From Halorubrum saccharovorum DSM 1137 (GTDB lineage Archaea; Halobacteriota; Halobacteria; Halobacteriales; Haloferacaceae), in NCBI RefSeq assembly GCF_000337915.1, contig NZ_AOJE01000005.1, positions 91,559 through 155,558 on the forward strand: a stretch of DNA of 64,000 nt, written 5' to 3'. Under the pieces are notes generated by a model that saw only the letters and a list, made by a program, of their open reading frames with translations, did no database searches and had not been told where the DNA came from. How positions within the stretch are numbered: position 1 is the first letter of the stretch; each line of letters opens with the position of its first letter. The position numbers were made by a program, and so were the translations under genes. Positions 1 to 64,000 of the stretch are shown here, piece after piece.

Positions 1-1887
1 AGCGGCCAGCAGACGAACGAGGCGGCGTACGCGCTGGGGAAGCTCGCGCGGGGCGGGTTCGGCACCCGGTACTACGACGCCAACACCACGCTGTGTATGG
101 CTTCGGCGGTGCGGGCGTACACGCAGGCGTTCGGGAGCGACGCACCGCCGCCGACCTACGACGACGTCCCGGACGCCGAGACCCACGTGATCTGGGGCGC
201 GAATCCGAAGATCGCTCACCCGGTCTTATACCGGTGGATCGCCGACAGCGCGAGCGACGACGGCGATCTGATCGTCGTCGACCCCGTCGAGAGCGAGACC
301 GCGGCCGACGCCGACCTCCACGTTCGCCCCGAGCCGGGGACCGACCTGGCGCTGGCGCGGGCCGTGCTCGCGCGGGCCGTCGACGACGGACTCGTCGACC
401 GGGAGTTCGTCGAGCGCCACACCGAGGGGTTCGAGGCCATGGTCGGATCGCTTCCCGACATCGAGGTCGCGGCCGAAACCGCCGGGGTGTCGGTCGAGCG
501 CGTCTCCGAGCTGGCCGCGGCGTTCGACGCTCGAACCCTCGTCTACTGGGGGATGGGCGTCAACCAGAGCGTCCAGGGGACGGGAACCGCCCGCTCGCTG
601 ATCGACCTCTGTCTGGCCACCGGAAATCTGGGACCGGGAAGCGGCCCCTTCTCTTTGACCGGACAGGCGAACTCGATGGGGAACCGCGTCTGCGCCTCGA
701 AGTCGTCGTGGCCGGGGTACAGGGCGTTCGACGACACCGCACACCGCAAGGCGATCGCCAACGCGTGGGACGTTCCCCTGAACCGACTCCCCGACTCGTC
801 CGGGCCGGGGTTCGTTCGGATCGTCGACGAGCTGGCGCGGGACAACGTCGACGTCTGCTGGACGGTGGCGACGAATCCGGTGGCGGGGATGCCCGACGCG
901 AACCACGTCGAGAGCGCCCTCGACGACACGTTCCTGATCGTCCAGGACGCGTTCCGCTCCGACACCGTCGAGCTGGCGGACGTGGTGCTGCCGGCGGCGA
1001 CGTGGGGCGAGTCCGAGGGGACGGTGATGAACATGGAGCGCCGCGTCTCGCGGGTCACGGCGGCCCGGGAGCCGCCGGAGGGCGTCCGGCAGGACGTGGA
1101 CATCATCGGCGCGGTCGCCGACCGGGTCGTCCCCGAGCTGTTCGACTCGACTCGGCCCGACCCGGGAGCCCTGTTCGACGAGGTCAGCGCCCTGACGCGC
1201 GGCACGACGGCGGACCTCTCGGGGATCTCCTACGAGCGGCTCTCCGAGGAGCTCGCCGTCCGGTGGCCCGCCTCGGACGCTACCAGCGAGGGCGGGTACC
1301 GGTACTACGTCGGGGGCGGCGGCGCTGCGGAGGCCGGTGCCGCGCCGCCAGCCGACGGCGACGACCGGTGGTCGTTCCCCACTGAATCGGGCCGAGCCCG
1401 GTTCTCGAACGCGTCGCACGGCGGCGTCCCGGAGCCGATCGACGGGTCGTACCCCCTCACGCTCACCACCGGCCGGCGTCCGGACGCGTACAACACCGGG
1501 GTCCGGACTCGGCCCGACGCAGATATCGGCGCCGACGCCGCCGACGGCGACGGGAGCGACGAGGTCGACGGCGCGACCGCCGCGCGGATGCATCCGGAGA
1601 CGATCGCCGACCACCTGCAGGCGTTCGACCGCGGGGAAACGGTGATCGAGTCCCGCCGCTCGGCGGTGACGGTCGGGGTCGCGCCCGACGCCGACGTGCC
1701 GCCGGGGCTCGTCTGGCTCCCGGTTCACAACCCGGCGGCGAACCGGCTCACGCTGTCCGCCGCCGACCCCGACTCGGCCGAGCCGAACCTCAAGCAGTGC
1801 GCGATCGCGCTGCGAGCGCCGGACCGGACCGCCACCGAGGTCGCCGGCGGGTCGGGACAGCCGAACGGGACCGGCTCCTACCCCTGA
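1..1887 (+). CDS. nasA: Assimilatory nitrate reductase, molybdopterin oxidoreductase family (5' truncated by window edge)
   Basis: The reading frame is open from base 1, so the N-terminus (normally with the 4Fe-4S cluster motif) lies outside the window; 628 residues are visible. The product would reduce nitrate to nitrite for nitrogen assimilation. What is seen: the Mo-bisMGD catalytic region, with a GQANSMGNRVC segment matching the GQxNAMG-type cofactor loop of nitrate reductases, then WPGYR; a C-terminal molydopterin-dinucleotide-binding domain begins near YPLTLTTGRRPDAYNTG and ends with NLKQCAIAL. A long acidic insertion (about residues 505-525) is typical of halophilic adaptation. The next gene on the same strand is a NarK-type transporter, which supports nitrate over formate or another substrate. 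Related DMSO-reductase-family enzymes are the alternative. Confidence 0.8.
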   Translation, partial: SGQQTNEAAYALGKLARGGFGTRYYDANTTLCMASAVRAYTQAFGSDAPPPTYDDVPDAETHVIWGANPKIAHPVLYRWIADSASDDGDLIVVDPVESETAADADLHVRPEPGTDLALARAVLARAVDDGLVDREFVERHTEGFEAMVGSLPDIEVAAETAGVSVERVSELAAAFDARTLVYWGMGVNQSVQGTGTARSLIDLCLATGNLGPGSGPFSLTGQANSMGNRVCASKSSWPGYRAFDDTAHRKAIANAWDVPLNRLPDSSGPGFVRIVDELARDNVDVCWTVATNPVAGMPDANHVESALDDTFLIVQDAFRSDTVELADVVLPAATWGESEGTVMNMERRVSRVTAAREPPEGVRQDVDIIGAVADRVVPELFDSTRPDPGALFDEVSALTRGTTADLSGISYERLSEELAVRWPASDATSEGGYRYYVGGGGAAEAGAAPPADGDDRWSFPTESGRARFSNASHGGVPEPIDGSYPLTLTTGRRPDAYNTGVRTRPDADIGADAADGDGSDEVDGATAARMHPETIADHLQAFDRGETVIESRRSAVTVGVAPDADVPPGLVWLPVHNPAANRLTLSAADPDSAEPNLKQCAIALRAPDRTATEVAGGSGQPNGTGSYP

Positions 1888-1917
1888 ACCGGGTCGTCGG
1901 CCGTCGATCCCCTTTTT

Positions 1918-2140
1918 AACGGCTTATTTCGCGACAGCCGCTCGCTTTCCGAGACGCCGTCGACCTCGCGGGTTGTCACCGGCGGCTTTGCCGCCGGTTT
2001 TCAGAGAGCCCTCCGGTCTCTCGCTACTCGCGGCCACCGGTGACGCCGCTCGCGGGCGCAGCGAGGCGCGAAGCGCCTCTGGCAGCCGGCGCGTAGCGCC
2101 GGCGACGCCGCCCGCGTCATCGCGTACCGGTCTCACATAC
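1918..2140. repeat. Multi-hairpin intergenic element
   Basis: A run of GC-rich perfect hairpins lies directly after nasA. The arms are 1978-1986/1990-1998 (9 bp, TTT loop, followed by TTTT), 2004-2008/2018-2022 (5 bp), 2063-2069/2073-2079 (7 bp, GAA loop) and 2085-2092/2096-2103 (8 bp, GTA loop). The first, with its T-run, could terminate nasA. A run of evenly spaced hairpins is more like a dispersed structural repeat of the REP/MITE type. A 70-codon open frame on the minus strand crosses the element, but its composition follows the palindromes and I do not call it a gene. Confidence 0.5.
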
Positions 2141-2530
2141 GATCGTGATTAAAGAATTAAAACGGATCGCCGAACAGCTCGGCGGTCGGCGCTTTTCAGA
2201 TAATAGCGAGATAAGATACCCACTTTTTAATTTCGGCTGTTTTTCTGGGAATACTTTCCAGAGAGAACGCTTCTTGAGGATACCGAAGTGTTTACCTTCA
2301 AAATTCTAATTTTGTCAATCGATTTGTTTATTAATATCTAGTCTGTGTTTCTGGTTCGTAAGAAATACCATGTACAACCAATTCGAACCGGGATCGGTTT
2401 GCGGTCCCGGTTCCGACGCCGCCGGATCCGCGTCGAACCGCATCCTTCCGTCGGAGGAGGCGGTCGATCGGACGAGTGAGGCTCACGACGACGCAACCGC
2501 CCTCGGTCGCTCCGCGGGAGGTGACTCGCG
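2141..2530 (+). promoter_or_regulatory. AT-rich upstream region of the nitrate transporter gene
   Basis: This roughly 390-bp stretch holds no convincing gene. Bases 2145-2345 are strikingly AT-rich against the GC-rich surroundings and contain several TATA-like blocks (around 2226 and 2326-2340). Purine-rich GGGAGGTG at 2515-2523 sits just ahead of the GTG start at 2531 and is the likely ribosome-binding site. The transporter therefore probably has its own promoter and a leader instead of depending only on read-through from nasA. Confidence 0.5.
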
Positions 2531-3880
2531 GTGAAGCTCACCGACCTGCTGTACGGGAAGTACCGGAACCTGGTCCTCGCGACGGCGATGTTCAACCTCG
2601 GGTTCGTGATCTGGTTCTCGTTCGCGCCGTTCACCGGCGGCATCGCCGAGGAGTTCGGCCTCTCGGTCCAGCAGCTCGGCGTCGTCGCGAGCGCCGCCGT
2701 CGTCGCCGTCCCGCTCGGTCGGATCGTCATCGGGCCGCTGACCGACCGGTTCGGGGCGAACGTCACGGGCGGCGTCACGCTCGTGACGGTCGGCGCGTTC
2801 GCGATCGTCAGCGCGTTCTCGCAGTCGTACGAGGTGTTCATCGGGTCGCGGATCGTCGCGTCGCTGTCGGGGATCACGTTCGTCATCGGGATCCAGCACG
2901 TCGCCGAGTGGTTCGAGGAGGAGAACCTCGGCACCGCCGAGGGGATCTTCGCCGGGATCGGCAACGCCGGGGCCGGGCTGGGCGCGTACTTCACCCTGCC
3001 GCGGATCTTCGGTGAGGGATACGTCGACCCGATCTTCGGCTCGGCGTTCCTCGCCACCTCGTCGAACTGGCGGGCCGCGTTCTTCTACACGGGCGTGCTC
3101 GCCGTCTTGCTCGGGACCGTCTACTACGTCTTCGGTGACGCCGCGAAGAGCGAGGCGAAGCGGGAGGCGACGAAGGCGGGCGTGAGCTGGGACCAGTGGC
3201 GCTTCATCGCAACCCGCTACGGCGCGGTCGTCCTCTCGGTGGCGTACGCGATGACGTTCGGGCTCGAGCTCGCGATGAACGGCTGGCTCGGGACCTACTA
3301 CCGCGAGGCGTTCGGGCAGGGCGACGTGGTGATCGCGGCGACGTTCGCGGCCTCCTTTTCGGTCGCCGCCGGGCTCCTCCGGCCGATCGGGGGGTACGTC
3401 AGCGACCGCGTCGCCCGCAACGAGACGAGCCTGCTCCCCGTCTTCGAGGGGCAGTACCGCAACCAGTGGACCTTCGCCACGCTGGGGTTCGTCGTGCTGT
3501 CGATGTTCGGGATGACGCTCGCCGGCCTGACAGGGAACATCTACGTCGCGGTCTGCGCCGGCTTCCTCGTGGGGGTCGGCTGCGCGTTCTCCGAGGGCGC
3601 GATCTTCGCGCAGGTGCCCGCGATGTTCCCCGACAACTCCGGGTCGGTCGCGGGGATCGTCGGCGGGATCGGCACGGTCGGCGGGGTCGTCTACCCGCTC
3701 GCCTTCTCCGCCGCGTACCTCCCGAACCTCCACGTCGGCTACGCGATCGTCGGCGCGTCGATGATCCCGATCCTAGCGCTCACGGCGTGGGTGTTCCAGC
3801 CGAAGATCGCGGAGCGCGCGAACGACGACGGGTGGCTCGTCTCCGGCGAGCGGGTCGTCGCGACCGGCGACGACGACTGA
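2531..3880 (+). CDS. narK: MFS nitrate/nitrite transporter (NarK type)
   Basis: A 449-residue major facilitator with about 12 hydrophobic segments. The N-terminal half has FNLGFVIWFSFAPFTGG and, further on, the GPLTDRFGA loop (MFS motif A) and GIQHVAEWF. These resemble nitrate/nitrite porters, where the F-x-WF-(A/S) region is conserved. The start is GTG 2531, chosen because GGAGGTG lies 8-14 bases upstream and the first membrane segment follows at once. It sits downstream of nasA on the same strand, which points to nitrate uptake for assimilation. Substrate specificity is inferred from family and context. Confidence 0.8.
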   Translation: MKLTDLLYGKYRNLVLATAMFNLGFVIWFSFAPFTGGIAEEFGLSVQQLGVVASAAVVAVPLGRIVIGPLTDRFGANVTGGVTLVTVGAFAIVSAFSQSYEVFIGSRIVASLSGITFVIGIQHVAEWFEEENLGTAEGIFAGIGNAGAGLGAYFTLPRIFGEGYVDPIFGSAFLATSSNWRAAFFYTGVLAVLLGTVYYVFGDAAKSEAKREATKAGVSWDQWRFIATRYGAVVLSVAYAMTFGLELAMNGWLGTYYREAFGQGDVVIAATFAASFSVAAGLLRPIGGYVSDRVARNETSLLPVFEGQYRNQWTFATLGFVVLSMFGMTLAGLTGNIYVAVCAGFLVGVGCAFSEGAIFAQVPAMFPDNSGSVAGIVGGIGTVGGVVYPLAFSAAYLPNLHVGYAIVGASMIPILALTAWVFQPKIAERANDDGWLVSGERVVATGDDD

Positions 3881-3910
3881 GGCGCGGGGGGTCGGTGGAT
3901 CCCTTGAAAC

Positions 3911-4243
3911 TCAGTCCCGGCGGTGGCCGAGCGGCTTCTTCTGGTCGACCTCGACCTCGACGTGGATCGAGTCGGGGAAGTCGCGGGCGACGACCGCGCG
4001 GGCGATGTCGTCGGCGCCGTGGATCTCCATCGAGCGCTTGTACACGTCGTAGCTCCACGGCGAGAACTCGTCGCCGGCGCGGAGTTGCTTGTAAAGCGGG
4101 ACGCGGACGGTCTCGGCGGGCGTGGCGTGCGGGCCCTTGCACTCCGCGCCCTTGCGTTCGAGCGTCGACTTGAGATCCTGGACGGTCTCGGCGAGCACGT
4201 CGCGGTCGCCGGAGGCGAAGGAGAGTTTCGTGACGAAGGTCAT
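3911..4243 (-). CDS. uS10/mL48-family ribosomal-protein-like protein
   Basis: A 110-residue protein with the compact beta-alpha architecture of ribosomal protein uS10. It carries LKSTLERKGAECKGPHATP, corresponding to the uS10 stretch where KG-PxP-T is conserved, followed by VPLYKQLR and a WSYDVYKRSMEIHGAD segment close to the uS10 E-x-R-x-H-x-R-(L/I)-(I/V) region. The C-terminal region is IHVEVEVDQKKPLGHRRD. The main rps10 gene of archaea normally lies beside tuf, so this is probably a paralogue with an accessory or regulatory role. A TATA-like TTTTTACT lies about 30 bases upstream of the start. It is convergent with the nitrate transporter gene. Confidence 0.75.
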   Translation of the reverse strand: MTFVTKLSFASGDRDVLAETVQDLKSTLERKGAECKGPHATPAETVRVPLYKQLRAGDEFSPWSYDVYKRSMEIHGADDIARAVVARDFPDSIHVEVEVDQKKPLGHRRD

Positions 4244-4448
4244 GGCTGGGGGTCGTCCGGGTATGGAGGCCCGAGGAGTAAAAACGCATCTACCGAGCGC
4301 GAGACGCTACATCCAGCCTCAAGAGCGTCGTATAAAAACCTCTGTGTCGGGCGACTAACGCCGCGTAGATCGGTCGAAAACGGCTGCAACGGCCGGTGCA
4401 TTCGCGACTCCGACACCCTCTTTAGGGGCGGTTGCTTACCTGACGGTA

Positions 4449-4895
4449 ATGACGGTCGAAGCGACCAGCGCTGGAGCCATCCTCTTCCGCGACACCCGCG
4501 GCGAACGGGAGTACTTGCTCCTGAAGAGCCGGCCGGGGGACTGGGAGTTCCCCAAAGGCGGGGTCGAGGGGGACGAGGAGCTCCAGCAGACGGCGATCAG
4601 GGAGGTCGGCGAGGAGGCCGGGATCGAGGATTTCCGGCTGATCGACGGCTTCCGCAAGGAGTACGACTACGTGTTCGAGGCGAACGGCAACACCATCCAC
4701 AAGACGGTTCACCTGTTCATCGCGCGCTCGTTCGAAGCGAGCGCCGAGATCTCGAACGAACACCGCGACCTGCAGTGGCGCGACTACGACCAGGCGCTCA
4801 ACACGATCACGCAGACCGGGCCCCGCGAGATCCTCGAAGACGCCCACGACTACCTCGACGAGCGGAAAGACGAGGAGACGGGCGACTACGTCTGA
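4449..4895 (+). CDS. NUDIX hydrolase, bis(5'-nucleosyl)-tetraphosphatase (Ap4A hydrolase)-like
   Basis: A 148-residue single-domain NUDIX protein. The NUDIX box GX5EX7REUXEEXGU is complete at residues 37-59, with the metal-binding REVGEEAG core, so it should hydrolyse a nucleoside diphosphate linked to another moiety. N-terminal SAGAILFRD and KSRPGDWEFPKGG are characteristic of the asymmetrical Ap4A hydrolase group, hence the proposed substrate. A TATA-like CTCTTTAGGG lies about 20 bases upstream, suggesting a short or absent leader. No partner gene is evident. Confidence 0.8.
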   Translation: MTVEATSAGAILFRDTRGEREYLLLKSRPGDWEFPKGGVEGDEELQQTAIREVGEEAGIEDFRLIDGFRKEYDYVFEANGNTIHKTVHLFIARSFEASAEISNEHRDLQWRDYDQALNTITQTGPREILEDAHDYLDERKDEETGDYV

Positions 4896-4956
4896 TCGGG
4901 TCGTCCCGCGCTGCCCCGCCCCGTTCACTTTTAAACACCGGCCGACTACCGCAACC

Positions 4957-5964
4957 GTGACTCCGGACGCCGAGTTCAGCTACGAGCTCTTGGTCTGTCG
5001 GTACGCCGAACTTGCGTGGCATCCGAGCGACGGCCTCGGCGACGATCTCCGTCCCTCGATCGTCGCCCGCCAACTGGGGACCAAGGAGCGCCGCTGGGAC
5101 ACTCTCGTGATCGAGGTCGATCCGGCGGCGTTCGCGGCCCGGCGCCGGTTCGGAGACCGGACCATGGACTCCGACCTCCTCCACGTCGTGCGCCACGCCC
5201 CCGCCGAGTGGGCGTGGTACCGCGACGCGCTTCCGCATCCCGGTTACCCGTGGCGCTACGTCCGACAGGCCGTCCACCGGACCGCGGGCCGTGATCTGAT
5301 CGAGAAGCGCCGCGACGGCAACCGGATCCGGATCCGCCGGAAGCGACCGTACCCGGACTGGGTCGAGCGGATCGTCGCGATCGAGAACAAGCCGGACCTG
5401 GACCGATCCGCGGCCGACAGGCTCGCCGATCAGTTGGCTCACGACGTGGAGACCGGCCTCGCCGACGAGGCGTGGCTCGCCACCGAGACGACCGGCGAGC
5501 GCGTCGAGCCGGCGCTGCTCCGCGAGCTGCCAGTCGAGGCCGGCATCCTCGCGACCGATTTCTCCGGGGGCGTCGACGCCGACGCGGCCGACGTGGCGTG
5601 GCACCCGAGCGGTTTGGCGCCCGCGGAGGGAGAGCGCCGCGACCCCGAGACCGAGACGCTGCGGCTGGAGATCGCCGAGCGCGCCTACGGGAAGGGGTGG
5701 CGCTCGTACCACGAGACGATGCGACCCGACTGTCGGCACTTCGAACTGCGGCGCGAGGGGCGGGCCCTCGTTCCGTACTGCGCGGCCAAGGAGAAGGTTC
5801 CAACCTCCCGCGAGTGCTCGGGCTCCTGCCCCTCGTTCTCGCCCGAGCCGCCGCAGTGGCGGACGAAGGGCTGGCCGATCGAGGGCGGCCCCGGGAAGGG
5901 GTTCAAGCGGGTGTTGGCCCGACGGCGAGCGCGCGAGCGAGACCGGGCCGAAAGCGTTGAGTGA
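4957..5964 (+). CDS. DUF5787-like haloarchaeal protein, putative PD-(D/E)XK fold with C-terminal Cys cluster
   Basis: A 335-residue protein I place tentatively in the haloarchaeal DUF5787 family. It starts at GTG 4957. Visible features: Cys14 in ELLVCRYAELAWH near the N-terminus; a central PD (133-134) followed eight residues later by E143-N-K145 (IENKPD), which fits the spacing of a PD-(D/E)XK nuclease core; and four C-terminal cysteines, C259, C275, C287 and C291 (CX15CX11CX3C). An N-terminal Cys plus a C-terminal cluster is reminiscent of Fe-S nucleases such as Cas4 or AddB, but no direct similarity is visible. Function unknown; the nuclease idea is inference. It lies 61 bases after the NUDIX gene on the same strand. 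Confidence 0.7.
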   Translation: MTPDAEFSYELLVCRYAELAWHPSDGLGDDLRPSIVARQLGTKERRWDTLVIEVDPAAFAARRRFGDRTMDSDLLHVVRHAPAEWAWYRDALPHPGYPWRYVRQAVHRTAGRDLIEKRRDGNRIRIRRKRPYPDWVERIVAIENKPDLDRSAADRLADQLAHDVETGLADEAWLATETTGERVEPALLRELPVEAGILATDFSGGVDADAADVAWHPSGLAPAEGERRDPETETLRLEIAERAYGKGWRSYHETMRPDCRHFELRREGRALVPYCAAKEKVPTSRECSGSCPSFSPEPPQWRTKGWPIEGGPGKGFKRVLARRRARERDRAESVE

Positions 5965-5985
5965 GCGGCGGCGCCAACCGGCCGT

Positions 5986-6195
5986 ATGAGGGTCCCGAAC
6001 CCGTCGCTCTCCGAGTACGCGATCAACACGGCGGTCGTGGTCCTCACGCTGGCGGTCCTCCAGTACACCGGCTGGCTCTCCGACGACCCAGCCGGACTCG
6101 ACCCGGCGTTCCTCATCGCGGTCGCGGTTATGTTCCCGGCCTTCTCATACCTGATCGCTCTCGTCGTGGCGAACGTGCGATCGAACGGGGAGTAA
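5986..6195 (+). CDS. Small two-helix membrane protein, unknown function
   Basis: A 69-residue protein with two hydrophobic segments (about residues 12-30 and 42-63) joined by an acidic loop DDPAGLDP, and a short charged tail. It begins 21 bases after the stop of the preceding gene and on the same strand, so the two may be co-transcribed. Small membrane proteins of this kind are common and unnamed in haloarchaea. I recognise no family. Confidence 0.6.
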   Translation: MRVPNPSLSEYAINTAVVVLTLAVLQYTGWLSDDPAGLDPAFLIAVAVMFPAFSYLIALVVANVRSNGE

Positions 6196-6246
6196 GGGTC
6201 ACGTCGGAACCGGCCGAGTCGCCCGCGGACGACCCGCGGCCCCCGC

Positions 6247-9200
6247 CTACGCGAGCGCCGCCGCCAGCTTCTCGACCGGGTGCGGCGGTTCGGGGGCACC
6301 GCCGTCGCGCTCCTTCAGTTGGCTCCGGCAGGAGGCGCCGGGCGCGACGACCTCGTCGCCGTCGCTCTCCGCGACCTGATCGAAGAGGACTCGGCCGATC
6401 GCCTTGCTCATCGAGTAGTGCTCGGCCTCGTAGCCGAACGAGCCCGCCATCCCGCAACAGGAGGAGTCGAGCGGGTCGACCCCGTACCCCGCGCGCCGGA
6501 GCACGCCGACCGCGTGGTGGTCCTTCTTCGTCGCCTTCTGGTGACAGTGGCCGTGGTAGGTGAGCGACTCCGTTGGCGCGTCGAGAGCGATCCCCTCGTC
6601 GAGCCGGTGAGCGTCGACGTACTCCATGACGCCGTAGGTGTTCCCCGAGACGGTCGCCACGTCGGCGTCGGGCACGTCGCTGGCGTCGCCGTCGAGCAGG
6701 TCGTGGTAGTCGCTCTGGAGCATCACGGCGTCGGTGGGTTCGACGACGACCACGTCCCAGCCGTCTCGCACGTCCGGCGCGAGCGTCTCGACGGCGTCCC
6801 TCGCCGCCGCGCGCGACTCGTCGAGCATCCCCTTCGAGTGCGGCGGGCGACCGCTCCCGTCCACGTCCGGAATCGCGACGTGGCAGTTCGCGGCCTCCAG
6901 CACGCGCACCGCGGCCTTCCCCGCGCCGGGGTTCGTGTAGGTGGTGTACACGTCGGGGAACAGGAGTACGTCGCGGTCGGCCTCGGCGCGGGGGACCCCG
7001 GCGCCCCCGCGGGCCTCGAACCAGTCGGTCAGGCTCTCCGAGCGGAACGTGGGGAGGTCGCGCTCCTTCGCGATCCCGAGTACCTTCTCGGTGACGAGGC
7101 CGGCTCCGGGGAGCTTCGCGTGGAGGTTCGAGAGCGGCGCGAGCGCCGAGCCGAGCGGTGCCAGCCGCTCGAAGTTCCCGAGCAGTCGCGTGCGGAGGTC
7201 GATCCCGTGCTCCTCGTGGTGCGCGTGCTCGACCTCGGCCTTGAGCTTCGCCATGTCGACGCCGCTCGGACAGTCGACCTTACAGCCCTTACAGCCGACG
7301 CACAGATCCATCACCTCGGTGACGAACTCGTCGTCGGTCGGGTCGTCCGGGAGCTCGCCGTTCATCGCTCCGCGGAGCATGTTCGCCCGGCCGCGAGTCG
7401 CCTGTATCTCCTCCTCGGAAGCGCGATAGGTCGGACACATCACGCCGCCGGTGGTCTCCTGTGGACCCCGGCAGCCCCCGCAGCCGTGACAGAGCTCGAC
7501 CATCCCCTGCATCCCGTTGTCGATCGCCCACTCCATCGCGGGGTCGAAGCCGGCGTCGTACTCGTACTCCGAGCCGAACCGGAGGTTCTCGCCCATGTCG
7601 AAGTCGCCGCAGACGTTCCCCGGGTTGAGCAGCCAGTCGGGGTCGAAGGCGGTCTTCAGGTCGCGGAAGGCGTCCCAGAGGTCCTCGCCGTACAGCTTCC
7701 GGTTCCACTGGGTCCGAGCGCGGCCGTCGCCGTGCTCGCCCGACACCGACCCGCCGAGCCGGACCACGGCGTCGGTGACGCGGTCGGCGATGTCGACCAT
7801 CGCGTCCACGTCGTCGACGTCCTTCGTGTTGATCAGCGGTCGGACGTGGAGCACGCCCGGCCCGGCGTGCGCGTAGAACGTCGCGAAGGTGTCGTTGTCG
7901 TCGAGGATCTCCTGGAACTCGCGGGTGTACTCGGGGAGGTGTTCCGGGGGGATCGCGCAGTCCTCGATGAAGGAGATGTGCTTCTCGTCGGTGGTGCGCG
8001 AGAGGAGGATCGGGAGCCCGGACTTGCGCATCTTCCAGAACCGGTCGCGCTTCTCGGGGTCGTGCGCCTCCATCGCGTCGACCGCGCGGCGCGGCTGGCT
8101 CGTCGTCTCGTCGGCGCCCTCCCGCGGGTCGGCCTCGGTCTCGGGGACGACCGCGTCGGCGACGGCATCCGCGTCGGCGACGGCCTCGTCGGCGGCGCCC
8201 ACCCGGTCCGCGATCAGGTCCGCGACCTTCCGTTTTCCCTCGGCGTCGCTCTCGGCGTAGAACTCGACGAGGAGGACGGAGTCGGTCCCCTCGGGCAACA
8301 TCCCGACGACGTCCTCGAACTCCGGCGTGTCGGCGGCGAGCCCCAGGAGCACGTCGTCCATCACCTCGACGGCCGCGGGGCCGTGTTCGAGGATCGGCGA
8401 CACGTCCTCCATCGCGTCGAGGAGGTCGTCGTAGGTGAGCAGCGCGACCGCCTTCGTCTCCGGGATCTCGACGAGCGAGACGGTCGCCTCCGTCACCGTC
8501 GCGAGCGTCCCCTCGCTGCCGGCCATGAGCCGACCGAGGTTGACGACGCCCTCCTCGCGGTACTCGCCCCGGTACTCGGCGAGCAGGCGGTCGAGGTTGT
8601 AGCCGGAGACGTTCCGCTTCATCTCCGGGAAGCGGTCGTCGATCGCCTCCGCCTCCTCGTCGAGGATCCGGACGACCTCGGCGTGGATCCGCGGCAGGAG
8701 GTCGTCGGCGTCGGGGTCAGCGGACTCCCTGAGCTCCTCGACGGCGACCTCGCCGAACGTCGTCACCGTCCCGTCCGCGAGCACGACCTCCAGCTCCTCG
8801 ACGTAGTGGTCGGTCTTCCCGTACTTCAGCGAGTGCGACCCGGTGGAGTTGTTGCCGATCGCGCCGCCGATCGCGGACTTGTCGCGCCACGCCGGGTCGG
8901 GCGCGAACTTCAGCCCGTCGGGTTCGACCGCGGCGTTGAGGTCGCCGACGTACGCCCCCGCCTGCGCCCGGGCGGTCGCCGCGTCGGGGTCCGTCGAGAT
9001 CACCTCGTCCATCGAGTCGGTGAGGTCGAGGACGACCGCCTCGTTGACGGTCTGTCCCGCGAGCGAGGTGCCGCCGCCGCGGGGCAACACCGGGATTCCC
9101 TCCTCGGAGCAGTACTCCTGGACCGCCGCCACGTCCGCCGTCGACTCCGGCATCACGACGCCGATCGGCGTGACCTCGTACGCCGACGCGTCGGTCGCGT

Positions 9201-9342
9201 ACAGCCGCTTCGAATACTCGTCGAAGCGCACGTCGCCGTCGACGCGGTCCTCCAGCGCATCGACGAGTTCTGGCCGCTCCACCGTCCCGCCCGTGTAGTC
9301 GAAGTCTCCCCCGTCTCGCGGGTCCGGCGTGTTGGTCGCCAT
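6247..9342 (-). CDS. ydiJ: FAD-linked and Fe-S 2-hydroxyacid dehydrogenase (YdiJ/GlcD-GlpC fusion type)
   Basis: A 1031-residue fusion. The N-terminal third is an FAD-binding PCMH domain with VLPRGGGTSLAGQ and IGGAIGNNSTGSHSLKYG; next comes a C-terminal FAD-oxidase domain ending near SVSGEHGDGRARTQWN; then two 4Fe-4S motifs (CHGCGGCRGP and CVGCKGCKVDCP); then a GlpC-type CCG domain with HGHCHQKA and SSCCGMAGSFGY. This is the YdiJ/bacterial D-2-hydroxyglutarate or D-lactate dehydrogenase layout, probably passing electrons to the membrane. The start at 9342 is preferred to an in-frame ATG 38 codons upstream because a TATA element (9363-9374) lies 27 bases before it. It is divergent from the lutC-like gene, which suggests shared hydroxyacid metabolism. 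Confidence 0.85.
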   Translation of the reverse strand: MATNTPDPRDGGDFDYTGGTVERPELVDALEDRVDGDVRFDEYSKRLYATDASAYEVTPIGVVMPESTADVAAVQEYCSEEGIPVLPRGGGTSLAGQTVNEAVVLDLTDSMDEVISTDPDAATARAQAGAYVGDLNAAVEPDGLKFAPDPAWRDKSAIGGAIGNNSTGSHSLKYGKTDHYVEELEVVLADGTVTTFGEVAVEELRESADPDADDLLPRIHAEVVRILDEEAEAIDDRFPEMKRNVSGYNLDRLLAEYRGEYREEGVVNLGRLMAGSEGTLATVTEATVSLVEIPETKAVALLTYDDLLDAMEDVSPILEHGPAAVEVMDDVLLGLAADTPEFEDVVGMLPEGTDSVLLVEFYAESDAEGKRKVADLIADRVGAADEAVADADAVADAVVPETEADPREGADETTSQPRRAVDAMEAHDPEKRDRFWKMRKSGLPILLSRTTDEKHISFIEDCAIPPEHLPEYTREFQEILDDNDTFATFYAHAGPGVLHVRPLINTKDVDDVDAMVDIADRVTDAVVRLGGSVSGEHGDGRARTQWNRKLYGEDLWDAFRDLKTAFDPDWLLNPGNVCGDFDMGENLRFGSEYEYDAGFDPAMEWAIDNGMQGMVELCHGCGGCRGPQETTGGVMCPTYRASEEEIQATRGRANMLRGAMNGELPDDPTDDEFVTEVMDLCVGCKGCKVDCPSGVDMAKLKAEVEHAHHEEHGIDLRTRLLGNFERLAPLGSALAPLSNLHAKLPGAGLVTEKVLGIAKERDLPTFRSESLTDWFEARGGAGVPRAEADRDVLLFPDVYTTYTNPGAGKAAVRVLEAANCHVAIPDVDGSGRPPHSKGMLDESRAAARDAVETLAPDVRDGWDVVVVEPTDAVMLQSDYHDLLDGDASDVPDADVATVSGNTYGVMEYVDAHRLDEGIALDAPTESLTYHGHCHQKATKKDHHAVGVLRRAGYGVDPLDSSCCGMAGSFGYEAEHYSMSKAIGRVLFDQVAESDGDEVVAPGASCRSQLKERDGGAPEPPHPVEKLAAALA

Positions 9343-9462
9343 GCGAACCCCTCTCGGTCGAACGATGAAAAACCTCCCCCCGGCTGGCGGGCCGCGGGTT
9401 TCCCCCTCCCGGACCCCGGGAGGCGACACAAACTCCATATACTCGCCGCCTGACAACCCGAC
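9343..9462. promoter_or_regulatory. Divergent promoter region between the ydiJ-like and lutC-like genes
   Basis: The plus-strand CATATAC at 9436-9442 is centred about 25 bases before the lutC-like ATG. The minus-strand TTTTTCATCG (9363-9374) is centred about 27 bases before the ydiJ-like ATG. Both spacings fit leaderless haloarchaeal transcripts, so this 120-bp region probably controls both directions of the hydroxyacid locus. Confidence 0.55.
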
Positions 9463-10056
9463 ATGTCACTCGCCGACCGAACGACGTTCAAGCGTCGACT
9501 CGACGACCTCGGTGTGACGGTCACCGAGGGCCCCCGGAGCGCGTGCGCGGAGTTGGTTGACGAGGCCGCGGGTGAGCCGGCCGTCGGCGTCGCGCGCGCC
9601 GCCGCCGAGCTCCCCGACCGGGTCGAGACCGAGCCGACGACCGCAGACCTCCGCGAGGCTCACACCGGCGTCACCGCGGCGGAACTCGGCGTCGCCGCGT
9701 ACGGCAGCGTCGCGATCGAGGCCGACAGAGCGGGAACCGAGCCGGTGAGCCTCTTCGTCGACCGCCACGTCGTCGTCCTCCGCGAGGCCGACCTCGTCCC
9801 GGACATGCCGGACGCGTTCGAGTGGCTCGGGCCCAGGGCGCGCGACGAGTCGAGCGACGTGGTGTTCGCGACCGGTCCCAGCGCCACCGCCGACATGGGC
9901 GGGCTGGTCCACGGCGCACACGGGCCGAAGGAGGTTCACGTGGTGCTGTTGCGGGACGAGGAGGCGGACGGGGACGCGGCGGGCGAGTCGGGGGCGGACG
10001 GGGACGCGGCGGGCGAGTCGGGGGCGGACGAATCGGAGGCGACCGACGATGAGTAG
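9463..10056 (+). CDS. lutC: LutC-like LUD-domain protein
   Basis: A 197-residue LUD (DUF162) domain protein of the LutC/YkgG type, a subunit of the flavin-independent Fe-S L-lactate dehydrogenase complex. Typical elements are LGVAAYGSVAIEADRAGTEP and the ATGPSATADMGGLVHGAHGP stretch, equivalent to the family's TGPSxTADIE...GVHGP signature. The C-terminus carries an acidic GADGDAAGES unit repeated twice, encoded by a 30-bp tandem repeat at 9963-10022 with a third partial copy. The stop overlaps the start of the lutB-like gene by 8 bases, so the two are probably translated together. Confidence 0.85.
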   Translation: MSLADRTTFKRRLDDLGVTVTEGPRSACAELVDEAAGEPAVGVARAAAELPDRVETEPTTADLREAHTGVTAAELGVAAYGSVAIEADRAGTEPVSLFVDRHVVVLREADLVPDMPDAFEWLGPRARDESSDVVFATGPSATADMGGLVHGAHGPKEVHVVLLRDEEADGDAAGESGADGDAAGESGADESEATDDE

Positions 10057-12283
10057 CGACGCCTCGAAGGCCGACCGCATCCGCGAGTTGATGGCCACCG
10101 AGGGCGACGCGGTCGCCGAGAACACCCGCGGGTTCAACGAGGGGCGGATCGAGTCGACCGGGCGGCTCGACGACTACGAGGAGCTGAAAGGCGACGCCCG
10201 CGAGATCAAGGAGGACGCCATCGGCCGACTGCCGGAGCTGATCGACCGGGTGAAAGAGTCGGTCGAAGCCAACGGCGGGACGGTGTACCTCGCCGACGAC
10301 GCCGCCGACGCGAACCGGTACATCGCGGAGCTGACCGCGGAGGAGCGCGACGCCGACCGCCTCGTGAAATCGAAGTCGATGACTTCCGAGGAGATCGAGG
10401 TGAACGAGGCGCTGGAGGAGGAGGGCGTGGAGGTGGTCGAGACCGACCTCGGCGAGTGGGTCCTGCAACTGGCCGACGAGGCGCCCTCTCACATCGTCGC
10501 GCCGGCGATCCACAAGTCCCGCGAGGGGATCTCGGAGCTGTTCGCGGAGCGGTTCGACCTCGACGACCCGCCGGAGACCGCCGAGGAGCTCACCATGTTC
10601 GCCCGCGAGCGGCTCGGAGAGCTGATCGAGGACGCCGACGTGGGGATGACCGGCGCGAACTTCATCGCGGCCGACTCCGGCACCATGCTCCTGGTCACCA
10701 GCGAGGGCAACGCGCGGAAGACGGTGACCGCGACCGACACGCACGTCGCGGTCGCGGGCGTCGAGAAGCTCGTCCCGACCGTCGAGGACTTCGCCCCGTT
10801 CGTCGAGCTGATCGGTCGGTCCGGGACTGGACAGGACGTGACCTCCTACATCTCGACGCTGACCCCGCCCGTCGGATCGCCGGTGCCGGACTTCCGGAAC
10901 GACGCGGATCCCCTCGCCGACGGCTCGGGGGACGACCGCGACTTCCACCTCGTCCTCATCGACAACGGGCGCATGGCGATGCGCCACGACGAGGAGCTGA
11001 AGGAGACGCTCTACTGCATCCGGTGTTCCGCCTGCTCGAACGCCTGCGGCAACTTCCAGAGCGTCGGCGGCCACGCGTTCGGCGGCGAGACGTACTCCGG
11101 CGGCATCGCGACCGGCTGGGAGGCGGGCATCGAGGGGCTCGATACCGCCGCCGAGTTCAATGACCTGTGCACCGGCTGTTCGCGCTGCGTCCCGGCGTGT
11201 CCGGTCGAGATCGACATCCCGTGGATCAACACGGTCGTCCGCGATCGGATCAACCGCGGCGAGGTCGACTCCGGGCAGACCGACTGGCTGTTCGAGGAGC
11301 TGGTCCCCGACGAGGAGCCCGCGGGACTCGATCTGGGGACGCGGGTCGTCGGCAACTACGAGACGGTCGCGAAGCTGGGGAGCCTCGCCGCACCGATCGC
11401 GAATCGGCTCGCCGACGCCGGCCCGCTCCGCGCGCTGGCCGAGCGCGTGACAGGGATCGACCGTCGACGCGACCTGCCCGAGTTCGCGAGCGAGTCGCTC
11501 GTCGACTGGTTCGAGCGTCGGGGCGGCGCCGCGGTCCCCGCGGACGACGCGGCCCGAGAAGCCGTGCTCTACCCCGACACGGCGACAAACTACGTCGACG
11601 TCGACCGCGGGAAGGCGGCGGTGCGCGCGCTGGAGGCGCTCGGGGTTCACGTCCGGGTTCCCGACCTCCCCGGAAGCGGCCGGCCGCCGCTGTCGCAGGG
11701 GATGATCTCGACCGCGAAATCGTCGGCGGAAGACGCGTACGCCGGGCTCGCGCTTCACGTCGACGCCGGCCGCGACGTGGTCGTGGTCGAGCCGAGCGAC
11801 CTCGCGATGTTCCGGAGCGAGTACGAGAAGCTCCTCCCGGCGTCGTCGTTCGAGCGGCTCGCCGACGCAAGCTACGACGTGATGGAGTACGTCTTCGGAC
11901 TGCTAGAGAACGGCGGGGACCCGGGCGCGCTCCGGGCGCCCGCGGAAGGCACGGGACCGGTCGCCTCGGGGAAGCGGGTCGCCTACCACCCGCACTGCCA
12001 GGCGCGGACGATCGGCGTCGGCGAGCACGCGACCGCCGTGATGGAACGGCTCGGCTACGACGTGCGCGTCTCCGAGACGGAGTGTTGCGGGATGGCCGGC
12101 TCGTTCGGCTACAAGACGGACTACTACGAGCTGAGCATGGACGTGGGCGAGCCCCTCCGCGAGCAGTTCGGCGACACCGACCGCACGGTCGTCGCTTCCG
12201 GCACCTCCTGTGGCGAACAGCTGGACGCGCTGTTGGGGACGCCGCCGATGCACCCGGTGGAGCTGGTCGCGCCGCGGGAGTGA
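10049..12283 (+). CDS. lutB: LutB-LutA fusion: LUD, ferredoxin and CCG domains
   Basis: A 744-residue protein joining two subunits that are separate in bacterial LutABC. The N-terminal LUD domain (about residues 40-310) contains KSKSMTSEEIEVNEAL and TGANFIAADSGTMLLVTSEG. Two 4Fe-4S motifs follow: CIRCSACSNACG from Cys323 and CTGCSRCVPACP. The C-terminal part holds a CCG domain with HPHCQARTIG and ETECCGMAGSFGYKTDYY, characteristic of LutA/GlpC. The predicted role is oxidation of lactate or a related 2-hydroxyacid with electron transfer through the clusters. It follows lutC with an 8-base overlap and is divergent from the ydiJ-like gene. Confidence 0.85.
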   Translation: MSSDASKADRIRELMATEGDAVAENTRGFNEGRIESTGRLDDYEELKGDAREIKEDAIGRLPELIDRVKESVEANGGTVYLADDAADANRYIAELTAEERDADRLVKSKSMTSEEIEVNEALEEEGVEVVETDLGEWVLQLADEAPSHIVAPAIHKSREGISELFAERFDLDDPPETAEELTMFARERLGELIEDADVGMTGANFIAADSGTMLLVTSEGNARKTVTATDTHVAVAGVEKLVPTVEDFAPFVELIGRSGTGQDVTSYISTLTPPVGSPVPDFRNDADPLADGSGDDRDFHLVLIDNGRMAMRHDEELKETLYCIRCSACSNACGNFQSVGGHAFGGETYSGGIATGWEAGIEGLDTAAEFNDLCTGCSRCVPACPVEIDIPWINTVVRDRINRGEVDSGQTDWLFEELVPDEEPAGLDLGTRVVGNYETVAKLGSLAAPIANRLADAGPLRALAERVTGIDRRRDLPEFASESLVDWFERRGGAAVPADDAAREAVLYPDTATNYVDVDRGKAAVRALEALGVHVRVPDLPGSGRPPLSQGMISTAKSSAEDAYAGLALHVDAGRDVVVVEPSDLAMFRSEYEKLLPASSFERLADASYDVMEYVFGLLENGGDPGALRAPAEGTGPVASGKRVAYHPHCQARTIGVGEHATAVMERLGYDVRVSETECCGMAGSFGYKTDYYELSMDVGEPLREQFGDTDRTVVASGTSCGEQLDALLGTPPMHPVELVAPRE

Positions 12284-12343
12284 CCCCTCTCCTCACCCCG
12301 TATCCCGCCCGCTCCGTCTGACGGGCGTCGTTCGACAACGAAC

Positions 12344-12375
12344 GCTTAATAGGCGCGCTCGTGACCGTATCGCAT
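12344..12375 (+). promoter_or_regulatory. Promoter of the PRC-barrel gene
   Basis: CTTAAT at 12345-12350 is centred about 28 bases upstream of the ATG at 12376, the expected geometry of a leaderless transcript. This supports the ATG at 12376 over the in-frame GTG at 12361, which lies too close to the TATA element to be transcribed. Confidence 0.55.
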
Positions 12376-12678
12376 ATGAACGCTGCTCCGGAAGAGATCA
12401 CGTCTCTCGTCGGTCGCGAGGTGTACTCGAACAACGGCGTCTTCGTCGGCGAGATCGAGGACGTACGCCTCGATCTGGACGCGCAGTCGGTGACCGGGCT
12501 CGCGCTCGCGGAACTCAACCACGAGCTGTTCGCCGGTCGCGTCGGCGGGAACACGGGCGTCATCGTCCCGTACCGGTGGGTCCGGGCCGTCGGCGACGTG
12601 GTGCTGATCAACGACATCATCGAACGGCTCGACACCGGGAGCGACGAGGCCGAGGCCGAGCCGGAAGTGGAGGTCTAG
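12376..12678 (+). CDS. PRC-barrel domain protein
   Basis: A 100-residue PRC-barrel protein. It begins ITSLVGREVYSNNGVFVGEIEDVRL-like, with the pattern GxxV-S--G--VG-V-DV-LD usual for the fold, and ends in an acidic tail EAEAEPEVEV. Archaeal stand-alone PRC-barrels are linked to RNA processing and, in haloarchaea, to cell-division complexes (CdpB family), so a scaffolding or assembly role is possible. The start was chosen from the TATA spacing. Exact function is not decidable from the sequence. Confidence 0.8.
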   Translation: MNAAPEEITSLVGREVYSNNGVFVGEIEDVRLDLDAQSVTGLALAELNHELFAGRVGGNTGVIVPYRWVRAVGDVVLINDIIERLDTGSDEAEAEPEVEV

Positions 12679-12723
12679 CGAACGACCGGGCAGTCCGGCG
12701 GGCCCAGCGGACGGTCGAGGGCG

Positions 12724-13047
12724 TCAGAAGGGGAGCGCGTCTCGCAGGCTCGTCAGGAATCCGCCGCCCTCCCGCCGCTTGCGGTCGAACACCGGGTACA
12801 GCGCGTCGAGGAACTCCGTCTCGTTTTCGAACCGGCTCTGTGGCACCTCGTCGAGCGCCTCGCCGAGCGTGATCGTCCGGCCCTTAGCGTCGTAGGGGAT
12901 CTCACGGTCGCCGAGGGCGTCTCGGACCTCCTCGGCCGTCGCCGGGAACGACACCTCCGCCTCCTCGATCCGCTCGTCGAGCACGGCGATACCGAACTCG
13001 ATCGCGTCCGGCTCCGAGGATCCGCCGCCGGGTGGGCGTGCTGCCAT
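12724..13047 (-). CDS. DUF5789-like haloarchaeal protein
   Basis: A 107-residue acidic protein resembling the haloarchaeal DUF5789 family. It has EVSFPATAEEVRDALGDREIPYDAKG followed by TITLGEALDEVP, where the family has a Y/FP-T--EL---YG---I-YP/DG-T--LGEVL pattern. No catalytic residues are apparent. It is convergent with the PRC-barrel gene, and a TTTTAAAC element lies about 25 bases upstream of the start. Function unknown. Confidence 0.65.
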   Translation of the reverse strand: MAARPPGGGSSEPDAIEFGIAVLDERIEEAEVSFPATAEEVRDALGDREIPYDAKGRTITLGEALDEVPQSRFENETEFLDALYPVFDRKRREGGGFLTSLRDALPF

Positions 13048-13128
13048 TGCGGGACGGTACTCGCTCGGGACGTTTTAAACCCATGCTCGGATCGCGGGCG
13101 CCGATAGATCGCTGTCCGTCTCTTGGGC

Positions 13129-13176
13129 GCGACCACTCCGAGACGTGACCACTCCGGGACGCGATCACTCCGGGAG
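13129..13176. repeat. 16-bp tandem repeat, three copies
   Basis: Three consecutive 16-bp units (13129-13144, 13145-13160, 13161-13176) share the core ACTCCG with one to three differences each. The third unit overlaps the 3' end of the minus-strand gene that terminates at 13165. It may be a replication-slippage product. Confidence 0.6.
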
Positions 13177-13581
13177 CGTCTCTTCCGGCGGCGCCGCGTC
13201 GAGGACCCCGAGCTCGATCCCGTCGCCGGCGCGATCGAACGCGGCGACCGAATCGTCGTCGTACGGCGGAACGGTGACGAGCACGACCGCCGCGAGGTCG
13301 TCCGTCTTCGACACCCCGAGGAACCCGTCCGGGTGCGAGACGAACCGCGCGCCGCCCCGGCCCGCGGGCGTCCCGATGTCGACGCCGAACACCGCGTTCA
13401 CCGACCCGCCGACGCCCGCAGGCGTGAAGTGGGTGAGCACTGGAGTCACCGGATCGAGCCCGGTGTCCTCGCCGAACTCGCCGGCCCGCGTGGCCGAGAG
13501 CTTCAGGCTCGTCTCCTCGGGGTCGCGCTCGGCGGCGTGGTCGAGCAGCACCGTCAACAGGTCGCGCGTGACGTGGATCAC
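13165..13581 (-). CDS. Conserved haloarchaeal protein, unknown function
   Basis: A 138-residue acidic protein, MIHVTRDLLTVLLDHAAE at the N-terminus, then a beta-rich middle with SVNAVFGVDIGTPAG and VVLVTVPPYDDDSVAAFDR. The layout recalls small alpha-beta proteins, and I cannot assign a family. It begins 22 bases downstream of the stop of the MBL-like gene on the same strand, so they are likely co-transcribed. Confidence 0.6.
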   Translation of the reverse strand: MIHVTRDLLTVLLDHAAERDPEETSLKLSATRAGEFGEDTGLDPVTPVLTHFTPAGVGGSVNAVFGVDIGTPAGRGGARFVSHPDGFLGVSKTDDLAAVVLVTVPPYDDDSVAAFDRAGDGIELGVLDAAPPEETLPE

Positions 13582-13603
13582 GAGCGGAGCGGTACCGACA
13601 CGG

Positions 13604-14302
13604 TCAGATCCCGATCGCCGAGCGGAGCGTCTTCGCGTAGAGGCCGAGCGCCTTGCGGCGCGACCCGGAGAGCGCGTCCTCGACGGCGAGGGCGGCCCGC
13701 TCGTCCACGCCCACGCCGTGCCCCACGCGAACCCGCTCCGGGTTCAGCCCGGAGAGCGCCTCGATCGGCGGCGTCAGCCGCAGCATCGGGTGGACGCCGA
13801 GCCGCTCGCGGTCGCCCCGGAAGTACGAGGCGGAGCCGAGCGATTCGGGGACGATCAGCGTCTCGCCGTCGAAGAAGCCGACCTCCTGCCACGGCGGGAC
13901 CGACGAGTCGCGGATCCGGAACGCCTCGAACCCCGAGTCGGCCACCCGCGAGCCGAACCGCTCGACGGGCGCGTCGATCTCGTCGGCGACGCCGGTCATC
14001 CACTCTGCGACGTAGACGGGAACGTCGTGTCGGGTCGCGATCTCGGCGCTGTCGCGCTTGTGACGGTCGAGCCCGATCACGACGCCCGCGACCGCCCCGA
14101 GCCCTTCGAGCAGGTCGTCGACGCCGGGCGCGTCGACCGGGTCGAACACCCACACGTCGTCCGTCTCGCTCTCCTCGTTCGGGACCGCGACCGCGTGGCT
14201 CGCCCGCTCCATCCCCTCGTCCGGGTACGCGATCCAGCCGACGCCGCGGCCGAAGCGATCGATCTCGTGGAGCTCCGCGTCGCCGTCAGATTTCAGTCCC
14301 AT
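13604..14302 (-). CDS. MBL-like protein lacking the zinc-binding motif
   Basis: A 232-residue protein that follows the order of a metallo-beta-lactamase fold. VAGVVIGLDRHKRDSAEIA stands where THxHxDH would be, then an amphipathic helix and VPVYVAEW. Further on come FFDGETLIVPESLGSASYF and LSGLNPERVRVGHGVGV, which match the TLxxaDxLG and L-PE-V--GHG parts of MBL proteins. The first histidine cluster is lost (H and K remain at HKRD), so zinc hydrolysis is doubtful. Haloarchaeal genomes commonly carry such relatives. It is probably in an operon with the next gene. Confidence 0.6.
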   Translation of the reverse strand: MGLKSDGDAELHEIDRFGRGVGWIAYPDEGMERASHAVAVPNEESETDDVWVFDPVDAPGVDDLLEGLGAVAGVVIGLDRHKRDSAEIATRHDVPVYVAEWMTGVADEIDAPVERFGSRVADSGFEAFRIRDSSVPPWQEVGFFDGETLIVPESLGSASYFRGDRERLGVHPMLRLTPPIEALSGLNPERVRVGHGVGVDERAALAVEDALSGSRRKALGLYAKTLRSAIGI

Positions 14303-14409
14303 AACACGTGTTTGGTCCGGATCCCTTTCAACCCGTCTCCGGCGGAACCGCCCCTGAGGCTCCCGAGTCGGTCGCCGATTGTCGCTACCCTCCGAACTGA
14401 AAACACGAT

Positions 14410-14442
14410 GAGTTATAATTCTGGTAGTGACAAGGCGACGGT
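14410..14442 (+). promoter_or_regulatory. Promoter of the Bat-type regulator gene
   Basis: TTATAA at 14414-14419 is centred 27 bases upstream of the ATG at 14443, so the transcript is probably leaderless. Confidence 0.55.
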
Positions 14443-15129
14443 ATGAGCATCCTTGTCGAATTCTCGATCTCCACCGATCGCTTCGCGCTCGGCGACTTCA
14501 TCAGCCGGTACGAGGGGTTGGAGGCCGAGCTCGAACGGATCGTCCCGACGGAAGACCGTGCGATTCCGTACGTCTGGGTGACCGGCCCTCCCGAGACGCT
14601 CGACGAACTGACCGACACGCTCGACGAGAGTGGGAAGACCGACGACGTCACCGTGCTCGACGATCTGTCGGTCAACAACTCGGGAAACCGCAGTTACCTC
14701 TACCGCATCGAGTGGGTCCTCGACGACCTCGACATCATCAAGGGGATCATCTCGGCGCAGGGGTCGATTCTCGAAGGCGAGGCGAGCAACCACTACTGGC
14801 GGCTCCGGTTCCGGTTCGAGAAGCACCAGCGCGTCGCCGAGTTCTATCAGTACCTCGCCGACAACGAGATCACCGATTTCACCATCGACAGCATCTACGA
14901 ACTCACCAATTCGAGCGGTCGTGATTCGAAGACGCTGACGCCGCAGCAACGCGAAGCGCTGACCGTCGCCGCGCAGGACGGATACTTCGATATCCCCCGC
15001 GAGACGAACCTGAAAGCGATCGGTGACGAACTCGGAATCACCCAACAGGCGACCTCCGAACGGGTTCGTCGGGGCGTGCGAAACGTCGTCTTCGACACGC
15101 TCAACCTCCCAGAGACGTCTCGGGACTAG
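14443..15129 (+). CDS. Bat-type (HTH_10) transcriptional regulator
   Basis: A 228-residue haloarchaeal regulator. The N-terminal alpha-beta domain starts MSILVEFSISTDRFALGDF, the usual opening of this family, and carries a ligand- or partner-binding region in the middle. The C-terminal HTH_10 domain holds LTPQQREALTVAAQDGYFDIP followed by IGDELGITQQATSERVRRG, the recognition-helix region shared with Bat (bacterioopsin activator). A histidine kinase gene starts 160 bases downstream on the same strand, so they may form a sensory pair, although Bat-type proteins lack a receiver domain. Confidence 0.85.
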   Translation: MSILVEFSISTDRFALGDFISRYEGLEAELERIVPTEDRAIPYVWVTGPPETLDELTDTLDESGKTDDVTVLDDLSVNNSGNRSYLYRIEWVLDDLDIIKGIISAQGSILEGEASNHYWRLRFRFEKHQRVAEFYQYLADNEITDFTIDSIYELTNSSGRDSKTLTPQQREALTVAAQDGYFDIPRETNLKAIGDELGITQQATSERVRRGVRNVVFDTLNLPETSRD

Positions 15130-15136
15130 CTCCGGG

Positions 15137-15288
15137 AGTATTTGTATACCCCTGTCAGTACAAGCAGGACACAGGGCACGGTTATTCCTGTTCAGGGCGA
15201 GTGGGTTTATACCCGTAACGCGGTAGACAACGCGACGGATAGTGCCGACCCAGCCCATCCGAACCTATCAGTACGATATCAATATCGA
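15137..15288 (+). promoter_or_regulatory. Two TATA elements and a palindrome before the histidine kinase gene
   Basis: Two similar TATA-type blocks ending in ATACCC lie about 65 bases apart (TTTGTATACCC near 15139-15149 and GGGTTTATACCC at 15203-15214). The second is itself an inverted repeat (GGGT/ACCC). A 14-bp palindrome CGATAT-CA-ATATCG occupies 15274-15287, one base before the chosen ATG at 15289. It could be an operator or affect translation initiation. Confidence 0.45.
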
Positions 15289-17241
15289 ATGACAACTCCT
15301 CTCGACGCGACCGACACCGTCCGACGCCGGCTATACGAAGCGCTCCGCCGAGACGTCCCGTTCGAGGAGAAGGCGCGCCGCGCGCTCGAACTCGGACGGG
15401 AGTTTCTCGACGCCGACAGCGCTCATCTCGCACGGATCGACAGCGACGCGGGTCGTTGGGAGGCGCTCGTCAGTACCGGTTCGCCCGACGGGGGGTTTCC
15501 GCCCGACCCGGTGCTCGACCTTGAGACGACCTACTGTCGGCACGCGATCGAATCGGACTCCGAGCTGGCGCTTCACGACGCCCCGGGTCAGGGGTGGGAA
15601 GACGACCCCGCCCTCGAAATCCGCGGGCTCCGGTGTTATCACGGAACGCCGCTCGTCGTCGACGGAGAGCCGTTCGGGACCGTCTGCTTCGTCGCTACCG
15701 CGCCGAGATCCGAGCCGTTCACCGCCGGTGAGATGCTGGTTGCGGAGCTCATCGCACACTTGCTCGAACGAGAACTCGAACGCGGGGGAGGCCCGCTCAG
15801 ACGGGCCACCCGAATCGCGGACGTCGGCGGCTGGGAGATCGATCCGGACACGAGGGAGCTGGTGTGGAGCGATCACCTGTCCGACCTGCTGGGGCTCGAC
15901 GGCGAGGGACCGACGCTCGACGGCGAGGAGGTGACACTCGACGGCGCCCTTGAGAACCGCCACGACGGGGACCGGACCGCCCTCGAAACCGCGATCGAGT
16001 CGGCGCTCGAAACGGGGGAGCCGTTCGATACGGACGTCCGCTATCGCCCCTCAGACGGAGAGACGCGCTGGCTCCGCGTGATCGGCGTCCCCGAGACCGA
16101 AAACGGGGACGTGGAGTCCCTCCGGGGCGTCGTCCAAGACATCACCGTGCGCAAGGCCCGAGAGGAACGGCTCAGTCGACGGGCAGAGGAGTTCGCGACG
16201 CTCTCGACGCGCTGCGAAGAGCGGTATCGAAGGCTGTTCGAAAACGCCCCGGTGATGGCCGTTATCACGACCGTCGAGGACGGGCGGCGAGTCGTTACGG
16301 AGTGTAACCAGCGGTTCGCGGACGCGGTCGGATACGACGACGAGGCGATCGTCGGGCGCGAACTGGCGGAGTTCTACGCGCCCGGCTCGAAAGACGTGCT
16401 CGAAACCGGCGGCGATCGCGGCTTCGACGAGGCGCAGACGACCCCGCACCGTCGCTTGGTGACCGCCGACGGCGAAGTCGTCGAGACGCACATGCGAGAC
16501 GTTCCCCACCGCAACGAGTCCGACGGGAGCGTGGAAACGCTCGCGATGTATATCGACATTACGGAGCGAGAGGAGGTCAAGCGGACGAACGAACGTCTCG
16601 AAGAGTTCGTGAGCACCGTCTCACACGACCTGCGAAACCCGCTGAGCGTCGCTCGGGGATACCTCACGCTCGCCCGCGAGGAGAACGACAGCCCCGAACT
16701 CGCACAGGTGGACCAGGCACACGAACGCATGAACGATCTCATCGTCAATCTCCTCGCGCTCGCCAGGGAGGGGATCGACGTGAGCGGGACCGAGGTCGTG
16801 GACCTCCGGGCCCTCTGTCAGGAGTGCTGGAAGCACGTCGACACCCGCGACGCCGTGCTCACGCTCGACGTTAGCGGTGCGGTCAGAGCGTCGGAGCCCC
16901 GCCTCAAGCGGCTGCTTGAGAACCTCATTCGAAACGCGATCGAACACGGGGGCGACACCGTGACGGTGCGAGTCGGCGAGTGCCGAAACGGGTTCTACGT
17001 CGAGGACACGGGTCCCGGCATTCCCGAGGCGGACCGCGACCGGGTGTTCGACACCAGCTATTCGACGAGCGATGACGGAAACGGCCTCGGACTGAGTATC
17101 GTCAAGCAGATCGTCGACGCCCACGGGTGGGAGATCGCGGTCACCGAGGGGGCGGAGGGGGGAGCTCGGTTCGAGATAACCGCCGTCGAGTTTGCGGATC
17201 CCCAACCGCAAGAGGGCGAGGAAACGGGGCGTTCCGACTGA
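15289..17241 (+). CDS. GAF-PAS-PAS sensor histidine kinase
   Basis: A 650-residue soluble kinase with no membrane segments. Domains in order: GAF (about 20-165, CRHAIES and RGLRCYHGTPLVVDGEPFGTV), PAS (about 175-295), PAS (about 315-440, FENAPVMAVITTVEDG), HisKA with H446 in VSHDLRNPLS, and HATPase_c with N-box LIRNAIEHGGD, DTGPGIPEADRDRVF and GLGLSIVKQIVDAHGWE. All kinase motifs are intact. The open frame extends 49 codons further upstream, but ATG 15289 starts a sequence matching the family. It follows a Bat-type regulator gene and carries no receiver domain of its own. Confidence 0.85.
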   Translation: MTTPLDATDTVRRRLYEALRRDVPFEEKARRALELGREFLDADSAHLARIDSDAGRWEALVSTGSPDGGFPPDPVLDLETTYCRHAIESDSELALHDAPGQGWEDDPALEIRGLRCYHGTPLVVDGEPFGTVCFVATAPRSEPFTAGEMLVAELIAHLLERELERGGGPLRRATRIADVGGWEIDPDTRELVWSDHLSDLLGLDGEGPTLDGEEVTLDGALENRHDGDRTALETAIESALETGEPFDTDVRYRPSDGETRWLRVIGVPETENGDVESLRGVVQDITVRKAREERLSRRAEEFATLSTRCEERYRRLFENAPVMAVITTVEDGRRVVTECNQRFADAVGYDDEAIVGRELAEFYAPGSKDVLETGGDRGFDEAQTTPHRRLVTADGEVVETHMRDVPHRNESDGSVETLAMYIDITEREEVKRTNERLEEFVSTVSHDLRNPLSVARGYLTLAREENDSPELAQVDQAHERMNDLIVNLLALAREGIDVSGTEVVDLRALCQECWKHVDTRDAVLTLDVSGAVRASEPRLKRLLENLIRNAIEHGGDTVTVRVGECRNGFYVEDTGPGIPEADRDRVFDTSYSTSDDGNGLGLSIVKQIVDAHGWEIAVTEGAEGGARFEITAVEFADPQPQEGEETGRSD

Positions 17242-17301
17242 GGGCCGCGCTTCGAGTCCCGGACGACCTCGCTCCCGTCTGACATCGACACTCCGATTCA
17301 C

Positions 17302-17754
17302 TCACCCAGAGAACTCCGATTCACTCACCCGGACGACCACCGTCTCGTCGACGTCTCGGAGGTCGTACTCGGGCGTCTCCCCCTGCGTCCGGCGCACGTA
17401 GAGGGGCTCGACCGGTCGACCGTCGACGAGCCCGAACACCTTCAGGCGCTGGTCGGTCTCCTCCGGCGGGACCGCGCCGTCGCGCACCTCGCGGGCGAGG
17501 TCGCGGGAGAGCCACTCGTCGGGCGAGACCGACGGCTCGCGGACGAGCGCCTCGTCGACGAAGCGCACGAGGTACCAGTTGATGTCGTTCAGAAGCGACA
17601 CCGCCGCGCCGAGGCTCACGGTGTCGACGGCGACGCTGTTCTCGAAGGGCTCCTCGATCTCGTAGGTCGCGAGCGCGTCCCGAGCCGTCTCGCGGGACAG
17701 CAGCTCGTAGGTGAGGTTCACGTCCGGATCGCCGAGGAGACACACCCGCGTCAC
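17302..17754 (-). CDS. DUF5804-like haloarchaeal protein
   Basis: A 150-residue protein from GTG 17754 (VTRVCLLGDPDVNLTYELLS), chosen because relatives I recall start at this MTRVCL-type sequence; an in-frame ATG lies 9 codons upstream at 17781. Typical segments are SRETARDALATYE, TVSLGAAVSLLNDINWYLVR and ETDQRLKVFGLVDGRPVEPLYVRR. Function is not known. It follows metK on the same strand after about 75 bases, suggesting a shared transcript. Confidence 0.65.
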   Translation of the reverse strand: MTRVCLLGDPDVNLTYELLSRETARDALATYEIEEPFENSVAVDTVSLGAAVSLLNDINWYLVRFVDEALVREPSVSPDEWLSRDLAREVRDGAVPPEETDQRLKVFGLVDGRPVEPLYVRRTQGETPEYDLRDVDETVVVRVSESEFSG

Positions 17755-17828
17755 ACGCGATCGGACTCGGTCGCTCCACAAATCGGTTGCGGTCGGTGGG
17801 GTCGGCTCCGCGGCCCCCTGTCGCCGGC

Positions 17829-19031
17829 TCAGAACGTCGACACGTCGCCGTCGATGACGCTACGGGTCACGTCGGTGACGTTCGCCAGCTCCTCGTCGAC
17901 GATGGCGACGACCTCGTCTTCGATGTCGTCGACCTCGATCCCCTCCTCGGTGACCAGCTGCGCGTCGGCGACGTGGGGCTCGTCGATCGGGCGCCCGATC
18001 TGCGAGAGCAGGCGGACCTGCAGGTCGCGGATCCCGTCGACCTCTTCGGTGACGGACTCCGCGACTCGGGTCGACAGGAGGTTGTAGATCTTCCCGATGT
18101 GGTTGACGGGGTTCTTCCCGGAGGTCGCCTCCATCGACATCGGTCGGTTCGGGGTGATGAGCCCGTTCGCGCGGTTGCCGCGCCCCACGGAGCCGTCGTC
18201 GCCCTGCTCGGCAGAGGTGCCGGTGACGGTGAGGTACACCGAGCCCTCGTCGTAGTCGTCCGCGGTGTTGACGTCGACGTGAACCTCGCGGTCAGTGCGC
18301 GCCTCGGCCAGCTCGGTGACGAACTCGCGTACGTCGGCGACGGCGTCGTCGTAGTCGTCGAGGTCGTCGACGTACCGGTCGACCATCGCGGCCGCGACGG
18401 TGATGTCGATCCGGTCGCCCTCGCGTTTGCCCATGATCTTTACGTCCGGTCCGAGCTCGGGGTGGTCCGAGTGGTAGGTCGTGTTGAGTTCGCGCTCGGC
18501 CTCGTAGACGATCGCCTCCGTCTCCGTCAGGGGGGCGTGCCCGACGCCGAAGGAGGTGTCGTTGGCCATCGGGACCTGCTGGGTGTCCTCGCCGAACACG
18601 TCTTGGAGGTCGCCCGAGCCCTCGCCGAGCTTCACGTCGACGACCACGTCGGTGCCGTACTCCAGCTCCGGGATCGCCTCGGAGAGGTAGTCGCGGGCGG
18701 CCGCGAGCGCGGTCGAGTCGACCGGGAGCTGCTCGCCCTCGTACTCCTTCGTGGCGCGCCCGACGATGAGCACGTAGAGCGGTTCGACGACCTCGCCGCC
18801 GCCGTAGGCGGGCGCGGCGCGCCCGGCGACCAGCTGCGTCTCGTCGGTGTTGTAGTGGAGCACCTTCCCGACGCGGTCCAAGTAGAGCTGCGAGAGCGCG
18901 CGCGACACCGACTCAGCGATACCGTCGCAGATCGAGTCCGGGTGGCCGACACCCTTCCGCTCGACGATTTCGACCTCCTGGTCCTCGACCGCGCGGCGAT
19001 CGAGGCGGCTGACCTGAATGTTCCGGTCCAT
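17829..19031 (-). CDS. metK: S-adenosylmethionine synthetase, archaeal type
   Basis: A 400-residue archaeal MetK, which makes AdoMet from methionine and ATP. It has the characteristic opening [38 protein letters not shown], the [21 protein letters not shown] stretch and, later, [17 protein letters not shown]. Length matches the family. I chose ATG 19031 over GTG 19049: the TATA element GTATAACT (19058-19065) places the predicted transcription start at about 19036, downstream of the GTG, and relatives begin near RNIQV. The gene leads a likely operon with the DUF5804-like gene. Confidence 0.95.
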
Positions 19032-19055
19032 TACCACCCGGTACTTCACCGGCGG

Positions 19056-19067
19056 CAGTATAACTTG
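19056..19067 (-). promoter_or_regulatory. TATA element of metK
   Basis: AGTTATAC on the minus strand (plus-strand positions 19058-19065) is about 30 bases ahead of ATG 19031. This geometry supports a very short or absent leader and decides the metK start. Confidence 0.55.
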
Positions 19068-19145
19068 CGGAAACCTCCCGCCACTGGGTAATGTTCTATA
19101 GTTATTGTTTGGCAGGTGTTGCCAGTATCTCGTCGCTCCCGACCC

Positions 19146-20267
19146 TTACTTCGCCGCCTCGTAGGCGTCCGCCATCACGTCGAGCGCCTCGCGAAGCTCG
19201 CTCTCGTCCGTCGCGTACGAGATCCGGGCGTGGCCGCGCCCGCCCTCGCCGAACGCCTCGCCGGGAACGACGACCACGCCGCGGTCGAGACACTCGTCGA
19301 CGAACCCCTCGGGCACCCGCGGCATCGCGTAGAACGCGCCCTGCGGCGTCGGGCAGTCGATCCCGATGTCGTCGAAGCCGTCGAGCAGGAGGTCGCGCCG
19401 GCGCTCGAAGGAGGCGGTCATCTCGTCGACGATCCCGCGGTCGCCCCGCAGCGCGGCCTCGGCGGCGTACTGGGCGGGCGCCGACGCGCAGGCCTGCGCG
19501 TACTGGTGCACCCGCAGCATGCGGTCGACGCGCTCGGCCGAGCCGTACACCCAGCCGAGCCGCCAGCCCGTCATCGAGAACAGCTTCGAGGCGGAGTTGA
19601 TCACGACCACGTTGTCGGTCTCGGAGAACTCCATCGGCGAGCGGTGGTCCCCGTCGAAGACGGTGTACTCGTACACCTCGTCGGAGACGCAGAGCACGTC
19701 GTGCTCGTCGGCGATCCGCGCGAACTCGCGCACGTCATCCTCGGAGGAGACGGCTCCGGTCGGGTTGCCGGGCGAGTTCACCACGAACGCCTCGGTGTCG
19801 TCGGTGATCGCCGCCTCGATCGCGGCGGGGTCGATCGTGAGGTCGTCGCGCAGCGGGACCGGGACCGGCTCCGCGCCCGTCAGCTTGGTCAGCGCGTCGT
19901 AGGAGACGAACCCCGGGTCCGGGATCAACACCTCGTCGCCGTCGTCGACGTGCGCCTCTAAGGCGACGTGGAGCGCCTCGCTCCCGCCCGCGGTAGCGAT
20001 GACGTTACTCGGGTCGAGGTCGATTCCCTGGTCGGTCCGGTGTTTCTCTGCGATCGCCTCGCGCAGCGATCGCGTCCCCTTGTTCTCGGTGTAGGCGTCG
20101 GCCTTCCCGGCTTCGATGGCGTCGACCGCCGCCCGTCGCGCGTGGTCCGGCGTCGGGAAGTCGGGCTGGCCGAGCCCGAGGTTGATCGCGTCGTCGCCGG
20201 CCGCCTCGAACACCTCGCGGATCCCGCTGATCGAGATCCGCTCGACCCTGTCGGAGAAGTTCGGCAT
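19146..20267 (-). CDS. Class I/II pyridoxal-phosphate aminotransferase (aspartate-type)
   Basis: A 373-residue fold-type I aminotransferase. Visible: the N-terminal INLGLGQPDFPTP, TAGGSEALHVALEA, VNSPGNPTGAV, DEVYEYTVFDG, and INSASKLFSMTGWRLGWVYG with the PLP-binding lysine in SASK. The best match is the aspartate or aromatic aminotransferase group of the I-gamma type; the substrate cannot be fixed from sequence. ATG 20267 was chosen because the residues before it are arginine-rich and not conserved in type. It is the next minus-strand gene upstream of metK, with a 96-base gap that contains the metK TATA element. Confidence 0.85.
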   Translation of the reverse strand: MPNFSDRVERISISGIREVFEAAGDDAINLGLGQPDFPTPDHARRAAVDAIEAGKADAYTENKGTRSLREAIAEKHRTDQGIDLDPSNVIATAGGSEALHVALEAHVDDGDEVLIPDPGFVSYDALTKLTGAEPVPVPLRDDLTIDPAAIEAAITDDTEAFVVNSPGNPTGAVSSEDDVREFARIADEHDVLCVSDEVYEYTVFDGDHRSPMEFSETDNVVVINSASKLFSMTGWRLGWVYGSAERVDRMLRVHQYAQACASAPAQYAAEAALRGDRGIVDEMTASFERRRDLLLDGFDDIGIDCPTPQGAFYAMPRVPEGFVDECLDRGVVVVPGEAFGEGGRGHARISYATDESELREALDVMADAYEAAK

Positions 20268-20292
20268 ACCCGTTCGGGGGCGCCGCCGGGAG

Positions 20293-21339
20293 TTAGTTCT
20301 TGTCACGTCGCGCCCGCTCCCACACCGGGCGCCGCTCCTCGTTCTGGGGGCGCTGGATCGTCCCGTCTCCGTCGAGCGGGAGCGCGAACCGTCCGCGAAG
20401 CACGCTGAGCACCTCTCCCGGCGTCGCGCGAAGCAGCGCGTCGTCGACGGCGCGAAGTCGGAGCTGCGGCCGACCGTCGCCCGCGGGCACCTTGATCGCC
20501 TCGATCAGGCCGCGTCGCACGAGGGCGCGACGGTCGTCGGTGAGGTCCTGTCCCGCGGCGATCCCGACCCCTTCGCTACCCGCCCCGCTCTCGGTGCTCT
20601 CGTCGCCGATCCACCGCCGCAGGTCCCACAGCAGGTGGTCGTGCCGGGCCGCCAGCGCGACCAGGAGCGTCCGGTCGGTGACTTCGCCGGTCCGGCCGAC
20701 CGCGCCGTACGGGAGGGCGTCGAGCGCCGCCGCCACGTCGTCCGCGAACCGGTCGTCGAGCGTCTCGCGGGCGGCCGCGACCAGACGGCTTCGCGCGGGC
20801 ATGTCGACCGACGCGGGCGTCGCCGCCGCGAACCGCCGGCGCACCGCCCGGACCGCGGGCGCGACGCGTTCCGCCGTTTCCTCACCGACGAGCGTCCGGC
20901 TCCCCTCCGGGCCGGCGACCGCGTCGACGCGGTCCGACGACGCGAACAGGATCCGTCCGGGACCGATCTCCGGACGGGGGCGGACGAGATCGGTCCCGGT
21001 CCGAAGTTCGATCGCCCCCTCCGCGACCGCCTCGGCGACCGCGGTACCGAGGACGAACGCCTGACCGAGCGCCTCGGCGACGCCCGGCCGACAGGCGAGG
21101 CGCCACGTGCCGTCCGTCGTGCGGTCCCTCGCGGCGAGTACCGGCGGGAGAAGCGCCAGCGGGACGCCGACGGCGACGACCTCGGACCGGCCGGCGAGCG
21201 CCGATTCGATCGCCTGGACGAGCCCGTCGTCGGCTTCGTCGAGCGCGACGGCGACCGGTGAGGGGTCGTCTCCGAGGCCGTCGCCCTCGCTGGGGCGGTC
21301 GCCGTCAACTGAGTCGTCGCCGGTCGTCGGCGAAGCCAT
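20293..21339 (-). CDS. TbsP-like (DUF5821) winged-helix regulator
   Basis: A 348-residue acidic protein starting at MASPTTGDDS. The N-terminal half has a repeated alpha-beta pattern (EADDGLVQAIESALAGRSEVVAVGVPLAL). The C-terminal third matches my recollection of TbsP, a haloarchaeal sugar-metabolism regulator: LLVALAARHDHLLWDLRRW, then RRGLIEAIKVPAGDGRPQLRL, the wing of a winged helix. The middle is longer than in the version I remember, so it is a relative, not necessarily the orthologue. It lies 47 bases downstream of trmI on the same strand. Confidence 0.5.
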   Translation of the reverse strand: MASPTTGDDSVDGDRPSEGDGLGDDPSPVAVALDEADDGLVQAIESALAGRSEVVAVGVPLALLPPVLAARDRTTDGTWRLACRPGVAEALGQAFVLGTAVAEAVAEGAIELRTGTDLVRPRPEIGPGRILFASSDRVDAVAGPEGSRTLVGEETAERVAPAVRAVRRRFAAATPASVDMPARSRLVAAARETLDDRFADDVAAALDALPYGAVGRTGEVTDRTLLVALAARHDHLLWDLRRWIGDESTESGAGSEGVGIAAGQDLTDDRRALVRRGLIEAIKVPAGDGRPQLRLRAVDDALLRATPGEVLSVLRGRFALPLDGDGTIQRPQNEERRPVWERARRDKN

Positions 21340-21385
21340 ACGCTCCGTAGCCGGCGGAATCGGAAAGAACGTTGCGCCGCTCGGG

Positions 21386-22126
21386 CTACGGCGCCCGGCC
21401 GAACACCAGGTACCCGGTGTGGCCGACGCCCGCGGTAGAGGGGCGGGAACCGCGGTCTGAGAAGTCCATCTCGCGCTGGATCGTTTCGAGCGTCTCGACG
21501 CCTTCAAAGCCGGCCTCGCGGGCGGCGAGGGCGGCCTCGCGGGTCCCCTCGACGAACGGGGAGTACACGGCGAGACATCCGCCGGAGACCAGGAGGTCGT
21601 CCGCGCGCTCGACGACCGCCGGGGCGTCGCCAGTGTCGAGTGTTAACACGTCAAAGGAGTCCTCGTCGGCGAGCGCGTCCAGCTCCTCGGTGAGGTCGCC
21701 GGTTCGGACCTCGACGCGGTCCGTCACGCCGGCGGTCGCCATGTTCCCGCGAGCGACCTCGGCGAAGTCGGCGTCGATCTCGTAGGTGGTCACGTCGGCG
21801 CCGGCGCGGCCGAGGTACGCCGCGAGGATCCCCGTCCCCGTCCCGGCGTCGAGCACGCGGTCGCCGCCCGACGCGCCCGTGTGGCCCATCACGAGCCCCA
21901 CGTCTCGGGGCATCATCGGCGCGCCGGTGCGTTCGAGGTGGTTGAACAGGTCCGGACCGCGGAGCTCGCGGACCTCGAAGACGGTGCCGAGGTGGGTCTC
22001 CACGGTGTCGCCGCCCTCGACGTCTTCGGGGACCTCGAGCACGCCGAGGTCGGTGCCGAACTCCTCGCCCGGCTCCAGCAGGTACTCCCGGTCCTCGTGG
22101 ACCAGCAGGTACGCGGCGTCGGTCAC
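21386..22126 (-). CDS. trmI: tRNA (adenine-N1)-methyltransferase TrmI
   Basis: A 246-residue AdoMet-dependent methyltransferase of the archaeal TrmI family, which methylates N1 of adenosine in tRNA (positions 57/58). A beta-barrel N-terminus is followed by HLERTGAPMMPRDVGLVMGHTG and the AdoMet loop VLDAGTGTGILAAYLGR, then TYEIDADFAEVARGN and VLTLDTGDA. It starts with GTG 22126, 10 bases after the nac stop, which fits an operon with nac and perhaps the TbsP-like gene. Confidence 0.85.
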   Translation of the reverse strand: MTDAAYLLVHEDREYLLEPGEEFGTDLGVLEVPEDVEGGDTVETHLGTVFEVRELRGPDLFNHLERTGAPMMPRDVGLVMGHTGASGGDRVLDAGTGTGILAAYLGRAGADVTTYEIDADFAEVARGNMATAGVTDRVEVRTGDLTEELDALADEDSFDVLTLDTGDAPAVVERADDLLVSGGCLAVYSPFVEGTREAALAAREAGFEGVETLETIQREMDFSDRGSRPSTAGVGHTGYLVFGRAP

Positions 22127-22136
22127 GCCGGATCAG

Positions 22137-22553
22137 TCACTCCAGCTCCGCGATGGCAGCCGCGAGGTCGCCGTCGACGTTCTCCAAGGCTTCGCGGGCC
22201 GCCGACTGCGGGACGCCCGCGCGCTCGGCGACGAGCGCCACGTCCTCGTCCGGGATGGCGTCGGTCACGCCCGCGTCGCGTTCCGTCGCGTCGACCGACC
22301 CGTCGCCGCCCTCGACCGCAGAGGGGCTCCCGCCGGCGCCGGCGTCGGCGACCGCGTCGGGCGAGCCGACGATCTGGTAGGTCTCCTGGCCCTGGGCGTC
22401 CATCTTGGTCACGTCGGCGCCGTCGAAGACGAGGTCGTCGCCGTCGGCCGTCTCGATGACGACCCGCTCGGCGTCGATCTCCTCGACGTCGATCCCCATC
22501 TGTTTCATCATCTGTTTCATCTTTCGCGGGTTCATGCCGCCTCCTCCGAACAT
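22137..22553 (-). CDS. nac: Nascent polypeptide-associated complex protein (archaeal NAC)
   Basis: A 138-residue archaeal NAC, a ribosome-associated chaperone that binds emerging nascent chains as a homodimer. It begins [20 protein letters not shown], runs through the NAC beta-barrel ([21 protein letters not shown]), a Gly/Asp-rich linker, and a C-terminal UBA domain ([20 protein letters not shown]). All are typical. trmI follows 10 bases on. The upstream open frame continues far beyond but is not coding. Confidence 0.95.
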
Positions 22554-22691
22554 ACGCCCGAATTCGGCGGGACGACACAAAAAGGGTGGCGACACGGGCC
22601 GACGGCGCCGCTCGGGGTCGCTAGGAGTTCCCCTCCCGGCGAACGCGTCCGAGAAAGCGGGTTTCATACGTCCCCGAACCCGAGGTCGGGT

Positions 22692-23465
22692 ATGTATCTC
22701 GCCGACCACACGTGGCCGGAGCTCGGGGAGGCGCTCGGAGACGAGTCCGTCGCGCTCGTTCCGCTCGGCTCCACCGAACAGCACGGCCCGCACCTGCCGC
22801 TGGCGACCGACCACCTGATCGCCGAGGCGCTCGCGACCGCGGCCGCCGAGGAGACGGGCGCCGTCCGCACCCCGACGGTCACCGTCGGCGTCAGTCCCCA
22901 CCACCGGCAGTTTCCTGGAACGATGTGGGTCGACCCGCCGGAGTTCCGCGACTACGTCGAGTCGTTCACGCGGAACCTCGCGTACCACGGGATCGACCGC
23001 GTCGTGTTCGTGAACGCCCACGGCGGCAACGTCCAGCACCTCCGTGAGGTCGGGCGCCGACTCCACGAGGACGAGACGGCGTACGCCATCGAGTGGATGT
23101 GGGACGAGTCGATCCCGGAGCTCGTCGACGACCTGTTCGAGCACAACGGCCCCCACGCGGGACCGAAGGAGACCGCGATGATCACCCACATCGCACCGGA
23201 GCTGGTCGACGCGGACCGGCTGGAAGACGCCCGCGACGAGGGGCTCGTCCACCTCGACGAGTCGGACGCGGTGGTCCACGGCGCCCGGACGTTCTACGAC
23301 TCGATCGACAACTCCGCGAACGGGGCGTTCGGCGACCCGACCGACGTGACCGAGGAGAAGGCGGCGCGGCTGTTCGAGGCCGCGAGCGACCAGCTCGTCC
23401 AACTGGTCGAGTGGCTCGGCGCCCGCGACCGCGCGGAGCTGTTGCCGAAGGATCGCGTGGAGTAG
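22692..23465 (+). CDS. arfB: Creatininase-family amidohydrolase, candidate ArfB deformylase
   Basis: A 257-residue creatininase-fold protein. The metal-binding signature [16 protein letters not shown] is intact, and [15 protein letters not shown] and [10 protein letters not shown] match conserved stretches. In archaea this family includes ArfB, the deformylase acting in flavin and F420 synthesis after GTP hydrolysis by ArfA. The neighbouring convergent genes are pterin enzymes (mptE, folP), which makes a GTP-derived cofactor role likely. Creatinine amidohydrolase activity itself is unlikely in this context. Confidence 0.75.
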
Positions 23466-23470
23466 CCCTT

Positions 23471-24190
23471 TTAAACGTCGTCGACACCGTCGCGTCCGCG
23501 GAGAACCGGATCGAGCGCGGCATCGGCTTCCTCCCGGCGCCCGTCGAGCACGGCGAACCGCTCGCCGCGCCGGCGCTCCAGCCAGCGCAGCAGCCGCGCG
23601 GCCCAGTCGAGCTTCCGCGCCTTCATCGCATCCACGTCCGGGTCGTCGAAGTCCCAGCCGGGGAAGACGAGGCGCCCGGCGCCGACGTGGTCCGCGAGGA
23701 AGGCGGCGCGGTCGCCGTCGGTGAACCCGCCGAGGTTCCGGACCGGTCCGACCGGGGCTGCCTGCGTCGTCGCGAGCGTCGCGTCGTCCGCGAACCGCGG
23801 GAGCCACTCGCGGACCGCGGGAATGTTGTCGCCGTGGGCGTGGGCCGCGACCGGAACACCTTCGCGTGTGAGTTCCGCCGCAGTCTCGGGGTTCTTGTCG
23901 AGGTCGGTCACCATGCAGTCGACTGTGACCCCCCGATCGCGGAGCGCGTCGGCGGCGGTGGAGGCGGCGACGACGACGTCGGCGTCGCGGGCGACGTCGA
24001 CCTCGTCGGCGAGGCGGGGGGCGGCGCCCGCGATCGCCACCGTCCGGCCGCGCCAGTCGTCGAGCCGACCGAGGGGGAAGGGGGTCGCGATATCGGCGGC
24101 GACGTCGCGGGCGCGCTCGTCGGCCGCTCGGTCGAAGCCGAAGTCCGCGAGGATCGCCTCGTAGACGGGTTCGAAGGTCTCGAAGTTCAT
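23471..24190 (-). CDS. mptE: 6-hydroxymethyl-7,8-dihydropterin pyrophosphokinase MptE
   Basis: A 239-residue COG1634 (DUF115) protein, the archaeal replacement for FolK. It would diphosphorylate hydroxymethyldihydropterin as the donor for folate or methanopterin-type synthesis. Typical parts: [33 protein letters not shown] and [20 protein letters not shown]. The gene ends five bases after the stop of the convergent ArfB candidate and lies 174 bases downstream of folP on the same strand, so the two pterin steps are adjacent. Confidence 0.85.
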
Positions 24191-24233
24191 TTCGGATCAC
24201 TCGCCGCCGGCGCGCCGGTACAGCGGCTCGACC

Positions 24234-24253
24234 GCGGCGCCGGACGGCGCCGC
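24234..24253. other. Hairpin upstream of mptE
   Basis: A perfect inverted repeat of 8-9 bp (24234-24242 and 24245-24253, GCGGCGCC arms) lies 44 bases before the mptE ATG in the folP-mptE gap. There is no T-run on the minus strand, so it is not an obvious terminator. Confidence 0.35.
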
Positions 24254-24279
24254 CGCTGGCGGAGCGGAATATGGTATGG

Positions 24280-24322
24280 GCCGGAGTAGCACTGAGTACC
24301 CCTACCCGCGTGCCCCTCCGGC
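24280..24322. other. Two-part stem-loop in the folP-mptE gap
   Basis: GCCGGAG (24280-24286) pairs with CTCCGGC (24316-24322), and an inner GCAC/GTGC pair forms a second stem separated by a small internal loop. A minus-strand TATA-like TTTATG (24352-24357) lies upstream of it, so it could be transcribed as an mptE leader or a short RNA. A regulatory or RNA function is inference. Confidence 0.35.
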
Positions 24323-24364
24323 GTCCACTGGACGGGTTGTCTACACGACGGCATAAACTTTCTC

Positions 24365-25594
24365 TTACTTGGAGGTGCCGTCGATCGTTTCCAACACGGC
24401 GTCGAGAGCGCCTGAAACGCTCGAAGCAGACGATCGAACTTCGGAGAGCGCGGCCGGCGTCCCGACGAGGAGCCCGGCTCCCCCGCCGGCGCCGGTGCGG
24501 TCGGATGCCCCCCCGTCGGTGGCTGAGGGCGAGGCCGTCACCTCGTGGGAGGCGGAGCCGGCGAGCGCGAACGCCGCGCCGACGCCGAGGTCGGCGGTCG
24601 CCGCCCGGAGCGCGCCGACGGCCTCGTCGGTGAGCCCGCCGAGCTCGTAGGTGCGGACGACGGCGTCGCCGGCGACTTCGGGGTCGGCGGCGAGCCGGTC
24701 GAGGTGGCGTTCGGCCTCCCGGACGGTCGTCACGTCGAGCTCCTCGACGGCGATATCACCGGCCTCGGCGTCCGATCGGACCCGATTGCGAGCGAACTCG
24801 GCCCCCACGAGGGCGGCGTCTCGCGTCTCGGCCACGTCGTGGGTGCGGATCACGTGTGCGCCGCGCTCGACCGCCATCGAAGTGGCCGCCAGCGACACCG
24901 GGAGGGCCTCCTCGGTGCTCCGTCCCGCGATCGTCTTGAGGAAGCTCTTGCGGTTGATCGAGACGAGGAGGGGGCGACCGTATCCCCGGAACTCCCGCAG
25001 GCGGCGGAACGTCTCGCGGTCGTCGGCGTGTGTCTTCTCGACCGACCAGCCGCCGAACGCGGGGTCCAGGATCGTCTTGTCGGTGAGGCCGTTCCGCGAG
25101 AGCGCCTCGTAGATGTCGTCGACGTCCTCGATCGCCCCCGGTCGATCCAGGTCAGGCGGCGAGGCCATCTTCGAGACCGCGGCGTCGTGCTCGCGGCAGA
25201 CGCGTGGCATCTCGGGGTCGGCGAAGCCGCAGATGTCGTTGACCATGTCGAAGCCGCGCGCGAGCGCCTCGTCGGCGACCTCGTGGTAGCGGGTCTCGAT
25301 CGACCAGACGGCGTCGCCCGAGGTCGATTCGAGGGTCTCGACCGCGGTGTCGAGCCGCGCTAACTCCTGGTCGGCAGAGAGCACCTCTAAGTCCTTGTTG
25401 GCCGATTCGAGCCCCACGTCGACGATGTCGGCGCCCTCGCCGATCAGTTCCTCGTCGACGTACTTGGCGGCCTCGCCGGGGTCGTCGTACACGCTCGGGT
25501 CGTACGGCGACTCCGCGGAGACGTTGAGCACGCCCATGATCCGGGGCGGGTGGTCGTCGCCGATCCCGAGCCCCGCGGCGTCCACGTTTCGCAT
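24365..25594 (-). CDS. folP: Dihydropteroate synthase-family protein
   Basis: A 409-residue TIM-barrel protein of the DHPS family, which would join the pterin diphosphate to an aminobenzoate-type acceptor. The first loop is [15 protein letters not shown] instead of the usual NVTPDSFSDGG, and [15 protein letters not shown] replaces DVGGESTRPG. The later parts are conventional: [29 protein letters not shown] with the substrate lysine, and [17 protein letters not shown]-terminal stretch of about 120 residues beyond the barrel is low-complexity at its end. Position beside mptE supports a pterin pathway role, perhaps with an altered acceptor. Confidence 0.8.
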
Positions 25595-25801
25595 ACGCTC
25601 ACCACGGGCGCGAGCGACATAAACGGGACGAGTGCGCGGAGCGGAGCGACCGGCGCGGGCGAGGCCGCCGATAGATCGACCGGGCGGAGTCGACCGGCGA
25701 CGGGCCGTCGATCGGCCTCCGCTCGCGACGTGACGTGTCAGTGTGAGCCACGACGGCAGCCGTCGGGCACGCGTTAATACCGTCCAGCACGGACTCGAAG
25801 T

Positions 25802-26026
25802 ATGGACACGAAAACGGAAGACCGCCTGATCGGACTCGCGTTGGCCGCCCTCGTCGCGACGATAGGGGGCGAACTACTCGGGAGTCAACTTCTCGTCACG
25901 GTCGGCGTGGCCGGGTTCGCCGCCGCGCTGTTAGCGCTGTTCGCGGTCATGAGCGTCGTGCTCACAGCGGGCGTCGCTCGATCGCTGAACGCCCCCGAAC
26001 CGACGGTTACCGACGGGGCCCGATAA
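25802..26026 (+). CDS. Small two-helix membrane protein, unknown function
   Basis: A 74-residue protein with two hydrophobic stretches (about residues 10-29 and 32-55) and a short hydrophilic C-terminus NAPEPTVTDGAR. Its stop lies 6 bases from the 3' end of the convergent DUF192 gene. A TTAATACC element is about 26 bases before the ATG, consistent with a leaderless transcript. No family recognised. Confidence 0.6.
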   Translation: MDTKTEDRLIGLALAALVATIGGELLGSQLLVTVGVAGFAAALLALFAVMSVVLTAGVARSLNAPEPTVTDGAR

Positions 26027-26032
26027 CCGGGG

Positions 26033-26614
26033 TCACAGATCGAACGCCAGCGAGTCCCCGACCTCGACGCCGCGTCGGTCGGTCCACTCGTAGGGGACTT
26101 CGAGCACGTACTGCCCCGAGCCGTCGTACCCCTGCTCGCTCCCGTCCTCGTTCGGACCCGGTTCCGGGGCGTTGTGGATCCGGGTGATCGTCCGGTCGCC
26201 ATCGACGTAGACGATGTCGATCCCGAAGTCCATCTCACGCATGACGAACCGCAGCGTATCACGTGGTGCCGAGTACGTGAACAGCATCCCGGCGTTTTCG
26301 GGGAGCGAACTCGCGTCACTCAGTCCAAGATATCGCTTGTCGCCCGTATCCGCGATCGCGGCTCGCACCATCCCTCGGACCTCGTCGTCGGGGCTCCGAA
26401 CCGTGACGGTGGTCGACTCGTAGTCGGCGTAGGTCCCGGATGGCCAGTCGGTCGGGAGGTCGTCGGTGGCGATGTCGGTTTCGCCGCCGCCATCGCCGTC
26501 GCCCCCGTCGCCCCCGTCGCCCCCGTCGTCAGCCATGGGAGCGCCTCCGCCACAGCCCGCGATCCCGCCGGTCGACGCCGCGCTCACCGCCGCGAGGACT
26601 TCCCGTCGTCGCAT
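26033..26614 (-). CDS. DUF192 exported lipoprotein
   Basis: A 193-residue secreted protein. The N-terminus MRRREVLAAVSAASTGGIAGC has a twin-arginine motif and a lipobox GIAGC, so it is probably a Tat-exported lipoprotein. A Gly/Asp-rich linker (about residues 30-48) precedes the DUF192 domain with RYLGLSDASSLPENAGMLF, MREMDFGIDIVYVDGD and YVLEVPYEWTDRRGVEVGDSL. DUF192 proteins are widespread with no fixed biochemical role. A TATA element lies about 27 bases upstream and overlaps an inverted repeat. Confidence 0.85.
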   Translation of the reverse strand: MRRREVLAAVSAASTGGIAGCGGGAPMADDGGDGGDGGDGDGGGETDIATDDLPTDWPSGTYADYESTTVTVRSPDDEVRGMVRAAIADTGDKRYLGLSDASSLPENAGMLFTYSAPRDTLRFVMREMDFGIDIVYVDGDRTITRIHNAPEPGPNEDGSEQGYDGSGQYVLEVPYEWTDRRGVEVGDSLAFDL

Positions 26615-26622
26615 TGGCGGGG

Positions 26623-26641
26623 ATACGGACCGGACCCGTAT
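26623..26641. promoter_or_regulatory. Inverted repeat overlapping the DUF192 gene TATA element
   Basis: ATACGG (26623-26628) and CCGTAT (26636-26641) are perfect 6-bp arms around a 7-base spacer, immediately before the TATATGC block that serves the minus-strand DUF192 gene. The opposite gene has its own TTTTTAT at 26681-26687, 27 bases from its ATG. Overlap with a TATA element is typical of repressor sites in archaea. Confidence 0.4.
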
Positions 26642-26710
26642 ATGCCTCGCGAACGGGGCGTTCGTCCCCGGAAGGACGCGTTTTTATCCGCGCCTCGCGT
26701 GGGATCGGAC

Positions 26711-27295
26711 ATGGCGAAAGTGAGCGTCGGCCTCCGCGGATGGCGGTTCGACGAGGAGGAGATATTCACCGACGACGAGGAGCTGAAGCCCCTCGACGAG
26801 ATCCCCGAGGAGCCCCGAGAGCGTCTCGTCAGGCTCGTCGGCCTCGTCGAGGAGCCCTGTGACGTCTGCTACCTCGAACACGGCGAAGACGAGATCCACC
26901 GCTGTAACCAGGCGGAGATCGTCTACGGCGAGCCGAAGGGAGAGGTGCTGCTCTGTCCCGAACACGAGCGGGACCTGCTCTACTGGTTCCGCGAGGAAGG
27001 CGGCAGCGAGCACGCCGGCACCCTGGAGTTCGCCGACCGCTTCCACGAGTGGGTCGCCGCGGGCAACGAGGCCCCGGAGGGGTACGGCTCGGTCGAGCAC
27101 GTCGACGAGGACCCCGACGGGCTCCCGGACCTGCCGGACCAGCAGGACATCCAGGAGCGCGTCGAGCAGGACTTCGACGGCGACCGGATCGACATCCTCG
27201 AACTCGCCGGCGAGAGCAACGACGAGGGGGACGAACTGGACGAGGACGACCTCGGCGACGTCGACCTCTCGACCGACTACCCGTCGAACCGATGA
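26711..27295 (+). CDS. Acidic protein with Cys/His zinc-site candidate, unknown family
   Basis: A 194-residue haloarchaeal protein. A possible zinc site is formed by CDVCYLEHGEDEIHRCNQ and LLCPEHERDLLYW. The rest is strongly acidic, with a long D/E-rich C-terminal region. TTTTTAT is centred 27 bases before the ATG, so the transcript is probably leaderless. The stop overlaps the start of trmJ by the ATGA arrangement, so this gene heads an operon with trmJ, azlC and azlD. I do not recognise the family. Confidence 0.7.
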   Translation: MAKVSVGLRGWRFDEEEIFTDDEELKPLDEIPEEPRERLVRLVGLVEEPCDVCYLEHGEDEIHRCNQAEIVYGEPKGEVLLCPEHERDLLYWFREEGGSEHAGTLEFADRFHEWVAAGNEAPEGYGSVEHVDEDPDGLPDLPDQQDIQERVEQDFDGDRIDILELAGESNDEGDELDEDDLGDVDLSTDYPSNR

Positions 27296-28134
27296 GCGGC
27301 GGGGAGGAGGACGCGACCGTTGACGACGGCGTGAGCGCTGAAGGCGACGAGCGCGGTCGACCGACCAGCCGCAAGCCGGTCGTGGTCGTCGTCGAGCCGG
27401 AGACGCCCGGTAACATCGGCACCATCGCCCGAGCGATGAAGAACTTCGGTCTCACCGACCTCAAACTGGTCGATCCGCCGGAGCTGAAAGAGGACGGCGA
27501 GGCGTACGGCTTCGCGGGACACGCCCGCGAGGACGTGCTCCCGAACGCCGACGAGGTGACCTTCGACGAGGTCGTCGCGAACTACCACACCGTCGGCACC
27601 ACCGCGATCACCGGCGAGGACGACCGGAGCCACGAGCGGTACCCCTTCAAGACGCCCGTCGAACTGCGTGAGTCGCTGAAGACCGTGGACGCGCCGACCG
27701 CCATCGTCTTCGGCCGAGAGGGGCGCGGGCTCAACAACGAGGAGCTCTCGCGGCTCGACGAGGTGTGCTCGATCCCGGCCGACGACGACTACCCCGTCCT
27801 GAACCTCGGGCAGGCCGCCACGGTCCTGCTGTACGAGCTCCGCGATCTGACCGTCGACGAGACGCAACTGCCCGACACCGAGGTCACTCGCGCCCCCGAG
27901 GCGGACGTGGAGCGCTTCCACGACTACTTCGGCGAGTTCCTCGAAGCCACCGGCCAGCGCGAACACCACCGCGCGAAGAACGAGCTGTTGATGCGCCGGC
28001 TGCTCGGACGCGCGCACCCGACCGAACGGGAGATCCACTCGCTGCTCGGGACGCTTCGCAAAGCCAACACGAAGCTGGAGCACGCCGATCACCTCGCGGC
28101 GAAGTACGACGAGCCCGTCTACCCGAGCGAGTGA
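27292..28134 (+). CDS. trmJ: tRNA (Cm32/Um32)-2'-O-methyltransferase, TrmJ family
   Basis: A 280-residue SPOUT-class RNA methyltransferase. The trefoil-knot core has VVVVVEPETPGNIGTIARAM at the start, then IVFGREGRGLNNEEL and YPVLNLGQAATVLLYEL, the three conserved motifs of TrmJ/SpoU proteins. The C-terminal helical extension is usual for TrmJ, which methylates the ribose of nucleotide 32 in tRNA anticodon loops. The ATG overlaps the preceding stop (ATGA), and the stop overlaps the azlC start (GTGA), so the genes are translationally coupled. Confidence 0.85.
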   Translation: MSGGEEDATVDDGVSAEGDERGRPTSRKPVVVVVEPETPGNIGTIARAMKNFGLTDLKLVDPPELKEDGEAYGFAGHAREDVLPNADEVTFDEVVANYHTVGTTAITGEDDRSHERYPFKTPVELRESLKTVDAPTAIVFGREGRGLNNEELSRLDEVCSIPADDDYPVLNLGQAATVLLYELRDLTVDETQLPDTEVTRAPEADVERFHDYFGEFLEATGQREHHRAKNELLMRRLLGRAHPTEREIHSLLGTLRKANTKLEHADHLAAKYDEPVYPSE

Positions 28135-28856
28135 CCGTGGACGGCGCTTCCCCCGACGGCAACTCCCCCGACGGAACCCCCTTCGACAGCGACGTCTGGG
28201 CCGGCGTCAGAGACGTGTCGCCGCTGCTGCTCGGGATCGCCCCGTTCGCGCTCGTCGCGGGGATCGCCGCCGTCAACGCCGGACTCGGACTCGCCGAGGC
28301 GGTCGGGATGTCGGTGATCGTGTTCGCGGGCGCCTCCCAGCTCGCCGCGATCGAACTGATCGGAGCGAACGCACCGCTCGCGGTCGTGATCGGCACCGCG
28401 GTCGTGATCAACGTCCGGATGGTGATGTACTCGGCCTCCATCGCGCCGCATTTCGCCGACTACGGCCGCAAGCTTCGGGCGGGCCTCGCGTACGTGCTGA
28501 CCGATCAGGCGTACGCGCTCTCGGTCGCGGAGTTCGAGGCGAACCCTGAGCGGAGCCGGTGGCGCTACTACGTCGGCGCGGCCGCGGCGCTGTGGGTCGT
28601 CTGGCAGGTCGGGACGGTCGTCGGCGTCGTGGTCGGCGCCGGCGTCCCCGACGCGTGGGGACTCACCTTCGCGGTCCCGCTCGTGTTCCTCGCGCTCCTC
28701 GTCCCCGCGATGAAGGACCGACCGACCACCGCCGCTGGCGTCGGCGGCGGCGCCATTGCGGTCGCGGCCGCCGGGCTCCCTCTGAACCTCGGACTGCTTG
28801 TCGGGGCCGTCTCCGGAATCGTCGTCGGCCTGCTAACGGAGGTGTTCGGCGAGTGA
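28131..28856 (+). CDS. azlC: AzlC-family branched-chain amino acid exporter subunit
   Basis: A 241-residue membrane protein with about six to seven hydrophobic segments. GIAPFALVAGIAAVNAGL, VIVFAGASQLAAIELIGANA and VINVRMVMYSASIAPHF match the AzlC signature. It would form an exporter of branched-chain amino acids with AzlD. It starts at GTG 28131 inside the end of trmJ; a second GTG lies two codons on. The N-terminus has a PDGNSPDG acidic repeat. azlD follows with a 4-base overlap. Confidence 0.9.
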   Translation: MTVDGASPDGNSPDGTPFDSDVWAGVRDVSPLLLGIAPFALVAGIAAVNAGLGLAEAVGMSVIVFAGASQLAAIELIGANAPLAVVIGTAVVINVRMVMYSASIAPHFADYGRKLRAGLAYVLTDQAYALSVAEFEANPERSRWRYYVGAAAALWVVWQVGTVVGVVVGAGVPDAWGLTFAVPLVFLALLVPAMKDRPTTAAGVGGGAIAVAAAGLPLNLGLLVGAVSGIVVGLLTEVFGE

Positions 28857-29212
28857 CGGGCGGGTCCGCGCTTCCCTTCGGCGGCTCGCTCGGGGTCTGG
28901 CTCGCCATCGTCCTCATCGGTCTCGCGACGTACGGGTTCCGGCTCTCCTTCATCTACCTGTTCGGGCGGATCGACGAGGTGCCACCCCGGATCAAGCGCC
29001 CGCTCCGATACGTGCCGCCGGCGGTGCTCGCGGCGCTCGTGCTCCCCGACCTGGTGACGATCCGCCCCTCGGTCGCCGCCACGCTCGTCGACGAGCGGCT
29101 GATCGCGGGCGCCGTCGCTGGCGTGATCGCGTGGCGCACGGAGAACGTGATGGCGACTATCGGGGCCGGAATGGCCACGCTGTGGCTGTTCCGGTTCGTC
29201 GTGTTCGCCTGA
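28853..29212 (+). CDS. azlD: AzlD-family branched-chain amino acid exporter subunit
   Basis: A 119-residue membrane protein with three to four hydrophobic segments. LATYGFRLSFIYLFGRIDEVPP and LRYVPPAVLAALVLPDL are the usual AzlD motifs. Starts at GTG 28853, overlapping the azlC stop, which is the standard azlC-azlD coupling. Confidence 0.9.
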   Translation: MTGGSALPFGGSLGVWLAIVLIGLATYGFRLSFIYLFGRIDEVPPRIKRPLRYVPPAVLAALVLPDLVTIRPSVAATLVDERLIAGAVAGVIAWRTENVMATIGAGMATLWLFRFVVFA

Positions 29213-29249
29213 CTACGCCGACCGTTCGCCCCCTCCCGGCACCCCCGAC

Positions 29250-29618
29250 TCACGCGATCCGGTCGCCGTACCGGCGAGCGAGCAGGAACGCGGTTATCGC
29301 ACAGACCGCGGCGAACGGGACCGCCGTGTCGACGCCGACGAGCGCGCGGGCCGCCGGTACCGCGTAGGAGAGCGCGGCGGCGAAAAGCAGGGCGTACCCG
29401 AACGCGGCGACCCCGAGCAGAGGCGGTCGAGTCCGCGGGACGGCCCAGAGACGCGCCCACGCCGCGATTCCCGCCGCGGCACCGGCGACGAGCCCGACCG
29501 GGAGCCCGACGATCGCGGAGAACGCGACCCGGGCCGCGAGGAGTTCGGTGAGGAGCGCGGCGACGGCGAGGAACGTGGTGAGCGCGACGCCGAGGGTCGC
29601 GACGGGACGGGCGTTCAT
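29250..29618 (-). CDS. Small integral membrane protein, unknown function
   Basis: A 122-residue protein with four hydrophobic segments (about 10-30, 35-55, 66-86 and 95-115) and almost no charged residues inside them. It ends with ARRYGDRIA. It is convergent with azlD. The upstream GGGCTTAAAAG is TATA-like. No family recognised. Confidence 0.6.
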   Translation of the reverse strand: MNARPVATLGVALTTFLAVAALLTELLAARVAFSAIVGLPVGLVAGAAAGIAAWARLWAVPRTRPPLLGVAAFGYALLFAAALSYAVPAARALVGVDTAVPFAAVCAITAFLLARRYGDRIA

Positions 29619-29717
29619 GCCGACGCCAACGCCGCCTGCGGGCTTAAAAGAGCAGGCGGTCGCTCGCGAGGTGACGAGGTGAGCGCGCCGGCGGCGGCTT
29701 CACTTCGGAGGCGAGCC

Positions 29718-30338
29718 TTAGGAGACGAACTTCAGCAGGTCGTCGCGGTTGTGCTCGTGGAACCGGGTTCGGAGACACTCCTCTAGGGCCTCGATATCGC
29801 CGCGCTTCGCGCAGATCGGGGCGATCCGGTCGGACCACTGCTGCCACGGCGGGTAGAGCCCGAGCCGGTCGCAGATCTCGTCGAGCCGCTCGTCGAGGTC
29901 GTCGATCTTGTCGGTCTTGTTGACCGCGACGATGGGCTCGACGCCGACGTCCTCCAGGAAGCCGAACATCTCCACGTCGTGCGGGATGTTCCCGCGCTCG
30001 GCGTGGCGGTCGATGATGTCGACGGCGGCCTTCCCGTCCATCACGACGACGCCCGCCAGGATCGAGTCGGCGTTCTCCTCCAGGTAGCGGACGATGTTCG
30101 TCTTGATCGCCTCGCGGTGCTCCTCTTCGACGCCGGACATGAACCCGAATCCGGGCAGGTCCGTGAACATGAAGCTCTCGCTGGCCCAGTCGAAGTGGTT
30201 CGGCTGGCGGGTCACGCCCGGCTTGCCGCCGGTCGAGAAGTCGTGCCCCGTCAGCTCGCGCATCAGCGTGGACTTGCCGACGTTCGAGCGCCCCACGAGG
30301 ACGACCTCGGCGTCGCGGTCCGGCCGGTCTTCGAACAT
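29718..30338 (-). CDS. engB: GTP-binding protein EngB
   Basis: A 206-residue TRAFAC GTPase. G1 is [10 protein letters not shown]3 DLPGFG, G4 NKTDKID; a G2 threonine lies in GVTRQPNHF. This is the EngB/YsxC layout, and bacterial members assist large-subunit ribosome assembly. A TTTAAA element lies roughly 25 bases before the ATG, which suggests a leaderless transcript. It stands alone between two membrane-protein genes. Confidence 0.9.
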
Positions 30339-30404
30339 ACCCGTACGTGGGCGGTTGAACGGTTTAAAAGGCGCGTCGCGGGCGCGTCGCGTGCTTCCTC
30401 AGTA

Positions 30405-31118
30405 TCAGTACGCGAGGTCGTCGCCGCCGACCGCGTCCGCGTCGCCGCCCGTCGCACCCGCCTCGACCCGGTCGTTCACGCTCGCGAACGCGGAGCCGAA
30501 CATCCGGAACACCGCGACCTGCCCGTAGAACTGGACGAAGGGGACGAGCAGGAGGCCGATGAACGTCACCGCCAGCACCGCCGTGATGATCCACGTGATC
30601 ACCGCCACGACGATCGGCATCAGCACCGCGACGAGGTACTCGGTGCTGAACAGCGCCGGCTTCAGCAGGTCGAGGTCGAACGCGGCGCCCATCTCGCCGC
30701 GGGCCGCGTACGCCGACAGCGCGGCGGGAACGGCGTAGTAGATGAGGAACAGCACGGGGATAAACGCCAGCGCGAGCAGTATCCCGACCACGCCGATGAG
30801 CGCGCCGGCGTCGCCGCCGATCGCGCCGCTCGTTCCGCCGACGATCGCGACGATGACGCCGTACACGACCAACGGAATCACCGTGTACGCGATGGTGATC
30901 ACCGAGCCGATGACCCCCTTCATCAGGAGGTCGCCCCACTCGTCGAACTCCGGCGGGACGTCTTCGCCGGCGATCGTCTGTTCGAGCACGCGGACGAGGT
31001 ACCCGACGATGACGAACGCCGGGAGGAGGAATACCGAGAGGAAACCCAGTACCCCCCCGATGATGATCCGTCCGATCCAGTCGTCCCGAACCGGGTACGA
31101 GAGTCCGTCTTCGAGCAT
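30405..31118 (-). CDS. DUF4013 domain membrane protein
   Basis: A 237-residue polytopic membrane protein starting MLEDGLSYPVRDDWIGRI, with five to six hydrophobic segments, EFDEWGDLLMKGVIG in the first loop, and an acidic C-terminus ending GGDDLAY. The Y-P--D-W-----IGG opening is typical of DUF4013. Start chosen at ATG 31118; an in-frame ATG lies 11 codons upstream but reads into the AT-rich promoter (ATATATAAAC). Function unknown. Confidence 0.8.
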   Translation of the reverse strand: MLEDGLSYPVRDDWIGRIIIGGVLGFLSVFLLPAFVIVGYLVRVLEQTIAGEDVPPEFDEWGDLLMKGVIGSVITIAYTVIPLVVYGVIVAIVGGTSGAIGGDAGALIGVVGILLALAFIPVLFLIYYAVPAALSAYAARGEMGAAFDLDLLKPALFSTEYLVAVLMPIVVAVITWIITAVLAVTFIGLLLVPFVQFYGQVAVFRMFGSAFASVNDRVEAGATGGDADAVGGDDLAY

Positions 31119-31280
31119 AGGTGATTTCACACACATCTGATATATAAACACACCGGTAGATCAGCGGGATCGCGAGACTCAAGCGGGATGAGTGGGGTAC
31201 GCGAGGGAGACGTGCGCGAGACGCGACGGTGTCGGGATCGGTTTCGTGGGCTACTTGTCGCCGCGAGCCCTGTGTCGACC

Positions 31281-32033
31281 ATGGAGAAACAGGCCGTCCG
31301 CGAGGCCGTCTGGGACGCCTTCGACGCCGGCGACCAGGCCCGGTTCCCGTTCCCGCCCCACGACCGGATCCCGAACTTCGCGGGCGCCGCCGACGCGTGC
31401 GATCGGCTGACGGAGACCGACGCGTGGGCGTCGGCGGCGACGCTGAAGTGTAACCCCGACGCGCCGCAGCTCCCCGTGCGACGCGCCGCGCTTCGGGCGG
31501 GGAAAACGGTGTACGTCGCACAGCCGCGGCTCCGCGACGCCGACCCCTTCCTCCGGCTCGATCCGGACGACATCGCTCCGGAAGAGTTCGACGACGCCAC
31601 CACCGTCTCGGGTATCTCCGAGTACGGCGTTCCGACCGCGCCGGAGGACGTGTCCCACGTCGACCTCGTGGTCGCCGGCTCGGTGGGCGTCACGACCGAC
31701 GGCGCCCGGATCGGAAAGGGCGAGGGGTACAGCGATCTGGAGTGGGGCGTGCTCAGCGAACTCGGCGCTGTCAACGACGACGCGACCGTCGTGGCGACCA
31801 CGGTCCACGAGCTATCGGTCCTCGACGGTCCGGAGTCGCCGATCGCCGACGCCGCCGATCTCCCGGCACCCGACGCGCACGACGTGCCGCTCGACTTGGT
31901 AGTGACTCCCGAGCGAACGATTCGAACCGGGACCCCGTACGCGCGCCCGACGGGGATCGACTGGGACGCGCTCGGCGAGGACAAACTGGACGCGATTCCG
32001 GTACTGGCCGAGCGCGCGCCGGGGAGGGAGTGA
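31281..32033 (+). CDS. 5-formyltetrahydrofolate cyclo-ligase family protein
   Basis: A 250-residue protein starting MEKQAVREAVWDAFDAG. It has IPNFAGAADACDRL, LKCNPDAPQLPVRRAAL, and the family signature region VGVTTDGARIGKGEGYSDLEWGVL, corresponding to the G-x-R-(I/L)-G-x-G-x-G-(Y/F)-x-D motif that binds the nucleotide and folate. The family converts 5-formyl- to 5,10-methenyl-tetrahydrofolate, although many haloarchaeal members are only family-level matches. The ATG at 31281 is chosen because the preceding 30 codons do not match the family. Confidence 0.8.
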   Translation: MEKQAVREAVWDAFDAGDQARFPFPPHDRIPNFAGAADACDRLTETDAWASAATLKCNPDAPQLPVRRAALRAGKTVYVAQPRLRDADPFLRLDPDDIAPEEFDDATTVSGISEYGVPTAPEDVSHVDLVVAGSVGVTTDGARIGKGEGYSDLEWGVLSELGAVNDDATVVATTVHELSVLDGPESPIADAADLPAPDAHDVPLDLVVTPERTIRTGTPYARPTGIDWDALGEDKLDAIPVLAERAPGRE

Positions 32034-32100
32034 GAGCGCCGATCGGCGCCCGGTCGGCCGATACGACTCGGTCGTCGATACGACTCGTCGCCGATACTGC

Positions 32101-32301
32101 TCAGTCCGCCCGCGGCGCCGGCGCCGACCGCTCCGTCCGATGGTCGGCGACGTGACCGCACTCCGGACAGACGATGGTGCGCTCGTCGCCGTCGCTGACG
32201 ACGAGCCACCCGTCCGAGACGGGGTTCTCGAAACTGCACTCCGCACAGAACAGGACCGACTTCCCGCGGAAGGATCGGGAGCTGCTGGCGTCTGCGTTCA
32301 T
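32101..32301 (-). CDS. Zinc-ribbon small protein
   Basis: A 66-residue protein with two CxxC knuckles, CAEC and CPEC, about 20 residues apart, giving a zinc-ribbon. SDGWLVVSDGDERTIVCPECGH is typical of haloarchaeal small zinc-finger proteins. A TATA block CCTTATACCT at 32321-32330 is centred 25 bases from the ATG, indicating a leaderless transcript. Function unknown, possibly nucleic-acid or protein binding. Confidence 0.65.
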   Translation of the reverse strand: MNADASSSRSFRGKSVLFCAECSFENPVSDGWLVVSDGDERTIVCPECGHVADHRTERSAPAPRAD

Positions 32302-32473
32302 ACCTCAACTCAGTATCCGGAGGTATAAGGGTCTTTTTCGACCTGATCGTTCGGTATGATCCGCGTTCTCACACACATTACATTCAAAAATCCGCGTAGA
32401 ATAGATCGAACGTTTCGGGAAATCGCAACTTAGTGATCGGTGACACCCTCCATAGCGGCGGTTTCGGACGCGC

Positions 32474-33568
32474 CTAACGCGCGAGCGGCATGTTGTAGCT
32501 CGTCTCCTCCTCCATCACCAGCTCCCAGGTCGCCTCGCACTCGCAGGACACCTGCTCGAAGACGCTCGGGTCCTGTCGCTTGTCGAAGTCCTTGATCGCG
32601 GTCTGGACGCGGTCGTCGCACTCGCCGCAGTTGTGCGCGCCGCGGTCGGAGCCGTGCCCGACCGGGTCGGAGACGACGATGGCGTCGACGTCGGCGGTCG
32701 CTTCGAGGACGTGCGCGACCGACCAGAGCCACGGCGGCCGGTACCCGCCCTCGAAGAACAGCTCGTCGACCATCGTGTAGCGCTGGACGTTCGTCGGGTT
32801 CATCGAGACGGTGTGACAGCCGTCCACGTCGGCGCACCGGCGGATCGAGTCGATCATGTCGGCGGCGGCCTCGGGCTCGGCGAGGAAGGGCGGCTTCATC
32901 AGGAGGTACGCCTTGATCCCCACGTCGGCCGCGAACTCGTCGTCGGCCGCGGCCGCCTCCGCGCAGGCGTCCTCGAAGTCGGCGAAGTCGAAGTACTTGT
33001 TGACGCAGTCGTGACGGACGCGGTCGGTCGCGGTCTCCAGCCCGACCGCCACGTCGGTCGCGATGCCGTGGTCCGCGAAGTCGCCGATCTTTGCCCGGCT
33101 CACGAAGTCGGGTAGCGACTCGACGACGATGCGGTCCCGGTCCGCGAACGTCTCGGCGATGGCCCGCCGGGTCTCCGCGGGGACCTCGCGCTCGTCGAGG
33201 AACGAGCCCGAGGTGTAGATCTTGATCAGCTCGGCGGGGGCGTCGGCCTCCTCGCGCTCGTGGTCGAGGCACACCTCGATCTGGTTCATGAGGGCCTCGT
33301 GGCTCACGCTGCCGCCTTCGACCGACTCCGCGACGTAGCCGCACATCGTGCAGCCGCCGGCGCGGGCCCACCGGCAGCCGCCGGTGTTGAGGATGATCGT
33401 GAGGGAGTTCACGACCCCGTCCGGGGTGTTGTCCTCGTCGATCCACACGCGGGTCGGCTGGGTCGGGTCGTACGTCTCCGAGCGCTCGGCGCGGATGTCG
33501 CGCATCACGGCGTTGTGCGCGTCCATCCCGCGCCCCTGCTCGTACGCGTCGGGGCTCGGCTTGCTCAT
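32474..33568 (-). CDS. raSEA: Archaeosine biosynthesis radical SAM protein RaSEA
   Basis: A 364-residue COG1244-type radical SAM protein. RaSEA works with ArcS to convert lysine-modified preQ0 at position 15 of archaeal tRNA into archaeosine. C65, C73 and C76 (CRWARAGGCTMC) are the cluster ligands, with ILNTGGCRWA before and GYVAESVEGG after. Later segments are KIYTSGSFLDEREVP and AVGLETATDRVRHDCVNK. A C-terminal pair CGECDD and CECEAT may bind metal. The neighbours are unrelated. Confidence 0.85.
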   Translation of the reverse strand: MSKPSPDAYEQGRGMDAHNAVMRDIRAERSETYDPTQPTRVWIDEDNTPDGVVNSLTIILNTGGCRWARAGGCTMCGYVAESVEGGSVSHEALMNQIEVCLDHEREEADAPAELIKIYTSGSFLDEREVPAETRRAIAETFADRDRIVVESLPDFVSRAKIGDFADHGIATDVAVGLETATDRVRHDCVNKYFDFADFEDACAEAAAADDEFAADVGIKAYLLMKPPFLAEPEAAADMIDSIRRCADVDGCHTVSMNPTNVQRYTMVDELFFEGGYRPPWLWSVAHVLEATADVDAIVVSDPVGHGSDRGAHNCGECDDRVQTAIKDFDKRQDPSVFEQVSCECEATWELVMEEETSYNMPLAR

Positions 33569-33605
33569 TATCGAAAGAAGCGGGCGAGCGCGTAAAGCCG
33601 TGTCG

Positions 33606-34160
33606 TCATCGCGAGCGATCGCGGGACGCGCCGATCAGACCAACCGCCGCGGCCGCGTCGACCGCGGCGAGAGCGCCCGCCCCGATCACCGCCCCGACCG
33701 CGTTGACGGCGGCGTCGCGCCAGGCGAACGACCGCCACGGGATCGGCGCCTGCACGAGTTCGATCCCGAACCCGACGGCGACCGCCGCGCCGGCGGCGAC
33801 GAAGAGCCCGCCCCGCCCCCGACCGATCGCGCGCCCCGCGAGGAGCGTCAGGACCGCGTAGCCGAGGAGGTGGAACGGGTCCGTGAGCCCGATGTCGAGC
33901 GGGAGCGCTCCGACGCCGCTCCCCACTGGGGGCGCCGATCCGGGCACGGGAACGACCGACGACAGCAGGAGGAGAGCCGCGAACGCGCCGGTGACGAGCC
34001 AAGGGCCGCGGCCGGCCGAGTCGCCCCCCGCTTCGGCCTCGTCGCGTCCGTCCTGGTCGCGTTCGGCCTCGTCGCGTCCGTCCTGGTCGCGTTCGGCCTC
34101 GTCGCGTCCGTCCCGGTCGCGTTCGGCCTCGCCGCGCCCGTCGTCTGGAGGGCAACTCAC
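33606..34160 (-). CDS. VanZ-like membrane protein with N-terminal acidic repeats
   Basis: A 184-residue protein with about four membrane segments. LTDPFHLLGYAVLTLLAGRAIG and ELVQAPIPWRSFAWRDAAVNAVGA match the VanZ family (K/H-x-x-H-x-x-x-Y and E-x-x-Q-x--P-R-x-x-x--D-x-x-x-N). The first 40 residues are a GRDEAERDQD-type repeat encoded by a 30-bp tandem repeat. GTG 34160 was chosen: a minus-strand CTTAAC (34185-34190) is 27 bases upstream. The frame runs further to 34322, but that part overlaps the promoter of the next gene. VanZ proteins relate to teicoplanin resistance in bacteria; here the role is unknown. Confidence 0.65.
   Translation of the reverse strand: MSCPPDDGRGEAERDRDGRDEAERDQDGRDEAERDQDGRDEAEAGGDSAGRGPWLVTGAFAALLLLSSVVPVPGSAPPVGSGVGALPLDIGLTDPFHLLGYAVLTLLAGRAIGRGRGGLFVAAGAAVAVGFGIELVQAPIPWRSFAWRDAAVNAVGAVIGAGALAAVDAAAAVGLIGASRDRSR
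34032..34140. repeat. 30-bp tandem repeat in the VanZ-like gene
   Basis: Three 30-bp units begin at 34032, 34062 and 34092, followed by a partial, more diverged copy at 34122. They encode the charged GRDEAERDQD repeat. Only one or two bases differ between neighbouring full units, so the array is recent or homogenised. Confidence 0.85.
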
Positions 34161-34310
34161 GCGGTCCGCTAGGACTCGGATCGGGTTAAGTCCCGGTATC
34201 GACGGTCCCGACCGCGCTACCGCGGCGAAATCGCCGGACTCGGCCACTCCCCGGGGGATCGCGACCGGCCGAGGTCGGACGGCTCCGAGTAACTCATTCC
34301 GGTTACTATC

Positions 34311-34346
34311 TCGAATTAACACCTAACACGACACGGCCCTAATATA
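34311..34346 (+). promoter_or_regulatory. Promoter of the aldehyde:ferredoxin oxidoreductase gene
   Basis: GAATTAAC at 34313-34320 is about 30 bases before ATG 34347, and a second AT block TAATATAAT (34340-34348) overlaps that start. If the second is the functional TATA element, translation would begin at ATG 34374 (MGGYRD). Confidence 0.4.
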
Positions 34347-36293
34347 ATGGTAGAACATTACATGACTGAAATGGGCGGCTACAGAGACCGAGTTGCACAG
34401 ATCGATCTCGGGGACGGGGCGGTCGACTACCGCGGGATCGACGACGAGGACGCGAAGAAGTACATCGGCGCGCGCGGACTCGGCGTGAAGTACGTCTTCG
34501 ACGCCGGCCCGGACGTCGACCCGCTGGGGCCGGACAACCGGCTCGCGATCATGACCGGGCCCCTCACCGGGACCCAGACCGTGATGAGCGGTCGGATCGC
34601 GCTGGTGACGAAGTCCCCGCTGACGGGGACCGTCACCGACTCGCACCATGGCGGCTGGTCCGGTGCGCGGCTCAAGTGGGCCGGGCTCGACGGGATCCTG
34701 CTCGACGGCGCGAGCGACGAGCCCGTCTACCTGTTCGTCGAGGACGGCGATGTCGAGGTACGCGACGCCTCTCACCTCTGGGGACAGGGCGTCCACGATA
34801 CGATCGACGCCCTCGGCGAGGAGGTCGACGGGAAGGTCGGTCGCGACGTCTCCGTGATGGCGATCGGGCAGGGCGGCGAGAACGAGGTGCGCTACGGCTG
34901 CGTCATCAACGAGGACGACCGCGCCTCGGGCCGCGGCGGCACCGGCGCCGTGATGGGCTCGAAGAACGTGAAGGCGGTCGTCGTGAAGAGCGGCACCGAC
35001 ATGCCGAAACCCGCCGACCCCGAGACGTTCCAGGAGGGGTACCAGCAGGCGATGGAGGTCATCCGGGAGTCCGACGTGACCGCGCCCAACGAGGGCGGCC
35101 TCTCGATGTACGGCACCAACGTCCTGATGAACGCGACGGAGGAGATGGACGGCCTCCCGACGAAGAACGCGAAGTACACCTCGACGGAGGCGTACAACGA
35201 GACGGAGGGCGTGGACATCGAGGCAGAGCGCGTCTCGGGCGAGAACGTCCGCGAGAACATCCTCGTCGACGAGCCGACGTGCCACTCCTGTCCGGTGGCG
35301 TGTAAGAAGGAGGTCGAGGTCGACGTTACGCACAAGGGCGAGGACATGAACGTCCGCACGGAGTCGTACGAGTACGAGTCCGCGTGGGCGCTCGGCCCGA
35401 ACTCGGGCCACTCCGACCGCGACGAGATCGCGCTCATGCTGGAGCGCTGTAACGACCTCGGCATCGACACCATCGAGGCCGGCAACATGATGGCGATGGC
35501 GATGGAGATGAGCGAGGAGGAGAAGCTCGACGGCGTCGGTCACCTCGACTGGGGCGACTCCGAGACGATGATCGACCTGCTCGACGAGATCGGGCACCGC
35601 TCCTCGGACCTCGGTGACCTCCTCGCAGAGGGCCCCGAGCGCGTCGCCGACGCGAAGGACGCGCACGGCAACAAGCTCTCCGTCAAGGGCCAGACGATGG
35701 CCGCCTACGACCCGCGCTGCATGAAGGGCATGGGGATCGCGTACGCGACCTCCAACCGCGGCGCCTGCCACCTGCGCGGCTACACGCCGGCCGCCGAGAT
35801 CCTCGGCATTCCGGAGAAGGTCGATCCGTACGAGTGGGAGGGCAAAGGAGAGCTCACCGCCACCTTCCAGGACTTACACGCCGTCTCCGACTCCTTCGAC
35901 ATCTGCAAGTTCAGCGCGTTCGCGGAGGGGATCGAGGAGTACGTGCTCCAATACAACGGAATGACCGGCCGCGACGTCTCGGAGGACGAGCTGTTCGAGG
36001 CGGGCGAGCGCGTCTACAACCTCGAACGCTACTACAACAACCTCGTCGGCTTCGACGGGGCGGACGACACTCTGCCGAACCGGTTCGTCGAGGGGCACCC
36101 GGACGCCATCCCCGGCACGGGCGCCAGCGAGGGTCAGCTCTGCGAACTCGACGAGATGAAGGCTGAGTACTACGAGACCCGCGACTGGGTCGACGGCGTC
36201 GTCCCCGACGAGAAGCTCGACGAACTCGGGATCGAGGTCGGGCCGGGTACCGGCGTCTCCGCCGGCGACTCCGCGGCCCCCGCCGACGACTGA
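34347..36293 (+). CDS. aor: Aldehyde:ferredoxin oxidoreductase family protein
   Basis: A 648-residue tungsten or molybdenum pterin enzyme of the AOR family, which oxidises aldehydes to acids and reduces ferredoxin. The N-terminal domain has ARGLGVKYVFD, MTGPLTGTQTVMSGR and HHGGWSGARLKWAG for pterin binding. The 4Fe-4S ligands are C312, C315, C319 (CHSCPVAC) and C520 (DICKF), matching the CX2CX3C...C pattern. Length and order match the family. Substrate is not predictable. Alternative starts are ATG 34362 and 34374. Confidence 0.9.
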   Translation: MVEHYMTEMGGYRDRVAQIDLGDGAVDYRGIDDEDAKKYIGARGLGVKYVFDAGPDVDPLGPDNRLAIMTGPLTGTQTVMSGRIALVTKSPLTGTVTDSHHGGWSGARLKWAGLDGILLDGASDEPVYLFVEDGDVEVRDASHLWGQGVHDTIDALGEEVDGKVGRDVSVMAIGQGGENEVRYGCVINEDDRASGRGGTGAVMGSKNVKAVVVKSGTDMPKPADPETFQEGYQQAMEVIRESDVTAPNEGGLSMYGTNVLMNATEEMDGLPTKNAKYTSTEAYNETEGVDIEAERVSGENVRENILVDEPTCHSCPVACKKEVEVDVTHKGEDMNVRTESYEYESAWALGPNSGHSDRDEIALMLERCNDLGIDTIEAGNMMAMAMEMSEEEKLDGVGHLDWGDSETMIDLLDEIGHRSSDLGDLLAEGPERVADAKDAHGNKLSVKGQTMAAYDPRCMKGMGIAYATSNRGACHLRGYTPAAEILGIPEKVDPYEWEGKGELTATFQDLHAVSDSFDICKFSAFAEGIEEYVLQYNGMTGRDVSEDELFEAGERVYNLERYYNNLVGFDGADDTLPNRFVEGHPDAIPGTGASEGQLCELDEMKAEYYETRDWVDGVVPDEKLDELGIEVGPGTGVSAGDSAAPADD

Positions 36294-36379
36294 TCGCGGT
36301 CGCCGCCGCGGCCGCGGCGCGCGGGTCCAGTCCCCCGTTCGCGTTTATTTTTACGTCTCCCGCGCCGGTAGCGTCGCGC

Positions 36380-36706
36380 ATGGGACACGACCCGCTCTCC
36401 CCCTCCGAGGCCCTCCGAACGCCGGTCGGGGCGGTGCTCGCCGCCGTCTCGGTCCTCGCGTTCGTCTACTCGCTCGTGATCGTCGCGCAAGTCCTCCTCG
36501 GCGTCGTCGTCGGGGTCGCGCTGCCGGCCGGCCTGTACCTCAGTTACCGGGCGTTCGCCGCGCTCGACGCGATCGCAGACGCCGCCCAGCGCATCGCGAC
36601 GGTCCGGGAGCGCGAGGCCGAAGAGGCGTCGCGGTTCGGGTCCGCGGCGGAACGCGACTCGCAATCGTCGCGGTCGTCGGACCGGCTCGCGGAGCGCGAG
36701 CGATAG
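36380..36706 (+). CDS. Membrane-anchored protein with charged tail, unknown function
   Basis: A 108-residue protein with two close hydrophobic segments (about residues 16-37 and 39-60), then a helical stretch RAFAALDAIADAAQRIATVRE likely to form a coiled coil, and a Ser/Arg-rich tail. A TTATTTTTAC element is about 28 bases upstream of the ATG. Haloarchaea carry similar short proteins without a named function. Confidence 0.65.
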   Translation: MGHDPLSPSEALRTPVGAVLAAVSVLAFVYSLVIVAQVLLGVVVGVALPAGLYLSYRAFAALDAIADAAQRIATVREREAEEASRFGSAAERDSQSSRSSDRLAERER

Positions 36707-36749
36707 GTGGGCCCCGAACCCGATCCGCCCGCCGCTTCCGCTTCCCGCC

Positions 36750-37796
36750 TTAGAACTCGAAGCCGACGGCGTCGCGGTCGGGCCGGATCGGGCTCGTCGG
36801 GTACGGCGGCGACGCCTCGGGGTCGTTGAACGGCCGCGGAGCCACGTCGTTCGGCCCCTCGGGGTAGAAGAGCGCGGCCAGCGTCTGGATCGCGGTCCGC
36901 CCGCTGGCGAGCTCGAACTGGCCGCCGCCGTACAGCTCGATCCCGCGCTCCTCGCAGTACGCTATCGCCTCGAACAGCGATTCGAGCGTGCCGAACCGAG
37001 AGGGTTTGACGTTACACCACCCCGGCTCGACCGGGAGCGCCTTCAGGCTCTCGACGCCGTCGATCGGGTAATCGAAGGAGAGCCGGTCGGCCTGCGGCTC
37101 GACGAGCGGGCGCGTCTCGGTCGTGAACGCGGCGTCCTCCACGACCGCGGCCGGGAACGCGGCGAACACGTCGCGGTACAGCTCGGGGTCGGCCTCGACG
37201 TCGACGTCGGTGCCCTCGTACCAGCCCTTCAGGTCGAGGATCCGGACCGCCTCGGTCTCTCTGAGGGTCTCGAACGCCTCCTCCGGCCAGTCGGGCGTCG
37301 GGTCGAGCTTGAACTCCAGCTCGTCGTCGAGCGCGAGCAGCTCCTCGACGCGGTCGGTCGTCGGCGGCTCGCCCAGCCGCGTCGAGACGACGAACCGGAC
37401 CGGGTCGGGCTCGATCCCGAGGCACTCGCCGAGCGACTCCCCGCGCTGACGGAGCGCCAGATCGAGCGCGGCGCTCTCGACCGCCCACCGGCGGTAGTTC
37501 CGGAAGTACGCCTGCTCGGGCTCCTTGTGCGCGAATAGGTCGATCTCGTCGAGGCGCGCCGACAGCCCGTCGATCGTCCACTCGCCCTCGATGTCGATCG
37601 GGTCGGTCCCGACGAGCGCGTCGTGGTCGGCGGTCTCGTAGGTCACGTCCTCGCCGCGCCCGACGACGCCGTCGCCGGCGAGCCGGAACTCCGTGGTCGT
37701 TCGCTCGAACCCGCTCGTGGTCTCGCCGGTGTACCGGCGACGCTCGACCGACTCGATCGTCACCGAGAGGTCCGCGATCCGCTCGTACGCGCTCAT
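36750..37796 (-). CDS. Enolase-superfamily protein (mandelate racemase/muconate lactonizing-like)
   Basis: A 348-residue protein starting MSAYERIADLSVTIESVE. The N-terminal domain covers the capping region, and a barrel follows with EFKLDPTPDWPEEAFETLRE, ILDLKGWYEGTDVD, VVEDAAF and NVKPSRFGTLESLFEAIAYC. The D-K, E-D and K-P residues of the strands are those of the superfamily's metal and base sites. O-succinylbenzoate synthase or a dipeptide epimerase are possible reactions; the sequence alone does not choose. No menaquinone genes adjoin it. Confidence 0.75.
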   Translation of the reverse strand: MSAYERIADLSVTIESVERRRYTGETTSGFERTTTEFRLAGDGVVGRGEDVTYETADHDALVGTDPIDIEGEWTIDGLSARLDEIDLFAHKEPEQAYFRNYRRWAVESAALDLALRQRGESLGECLGIEPDPVRFVVSTRLGEPPTTDRVEELLALDDELEFKLDPTPDWPEEAFETLRETEAVRILDLKGWYEGTDVDVEADPELYRDVFAAFPAAVVEDAAFTTETRPLVEPQADRLSFDYPIDGVESLKALPVEPGWCNVKPSRFGTLESLFEAIAYCEERGIELYGGGQFELASGRTAIQTLAALFYPEGPNDVAPRPFNDPEASPPYPTSPIRPDRDAVGFEF

Positions 37797-37871
37797 AACA
37801 CCCCCCACGGTCCGCGGGAACTTAAACGGGTGACGCAGCCGGAAGGATCACAGTTCGGTGTCGTCGCGGGA

Positions 37872-38582
37872 TCAGGCGCCGTCGCCGGATCGGAGACGAA
37901 GGCGGAGCGTAGCGATCCGGGTCGAGAGCGCCCAGAACAGCGGTATCACGGTGAGCGCGACGGCCCCGGCCGCCGCGACCTGCAGCACGGTCGTCGTGAA
38001 CCAGGGCTCGGCGTCGGGGTAGGGGATCGACGTGTGGGTCACCTCGCCGATCACGGGAACGAAGTAGTCCATCAGCAGGTCGACCGTGTACCACGCGGTC
38101 GCGACCGCGACCGCCTTCAGCGGGAAGTCGGTGATCCGGTGGAGGACGAACGCCTGCACGACCATCCCGAGGTGGCTCACGAAGAGGAACGCGTACATCG
38201 CGGGGCCCGAGTTCGCGAGGAACGCCGGGGAGAAGGCGACGAGCACGTACGGCGTCCAGAGCCCGAGCTTGACGTTCCCGAAGAAGGCGAGGGCCGCAAG
38301 CGTGTCGCTCGACCGCCCGAGCCCCCACGCCGCGAGCGCGAGCGCGATCAACAGGGTCGCGCCGGGGCTGTCGGGGATGAACGCCCACATCTCGACCGGG
38401 AGCTCGCGGAACTGAAACCGGTAGTACCAGAAGCCGAACGCGGTGCCGAGGAGGTTGATGGCGACGATCACCCAGACAAACCGAAAGGCCACGTCCTCCA
38501 GCGCCTTCGGGAGCGGGGCGAGCCACCGCGGCAGCGACTCGCGGTCCGGCGGGTCGCGGCCGAGCGCGCCGACGATGTCCAT
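37872..38582 (-). CDS. DUF1405 integral membrane protein
   Basis: A 236-residue protein with six to seven hydrophobic segments. INLLGTAFGFWYYRFQF and PVEMWAFIPDSPGATLL are diagnostic of DUF1405, as is VLHRITDFPLKAVAVATAWYT-like sequence later. Function unknown. It is divergent from the FxsA gene (116-base gap). Confidence 0.85.
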   Translation of the reverse strand: MDIVGALGRDPPDRESLPRWLAPLPKALEDVAFRFVWVIVAINLLGTAFGFWYYRFQFRELPVEMWAFIPDSPGATLLIALALAAWGLGRSSDTLAALAFFGNVKLGLWTPYVLVAFSPAFLANSGPAMYAFLFVSHLGMVVQAFVLHRITDFPLKAVAVATAWYTVDLLMDYFVPVIGEVTHTSIPYPDAEPWFTTTVLQVAAAGAVALTVIPLFWALSTRIATLRLRLRSGDGA

Positions 38583-38697
38583 ACGGTCGGCTCGGACCGC
38601 CCGGTCAAAGCCGTGGCGGTCGCGGAACGGTGGTGGCGCGTCGGGCGCGGGAACCGGGACGAAAAGGGCTATGCGTCCCCGGCGGGAAGGCAACGGT

Positions 38698-39375
38698 ATG
38701 CGCCCGCGAACGCTGCTCGCGCTGCTCCTCGTCGTCCCCCTCGTGGACGCGCTGTTCCTGATCGTCGTCGCGACGCGGCTGGGGTGGGCGGTCACGGTCG
38801 CGCTCGTCGTGTTGACGGCCGTCCTCGGGATGCTCCTCCTCCGCGCCGAGGGGCGCGCGACGCTCGCGAGGGTCCAGCGCAAACTGGCCCGCGGCGAGCC
38901 CCCGACCGACGAACTGCTCGACGGAGGCCTCCTGATCGCCGCCGGCGCGTTCCTGCTCACGCCGGGGCTCGTCACCGACGCGGTCGGGTTTCTGCTCGCG
39001 CTCCCGCTCTCTCGGGTCCCGATCCGCATGGCTCTCAAGAAGTACGTCGTGATCCCGTACCTCGACAGCGAGACCGGCGGGTTCACCACCGGAAACGTCT
39101 ACGTCGGCGGATTCCCGGGCGGTGACGGAGACGGAGCCGGGTTCACCATGGGCGGCTCGTTCGGTGGCGGCAACTTCGGCGGAGGCAACTTCGACGGCGA
39201 CGAGTTCGACGAGGGCGCGTTCGGCGGCAACGACGGCTTCGACCAGCAGGGCTCCGCCGGCGACGACGCCGGCGACGCCTCCGACGGCGACCGATTCGAC
39301 GACCCGGACCACGCCGACGACGTCGTGGACGTGGACTTCACGGTCGAAGACGAAGAGTCGGACCGGGGCGACTGA
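38698..39375 (+). CDS. FxsA-family membrane protein
   Basis: A 225-residue protein. The first 130 residues are the FxsA domain: two or three hydrophobic segments, LLLVVPLVDALFLIVVA, LDGGLLIAAGAFLLTPGLV and TDAVGFLLALP, followed by RMALKKYV. The C-terminal half is a Gly/Asn/Phe-rich GGSFGGGNFGGGNFDGDEF section and an acidic tail, an unusual extension that looks disordered. FxsA in E. coli relieves phage T7 exclusion by the F plasmid; the archaeal role is unknown. Confidence 0.8.
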   Translation: MRPRTLLALLLVVPLVDALFLIVVATRLGWAVTVALVVLTAVLGMLLLRAEGRATLARVQRKLARGEPPTDELLDGGLLIAAGAFLLTPGLVTDAVGFLLALPLSRVPIRMALKKYVVIPYLDSETGGFTTGNVYVGGFPGGDGDGAGFTMGGSFGGGNFGGGNFDGDEFDEGAFGGNDGFDQQGSAGDDAGDASDGDRFDDPDHADDVVDVDFTVEDEESDRGD

Positions 39376-39468
39376 CGCCGTCGCTTTCTACGCGCTCTCC
39401 CCTCCGCGTGACCCGTTTCTGGCGCGATCTGAAACCGGCTGACTGCGGGCGATTCGCGAAAGGAAACC

Positions 39469-39508
39469 CTTAAAATCCTACCAGCGCAACGAATGAATGC
39501 GCTCACCT
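39469..39508 (+). promoter_or_regulatory. Promoter of tRNA-Ile
   Basis: CTTAAAATCC at 39469-39478 is about 36 bases before the tRNA 5' end, which gives a short precursor leader. The T/A run stands out in GC-rich surroundings. Confidence 0.5.
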
Positions 39509-39582
39509 GGGCCAATAGCTCAGTCAGGTTGAGCGCTCGGCTGATAACCGGGAGGTCCACGGTTCAAATCCGTGTTGGCCCA
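39509..39582 (+). tRNA. tRNA-Ile (GAT anticodon)
   Basis: A 74-nt cloverleaf. The acceptor arm is GGGCCAA (39509-39515) with TTGGCCC (39575-39581) and discriminator A39582. The D-arm is GCTC/GAGC. The anticodon stem CTCGG/CCGGG encloses CTGATAA with anticodon GAT at 39543-39545. The T-arm is CACGG-TTCAAAT-CCGTG. No CCA is encoded. Accessory island material begins directly downstream. Confidence 0.95.
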
Positions 39583-39623
39583 CCTACTGTCCGCTCGGTC
39601 TTTGACCGGGCGAGATTGGTGGG

Positions 39624-39694
39624 CTGGGACTCCCCAGCCACCCAATTTCGGTCTTCTACACCATTAGGGGCACCGCTAGCGAGTCTTGTCCGGG
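39624..39694. repeat. Direct repeat copy A next to tRNA-Ile
   Basis: This 71-bp copy matches copy B at 41731-41788 almost completely, apart from a 12-base insertion, one single-base gap and three substitutions. Shared core words include CTGGGACTCCCC, CACCCAATTTCGGT and GTCTTGTCCGGG. Its left part forms a hairpin (39618-39643). It starts 41 bases after the tRNA end. Confidence 0.8.
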
Positions 39695-39755
39695 CTAGAA
39701 TTAAGCCGGTAGTCACCGCCGTCCCCCGATCTGCGTTAGCCGAGGTGGTCTCGGC

Positions 39756-40052
39756 ATGATGTTGCTCCGATCTCACAGTAGCCGGAGCAACTGCCTCCAG
39801 TGTGGCGCTCACGTTCCGAGCGACTTCCGACGAGTCCACGGCGACGACGACGATCGCGCGCACCGCTGCCCCGAGTGCGACTCGTGGGTGCGGATCTGTG
39901 AGTGGAGTGCGGCGTCGAAGGACGTGCCGACGACGAACGCGAAGACGATCCCTGCCGCAACGCGAGGGAACCGCAGAGCGGAGGACCGTCAGGATGACGC
40001 TCTTCGTCCGAGCTTTCGAACTCTAGAATCCGTCCGCCGGTGCACGCACTAA
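39756..40052 (+). CDS. Small zinc-ribbon protein, DUF7563-like
   Basis: A 98-residue frame whose first 50 residues are convincing: CLQCGAHVPSDFRRVHG and HRCPECDSWVRICE give a CxxC/CxxC zinc ribbon like the DUF7563-type proteins found in many haloarchaeal accessory regions. The remainder (TIPAATRGNRRAEDRQ) is Arg-rich and less protein-like, so the end may be frameshifted. It is in the island after tRNA-Ile. Confidence 0.5.
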   Translation: MMLLRSHSSRSNCLQCGAHVPSDFRRVHGDDDDRAHRCPECDSWVRICEWSAASKDVPTTNAKTIPAATRGNRRAEDRQDDALRPSFRTLESVRRCTH

Positions 40053-40182
40053 CGTCGTCGACGCGGCCCGCCTGCGCTGGCAGCGCGACGCCGAACAGAG
40101 GAAGGATCATGACCCCGAGCCTTCGCAGTCTGCTGGAATCGATGCTTAAATTAACATGACCCGTGAGGGTTAGCTACCTACT

Positions 40183-41100
40183 CTATTCGTCTCCGGTTGC
40201 ACTGATTTCGTCAGAGCCAGAAGCATCAGTGTTACTGTCTCCACCACCACTAGCGCTGGTTGACTCATTTTCTACGCTGACGTTGAAAGTGGACGTAGTG
40301 GTAAGGATAGCTGGGTGTCCACTCGCGTTATTCTGCAGCACATCGTACGGAATTACATCCGCGGAATAACTCGTGATCGGTGAGCCAACGTCATCAGCAC
40401 CCGCCATCACAAGCGGTGACGACCCACTGACATCGCTCTCAGGAATGTCGTAGTCCGCGGCGATACTGGAGTTTGGTGCGTGGAAGCTTACTGTATACCG
40501 GAGTTGGACCTCACTGTTTTCAGTAGTGCCATCAGACGGGTTGAAGAACCTATCAACGGTTCCTGCTTGTTCGTAATTCCCGTTCTCGAAGCCATCTTCA
40601 GGAACATCTTGCGCTACAGACGTGCCGCTGAAGAAGTTCTCAGGTTGACTAACTCCGGAGTAGTCTGGACCCGTTCGGTCGTAGAGTGTGATCCCGTCGG
40701 ACCCACCGAGCCACTCTCCAGCAATAGCGAATTCACCAGAGTAGCCGGGCCCCGTTTCGACTTCGGTACCGGGGTCATCGGTGCCATTCAGCCATCCGGT
40801 AGCTCTGAAAACGGGAGCAAAGTCGCCGACATTCTCGTTTTCGACATCGTGTGGTGCTGCCTCAATAAGAACTCTCACCTTCCCCACGACTTCATCAAAC
40901 CCATCCCAGGAAACGTTGATATTGGGCTGGATGGACACTCTATCGATCTCGCCCTGAGCGGTCGCAACACTAGCTTCGCCAGAGCCGATGCTGAGCGATG
41001 AAGCGGCTGCGCTGCCCGACATCGTACCGATACCCACACCTGCAGCGGTTGCTGTCGCTCCGATACCTCCGATCGTCTTGAGTATATCTCTTCTCTGCAT
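40183..41100 (-). CDS. Tat-exported acidic protein, unknown family
   Basis: A 305-residue secreted protein. The N-terminus MQRRDILKTIGGIGATATAAG has an RRDILK Tat motif, and cleavage is likely after SGSAAA. The mature part is beta-rich and Asp/Gly/Ser-rich with several N-glycosylation sequons (INVSW, LNGTD, NNASG, NVSVENES). No lipobox, membrane segment or C-terminal sorting signal is apparent. The gene has noticeably lower GC and a different codon bias from its neighbours. I recognise a haloarchaeal family resemblance but no function; a cell-surface or viral particle role is possible. Confidence 0.7.
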   Translation of the reverse strand: MQRRDILKTIGGIGATATAAGVGIGTMSGSAAASSLSIGSGEASVATAQGEIDRVSIQPNINVSWDGFDEVVGKVRVLIEAAPHDVENENVGDFAPVFRATGWLNGTDDPGTEVETGPGYSGEFAIAGEWLGGSDGITLYDRTGPDYSGVSQPENFFSGTSVAQDVPEDGFENGNYEQAGTVDRFFNPSDGTTENSEVQLRYTVSFHAPNSSIAADYDIPESDVSGSSPLVMAGADDVGSPITSYSADVIPYDVLQNNASGHPAILTTTSTFNVSVENESTSASGGGDSNTDASGSDEISATGDE

Positions 41101-41528
41101 ATGTATTCGGACTGCTCCGTTGTTGATCGCACGCGACCCACGAGACGCCGATACACGACATCGGACATCACCCGGGGGGCGCTCAACTAGTTCTATGGGG
41201 ACAGCCCCATATCGTTATGATACTCCAGAGGTGGTTCAGGGTCGGACCGAAAATCTGGCCGGGGTGTTCTGCTCCACCCAGAATTCCGATTCAATAGCTT
41301 CAGGTTCGGCCTGAGATCCGTTCACGGCGTGTGTTGAGGAGTTGAATTCGGCTACGGGAATCGGAATTCTCAGACCGCGCCGACTGGCAACTGAATCCTC
41401 AAATGGTGAGCGATTCGATCGGAACCCTACGTGGCTTTCGCGACAGTTCAATCGTCCACGGGGACGACGTCACGGACGGGGTCGAGCGGGTCGCCGGCGT
41501 CGTCGTCGAGCGCCTAGGGGAGTCGGTG
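41101..41528. other. Gene-free stretch with inverted repeats
   Basis: I see no convincing gene in these roughly 430 bases. It contains a TATGGGG-ACAG-CCCCATA inverted repeat at 41194-41211, upstream of the exported-protein gene and operator-like, and the 13-bp inverted-repeat pair at 41280-41370. The sequence is otherwise unremarkable. Confidence 0.5.
41280..41370. repeat. 91-bp element with 13-bp inverted repeats
   Basis: AGAATTCCGATTC (41280-41292) and GAATCGGAATTCT (41358-41370) are exact reverse complements. Pairing continues inward by a further four bases (TAGC/GCTA) after a 2x3 internal loop. The 65-base interior has no gene. It resembles a MITE or a transposon end pair. Confidence 0.5.
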
Positions 41529-41665
41529 ATGGCGGACGCCGCCTTCCCTATCCCGGCGGGAAGAGTCGCTTCGTGTCATGGATTCTCGATCGGACACCCG
41601 AGCACACCTGCTTCGTGGAGTATTCGTGGGCACGGCCGACATCCCGAGTTCAATAGACCTGTTAA
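41529..41665 (+). pseudogene. DNA adenine methylase N-terminal remnant
   Basis: From ATG 41529 the sequence reads MADAAFP; after one lost base it continues in the next frame as YPGGKSRFVSWILDRTPEHTCFVE, matching the N-terminus of Dam-type adenine methylases (YPGGKxxL...IPxHxxYVEPFxG). A second frameshift follows: VFVGTAD in the alternate frame corresponds to VFGGAAG. The gene then ends without the catalytic DPPY region. It is a fragment with at least two frameshifts and is not expected to be active. Confidence 0.65.
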
Positions 41666-41730
41666 GCCGTATGATTCAGACAATTTTAGGTGGGCGATAA
41701 AGACGAAGGGTCACTCCGTGTAGATGGACT

Positions 41731-41788
41731 CTGGGACTCCCCGACCACCCAATTTCGGTTTCTACACCGCTAGCGCGTCTTGTCCGGG
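41731..41788. repeat. Direct repeat copy B
   Basis: The 58-bp partner of copy A at 39624-39694, lacking the 12-base insertion present in copy A. It ends about 60 bases before the histidine kinase ATPase remnant, so the kinase break lies at or near this repeat. Confidence 0.8.
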
Positions 41789-41844
41789 GTGAAAGTAATC
41801 GCTGTTCTACTTCCGATGAACGGGCTCTTGCACTAAGCCTATAG

Positions 41845-42198
41845 ACTTGTTCACCCCTGTTACACCTCCTGGAGAACCTCTTTCGCAATACGATCGATCA
41901 CAACGAGCCGCCCGTCTCTCTCACTATCGGACGTATCGACAGGACCACCGAAGACCGTCTGTCCACGACCGGATTTTTCGTTGCGGATGCCGGAAAGGGA
42001 ATACCTCCTGACGAACGCGACGAGGTGTTCGCTCACGGCTACAGGAGCGACCAAGACGGGACGGGGTTCGGCCTCTCAATTGTTCGCCACGTGGCCGAAG
42101 CCCACAACTGGGACGTGGCACTCACGGAGGGGCGCGACGGTGGGGCACGCTTCGAGTTCACGGCTGTCGAATTCGCCCGGGGCACAGTCGAGCGGTAA
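41845..42198 (+). pseudogene. Histidine kinase C-terminal (HATPase) remnant
   Basis: From about 41857 the reading frame gives LLENLFRNTIDHNEP (N-box), ADAGKGIPPDERDEVF (G1), DGTGFGLSIVRHVAEAHNW (G2) and ends EFARGTVER. The HisKA domain and everything before it are missing; an in-frame stop lies at 41842-41844. This is the ATPase end of a histidine kinase like the two intact ones in this window. The remaining 110 residues could still be expressed but would lack a phosphorylatable histidine. It lies beside repeat copy B. Confidence 0.8.
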
Positions 42199-42296
42199 AC
42201 GCTGCTGTACAGGAGATCGCCGACTCAGTCGCTAGTGACTCTCAAAACGGGGTCCGGCTCTCGTCGTCTCGGCGGTAACCGTCTCGGCGTAACCGT

Positions 42297-42701
42297 CTAG
42301 GCGTCAACTTCCGCGCCCGCAAGCTCGTCAGCGAGGAACTCGGCGATCGACACGTCTTCCTCTTCGACGAACCGCGCGACCTCCTCGCCGTCGGCAGTCT
42401 CGACGACGACCGTCGGGATCAGCTCGATCCCGTACTCGTCGACGGCCTCCCCCTCCTTGCCGTTCGGGCCCTTCGTCACCGGGAAGTCCTCGATCCGGTC
42501 GTCGGGGACGCCGGCCGCCGCGAGCGCCGCGCCGAACGCCGGGAGCTGTCGCTGACAGTCGCCGCACCAGTCGCCGCCCCAGACTTTGAACCGGTAGTCG
42601 CGGGTTCCGAGCGCGTCGAGCACGGCGGGATCGAACTCGTCGTCGGGGGGAGTCGGGGCGTCGGCGTCGTCGAAGTGTGGATCGAGCGTTTCGAGCGTCA
42701 T
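42297..42701 (-). CDS. Thioredoxin-fold protein with WCGDC active site
   Basis: A 134-residue thioredoxin-family protein. KVWGGDWCGDCQRQLPAFGA places a WCxxC redox pair at the expected position, ELIPTVVVETADGEE contains the cis-proline turn (IPT), and a C-terminal helix FLADELAG follows. The CGDC dipeptide and the separate N-terminal acidic extension distinguish it from classic CGPC thioredoxins. Probably a cytoplasmic disulfide reductase. It is divergent from the cysteine synthase gene. Confidence 0.8.
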   Translation of the reverse strand: MTLETLDPHFDDADAPTPPDDEFDPAVLDALGTRDYRFKVWGGDWCGDCQRQLPAFGAALAAAGVPDDRIEDFPVTKGPNGKEGEAVDEYGIELIPTVVVETADGEEVARFVEEEDVSIAEFLADELAGAEVDA

Positions 42702-42822
42702 ACCCGGTCGCACGCCGGCGACGCTTGTAAACGCCTCGTCGGTGGCAACGGGTCGGCGGCTCTCCGGACACGCCTTGCCGCAGTCCGCGGGGCATTTGAG
42801 TGGCGCCCCCCTCGGGTCGCAC

Positions 42823-43740
42823 ATGGACGAGGACGTGTTGGACGCGCTCGGATCGCCGCTCGTGCGAGTCGGCTCGCCGCCCGGGACGACGGTGGCGGCG
42901 AAGGTCGAGTCGCACAACCCGGGCGGTTCCGCGAAGGACCGCCCGGCGCTGTACATGGTTGAGGCCGCCGAGGAGGCCGGCGACCTGACGCCCGGCGACG
43001 GAATCGTCGAACCCACCTCCGGCAACACGGGTATCGGGCTGGCGATGGTCGGAGCGGTGAAGGGGTACGACGTGACGCTCGTGATGCCCGAAGGGAAGTC
43101 GGTCGAGCGCCGGCGGCTCATGCTCGCGTACGGCGCCGACGTGGAGCTCGTCGAGGGCGACATCTCCGAGGCCAAAGAGCGCGCCGACGCGCTCGAACGC
43201 GAGGAGGGGATGACCCAGCTCCGCCAGTTCGAGAACCCCGCGAACCCGCGCGCTCACTACGAGACCACCGGACCGGAGATCCTCGATCAGGTGGACGGTC
43301 GGCCCGTCGACGCCCTCGTGGCGGGCGTCGGCACGGGGGGTACCCTCACCGGGATCGGGCGGCGTCTCCGAGAGGCGTTCCCCGACGTGCGGATCGACGC
43401 GGTCGAGCCGAGCGACAACGCCGTCCTCTCCGGCGGCGAGCCCGGCGTCGACGAGTTCCAGGGGATGGGACCGGGGTTCGTCGCGCCGAACCTCGACACG
43501 GACCTGCTCGACGGGGTGCACACGGTCGACATCGAGGACGCCGAGGCCGAGTGTCGCCGGCTCGCGCGCGAAGAGGGGCTGCTCGTCGGCCAGTCCTCCG
43601 GCGCCTCCAACCTCGCGGCCAAAGACGTCGCCGCCGAACTCCGGGAGTCGGGCGCGTTCGCCGGCGACGAACCACTCGTCGTCACCGTCTTCTGGGACAG
43701 CGGCGAGCGCTACCTCACCGCCGGGACCTTCGACGAGTGA
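42823..43740 (+). CDS. cysK: Cysteine synthase-family PLP enzyme (O-acetylserine sulfhydrylase-like)
   Basis: A 305-residue beta-family PLP enzyme. NPGGSAKDRPALYM has the PLP lysine (K38), TSGNTGIGLAMVG is the substrate and phosphate loop, GVGTGGTLTGIG the cofactor cradle. The start DEDVLDALGSPLVRVG matches the family after a few residues. It would form cysteine from an activated serine and sulfide; cystathionine beta-synthase activity is the main alternative. Divergent from a thioredoxin-like gene, a plausible sulfur-metabolism pairing. Confidence 0.85.
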   Translation: MDEDVLDALGSPLVRVGSPPGTTVAAKVESHNPGGSAKDRPALYMVEAAEEAGDLTPGDGIVEPTSGNTGIGLAMVGAVKGYDVTLVMPEGKSVERRRLMLAYGADVELVEGDISEAKERADALEREEGMTQLRQFENPANPRAHYETTGPEILDQVDGRPVDALVAGVGTGGTLTGIGRRLREAFPDVRIDAVEPSDNAVLSGGEPGVDEFQGMGPGFVAPNLDTDLLDGVHTVDIEDAEAECRRLAREEGLLVGQSSGASNLAAKDVAAELRESGAFAGDEPLVVTVFWDSGERYLTAGTFDE

Positions 43741-43894
43741 GCGGGTCGACACGATCGGGGCCCGTCTGCGAGCGCGCTCGTCCGGCGGACGCCACCGGTC
43801 CGATTCGCACGGAGAGTGACCGTCGGCCGCGGTGCCGTCCGGACTCGAAACCGTTGGCGCCGTCCCGCCCTGACGAATCGCCAGTGACGGTCGG

Positions 43895-45067
43895 ATGAGC
43901 TGGCAGTACCGCCACACGGTGCTGTCGCTGTGCATGCTCGCGTTTCTGGTGACGTACTTCGCCAGGCTGGCGATCAGCCCCGTCGTCCCGCTGATCGTCG
44001 ACGACTTCACGGTGTCGAACACCGCCATCGGGTTCGCGCTCTCCGGGATGTGGCTGGCGTACGGCGCCGCCCAGTTCCCGAGCGGCGTGCTCGCGGACCG
44101 GTACGGCGAGCGCGCCGTGATCCTCGTCGCCGTCGGCGGCACCGCGGCGACGAGCGTCGTCCTCGCTCTCGCGCCCGTCTTCCCCGCGTTCGTGCTGGCG
44201 GCGGTGCTCTTGGGGCTCGTCGCCGGGCTCCACTACGCGGTGGCGACGACGCTGCTCTCGCGGACGTTCGACGACCTCGGGACGGCGCTCGGGCTTCACT
44301 CGATCGGGGGGCCGCTCGCCGGGCTCGTGGCGCCCGTCGCCGCCGCGTGGGTCGGGGTCCGGTACGGCTGGCGTCCCGCGGTCGCGCTGGCCGCGCTGGT
44401 CGGCGTACCCGTGTTCCTGCTGTTCGCGTGGCGCGTCCGCCCGACCGAGCCGCGGCGCCCCGACCAGCCGATGCGGGAGCGGTTCGCGCTCGCGCCGCTC
44501 GTCGAGCTCCTCTCCCGGCCGAACGTCCTCCTCCCGCTGTTCGTCGCGATGACCGGCACGTACGTGGTTCAGGGCGTGATGTCGTTTCTCCCCACCTTCC
44601 TCGTGGAGTTCCGCGGCTTCTCGTCGTCGGGCGCCGCCGGGGTGTTCTCGGCGTTCTTCGTCGTCCGCGCCGTCGCACAGGTGGGGCTCGGGCGACTGTC
44701 GGATCGAGCGGGCCGCGACGTCGCCATCGGCGCGGCGATGCTCGCGGGCGCGATCGGAACCGCCGCGTTCGTCCTCGGTCCGGGCTTCGCCGGCGTCGCG
44801 GTCGCGGTGCTGCTGGCCGGCTCCGGCGCGAGCTTCTTCTCGGCGATCGACCCCCGGTTCATGGACGCGCTCGGCGACGCGGAGCGCGGCGCCGGGTTCG
44901 GACTCGTTCGGACGGTGTACACCGTGATCGGCTCCGCGGGCTCCGTCGGCGTCGGACTCGCGGCCGACCTGTTCGGCTGGGGCGTCTCTTTCGGGATCCT
45001 GGCGGCCCTGTTCGGGGTCACGTTCGCCGCGCTCGTCGCGAACTGGGCGCTCGGGACGGGGTACTGA
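43895..45067 (+). CDS. MFS transporter (paralogue 1)
   Basis: A 390-residue major facilitator with about 12 hydrophobic segments. It starts MSWQYRHTVLSLCMLAFLVT and contains LSGMWLAYGAAQFPSGVLAD with the RYGER loop, and RPDQPMRERFALAPLVELL. It matches the transporter at 58592-59776 closely throughout, so the two are paralogues. Substrate unknown; the D-R-x-G-E-R loop suits a drug or organic-acid antiporter. Confidence 0.85.
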   Translation: MSWQYRHTVLSLCMLAFLVTYFARLAISPVVPLIVDDFTVSNTAIGFALSGMWLAYGAAQFPSGVLADRYGERAVILVAVGGTAATSVVLALAPVFPAFVLAAVLLGLVAGLHYAVATTLLSRTFDDLGTALGLHSIGGPLAGLVAPVAAAWVGVRYGWRPAVALAALVGVPVFLLFAWRVRPTEPRRPDQPMRERFALAPLVELLSRPNVLLPLFVAMTGTYVVQGVMSFLPTFLVEFRGFSSSGAAGVFSAFFVVRAVAQVGLGRLSDRAGRDVAIGAAMLAGAIGTAAFVLGPGFAGVAVAVLLAGSGASFFSAIDPRFMDALGDAERGAGFGLVRTVYTVIGSAGSVGVGLAADLFGWGVSFGILAALFGVTFAALVANWALGTGY

Positions 45068-45149
45068 CGCGAGGCCGCGGGCGGGAAGCCACGAGTCGGC
45101 GTCGCACGCGATCCGAAGACTACGAGTCGGTCCGGGATCAACTCGGCCC

Positions 45150-45938
45150 GTGCACGACTACCACGTCCACACGACCTACTCGGACGGCGCGTTCCTCCGT
45201 GAGATGGTGGACGCCGCCGCCGACGCGGGGCTCGACGGAGTGGGGATCGCCGACCACTGCAACGTCTCGCCCGACCCGGAGGCCGAGCGGTTCAAGCGCG
45301 CGCTCGGCTTCAACCTCGACATGACCTACGAGCGGCGGCGCGAGGCGATCGAGGAGATCCGCGAGGACCCCGCCGTCGGTCTCGACGTGTTCGACGCCGT
45401 GGAGATGGACTACGACCCCGACCACGAGGCGGCGATCGCCGACTTCCTCGACGGGGCGGGGTTCGACTACGCGATCGGGAGCGTCCACGAGCTCGACGGC
45501 GCGAACGTCCACACGCGCGCGCATTTCGCCGACAAGCCGGCGGACGAACGGGAGGCGCTCGTCGACCGGTACTTCGAGAAGCTGGTCGCGCTGATCGACG
45601 CCGAGCTGTTCGCGATCGCCGCGCATCCGGACCTGATCGAGCGCAACCCGCACCTCCGCGGGTTCGCGACCGAGGACCACTACGCGGCGGTCGTCGAGGC
45701 GTTCCGGAACTCGCGGACCGTCCCGGAGATCAACGCCGGGCGCCTGCTCGACGACTACGGGGAGTTCCACCCGGCTCCCGACTTCCTCGACCGGCTCGTC
45801 GACGCCGGGCTCCGGGTGAGCGTCGGCACCGACAGCCACGAGCCGGGCGTCATCGCGCCCCGGATCGACGAGATCGAGGCCGAACTGGAGTGGCGCGGGC
45901 TCGCCCCCGTCCGGCCGGAGGAGATCGCTGAGAACTGA
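45150..45938 (+). CDS. PHP-domain phosphoesterase (histidinol-phosphatase-like)
   Basis: A 262-residue PHP-family protein starting at GTG 45150. Metal ligands are intact: HDYHVHTTYSDG, GIADHCN, EMDY, SVHELDG, AHPDL and GTDSHEP. The layout is that of HisK/HisJ-type histidinol-phosphatases, although broader PHP phosphoesterases look alike. It is near but not coupled to a histidine biosynthesis gene (hisC lies 10 kb away). Confidence 0.85.
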   Translation: MHDYHVHTTYSDGAFLREMVDAAADAGLDGVGIADHCNVSPDPEAERFKRALGFNLDMTYERRREAIEEIREDPAVGLDVFDAVEMDYDPDHEAAIADFLDGAGFDYAIGSVHELDGANVHTRAHFADKPADEREALVDRYFEKLVALIDAELFAIAAHPDLIERNPHLRGFATEDHYAAVVEAFRNSRTVPEINAGRLLDDYGEFHPAPDFLDRLVDAGLRVSVGTDSHEPGVIAPRIDEIEAELEWRGLAPVRPEEIAEN

Positions 45939-45974
45939 CCGCGTCGCAGGTGGTCGACTCCGTGGACGGCCCGA

Positions 45975-46718
45975 TCAGTGGACCTTCCGGTCGTCGTCGG
46001 TGTCGATGTCTTCGATCGGATCTGCGTTGCCGAAGTCGGGCGTCGGGCCGTCGCCCGGTTCCGCCCACGAGACCGCGTTCCGGAGCACCCGTCGCACGTC
46101 GTCGTCGTGGTAGATCGGGTACGTCTCGTGGCCGGGACGGAAGTAGAACACCTTCCCGTTGCCGCGGCGGTAACAGCAGCCGGAGCGAAACACCTCGCCG
46201 CCCGCGAACCAGGAGTTGAACACGAGCGTGTCCGGCGCCGGAACGTCGAATCGCTCGCCGTACATCTCCGTCTCGTCGAGTTCGATGTACTCGCCGATCC
46301 CGTCGGCGATCGGGTGGCCCGGCTCGACGGTCCACAGCCGCTCGGTCTCGGCGGCCTCTCGCCACTTGAGCGAGCAGCTGGTGCCCATCAGCCGCTTGAA
46401 GATCTTCGAGTAGTGCGCGGAGTGGAGCACCAACAGACCCATCCCGTCGAGGACGCGCTCGTGGATCCGGTCGACGACTTCGTCGCGCACCTCGTCGTGT
46501 GCCGCGTGACCCCACCACGTGAGCACGTCGGTATCGTCTAAGACCGCCTCGGTGAGCCCGTGGTCCGGTCCCTCGTCGAGGGTCGCGGTACGGACCTCGT
46601 GGTCGGCCTCACGGAGGGCCTCGGCGATGACCGCGTGGATCCCGTCGGGGTACACGTCGGCGACCGCGTCGCTCTCCCGTTCGTGGCGGTACTCGTTCCA
46701 AACCGTGACGCGTGCCAT
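45975..46718 (-). CDS. ThuA-domain protein (trehalose utilisation-like)
   Basis: A 247-residue ThuA-type protein with a glutamine amidotransferase-like fold. [25 protein letters not shown]-like opening, [35 protein letters not shown] and [19 protein letters not shown] are conserved ThuA segments. ThuA is linked to trehalose or other sugar catabolism in bacteria; no sugar genes are adjacent here. It is convergent with the PHP gene. Confidence 0.85.
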
Positions 46719-46877
46719 GCGTCCGCTCCTCGCCGAACTGACTTGTAGGATCGTATCCGGGAACGTCGACGCCGCTGGGAGGAGATCAGGTGGCGATCGC
46801 CCTCGGACCCGCGTCCGAACCGTCGCCGTCCGTCTCTCGCCCGCTCCCGACGCACCCGCCTCTCAGCAACCCGCTCC

Positions 46878-47438
46878 TCACGCGTCCGGCCACTTGATCG
46901 AACAGCCCCGAGAGGGGCGGTCCGGGATCTCGACCTCCTCGCCCGCCAGCACCGCGTCGACGGCGTCGCGGATGTAGAACTCGGTCGGCTCGTCGTCGGG
47001 GTTCAACGCGTCGTCGAGCCGGCCGTGATACCGGAGCCGGAACGCGTCGCCGTCGCGGCCGAACAGGAACGGGTCGGGGGTACAGACCGCGCCGTACGCG
47101 TCCGCTACCTCACCCGCCTCGTCGCGGAGGTAGGCGTCGTACGCGATCGTGCCGTCGGCGACGCGCTCGCGCATCGCCTCGAAGGAGTCGTCGGGGTACT
47201 CGTCGGCGTCGTTCGGGTTGATTCCCACGACGGCCAGGTCGTCGTACTCGGCCGCCAGATCGTTGAGAAGGCCGAACTTCGCCTGCGCGTACGGGCAGTG
47301 GTTGCAGGTGAACACCGCAAGCAGTGCGTCCGCGTCGAACGAGTCGAGCGTGTGCGTCTCGCCGTCGGTGCCCGGTAGCTCGAACGCCGGCGCGGCGTCG
47401 CCGCGGTCGAGGTCCGAGTCGGATTCCATCGCGACCAT
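46878..47438 (-). CDS. Thioredoxin-family/AhpC-TSA-like protein with CNHCPY motif
   Basis: A 186-residue thioredoxin-fold protein. LLAVFTCNHCPYAQAKF holds a CxxC pair, VVGINPNDADEYPDDSFEAM and YGAVCTPDPFLFGRDG match the family of peroxiredoxin-like proteins with CNHCP. The C-terminus RPSRGCSIKWPDA is also conserved in type. It likely handles peroxide or redox maintenance. ATG 47438 was selected; an in-frame ATG three codons later is possible. Confidence 0.8.
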   Translation of the reverse strand: MVAMESDSDLDRGDAAPAFELPGTDGETHTLDSFDADALLAVFTCNHCPYAQAKFGLLNDLAAEYDDLAVVGINPNDADEYPDDSFEAMRERVADGTIAYDAYLRDEAGEVADAYGAVCTPDPFLFGRDGDAFRLRYHGRLDDALNPDDEPTEFYIRDAVDAVLAGEEVEIPDRPSRGCSIKWPDA

Positions 47439-47483
47439 ACGCGCCTGTTCCAGCGCCGTCCTCAAAACCGTTCCGCGGGATTC

Positions 47484-47810
47484 TCATCGGCTCGTACCGG
47501 ATCCGCGCGCCACGACCGTGGCCGCGACGTGCGCGACGGCGACCGCACACAGCCAGCATCCCGCGACGGCGAGGAGAACCGCGATCGCGAGGGACCACTC
47601 CCGGAGGAGCGCGCTCGTCGCCCGCAGTGCGACGAGGAGCCCGCCGATGACGACCCCCGCGAGCGTCGCGATCGGCAGGAGAGCCTGATACCCCCCGGCT
47701 CGGAGCCTGCGACCGCACAGGTTGGTCTCGGTGCCTCGGTGAGACCGGTACCGCTTCTGGGCGCTCGCACGCCGTCGCCGCCGCTCGGTCGGATCGTCTC
47801 GCGGTCGCAT
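47484..47810 (-). CDS. Two-helix membrane protein, unknown function
   Basis: A 108-residue frame from MRPRDDPTERRRR. An Arg-rich N-terminus precedes two hydrophobic segments (LLPIATLAGVVIGGLLVAL and WSLAIAVLLAVAGCWLCAVA). Real membrane segments support a gene, but the basic N-terminus is unlike most haloarchaeal proteins, so the start and even the reality of the gene are uncertain. Confidence 0.45.
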   Translation of the reverse strand: MRPRDDPTERRRRRASAQKRYRSHRGTETNLCGRRLRAGGYQALLPIATLAGVVIGGLLVALRATSALLREWSLAIAVLLAVAGCWLCAVAVAHVAATVVARGSGTSR

Positions 47811-47958
47811 GGGGGCGGGTGGCCGCGGCATCGTCCCTAAATCGTTCCCCGCGTCGGCCCGAAATCGCTCCGTGGCGGGGTCGCGGAGCGCGGCCCGCCG
47901 ACACTCGCTCGATGACGGTGTCTCGTGGCTTTTTGGTCAGGGGCTCCGTACCACGTGT

Positions 47959-48156
47959 ATGTCAACCCGAGAGCCGTCCTACCGAACGCTCCGACTGCTG
48001 TGCGCGAACGCGGTCGGCATGGCGGGATTCCTGATCGCGTTCGCGGTCGCTCGGGAGTTCGCGGTCGCGCTCGTCGCGGCCGCGATCGTGGCGGCGATCG
48101 GGTACGCCGCGTCGAGCGCCGTCGTCGCGTACGCGTCGGAAATGACCGGGACCTGA
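47959..48156 (+). CDS. Small two-helix membrane protein, unknown function
   Basis: A 65-residue protein MSTREPSYRTLRLLC with hydrophobic segments at about 14-30 and 34-58 and a short C-terminus ASEMTGT. It lies 49 bases upstream of a large histidine kinase gene. No family recognised. Confidence 0.6.
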   Translation: MSTREPSYRTLRLLCANAVGMAGFLIAFAVAREFAVALVAAAIVAAIGYAASSAVVAYASEMTGT

Positions 48157-48205
48157 TGTGTAACATGAAAATAATTACTATGCCCGAGTGTTGACACACC
48201 AACAG

Positions 48206-50854
48206 ATGACAACACGGGACGGCCGTCGGTCGGACGCGCTCTCGGCGGACGCGCGGTCCGAGGCGGCGCAAGTACTCCTAGTCGCCGAACAGCCGGCGGT
48301 CTGGGACCGCGCGGTGGCGGCCATCGAGGACCACGCCGACCGGTTCGAAGTGACGCCGGCCGCCGACGCGGCCGAGGGCCTCGGTGTCGTCGATTCCGGG
48401 GAGATCGACTGCGTCGTCAGCGGCTACGACCTCTCAGAGACGGATGGCGTCGAGTTCCTCCGCGCTGTCCGCGAGCGCGATCGCGACCTCCCCTTCGTGC
48501 TGTTCACGGCTCACGGGTCCGAGGCGGTGGCGAGCGAGGCGGTCGCCGCGGGGGTCGACGAGTACCTCCCGGTGGACGACGACCCCGACGACAGCGGGAA
48601 CCCAGACGACAGCGGGGATTCCTACGCGACGCTCGCGTCTCGCGTCGACCGCGCCGTGTCCCGGTCGCGCACCGAGCGCCGGGTGACGGAACACCTCGAC
48701 CGGATGACGGACGCGTTCTGCGGTATCGACGAGGACTGGCGCCTCACGTACCTCAACGAGCGGGCGGCGGAACTGCTCGGGCGCGACGCAGGAGAGCTGC
48801 TCGGAGAGCGGATCTGGGACCGGTTCGAAGCTCTCCGCGGGACTGTGCTCGAGACGGAGTTCCGCGAGGCGATGGCGACCGGGGAGCCGACCGCCTTCGA
48901 GTTCCACTTCGACGGCCCGGCTCTGGACCTCGCGATCGACGCGTACCCCTCCGACACCGGACTGTCGGTGTACTTCCGCGACGTGACCGAGGAGAAGGAG
49001 CGCGAGCGCGAGCTCCGCGAGCTCTCCGAGCGGTTCCGCCTCGCCATCGAGGGCGCAGACGCCGGCGTCTGGGACTGGGATGTCCGCACCGACGAGGTGC
49101 GATTCGACGAGCGGTGGGCCGGCATGCTGGGGTACGACCAGTCGGAGATCGCCTTCGAGCTCACGGAGTGGGAGGATCGCGTCCACCCCGACGACCTCTC
49201 CAAGGTGTGGGCGGCGCTGGAGTCGCACTTCGCCGGCGAGACGGAGTACTACCAGTGCGACCACCGGATGGAGACGAAATCGGGCGACTGGAAGTGGATC
49301 CGCGACCGCGGCCGCGTCGTCGAGCGCACCGACGAGGGGGAGCCGGTCCGCGCCGTCGGGATCCACATCGACGTGACCGAGGAGAAGAAGCGGGAACGCG
49401 ACCTAGAGCGCTACCGGCGGCTCGTCGACGAACTCCCCGACTCGGTGGCAGTCTACGACGCCGACGGACGGTTCTCGGTCGTCAACGACCGGACCGCCGA
49501 GGTGTACGACACGACTCCCGAGGAGCTCGTCGGTCGGCGGAGCCGGCTCGTTTCGCGGCTCCGCGAGACCCGCGAAGACGACCCGTTCGCGGCGCTGGTC
49601 GCCGGCGACCGCGAGACGCTGTCCGGAACGGTCGAGCTCGACCTCCCCGCCCGGTCCGACGCGATCGTCGACTTCGGCTTCCGACGGCTCGTCATCGACG
49701 GCGAGTTCGACGGCGTACTCGGCACCTCCCGCGACGTGACCGAGAAGCGCCGCCGCCAGCGGGAACTCGAACGCACCTCGGCCCGACTCGAGGCCCTCTA
49801 CGAGGACTCGCCGGACATGATCGACATCCACGACGAGGCGGGCCAGATCGTCGACGCGAACCCCGTGATGGCGGCCGAGCTCGGCTACGACCGCGAGGAG
49901 ATCGTGGGGATGGACGTCTGGGAGATCGACGAGGAGCTCGACCCCCGAGAGGGACCTGATCTCTGGCAGAGCCTGCAGATGGACGAGACGCGTCGGCTGG
50001 AGACGACGTTCCGCCGAGCGGACGGCACGTCGTTCCCGGTCGAAGTGCAGGTCCGGCGGGTCGACGTGCAGGGTGAAGACCGGTTCCTCGCCACCAGCCG
50101 CGACATCTCGGAGCGGAGGGCGTACGAGCGCCGGATCGAGCGCGAGAACGAGCGGCTCGACGAGTTCGCGAGCATCGTCTCGCACGACCTCCGGAACCCC
50201 CTCAACGTGCTCTCCGGGTACCTCCGACTCGCCAGAGAGACGGGCAACGAGTCGTACTTCGAGCGCTGTGACACCGCGCTCGACGAGATGGAGCGGCTGA
50301 TCGACGACGTGCTCACCCTCGCACGGCAGGGAGACGCCGTGGGGTCGGTCGATCCCGTCCCGCTCGGCGAGTTGGCGACCCGTCATGCGACCGACGTGCT
50401 CGGCCCGGTTGAGGGGGCGGGGAGCGTCGACGCGGACGGCGGGGACGCGGACGGCGAGGATTCGGATGGCGGAGACGCGGACGGTGAGAACGGCGGCGAC
50501 ATCCCCGACCGGCTCGATGTCGCCGTCGAGACCGAGGGCGACGTGCTCGCGGACCCCGGTCGGGTCAAGCGGCTGCTCCAGAACCTCTTCCGCAACGCGG
50601 CGGAACACGGGGGAGACCGCATCGTCGTCGGCGACATTCCCGACGGGTTCTACGTCGAAGACGACGGTCCCGGCATCCCCGAATCCCGCCGCGACGAGGT
50701 GTTCCAGAGCGGCCACACGACCTCCGAGTCGGGGACCGGATTCGGGCTTGCGATCGTCGAGCGCATCGCGGAGGCCCACGGCTGGGAAGTGACGCTGACC
50801 GAGGGCGAGACGGGGGGCGCCCGCTTCGAGTTCACGGGCGTCGAGCGGCCGTAA
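48206..50854 (+). CDS. PAS-rich histidine kinase with a degenerate N-terminal receiver
   Basis: An 882-residue kinase. Domains: a receiver-like domain (about 18-135), four PAS regions, HisKA with H660 in IVSHDLRNPLNVL, and HATPase_c with LFRNAAEHGGD, DDGPGIPESRRDEVF and GFGLAIVERIAEAHGWE. The receiver lacks its key residues: G73 replaces the phosphoryl-accepting Asp in VVSGYDLSETDG, the N-terminal acidic pair is AE in VLLVAEQP, and the usual Lys is absent from DEYLPVDDDP. It is therefore a pseudo-receiver. A Gly/Asp-rich insertion splits the region before the N-box. ATG 48206 fits AATAATTA at 48168-48176; GTG 48188 is an alternative. Confidence 0.85.
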   Translation: MTTRDGRRSDALSADARSEAAQVLLVAEQPAVWDRAVAAIEDHADRFEVTPAADAAEGLGVVDSGEIDCVVSGYDLSETDGVEFLRAVRERDRDLPFVLFTAHGSEAVASEAVAAGVDEYLPVDDDPDDSGNPDDSGDSYATLASRVDRAVSRSRTERRVTEHLDRMTDAFCGIDEDWRLTYLNERAAELLGRDAGELLGERIWDRFEALRGTVLETEFREAMATGEPTAFEFHFDGPALDLAIDAYPSDTGLSVYFRDVTEEKERERELRELSERFRLAIEGADAGVWDWDVRTDEVRFDERWAGMLGYDQSEIAFELTEWEDRVHPDDLSKVWAALESHFAGETEYYQCDHRMETKSGDWKWIRDRGRVVERTDEGEPVRAVGIHIDVTEEKKRERDLERYRRLVDELPDSVAVYDADGRFSVVNDRTAEVYDTTPEELVGRRSRLVSRLRETREDDPFAALVAGDRETLSGTVELDLPARSDAIVDFGFRRLVIDGEFDGVLGTSRDVTEKRRRQRELERTSARLEALYEDSPDMIDIHDEAGQIVDANPVMAAELGYDREEIVGMDVWEIDEELDPREGPDLWQSLQMDETRRLETTFRRADGTSFPVEVQVRRVDVQGEDRFLATSRDISERRAYERRIERENERLDEFASIVSHDLRNPLNVLSGYLRLARETGNESYFERCDTALDEMERLIDDVLTLARQGDAVGSVDPVPLGELATRHATDVLGPVEGAGSVDADGGDADGEDSDGGDADGENGGDIPDRLDVAVETEGDVLADPGRVKRLLQNLFRNAAEHGGDRIVVGDIPDGFYVEDDGPGIPESRRDEVFQSGHTTSESGTGFGLAIVERIAEAHGWEVTLTEGETGGARFEFTGVERP

Positions 50855-50961
50855 CCGCTTATCACTGACGGCCCTGCGGCTTCCGAGTCGGGTCCGATAC
50901 GCGAAAAATCGGTCGGGTCGTCGAGCGATTGAGCCGTCGATCCGCTAACCGCTTCGCCGGC

Positions 50962-51360
50962 TCAGAACGCGCCGGGGTAGACGCTGATGTCGGCGTGGAG
51001 GCCGTCGCGCAGCGCGCTGTGGACGTGGCAGATGCCCTCGGCGCGCTCGGCGATGTCGTCGGCGGTCTCGTCGTCGAGGTCGGCCTCGACGTGCACGTCG
51101 AAGGCGATGGACTCCAGATCGTCGTCGTCGTCGAGCTCCGCGCTCGCGTCGATCTGGACCTTGCCGAGCTCCTCCTCGCCGCGCTGGCTCCCGCCGACTC
51201 GGAACGCGGGGAGGTAACAGGAGGCGTACGTGGCGACGAGCGCGGCGTTCGGGTTCGGCCCCGTCTCGTCGGTCGCGTCGATCTGCAGGTCGAACTCGCC
51301 GACCTGACTCGTGCAGGCGTAGCCCTCTTCGGAAACGGTGGATGTCTCGATGTCTGCCAT
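50962..51360 (-). CDS. OsmC-family peroxidase-like protein
   Basis: A 132-residue OsmC/Ohr-family protein. TGPNPNAALVATYASCYLPAF contains the first active-site Cys, and CHVHSALRDG the second, both at family positions. The dimeric fold detoxifies organic hydroperoxides with these two cysteines. The N-terminus MADIETSTVSEEGYACTS is usual. It lies beside the histidine kinase in convergent orientation. Confidence 0.85.
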   Translation of the reverse strand: MADIETSTVSEEGYACTSQVGEFDLQIDATDETGPNPNAALVATYASCYLPAFRVGGSQRGEEELGKVQIDASAELDDDDDLESIAFDVHVEADLDDETADDIAERAEGICHVHSALRDGLHADISVYPGAF

Positions 51361-51471
51361 AGTCGTCTTCCGGTTCGGTCTGGCGAGGATAAAGGTTATC
51401 GGCATCGGAACGTCGGCGCGATCGAGCGACGGCGCGCTTATCGCCGACGCGCTCAGACACCGTCTACCGGC

Positions 51472-52869
51472 TCAGTCGTCTCCCGGAACGTCCGCCGCGC
51501 CCCCGGTCGCGCTCCGGAGGTCGGCCTCGATCGCCTCCAGCGTCCGGCCCTTGGTCTCGGGGACGGTGCGGTAGGTGAACAGCAGCGCGACGACGCTACA
51601 GACGCCGAACAGCCAGAACGTCGCCGGCGTGCCGATCCCGTCGAGCAGCACAGGGAACGACAGCGCCACGGCGAGGTTCGCGAGCCAGTTGGCGACCGTC
51701 ACGATCCCCATCGCGCTCCCGCGAACGGCGAGCGGGTAGATCTCGGAGATGAGCAGCCAGAACACCGGCCCGAGCCCGATCGCGAAGAACGCGACGAACG
51801 ACACGAGCGTGAGCGTCGCGAGCCAGCCGAGCCCGCCGGTCGGGTCGGCGAACTGGAAGACGAGGCCGGCGACGGTGAGCGACCCGATCATTCCCCCGGT
51901 CCCGACGAGTAGGAGGGGGCGCCGCCCGACGCGGTCGACGAGGAGGATCGCGACGACCGTCATCGCGACGTTGACGGTCCCGATGAACACCGACGCGAGG
52001 ATCGACTGCGAGCTCCCGAACGCGGTCGACTCCAGGATCGTCGGCGCGTAGTACATCACGGCGTTGATCCCGGTGATCTGCTGGAAGATCGCGAGCCCGA
52101 GCCCGACGACCAGCGCCGGGCGCATCCACGGGCTGAGCAGGTCGCGGACCCCGTTCCCGGACTGCGCCTCGACGGTCGCCTCGATCTCGGAGAGCTCCGA
52201 CTCGATGTCCCCGTCGCGCGTGCGGCGGAGCACCGCGCGGGCCTCGTCCGTCCGGCCTCGCTCGTAGAGCCACCGGGGGCTCTCGGGCATCCGGAGCATG
52301 CCGACCGCGAGCACGACGGCGGGGACCATCCCCGCGCCGAGCATGATCCGCCACGAGCCGGAGCCGGAGAAGGCGTAGTTGACGAAGTACGACGAGAGGA
52401 TCCCCACGGTGACCATCAGCTGGTTCAGCGACGTGAGGCCGCCCCGGACCGAGGGCGGCGCGATCTCGGAGATGTACAGGGGCCCAACGATCGACGCGAA
52501 GCCGATGGCGATCCCGTCGATCATCCGCCCCGCGACGAGCACCTCGACGGTCGGCGCGACCGCCATGAGGAACGAGCCGAGGAAGAACACGACGGCCGAC
52601 AACAGGATGAACCGCTTGCGGCCGATGCGATCGGAGATCTGCCCGCCGACGGCCGCGCCGGCCGCCGCCCCGACCATCGCGCCGCTGACGACGATCCCCT
52701 CCACCAGCGGCGTCAGCTCGAAGGCCGTGTCGATGAAGAGGATGGCTCCGGAGATGATCCCGGTGTCGAACCCGAACAGGAGTCCGTTGAGCGCTGCGAG
52801 CGCGGAGACGATGTAGACGAATCGTCCGCCTTCCCCGCGGATCACAGCCCGCATATCTGCGGTTGACAT
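51472..52869 (-). CDS. Sugar porter MFS transporter
   Basis: A 465-residue transporter of the sugar porter group. Motifs: GLLFGFDTGIISGA, GGQISDRIGRKRFIL, MLRMPESPRWLYERGR, QQITGINAVMYYAP and VPETKGRTLEAIE. These are the well-known sugar-porter signatures for uptake of a hexose or related sugar. An AT-rich 250-base region without a gene (52870-53119) lies upstream and probably holds its promoter and the 3' end of the next gene. Confidence 0.9.
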   Translation of the reverse strand: MSTADMRAVIRGEGGRFVYIVSALAALNGLLFGFDTGIISGAILFIDTAFELTPLVEGIVVSGAMVGAAAGAAVGGQISDRIGRKRFILLSAVVFFLGSFLMAVAPTVEVLVAGRMIDGIAIGFASIVGPLYISEIAPPSVRGGLTSLNQLMVTVGILSSYFVNYAFSGSGSWRIMLGAGMVPAVVLAVGMLRMPESPRWLYERGRTDEARAVLRRTRDGDIESELSEIEATVEAQSGNGVRDLLSPWMRPALVVGLGLAIFQQITGINAVMYYAPTILESTAFGSSQSILASVFIGTVNVAMTVVAILLVDRVGRRPLLLVGTGGMIGSLTVAGLVFQFADPTGGLGWLATLTLVSFVAFFAIGLGPVFWLLISEIYPLAVRGSAMGIVTVANWLANLAVALSFPVLLDGIGTPATFWLFGVCSVVALLFTYRTVPETKGRTLEAIEADLRSATGGAADVPGDD

Positions 52870-53119
52870 GGCGTACCATTCCGACGGTAACAGTCTTTTA
52901 TTTAGAAGGCTTCTGATTTATTATTAATTTAAGTCTGTGAAGTAACTTTGTGCCCTTGGAGATCACCGGAATCTACCGCTATTCGTATAATATTTATTCA
53001 CATTTGAATAGTATTCTACGATCGTGAGAAGGCGGCGGCGCAGTCGTCGATCGAGAGTCCGAGTCCCGCGGCTCTCTGTCGTCGTCGCGGGAAAAAATCA
53101 CTGCCGCGTGTCGGACCGA

Positions 53120-53842
53120 CTACTCTAGTACGTACGTCTCGTCGCCCTCGAGGACGACGGGTTCGGCCGCGGCGCCCGCGGCTTTCACCTCGTTGACGAA
53201 CTCCCGCGTCTCGATCTCGATCGGCGGGAACGAGTCGTAGTGCATCGGGAACACCACGTCGGCGCCCACCCAGTCGGCGGCGATGCCGGCCCCGGCGGGC
53301 CCCATCGTGAAGTGGTCGCCGACGGGGAGCGCGGCGGCGTCGGGCTCGAGGTACGGCGCGATCACGTCGACCATCTCGGACATCAGCCCGGTGTCGCCGG
53401 CGTGGTAGAACGTCGTGCAGTCGGGGTCCGACTCCTGAGTCGGTTTCTTGTCCCCGACCACGAAGCCGGCCGGCATCCCGGCGGAGGTGCCGTATCCCGT
53501 GTCGATCCCGTTCGAGTGGTCCGCGCGGACCATCGTCACCCAGGCGTCGCCGCACTCGACGGTGCCGCCGATGTTCATCCCCATGCCGCCGACGGCGTCC
53601 TCGTGGCCGAAGTTGTCCTGGATGTACCCCGTCAGCTCCGGAGTGGCGACCACCGTCGCGTCCTCGTACCGGTCCACGTCGCCGATGTGATCCGAGTGGC
53701 CGTGAGTCAAGAGGAGGTAGTCGGGGTCGAGCTCCTCCGGGTCGACGTCGGTCTTCGGGTTGTCGAAGAACGGATCGATCAGCAGTTCCGTCTCGTCGAC
53801 GACGACGTGCCACGTGGAGTGGCCGTGCCAGGTGAGTTCCAT
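53120..53842 (-). CDS. UPF0173-type metal-dependent hydrolase (MBL fold)
   Basis: A 240-residue MBL-fold protein starting [17 protein letters not shown]. The [12 protein letters not shown] loop gives HxHxDH, followed by GDTGLMSEM and an HFTMGP segment with the remaining ligands. This is the UPF0173 family, predicted zinc hydrolases without a known substrate. A TTATTACG stretch lies about 26 bases upstream. No partner gene. Confidence 0.85.
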
Positions 53843-53944
53843 GGTACGCGTGATACGTCTCAGCGAGTCGTAATAAAAGTCGACGCCGCGGTGACGTCGC
53901 CCGCCGGGAGAGGAGTTAACCGCCCGCCGCACGAATCCCCTCCG

Positions 53945-54997
53945 ATGCCCTCTGAGCGGAACGACGCCCCGGCGCTGACCGATCGGTGTCGCGAGTGCGA
54001 CCGATCGGTCGCGCCCGACGCGAACTTCTGTCCGGGCTGCGGCGCCGACCTGCGCGCCACGGAACCGACGGACGACGCCGCGTCCGCGTACTGCACCGAG
54101 TGCGGCGAGCCCGTCGCGTCCGACGACGAGTTCTGTGCGAACTGCGGGGAGCCGTGCGGGAGCACCGGGGGTTCGACCGTTAGGGCTCGCGACTCCGGCA
54201 CCGACGCCGACTCCGGCACCGACGCCGACTCCGGCACCGACGCCGACGCCCGCCGAGCCTTCCGCACCCGCGTCCGCGACCACCTCGACGCCGGCTGGGA
54301 GCTCACCGAAGACCACGGCGACCGGGTCGTCCTCGTCGACAGGGACATCGGCTCGATCCCGGTCCACGTCCTCCTCCTGCCGACGACCGGCGGCGTCGGG
54401 AACGTGCTGTACGGCTGGTATCACTACACCGAGCTGTCGGAGACGCGCCGGCTCGCCGTCGACGAGCCGCTCCCGGCCTCGGAGCTGTCCACTCCCGGAC
54501 GCGACGAGGACCCGCTAGTCACGCTCTCCGGGTACCTCCTGAGCGGGCTGCTGCTGCTGATCGGGCTGGGCATCGCCGCCGTCTCGGTCGAGGCCGGGGC
54601 GGTCCCCGGCGCGCTGTTCGGGCTCGCCTTCGCCGCGATCGGACTGGCACTGTCCCCGCCCGTGGAACGGCGGCTCGACCGCCGACACGGGATCTCCCGG
54701 TTCGGGCGAGTCCGGACCGTCGACCACCGGATCACCCCCGCGACGGAGCGGACGGAGTCGCCCTGCGTCGTCTGCGGCGAGGCGTTCGAGCGCGGGGTCG
54801 TCCGCCGGCGCCGCGACGAGACGGTCGTCGCCGGCGTCCCGATCCGGACCCGCTCGGTACGGCACAACCACTACTGCGCCGACTGCGCCCGCGAGGAGCT
54901 GTTCGGTGGTGACGCGGGCGAACAGGGGGCGGATCCGGACGTCGCGATCGACGCCGACGAGCTGAGACGGGACGAAGAGGCGGAGCGGGAGCGATGA
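53945..54997 (+). CDS. Membrane protein with N-terminal zinc ribbons
   Basis: A 350-residue protein. Two zinc ribbons open it: [19 protein letters not shown] and [26 protein letters not shown] repeat follows, encoded by three 18-bp units (54191-54244). Two hydrophobic segments (about residues 215-235 and 240-260) precede CVVCGEAF and YCADCARE, a further Cys pair. It probably binds zinc at its N-terminus with a membrane middle. Function unknown. Confidence 0.75.
54191..54244. repeat. 18-bp tandem repeat, three copies
   Basis: Three units start at 54191, 54209 and 54227 and encode DSGTDA. They lie in the linker between zinc ribbons and membrane segments of the 53945 gene. Confidence 0.9.
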
Positions 54998-55048
54998 CGG
55001 TCCGGAGCGGCTGGCGGAGCGATGACGGTCCGGAGCGGCTGGCGGAGC
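54993..55048. repeat. 28-bp perfect tandem duplication
   Basis: Bases 54993-55020 and 55021-55048 are identical. The first copy starts one base ahead of the stop codon of the zinc-ribbon gene (TGA at 54995-54997), and a third unit begins as GGTGAC at 55049. A recent slippage event. Confidence 0.9.
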
Positions 55049-55111
55049 GGTGACTGACCTGCACCGAACGTCCTCCGGCAGTCCTTTTATCAGCCCGTTC
55101 GATGGGTCGGT

Positions 55112-55855
55112 ATGCACCGCGCACGGTTCCGCGATCCGGCCGGATCGATCCGCGAGGGCACCTACGACCCCGAGGCCGACACCGTCGCCTTCGCCGGCGA
55201 CGAGTACGCCCTCGACGACCCCGCGATCGACGTGCTCCCGCCCGCCGAACCGACGAAGATCGTCTGTATCGGCCGCAACTACGCCGACCACGCCGCCGAG
55301 CTCGGCAACGACGTGCCGGACCGACCGCTCCTCTTCTTGAAGCCCCCGAACGCGCTGGCGGGCCACGGCGACGAGATCACGGTCCCCGCGGGGAAAGACC
55401 GGATCGACTGGGAGGCCGAGATCGCGGTCGTGATCGGCGAGCAGTGCAGGGGCGTCGACGCCGACGACGCGATGGACGTCGTCGCCGGCTTCACCTGCAT
55501 GAACGACGTGTCCAACCGAGACGACCAGAACCGCGAGCAGAACTGGGTGCGCGGGAAGGCGTTCGACGGCGCCGCGCCGCTCGGTCCCGTGATGGCGACA
55601 CCGGACGAGGTGCCGGACGACGCGAACGTCGAGCTCCGCGTCAACGGCGAGACGAAGCAGTCGAGCGACCGCGAGCACCTCATCTTCGACGTGCCGACGC
55701 TGATCGAGGAGATCACGACCTACCTCACCTTGGAACCGGGCGACGTGATCTCGACCGGCACGCCCGAGGGCGTCGGCGCCCTCTCGGACGGCGACACCGT
55801 CGCGGTCGAGATCGAGGGCGTCGGGACCCTCGAACACGACGTTCGGGTCCCCTGA
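55112..55855 (+). CDS. Fumarylacetoacetate hydrolase-family protein
   Basis: A 247-residue FAH-fold enzyme. IVCIGRNYADHAAELGND opens the catalytic domain, WEAEIAVVIGEQ gives the E-x-E metal pair, GFTCMNDVSNRDDQ the Asp ligand, and PGDVISTGTPEGVGAL the final loop. Members act as hydrolases, decarboxylases or isomerases in aromatic or keto-acid catabolism; substrate unknown. TTTTATCAGC about 26 bases upstream is TATA-like, suggesting a leaderless transcript. Confidence 0.85.
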   Translation: MHRARFRDPAGSIREGTYDPEADTVAFAGDEYALDDPAIDVLPPAEPTKIVCIGRNYADHAAELGNDVPDRPLLFLKPPNALAGHGDEITVPAGKDRIDWEAEIAVVIGEQCRGVDADDAMDVVAGFTCMNDVSNRDDQNREQNWVRGKAFDGAAPLGPVMATPDEVPDDANVELRVNGETKQSSDREHLIFDVPTLIEEITTYLTLEPGDVISTGTPEGVGALSDGDTVAVEIEGVGTLEHDVRVP

Positions 55856-55970
55856 GCCCCTCGCCGCCGTTCGCGGCTGTCACCGCCCCGTGCCGCCTGG
55901 TCGCACACCGCGTTTCCGGTGAACGATCGGTTCGGCCACTCTTAAGAGCGCCCCGCCCGGATCCACGCGC

Positions 55971-57065
55971 ATGCAACCACGGGATCTCTCCGATCACTCG
56001 CCGTACGTTCCGGGCCGGGGCGTCGAGGAGGTCGCCCGCGATCGCGGGCTCGACCCCGACGACCTCATCAAGCTCTCCTCGAACGAGAACCCCCACGGCC
56101 CGAGCCCGGCGGCCGTCGAGGCCATCCACGAGCACGCCGACCGCGTCCACCAGTACCCCAAGTCCTCCCACACGGACCTCACCGCGAAGCTGGCCGCAAA
56201 GTGGGACGTGCCGACCGAGCAGGTGTGGGTCTCGCCCGGCGCCGACGGCTCGATCGACTACCTCTCGCGAGCCGCGCTAGAGCCCGGCGACGCGGTGCTC
56301 GCCCCCACGCCGGGGTTCGCCTACTACGGGATGTCCGCCCGCTACCACCACGGCGAGGTCTCCGAGTACGCGCTCTCCCCCGATGACGACTTCGCGCAGG
56401 ACGCCGAGACCGTGCTCACCGCCTACGGCGGCGAGCGGATCGTCTATCTCACGTCGCCGCACAACCCCTCGGGATCGGTCATGCCCCTCGACGAGGTGCG
56501 GGCGATCGCGGACGCGACCGCGGAGGAGACGCTCGTCGTCGTCGACGAGGCGTACGGGGAGTTCACCGAGGTCGACAGCGCGGTCCCGCTGACGGCCGAG
56601 CGCGACGACGTGGCGGTGCTCCGAACCTTCTCGAAGGCGTACGGCCTCGCCGGGCTCCGGGTCGGATACTGCGTCGTCCCGGAGGCGTGGGGCGAGGCGT
56701 ACGCCCGCGTCAACACCCCGTTCGCCGCGAGCGAACTCGGGTGCCGGGCCGCGCTCGCCGCCCTCGACGACGAGGAGCACGTCGCGGAGTCGGTCGAGAC
56801 GGCGCGCTGGGCCCGCGAGTACATCGCGGACGAGCTCGACGCCCCGACCGTCGAGTCGGCCGGGAACTTCGTCCTCGCCGAGGTCGGCGACGCGGAGCGG
56901 GTCGCCGAGGAAGCGCAGGAGCGCGGCGTCATCATCCGCGACTGCACCTCCTTCGGCCTCCCGAGCCACGTCCGGATCTCGACCGGCACGCGCGAGGGGA
57001 CCTGCGAGGCCGTCGACCGGCTCAACGAGACGCTCTCGGACTTGGAGCTCGGTGCCCGGCCATGA
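55971..57065 (+). CDS. hisC: Histidinol-phosphate aminotransferase
   Basis: A 364-residue fold-type I aminotransferase of histidine biosynthesis. IKLSSNENPHGPSPAAVEAI, SPGADGSIDYLSRAAL, SPHNPSGSVMPL, VDEAYGEF and RTFSKAYGLAGLRVGYC with the PLP lysine are all characteristic of HisC. It would transfer an amino group to imidazole-acetol phosphate. CTTAAGAG lies about 28 bases before the ATG. The stop overlaps the next gene's ATG (ATGA), and CDP-alcohol transferase follows, so an operon of three is likely. Confidence 0.9.
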   Translation: MQPRDLSDHSPYVPGRGVEEVARDRGLDPDDLIKLSSNENPHGPSPAAVEAIHEHADRVHQYPKSSHTDLTAKLAAKWDVPTEQVWVSPGADGSIDYLSRAALEPGDAVLAPTPGFAYYGMSARYHHGEVSEYALSPDDDFAQDAETVLTAYGGERIVYLTSPHNPSGSVMPLDEVRAIADATAEETLVVVDEAYGEFTEVDSAVPLTAERDDVAVLRTFSKAYGLAGLRVGYCVVPEAWGEAYARVNTPFAASELGCRAALAALDDEEHVAESVETARWAREYIADELDAPTVESAGNFVLAEVGDAERVAEEAQERGVIIRDCTSFGLPSHVRISTGTREGTCEAVDRLNETLSDLELGARP

Positions 57066-57577
57066 CCGCCGACCGCGTCGCCGTCACCGGAACCCCCGGC
57101 ACCGGCAAGTCGACGGCGACGGCGCTGCTCGAAGACGAGTACGACGTGATCCACCTCAACGACCGGATCAAGGGCGACGACGACCTCTGGACCGAGCGCG
57201 ACCCCGACCGCGACACGCTCGTCGCCGACCTCGACGCGGTCCGCGAACACCTCGGCGACTGGTCCGGCGTGCTCGACTCCCACCTCGCGCACCGGCTCGA
57301 CGTCGACCGCGTCGTCGTCCTCCGGTGTCGTCCGGAGGAGATCGAACGCCGGCTCGAAGCCCGCGGTGAATCCCCGGCGACCGCCGAGGAGAACGCGGAG
57401 AGCGAGGCGCTCGACGTGATCCTCTCGGAGGCGGTCGCCGAACACGGGGTCGAGACCGTCTACGAGATCGACGCGACCGACCGCGACCCGGAGGCGGTCG
57501 CGGACGCGATCCGCGCGGCGATCGAGGGCGAGCGCGAGCCGAGCGCGGGGACCGTCGACTTCATCGATTATATATGA
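57062..57577 (+). CDS. Archaeal AK6-type adenylate kinase family protein
   Basis: A 171-residue P-loop kinase. The Walker A loop is GTPGTGKST near the N-terminus; LNDRIKGDDDLW and LDSHLAHRLDVDRVVVLRC follow, and CRPEEIERRLEARG is the lid or NMP-binding part. The protein is of the AK6/Fap7 type, which combines adenylate kinase with a role in small-subunit ribosome maturation. It overlaps hisC by four bases. Confidence 0.85.
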   Translation: MTADRVAVTGTPGTGKSTATALLEDEYDVIHLNDRIKGDDDLWTERDPDRDTLVADLDAVREHLGDWSGVLDSHLAHRLDVDRVVVLRCRPEEIERRLEARGESPATAEENAESEALDVILSEAVAEHGVETVYEIDATDRDPEAVADAIRAAIEGEREPSAGTVDFIDYI

Positions 57578-57603
57578 GCCCGCCGCGACGGTCGGATCGA
57601 TAG

Positions 57604-58206
57604 ATGACCCTCGATCAGTACCGCTCGGTCGCGGACCGCCTGCTCGGCCCGTGGGTGCGCGCCGCGGCGCGACTCGGGCTCTCGCCGGACCAGGTGAGCG
57701 TCCTCGCGTTCGGCGTCGCGGTCGCCGCCGCCGGCGCGTTCGCGGTCGGCGACCCCGTCTTCTACCTCGTCGGAGCGGTCTGCGTCCTGCTCAACGGCTG
57801 GCTCGACCTCGTCGACGGCGCCTTGGCCCGCCACCTCGAGGTCTCTTCCGACGGGGGCGACCTCCTCGATCACGTCCTCGACCGCTACGCCGACATCGCG
57901 GTGATCGCGGGGTTCACCGTCGGTGTCGGGGCGTACGCGCTCGGCTTCGCCGCGGTGACCGGCGTCCTGATGACGTCGTACATGGGCACCCAGATCCAGG
58001 CCGTCGGCATCGGCCGCGAGTACGGCGGGCTGCTCGGACGCGCCGACCGGCTCGCGCTGATGGGGATCGTCGGCGTCGTCGCCGCGGCGTACTCCGCCCC
58101 CATCGTCGCCGGGCTGAACGTCGTCGGTCTCCTGCTCGCGCTGTTCGCCGCCGTCGGGCATCTCACCGCGGTCCAGCGGTTCCTCGGCGCGTGGCGCGAC
58201 ATATAG
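57604..58206 (+). CDS. CDP-alcohol phosphatidyltransferase (archaeal lipid synthesis)
   Basis: A 200-residue membrane enzyme with six hydrophobic segments. The signature D-G-x2-A-R-x8-G-x3-D-x3-D is complete across VDGALARHLEVSSDGGDLLD and HVLDRYAD. It transfers an alcohol to CDP-archaeol, for example inositol-phosphate in archaetidylinositol phosphate synthase; the substrate is not fixed by the sequence. It starts 26 bases after the AK6 gene. Confidence 0.85.
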   Translation: MTLDQYRSVADRLLGPWVRAAARLGLSPDQVSVLAFGVAVAAAGAFAVGDPVFYLVGAVCVLLNGWLDLVDGALARHLEVSSDGGDLLDHVLDRYADIAVIAGFTVGVGAYALGFAAVTGVLMTSYMGTQIQAVGIGREYGGLLGRADRLALMGIVGVVAAAYSAPIVAGLNVVGLLLALFAAVGHLTAVQRFLGAWRDI

Positions 58207-58280
58207 GCGATCGCGGTCTCATCCCCGCCGTCGAAGGGCGCCGCTCCGCCGCGCACGCGCCGGTCACCGGCGTAAGAACG

Positions 58281-58310
58281 CTTAAAAGCGTCCGGCCGGA
58301 ACGGGTGCGT
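58281..58310 (+). promoter_or_regulatory. Promoter of the CopG-like gene
   Basis: CTTAAAAGCG at 58281-58290 is centred 26 bases before the ATG at 58311, as expected for a leaderless transcript. Confidence 0.55.
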
Positions 58311-58547
58311 ATGCCCACCTTCGAGCTGAACCTATCAGACGACGTGTACGCGGAGTTCCAGCAGCTCGCCGAACAGGAGTTCGTCTCCGAGGAGCAGGCC
58401 GCGGAGGACCTGATCGCCTCCGGCATCGAGGCGTACAACGTGAGCGTCGTCGACGACGAGCCTCGCGACGAGATGCTCGACGGCGCCGAGAACAACATGT
58501 TCGACACGGCTGAGGACCCGGGAAGCCTCGAAGACGACCGGCTGTAG
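58311..58547 (+). CDS. Small DUF7120/CopG-like protein
   Basis: A 78-residue acidic protein. MPTFELNLSDDVYAEFQQLAEQE resembles a ribbon-helix-helix opening, followed by a helical FVSEEQAAEDLIASGIEAY and an acidic, disordered tail EDPGSLEDDRL. Probably a dimeric DNA-binding protein; the DUF7120 label is tentative. Confidence 0.65.
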   Translation: MPTFELNLSDDVYAEFQQLAEQEFVSEEQAAEDLIASGIEAYNVSVVDDEPRDEMLDGAENNMFDTAEDPGSLEDDRL

Positions 58548-58591
58548 CCGGTCCGCCTTGCGAACCGACGGCAATTTTCAAAGACGGTCCG

Positions 58592-59776
58592 CTAGTACCC
58601 CAGCCCCAGCAGCCGGTTCGCCGCCAGCGCGGTCAGTGCGAGCCCCATCACGCCGGCGAGCAGCCCGAACGCGACCGTCCAGCCGGCGGCGTCGGAGACC
58701 GCGCCGACGACGACGCTCCCCGACGCGCCGACGACCATGTAGGCGGTCCGGACGAGTCCGAATCCCGCGCCGCGCTCGGCGTCGGAGAGGAGGTCCATGA
58801 ACCGCGACTGCAGCGGCGCGCCCCACGACATCGCGAGACCGACGAACCCGACGCCGACGACGGTGACGCGGAGTCCGAACCCGAACTCCGCCGCCGCGAC
58901 GAGCAGCCCGTAGCCGACGACCCCGGCGGCCATCGTGGCCATCACGGTCGCGTCGCGGCCGATGCGATCGGATATCGATCCCGTCACCGGCTGCGTCGCG
59001 CCGTGGACGAGGAAGTACAGCGAGAACAGAAGCGCCGACACCGCGGTCGAGAGCTCCGTCCCGAACTCGAGGAACGACGGGAGGAAGGAGGCCGTCGCCT
59101 GCCACGTGAACGCGCCCATCGTCGCCAGCGCGGTCGTGTAGAGGATTCGGGGTCGGGAGAGCAGCTCCGCGAGCGGCCCGAACGCGAACCGCTCGCGCAT
59201 CGCCTGATCGGGACGGAGCGGCTCGGTGGGTCGCACCCGCCACGCGAACAGGACGAACACGGGGACCGCGGCGGCGACGCCGAGGGCGATGCCGGCGCGC
59301 CAGCCGTACCGCGACCCGACGAGCGCGGCCAGCGGCGGGGCGGCGAGCCCCGCGACCGGGCCGCCGGCGACGTGGACGCCGATGGCTCGGCCGATGTCGT
59401 CGAACTGCCGCGTGAGGAAGGTGGTCGCCACCGAGTAGTGGAGGCCGGCGCCGGCACCGAGCACGACGGCGAAGACGATGAACGCGACGATCGAGGGGGA
59501 GGCGGCGATGAGCAGCGAGGCGACCGCGGTGGCGCCCACGGCGGTCAGGATGACGGTCCGCTCGCCGTACCGGTCGCCGAGCACGCCGGAGGGGAACTGC
59601 GCGAGCGCGTACGCCAGCCACATGCCAGAGAGGCCCAGCCCGACGGTCGCGTTCGTGACGCCGAACTCGAGGCGGATCTGGGGGATCAGCGGGCTGATCA
59701 CCAGTCGCGCGACCATCGTCGCGGTGAACGCGAGCGTACAGAGCGCGAGCGCAGTGTGCTTGTACCGCCAGTTCAC
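58592..59776 (-). CDS. MFS transporter (paralogue 2)
   Basis: A 394-residue major facilitator starting at GTG 59776 (VNWRYKHTALALCTLAFTAT). LSGMWLAYALAQFPSGVLGD with RYGERTVIL, and RPDQAMRERFAFGPLAELL match the transporter at 43895-45067 almost word for word, including the start. The GTG was chosen because the paralogue begins at the equivalent position; the frame extends 31 codons upstream. Substrate unknown. Confidence 0.85.
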   Translation of the reverse strand: MNWRYKHTALALCTLAFTATMVARLVISPLIPQIRLEFGVTNATVGLGLSGMWLAYALAQFPSGVLGDRYGERTVILTAVGATAVASLLIAASPSIVAFIVFAVVLGAGAGLHYSVATTFLTRQFDDIGRAIGVHVAGGPVAGLAAPPLAALVGSRYGWRAGIALGVAAAVPVFVLFAWRVRPTEPLRPDQAMRERFAFGPLAELLSRPRILYTTALATMGAFTWQATASFLPSFLEFGTELSTAVSALLFSLYFLVHGATQPVTGSISDRIGRDATVMATMAAGVVGYGLLVAAAEFGFGLRVTVVGVGFVGLAMSWGAPLQSRFMDLLSDAERGAGFGLVRTAYMVVGASGSVVVGAVSDAAGWTVAFGLLAGVMGLALTALAANRLLGLGY

Positions 59777-59916
59777 GGCCGGAATTTCGTCCGGGCGGAA
59801 AAGCGGCTTCCGATCCCGGCGCGACTTCGGCGTCGGCCCCGCCCGCCTCACGCGTCGAGACTGGCCCACATCTTTTCAATGGTTTTACGTGAACTCCCCC
59901 GGAAACGGCGATTCGC

Positions 59917-60687
59917 ATGTCCCTCCAGATCGGTTCGACGATAACGCACGGTCTCCGCCGGGTGGCGAATCGGAACGGCCTGCTGTTGGTCGTCGCGTCA
60001 GTCGTCCTCGGGGCGGCGTGGCAGGTGGCGTTCAACAGCGTCATGGCGGCGTCGCTCCCGGCCGAGGCCGCTGGTCAGCTCGCACCGGTAGTCGACGCGC
60101 CGTTCCCCGTGCTCGCCGCATTCGCGGTCGTCTCGTTCCTCGTGTTACCGGTCGTCTCGGTCGTCGCGATCCGGACGTTCGTCGCGGGCGAGACCGGCAG
60201 CATCCCGCGCGAGTTCGTCACGCGCCGGATCGGCTGGGTCGTGGTGAACCTCATGGTCGGCGGTGCGGTCTTCGGCGTGTTGGTGACGGTCGGGACGGTT
60301 CTGTTCCTCATTCCCGGCATCATCGTCTACGTCGCCCTGCTGTTCATGGCGGTCTTCGTCGCGGTCGAGGACGAGAACTTCGTCGCCGCGATGGCCGACA
60401 GCTGGCGTCTCACCCGCGGGAACTGGATCCGCCTGTTCGTGCTGCTGGCGATCGTCATCGTCCCGTTCACCGTCGCGGTAACCGCGCTGTCGATAGGGCT
60501 CACGATCGCGGTCGGTCCGGCGTCGGCGGCCGCGACGCTCGTCACCGTCGCGATCTCGATGGCGTTCAGTATCGTGATCCTCGGCGTGATCGCCGAGGCG
60601 TTCGAGCGCCTCCGCGAGGAGCGCGACCGGCGAGGCGAACTCGGCGAGAGCGGTGCGACCGACCCCGGCTCCGCGCCGACGGCCTGA
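59917..60687 (+). CDS. Polytopic membrane protein, DUF975/DUF7847-like
   Basis: A 256-residue protein with six hydrophobic segments and a recurrent pattern: FLIPGIIVYVALLFMAVFVAVE followed by MADSWRLTRGNWIRLFVLL resembles the P-x-(I/F)-x--R-----P-x-----G--A-x-x-S--L--G family of integral membrane proteins (DUF975 and relatives). The acidic C-terminus follows the last segment. Function unknown. TTTTACGTG lies 27 bases upstream of the ATG. Confidence 0.7.
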   Translation: MSLQIGSTITHGLRRVANRNGLLLVVASVVLGAAWQVAFNSVMAASLPAEAAGQLAPVVDAPFPVLAAFAVVSFLVLPVVSVVAIRTFVAGETGSIPREFVTRRIGWVVVNLMVGGAVFGVLVTVGTVLFLIPGIIVYVALLFMAVFVAVEDENFVAAMADSWRLTRGNWIRLFVLLAIVIVPFTVAVTALSIGLTIAVGPASAAATLVTVAISMAFSIVILGVIAEAFERLREERDRRGELGESGATDPGSAPTA

Positions 60688-60769
60688 GGCGGACCGCGCG
60701 TTCGAGTGCGGCGACAGCCCTCGCATCACTTGGCGACGCCTCTGACGTCACCCGACGACGTTCCTCACG

Positions 60770-61978
60770 TCACCCGACCACGAACTCGATCGGGTACTCC
60801 GTGAAGTTCTCGTACCCCTCCTCGGTGACGACGGCGATGTCCTCGATCCGGACGCCGCCCACGTCGGGATCGTAGAGCCCCGGTTCGACGGTGATCACGT
60901 GGCCGGGCTCAAGCTCCTCTCCCCCGCTCGCGAGCCGGGGGGACTCGTGGACGTCGAGACCGACCCCGTGGCCGGTGGAGTGGATGAACCCCGTCTCCGT
61001 CTCGGGGTCGGTACGGAAGGTGGGCTCGCCGGCGTCCTCGTACACCTCGCAGGCCGCCGCGTGCACGTCCTCGCCGGTCGCGCCCGGCTCGACCGCGTCG
61101 AGCGCGGCGTCGAGCGCGCGCTCGGTGAGGTCGTACCACTCGCGGAGCCGCTCGCTCGGCTCGCCGACGCAGAACGTCCGGGTCATGTCGGCGTTGTACT
61201 TGGTGGCCTTCGACCGCGGGAAGATATCGATGATGATCGCCTCGTTCGCCCGCAACGCCCCCGAACCGCGGTCGTGAGGGTCCGCGGCCTGCGCGCCGCC
61301 GGCGACGATCGTCTGGTCGAGCGCGCACCCGTGCCGCAGGAGCGTCACTTCGATCTCCTCGGTCACCCGTTCGCTGGTGAGCGGCTCGCCGTCGTGAAGG
61401 AGCGTTCCGGGTTCGATCTCGCCGTCGGCAGGATCGTCCTCGCCGTCGGCGGGCACGTCCTCGCCGGCCACGTCGGCGCCGGCGATCAGCTCCTCGGCGG
61501 CCCGCATCGCCGCCTCGTTGGCGCGCTGCGCCTCGCGGATCGCGTCGACCTCCTCGTCGGTCTTCACCGCCCGGGCCTCGCGGATCCGGTCGTCGGCGTC
61601 GACGGCGACCTCGACACCGCGCTCGCGGAGGGCGTCGGCGGTGCCGACCGGGCCGCGGGGCGGCATCGACACGGACTCGACGCCCTTGTCGCGGACGAAG
61701 GCGGCGTACATGTCGTTGCGTTCCTCGCGGCCGCCGTACTCGTAGTCGTAGTCGGCGTGGCGCTCGACCGCGTCGGCGGTCGCTTCCTTCTTCGCCCGGC
61801 CGTACTCCAGCCCGCCGACGAGGACGTGGATCTCGCCGTCGGCGTACAGCGTGAGGAAGGGGTCGGGTCCGGTGAACCCGGAGAGGTACAGCTGGTTGGC
61901 GTCGTCCTGCGAGGCGTCGATCAGGTAGCCGTCCGTCTCGAGGTCGGCGAGCCGGTCGTCGAGTCGCGCGCGGTTCAT
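60770..61978 (-). CDS. M24-family metallopeptidase (Xaa-Pro aminopeptidase-like)
   Basis: A 402-residue two-domain protein. The N-terminal creatinase-like domain (about 1-140) precedes the pita-bread domain, whose five metal ligands are visible: IIDIFP, NADMTRTF, HSTGHGVGLDVHE, ITVEPGLY and VRIEDIAVV. It would cleave N-terminal residues next to proline. An acidic insertion GEDVPADGEDDPADGEIEP interrupts the domain. It is divergent from tfb. A TATATAT block at 62063-62072 suggests a leader of about 60 bases. Confidence 0.85.
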   Translation of the reverse strand: MNRARLDDRLADLETDGYLIDASQDDANQLYLSGFTGPDPFLTLYADGEIHVLVGGLEYGRAKKEATADAVERHADYDYEYGGREERNDMYAAFVRDKGVESVSMPPRGPVGTADALRERGVEVAVDADDRIREARAVKTDEEVDAIREAQRANEAAMRAAEELIAGADVAGEDVPADGEDDPADGEIEPGTLLHDGEPLTSERVTEEIEVTLLRHGCALDQTIVAGGAQAADPHDRGSGALRANEAIIIDIFPRSKATKYNADMTRTFCVGEPSERLREWYDLTERALDAALDAVEPGATGEDVHAAACEVYEDAGEPTFRTDPETETGFIHSTGHGVGLDVHESPRLASGGEELEPGHVITVEPGLYDPDVGGVRIEDIAVVTEEGYENFTEYPIEFVVG

Positions 61979-62291
61979 ACGGAACCTGCTCGGGCGACCC
62001 CCAAATCCGTTGTCCTCGCGGCACTCTCCCCGGCGTCCGAGACGGCGCTCGTCCCGCGAAATAGATATATAGGTGGGGGTTACCGATCGGCGATCGTCTC
62101 CGCCCGTTGTTAAGGCTGGCCGAAAAACCGGCAATAATCGTCGAATGGAGCCTTGAGAACCGCTCTCCATGAGGTTCTCCGAATCGAAACTCACCCAAGC
62201 ATTTAAATATTTCCGCCGATTACGTAACGGTGAGGAAAACCAACCGAGACGCGTCTCTCGGTCCCCTCGTTCCCTCCACCTGATCTAACCA
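61979..62291. promoter_or_regulatory. Divergent promoter region of the M24 peptidase and tfb
   Basis: This 313-bp gap has no gene. For tfb, ATTTAAATAT at 62201-62210 is the strongest TATA element, giving a leader of about 60 bases. A 7-bp stem-loop lies in the leader (ACCGAGA 62243-62249 with TCTCGGT 62256-62262). The minus-strand TATA near 62063-62072 serves the peptidase. Confidence 0.5.
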
Positions 62292-63272
62292 ATGAGCGAA
62301 AACGTTCGAACGTACACGGCGGAGCACGCCGACGAGACCGAGTCCGAGACCGAGACCGAGTCGGCCGACGAGGAGCTTCACTGCCCCGAGTGCGGTGGCC
62401 AGCTCGCGACCGACACGGAACACGGCGAGACCGTCTGCGTCGACTGCGGCCTCGTCGTCGAGGAGGACGAGATCGACCGCGGGCCGGAGTGGCGCGCGTT
62501 CGACTCGAAGGAGAAAGACGAGAAGAGCCGCGTCGGCGCCCCGACGACGAACATGATGCACGACAAGGGGCTCTCGACGAACATCGGCTGGCAGGACAAG
62601 GACGCCTACGGCAAGTCGCTGTCCAGCCGCCAGCGCGAGAAGATGCAGCGGCTGCGCACCTGGAACGAGCGGTTCCGCACCCGCGACTCCAAAGAGCGGA
62701 ACCTGAAACAGGCGCTCGGTGAGATCGACCGGATGGCCAGCGCGCTCGGCCTCCCGGACAACGTCCGCGAGACCGCCTCCGTCATCTACCGCCGCGCGCT
62801 CGACGAGGACCTGCTTCCCGGCCGCTCCATCGAGGGCGTCTCGACGGCGTCGCTGTACGCCGCCGCCCGGCAGGCCGGCACGCCGCGGAGCCTCGACGAG
62901 ATTTCGGCGGTCTCGCGGGTCGAGAAAGACGAGATCGCCCGGACGTACCGCTACGTCGTCCGCGAGCTCAAACTGGAGATCCAGCCCGCCGACCCCGAGA
63001 GCTACGTCCCCCGGTTCGCCTCCGATCTGGGCCTCTCAGACGAGGCCGAGCGCCGGGCGCGCTCGCTGCTCGACACCGCGAAGTCGCAGGGGATCCACTC
63101 GGGGAAGTCGCCCGTTGGACTCGCGGCCGCCGCCGTCTACGCCGCCTCGCTGCTCGTCAACGAGAAGGTGACCCAAAGCGAGGTCAGCGACGTCGCGAAC
63201 ATCAGCGAGGTCACCATCCGGAACCGGTACCACGAGCTGTTGGAGGCCGAGGACGGCGTCGCGCTGAACTGA
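62292..63272 (+). CDS. tfb: Transcription initiation factor IIB (TFB)
   Basis: A 326-residue archaeal TFB that recruits RNA polymerase to TBP-bound promoters. An acidic N-terminal extension precedes the zinc ribbon CPECGGQLATDTEHGETVCVDCG-like (CPEC...CVDC), the B-finger or reader region WRAFDSKEKDEKSRVGAP, then two cyclin folds of about 90 residues each, with VSTASLYAAARQAGTPRSL and GLAAAAVYAASLLVNEKVTQ. Haloarchaea have several TFBs, so this is one of a set. It has a 60-base leader with a hairpin, unusual beside the many leaderless genes here. Confidence 0.95.
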   Translation: MSENVRTYTAEHADETESETETESADEELHCPECGGQLATDTEHGETVCVDCGLVVEEDEIDRGPEWRAFDSKEKDEKSRVGAPTTNMMHDKGLSTNIGWQDKDAYGKSLSSRQREKMQRLRTWNERFRTRDSKERNLKQALGEIDRMASALGLPDNVRETASVIYRRALDEDLLPGRSIEGVSTASLYAAARQAGTPRSLDEISAVSRVEKDEIARTYRYVVRELKLEIQPADPESYVPRFASDLGLSDEAERRARSLLDTAKSQGIHSGKSPVGLAAAAVYAASLLVNEKVTQSEVSDVANISEVTIRNRYHELLEAEDGVALN

Positions 63273-63345
63273 CTCTACAGCGACCGACCCGCAGACGCTC
63301 GCCGCTTTTCCGAACGTCCAAGCCCGCCCGGGCCGAGCCACGCGT

Positions 63346-63819
63346 ATGGAGACCACTCGCCACTTCACGGCGACGACGTACGTCGTCAACGACGGCGCGA
63401 CCGCGCTCCACGCGCACGAGCGCCTGGGGATCCGCCTCCCGCCGGGCGGGCACGTCGACCGCGACGAGCTCCCCCACGAGGCCGCGCTCCGGGAGGTCCG
63501 CGAGGAGACGGGACTGGAAGCGGAGCTCGTCGCGACCGAGTCGCCGATCGAGGGGCCGAACACGCGCGGGCTCCCGGAGCCGGCACACCTCATGCTCCAC
63601 GACATCAACGTCCACGAGGACGGGTCGGTGGGTCACCAGCACGTCGACCACCTCTACTACGCCCGGGTCGGCTCCCGGGAGATCACGCCGAACGGGACGG
63701 AGGAGGTCGAGTCGGACGGCTGGCGCTGGTACACGCCGGCGGAGCTGGCCGAGAGCGACCTCCAGCGTGACGTGATCGACCTCGGCCGCGAAGCGATCGC
63801 CGCCGTCGACGGGGCGTAG
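63346..63819 (+). CDS. NUDIX hydrolase
   Basis: A 157-residue NUDIX protein. The box GX5EX7REUXEEXGU is complete at residues 35-57. Flanking segments IRLPPGGHVDRDELPHE and EVESDGWRWYTPAEL match the group with a C-terminal W-x-P-x-E-L strand. Substrate is not predictable. It begins 73 bases after tfb on the same strand. Confidence 0.85.
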   Translation: METTRHFTATTYVVNDGATALHAHERLGIRLPPGGHVDRDELPHEAALREVREETGLEAELVATESPIEGPNTRGLPEPAHLMLHDINVHEDGSVGHQHVDHLYYARVGSREITPNGTEEVESDGWRWYTPAELAESDLQRDVIDLGREAIAAVDGA

Positions 63820-63939
63820 CCGGGATCGGACAGAGGAGACTCGTCACGATCGAGACCGGATCGGCCGACGGCCGGCGTCAGACGACCGTCTCACGCTCCG
63901 GAAGGTATTTGGGTCGTTGCAGGCGACGTAAACGCAAGA

Positions 63940-64000
63940 ATGGACGCACAGCGAAGAGCGGAGATAACCGGGTGGGACGCCCGGGAGTTCTCGGACGGCT
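63940..64000 (+). CDS. N-terminal fragment of a gene running off the window
   Basis: The final 61 bases read MDAQRRAEITGWDAREFSDG from ATG 63940 and continue past the end. Acidic haloarchaeal proteins with this kind of opening exist (I have DUF7527-type sequences in mind, weakly). There is too little sequence to assign a function. Confidence 0.4.
   Translation, partial: MDAQRRAEITGWDAREFSDG

Follow-up and report, generated by a model that had tools for sequence, protein, structure and literature searches.

Near position 40,000 of the window, our term for the whole 64,000-nucleotide stretch of Halorubrum saccharovorum DSM 1137 that was analysed, two short and nearly identical DNA segments (copies A and B) lie 2.1 kb apart in the same orientation. 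What are these repeats, and what process could have placed them there? The first-pass annotation, made from the letters of the sequence, suggested that they mark the end of an element or serve for insertion and deletion, and that they may be the 3' terminus of a gene present in several copies, for example a transposase. We find that the repeats are most probably a double scar of betapleolipovirus-like integration at tRNA-Ile, ordinary in kind, and that the closest viral relative is Halorubrum pleomorphic virus 9 (HRPV9, Betapleolipovirus; NC_048160).

The repeat pair

Global alignment of copy A (71 nt) with copy B (58 nt) gives one 12-base gap, one single-base gap and three substitutions, which reproduces the first description of the pair exactly. 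The 12-base gap is bounded in A by CACC-ATTAGGGG-CACC and corresponds to one CACC in B, as in the pattern that a slippage deletion would leave. The local alignment score of A against B is 69, compared to 21 for B against the rest of the 38-44 kb region and 29 for the best of 300 mononucleotide shuffles of B. When the organism's own 3.42 Mb draft genome was searched with a 91-base query at E <= 1, only two places were returned, with B at E 2.9e-10, and no third copy of the repeat was found.

Direct repeats in the same orientation are also what an insertion sequence might leave, with the copies as its ends or as the 3' end of its transposase gene. An IS6-type remnant is close by, and SPDKTR or TPDKTR followed by a stop is literally present on the minus strand of both copies, as first noted. 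However, the PDKTR frame is open upstream for only 14-15 codons, with no gene body, in 10 of the 11 matches examined, HRPV9 and both window copies included (in L009 alone it extends over 328 codons), and the coding signal near the repeat is on the plus strand, in a CxxC zinc-ribbon gene. The multiple dispersed copies expected of an insertion sequence were not found in the genome, the IS6-type remnant is a separate stretch (40100-40161), and copies in other genomes sit at tRNA-Ile or adjoin a tyrosine integrase. With so short a frame and two genomic copies only, the suggestion of a repeated transposase gene falls away, and we give hardly any credence to an insertion-sequence origin of the repeats.

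Copy A and the tRNA-Ile junction

Copy A starts 40 bases past the end of a tRNA-Ile(GAT) gene (position 39584), and that tRNA alone reached the gathering score when Rfam was run on 39300-42300 (Table 1). The att core is 16 nt long, consisting of the last 15 nt of the tRNA and the next base, and local alignment places the identical core near the end of the integrase gene in HRPV9. From 39595 to 40101, the window matches HRPV9 at 79.4% over 507 bases (E 1e-117), and HRPV9, under two accessions, is the only virus in the phage collection that matches this segment. The order in the window is the viral order, in which the 3' half of a frame that spans attP is followed by the CxxC gene. This CxxC gene is absent from the HRPV9 record, where ORF28 is annotated on the opposite strand, and it is covered for HRPV9 by a figure legend of PMC7911831.

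Only the CDS that bridges attP, the CxxC protein and the antisense ORF28, among 29 HRPV9 query proteins, had matches in 39001-44000. Spike, membrane-protein and replication genes had no match to these queries in that interval, and tblastn found no tyrosine integrase there near the distal copy. Because integrase, spike, membrane-protein and replication genes are unmatched in 39001-44000, the element in the window is a remnant, not a provirus, and it is without the provirus gene set. The early suggestion of an element end or insertion site is borne out in a specific form, as the repeat is the attachment-side arm of betapleolipovirus-like elements that integrate at tRNA-Ile.

Table 1. Features of the tRNA-Ile island in the window (positions are those of the window).
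Feature	Position	Strand	Remarks
tRNA-Ile(GAT), integration target	39509..39584	+	ARAGORN; Rfam RF00005, 68.7 bits
att core CCGTGTTGGCCCACCT, attL-type junction	39570..39585	+	identical in HRPV9
HRPV9-like viral arm	39585..40101	+	~79% nucleotide identity
Hairpin 1 of the trailer/att module	39593..39611	+	8-bp stem, covarying between genomes
Hairpin 2, contains ACTCCCCAGCCACCCAA	39612..39649	+	covariation in the outer stem; inner stem weakly conserved in other lineages
Frame matching 3' half of the HRPV9 attP-spanning bridging CDS	39613..39759	+	residues 39-86, 83% identity
Copy A: right part of hairpin 2 and start of HRPV9-like arm	39624..39694	+	
CxxC zinc-ribbon gene (DUF7563, phrog_7550)	39756..40052	+	residues 1-71 match HRPV9 counterpart; C terminus altered
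IS6-family transposase 3'-end remnant	40100..40161	+	87% to Halorubrum sp. PV6 plasmid
Exported-protein gene	40183..41100	-	Tat-like signal (by reading)
DNA methyltransferase fragment, Dam-type (by reading)	41453..41644	+	phrog_56, E 7.5e-5 over 26 residues
Copy B, probably a decayed viral arm; att core and hairpin 1 missing	41731..41788	+	module model 12.8 bits, E 0.09
Histidine-kinase ATPase-domain fragment	41860..42198	+	HATPase_c, E 3.2e-17
Thioredoxin-like gene, conserved chromosomal flank of the island	42297..42701	-	Pfam matches slightly below curated cut-offs

Contents of the island

The island is a patchwork of an IS6-type end, an exported-protein gene, a methyltransferase fragment and a kinase fragment. 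GC content is 0.54-0.58 over 40000-41999, 0.63-0.66 in the adjoining blocks, and 0.67-0.76 before 39000 and after 42500. The exported-protein gene has 12 matching stretches in its own genome (itself and partial pieces included), and its product had no match in Pfam, PHROGs or NCBIfam. We considered whether the exported protein could be viral cargo and rejected this, as it had no match in the phage collection (E 1e-3) or the plasmid collection (E 1e-5). The methyltransferase fragment recurs in the tRNA-Ile island of another genome, G140, at 83.8%. Downstream of copy B nothing is clearly viral, and the kinase fragment could be host DNA. In five close relatives (G120, G121, G123, G125 and G130), the same tRNA and thioredoxin flanks enclose 1.3-4.3 kb of largely non-homologous DNA, the contents of which have little in common with the window beyond the module or arm.

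Integrated elements at tRNA-Ile in related genomes

Larger counterparts of the arrangement in the window are found in relatives. In G112, 18.1 kb lie between the copy at tRNA-Ile and a second one; this interval matches 21 of the 29 HRPV9 query proteins and ends in an integrase 98% identical to the viral one. In G129 two copies enclose 14.7 kb, again with 21 of 29, and an integrase 96% identical to that of HRPV9. Across other genomes and the window, 22 of the 25 displaced copies that were checked have an integrase within ~200 bp: G017 (twice), G040, G051, G056, G065, G068, G084, G094, G104, G112, G117, G118, G129, G134 (twice), G139, G141 (twice), G149, G164 and G246. The three that do not are window copy B, a decayed third copy in G129 and one copy of G134 that lies where a contig ends; G148, the distal copy of G044, L132 and L133 were outside this survey. 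The copies are therefore not a sequence that always occurs singly and unlinked to insertions, the finding that the first-pass annotation had named as evidence against its proposal.

Small integrase-bearing elements also use the tRNA-Ile site. Intervals of 1.8-3.8 kb between copies occur in G065, G056, G141, G051, G139 and G068, and integrase-bearing elements at tRNA-Ile measure 1.8 kb in G065 (where the element has one long integrase ORF), 1.9 kb in G056, 2.8 kb in G141 and 3.0 kb in G139. Since such integrase-bearing intervals of 1.8-3.8 kb exist, the 2.1 kb in the window is not unusual at tRNA-Ile. These last four elements resemble the window in having direct module copies behind tRNA-Ile at distances like 2.1 kb; however, they hold an integrase, whereas the interval between A and B is without one.

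A two-hairpin module behind tRNA-Ile

The first ~70 bases past the core fold into two hairpins, with z of -3.4 to -5.8 in the six examples folded, and copy A begins within the left arm of the second. Our evidence for conservation of this structure comes from alignment A1, in which 42 of 54 distinct rows were aligned and pairs were counted on the structure obtained by folding the window sequence. The score for covariation is 0.298, compared to a mean of 0.146 in shuffles and a maximum of 0.100 in slid versions of the structure. Both sides have changed in 11 of the 23 pairs, although a slide of +2 reaches 10 such pairs and one of 500 shuffles reaches 11. The signal comes from hairpin 1 together with the outer stem of hairpin 2. 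In the inner stem of hairpin 2, pairing is frequently absent (falling to 20 of 42 copies at one pair), 8 of the 15 pairs in the helix of this hairpin vary by unpaired cells only, and RNAalifold predicts hairpin 1 only from the same alignment. Rows of A1 were required to contain CTCCCCAGCCA, and the tRNA-Ile locus L094 was dropped for lacking it; because of this requirement, the invariance of these 11 bases is by construction, and variants of them exist in L159, L166 and L169. G-U pairs are frequent in the stems, and therefore an RNA fits better than a DNA cruciform.

Searching with a covariance model located the module in 50 of the 52 genus genomes; another 13 copies, each of at least 38.9 bits, are unlinked to tRNA-Ile. 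An integrase adjoins 10 of these 13, and the other three are at a contig end (G134, contig C84), in G148 (with surroundings outside the check) and the decayed copy of G129. These linkage counts used 61 rows of at least 38.9 bits and excluded 14 rows of 18.6-29 bits. A short hairpin 2 pattern is present in 106 of 391 genomes of the class and 44 of 46 of the genus, compared to 8 genomes for a reversed control pattern (by reading). Outside the family there are 17 places with the pattern; 16 were taken as loci, of which 13 immediately follow tRNA-Ile and 3 follow a displaced tRNA 3' end. The exact pattern is missing from 17 family genomes; 14 of them carry a variant, and three (G007, G057 and G169) lack the module by eye. 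Given these three genomes, and G246, where the module lies 2.2 kb from the tRNA, we rejected the idea that it is strictly essential to tRNA-Ile.

Could the repeats be this conserved tRNA-Ile trailer alone, with no virus involved? The hairpin part lies directly behind tRNA-Ile in 48 of the 49 genus genomes with that tRNA match, provirus or not, as such an account would have it. However, A and B also share GCTAGCG.GTCTTGTCCGGG past the hairpins, which belongs to HRPV9-type arms, and the HRPV9-like sequence goes on for ~400 bp further in the window. We thus regard a trailer without a virus as very unlikely to explain the pair.

In HRPV9, the core and the module are spaced as in the window, and in the two viral collections searched HRPV9 is the sole carrier, with the module found in no other virus. 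Scans of viral contigs for hairpin 2 returned one contig, of 16,159 bases, which is the length of HRPV9, and the phage collection returned HRPV9 alone, under two accessions. We also considered the replication-origin hairpin of betapleolipoviruses as an identity for the module; this was rejected, as the origin is placed downstream of the rep gene and not at att in the published passages at hand (PMC13107129). In a provirus, the module comes to lie between the promoter of tRNA-Ile and the CxxC gene of the virus with the genes that follow it. Most simply, the module would be a structured tRNA-Ile trailer that is brought in afresh by each integrating element, with processing, termination and insulation from viral genes as candidate roles. 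In the wider form of this reading, many haloarchaeal tRNA-Ile(GAU) 3' trailers would contain a structured RNA module, with a covarying hairpin and a second one on ACTCCCCAGCCACC. Integrating viruses and small elements would bring their own copy behind attP, so restoring both the tRNA 3' end and its trailer, and the module could separate the tRNA and viral transcription units. We put this wider form forward tentatively, at somewhat short of even chances.

The coding sequence across attP

Dyall-Smith et al. (2021; PMC7911831) describe the attP of HRPV9 and its relatives as lying inside a CDS between the integrase and CxxC genes that is whole only in the circular virus, and the SNJ2 counterpart, ORF26, is reported to be expressed and needed for replication (PMC13107129). 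Among the 22 loci that we read, 13 keep the bridging frame open. We compared 10 of these 13 (L006, L020 and L046 excluded), all with HRPV9-type arms, using the adjoining CxxC gene in 8 of the 10 as a control. In the 3' half of the bridging CDS (codons 8-42), differences at the three codon positions number 232/178/255 and pN/pS is 0.68, with 0.75 in the +1 frame, whereas the CxxC gene has 98/95/426 and a pN/pS of 0.20. Synonymous differences per site are 0.18 in the bridging 3' half and 0.40 in the CxxC gene. Differences in the bridging 3' half are thus spread fairly evenly over the codon positions, unlike those of a protein, although ORF26 of SNJ2 is needed experimentally. This pattern may point to a constraint on the nucleic acid in the bridging 3' half, in a small sample that was picked for an open frame and includes proviral relics.

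Origin of copy B

The module model scores 91.4 bits on copy A and 12.8 bits on copy B, and a comparably decayed copy, the third in G129, scores 38.9 bits. Copy B matches the viral arms of other genomes over 71-81 alignment columns (71 for HRPV9), past the hairpin that is common to ordinary chromosomes. It contains GCTAGCGCGTCTTGTCCGGG, which by eye is lacking in trailers without a viral arm. No att core was found at copy B, as the sole TGTTGGCCCACC in the window is at the tRNA, and no trace of an integrase was found between A and B.

We consider it highly probable that A and B are two generations of the same attachment-side viral arm, left by successive integrations at tRNA-Ile(GAT). A betapleolipovirus-like element would have recombined its attP core with the identical 3' end of the tRNA. 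This first integration would restore the tRNA and leave it immediately followed by the viral arm, with its two hairpins, leader and CxxC gene. Another element of this kind could later enter the same restored tRNA and push the first arm to the far end, so that copy A would belong to the newer arm and copy B to the displaced one. The two elements would subsequently decay, losing integrase, replication and virion genes, and copy B would lose its core, hairpin 1 and the 12 bases between short repeats, and the IS6-type end, the exported-protein gene and the gene fragments would come to occupy the gap. Comparison at the sequence level demonstrates the identity of the core, the homology of A and its flank to HRPV9, the homology of B to the same arm, the conserved flanks and the larger counterparts in relatives. 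The order of events and a former core at B are parts of the double-integration account that we infer, the latter because the interval between A and B has no integrase trace and B has no recognisable core.

Alternatively, copy A could have been duplicated locally or have recombined to give copy B, with no older integration behind it. The genome holds only the two copies, and both keep the same end region, as a local event would have it. However, the similarity of B to A (77% over 71 query bases) does not exceed its similarity to the arms of other genomes (77% over 71-77 columns for L004, L087 and L013), and displaced second copies of the module are routine at integrated elements. Local duplication is therefore improbable in our view, and successive integration remains our preferred account of the pair.

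Comparison with known viruses

HRPV9 and the window have in common the core, the two hairpins, the leader, the CxxC gene and their order; in contrast to the virus, the window keeps only ~520 bp, and the integrase and the other searched HRPV9 proteins are absent. A review states that the HRPV9 integrase differs from the SNJ2 type at one site and calls its function unclear (PMC7547991). The existence of proviruses that have paired att sites and an integrase 96-98% identical to the HRPV9 enzyme argues that integrases of this kind have functioned.

The tRNA targets named for this virus group in the passages available to us are Met, Pro, Arg, Ala and Trp (sources including PMC7547991 and PMC7911831). 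Among the matches listed in the open-licence literature, as titles and abstract openings, neither the two-hairpin module nor HRPV9-like integration at tRNA-Ile is described. What had been an unexplained repeat can now be read as an older and a younger integration scar, and tRNA-Ile stands out as a hotspot at which HRPV9-like viruses and small integrase-bearing elements integrate. If the common trailer module is functional, the virus would replace the downstream signals of the gene that it enters.

Pleolipoviruses are documented at other tRNAs, with SNJ2 at tRNA-Met, Halfvol1 and Humcor2 at tRNA-Pro, Halfgib1 at tRNA-Arg and Harhisp1 at tRNA-Ala (excerpts of PMC7911831, PMC8371274 and PMC7547991). 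According to the same excerpts, these five resemble the window in having the 3' end of a tRNA as target, a short att, and a CDS that crosses attP between the integrase and CxxC genes. The window differs from these integrative pleolipoviruses in its target, tRNA-Ile, and in an att region with a structured trailer module common to host and virus, which is the part worth testing.

HRPV9 ORF28 and the zinc-ribbon gene

In the record of Halorubrum pleomorphic virus 9 (HRPV9), the 80-aa CxxC zinc-ribbon gene that lies opposite ORF28 is absent, and across the eight arms compared, codon constraint is clear in this gene. The annotated ORF28 is probably a misannotation. The leader of the gene in the window is nearly identical to its HRPV9 counterpart, and by eye its CACC.CC motif is able to pair with GAGGTGGT ahead of the start codon, a pairing which could possibly act as a translational switch.

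Features and their coordinates
Feature	Location	Remark
HRPV9 ORF28	L033 15544-16089	antisense to CxxC zinc-ribbon gene
CxxC gene leader	window 39671-39759	
Exported-protein gene	window 40183-41100	
Small tRNA-Ile element	L045 2771-4545	
Tandem duplication, period 90	L099 5792-5970	perfect
Tandem duplication, period 90	L099 6556-6734	perfect

Integration at tRNA-Ile

Elements of 1.8-3.0 kb, each with an integrase and two att modules, occupy tRNA-Ile in four loci (L045, L187, L188, and L094), and are either minimal integrative elements or relics. Their integrases are related to that of genome G065, with 72-79% identity in L187, L188, and L094. In other haloarchaeal families, visual inspection found an inverted T-arm copy (CGGATTTGA or one base off) behind tRNA-Ile (L132, L133, L165, L170, L171, L182, L183, and L184), and in L132 and L133 the tRNA 3' half is repeated there as well; together, these sequence arrangements suggest a different att design.

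Exported-protein gene matches in the same genome

The exported-protein gene has more matches in its own genome (G000), on contigs C45 (L099 and L100), C43, C25, and C44, those on C45 being spaced ~7-10 kb apart. ORFs of very great length, 1967 aa and 1492 aa, also lie in the first part of C45; the domains in them are 3-keto-disaccharide hydrolase, GSDH, malectin, and cupredoxin. Both L099 duplications fall within a single giant ORF, and may be assembly errors, given their similarity to the artefactual 90-bp direct repeats described for other haloarchaeal draft genomes in PMC7911831.
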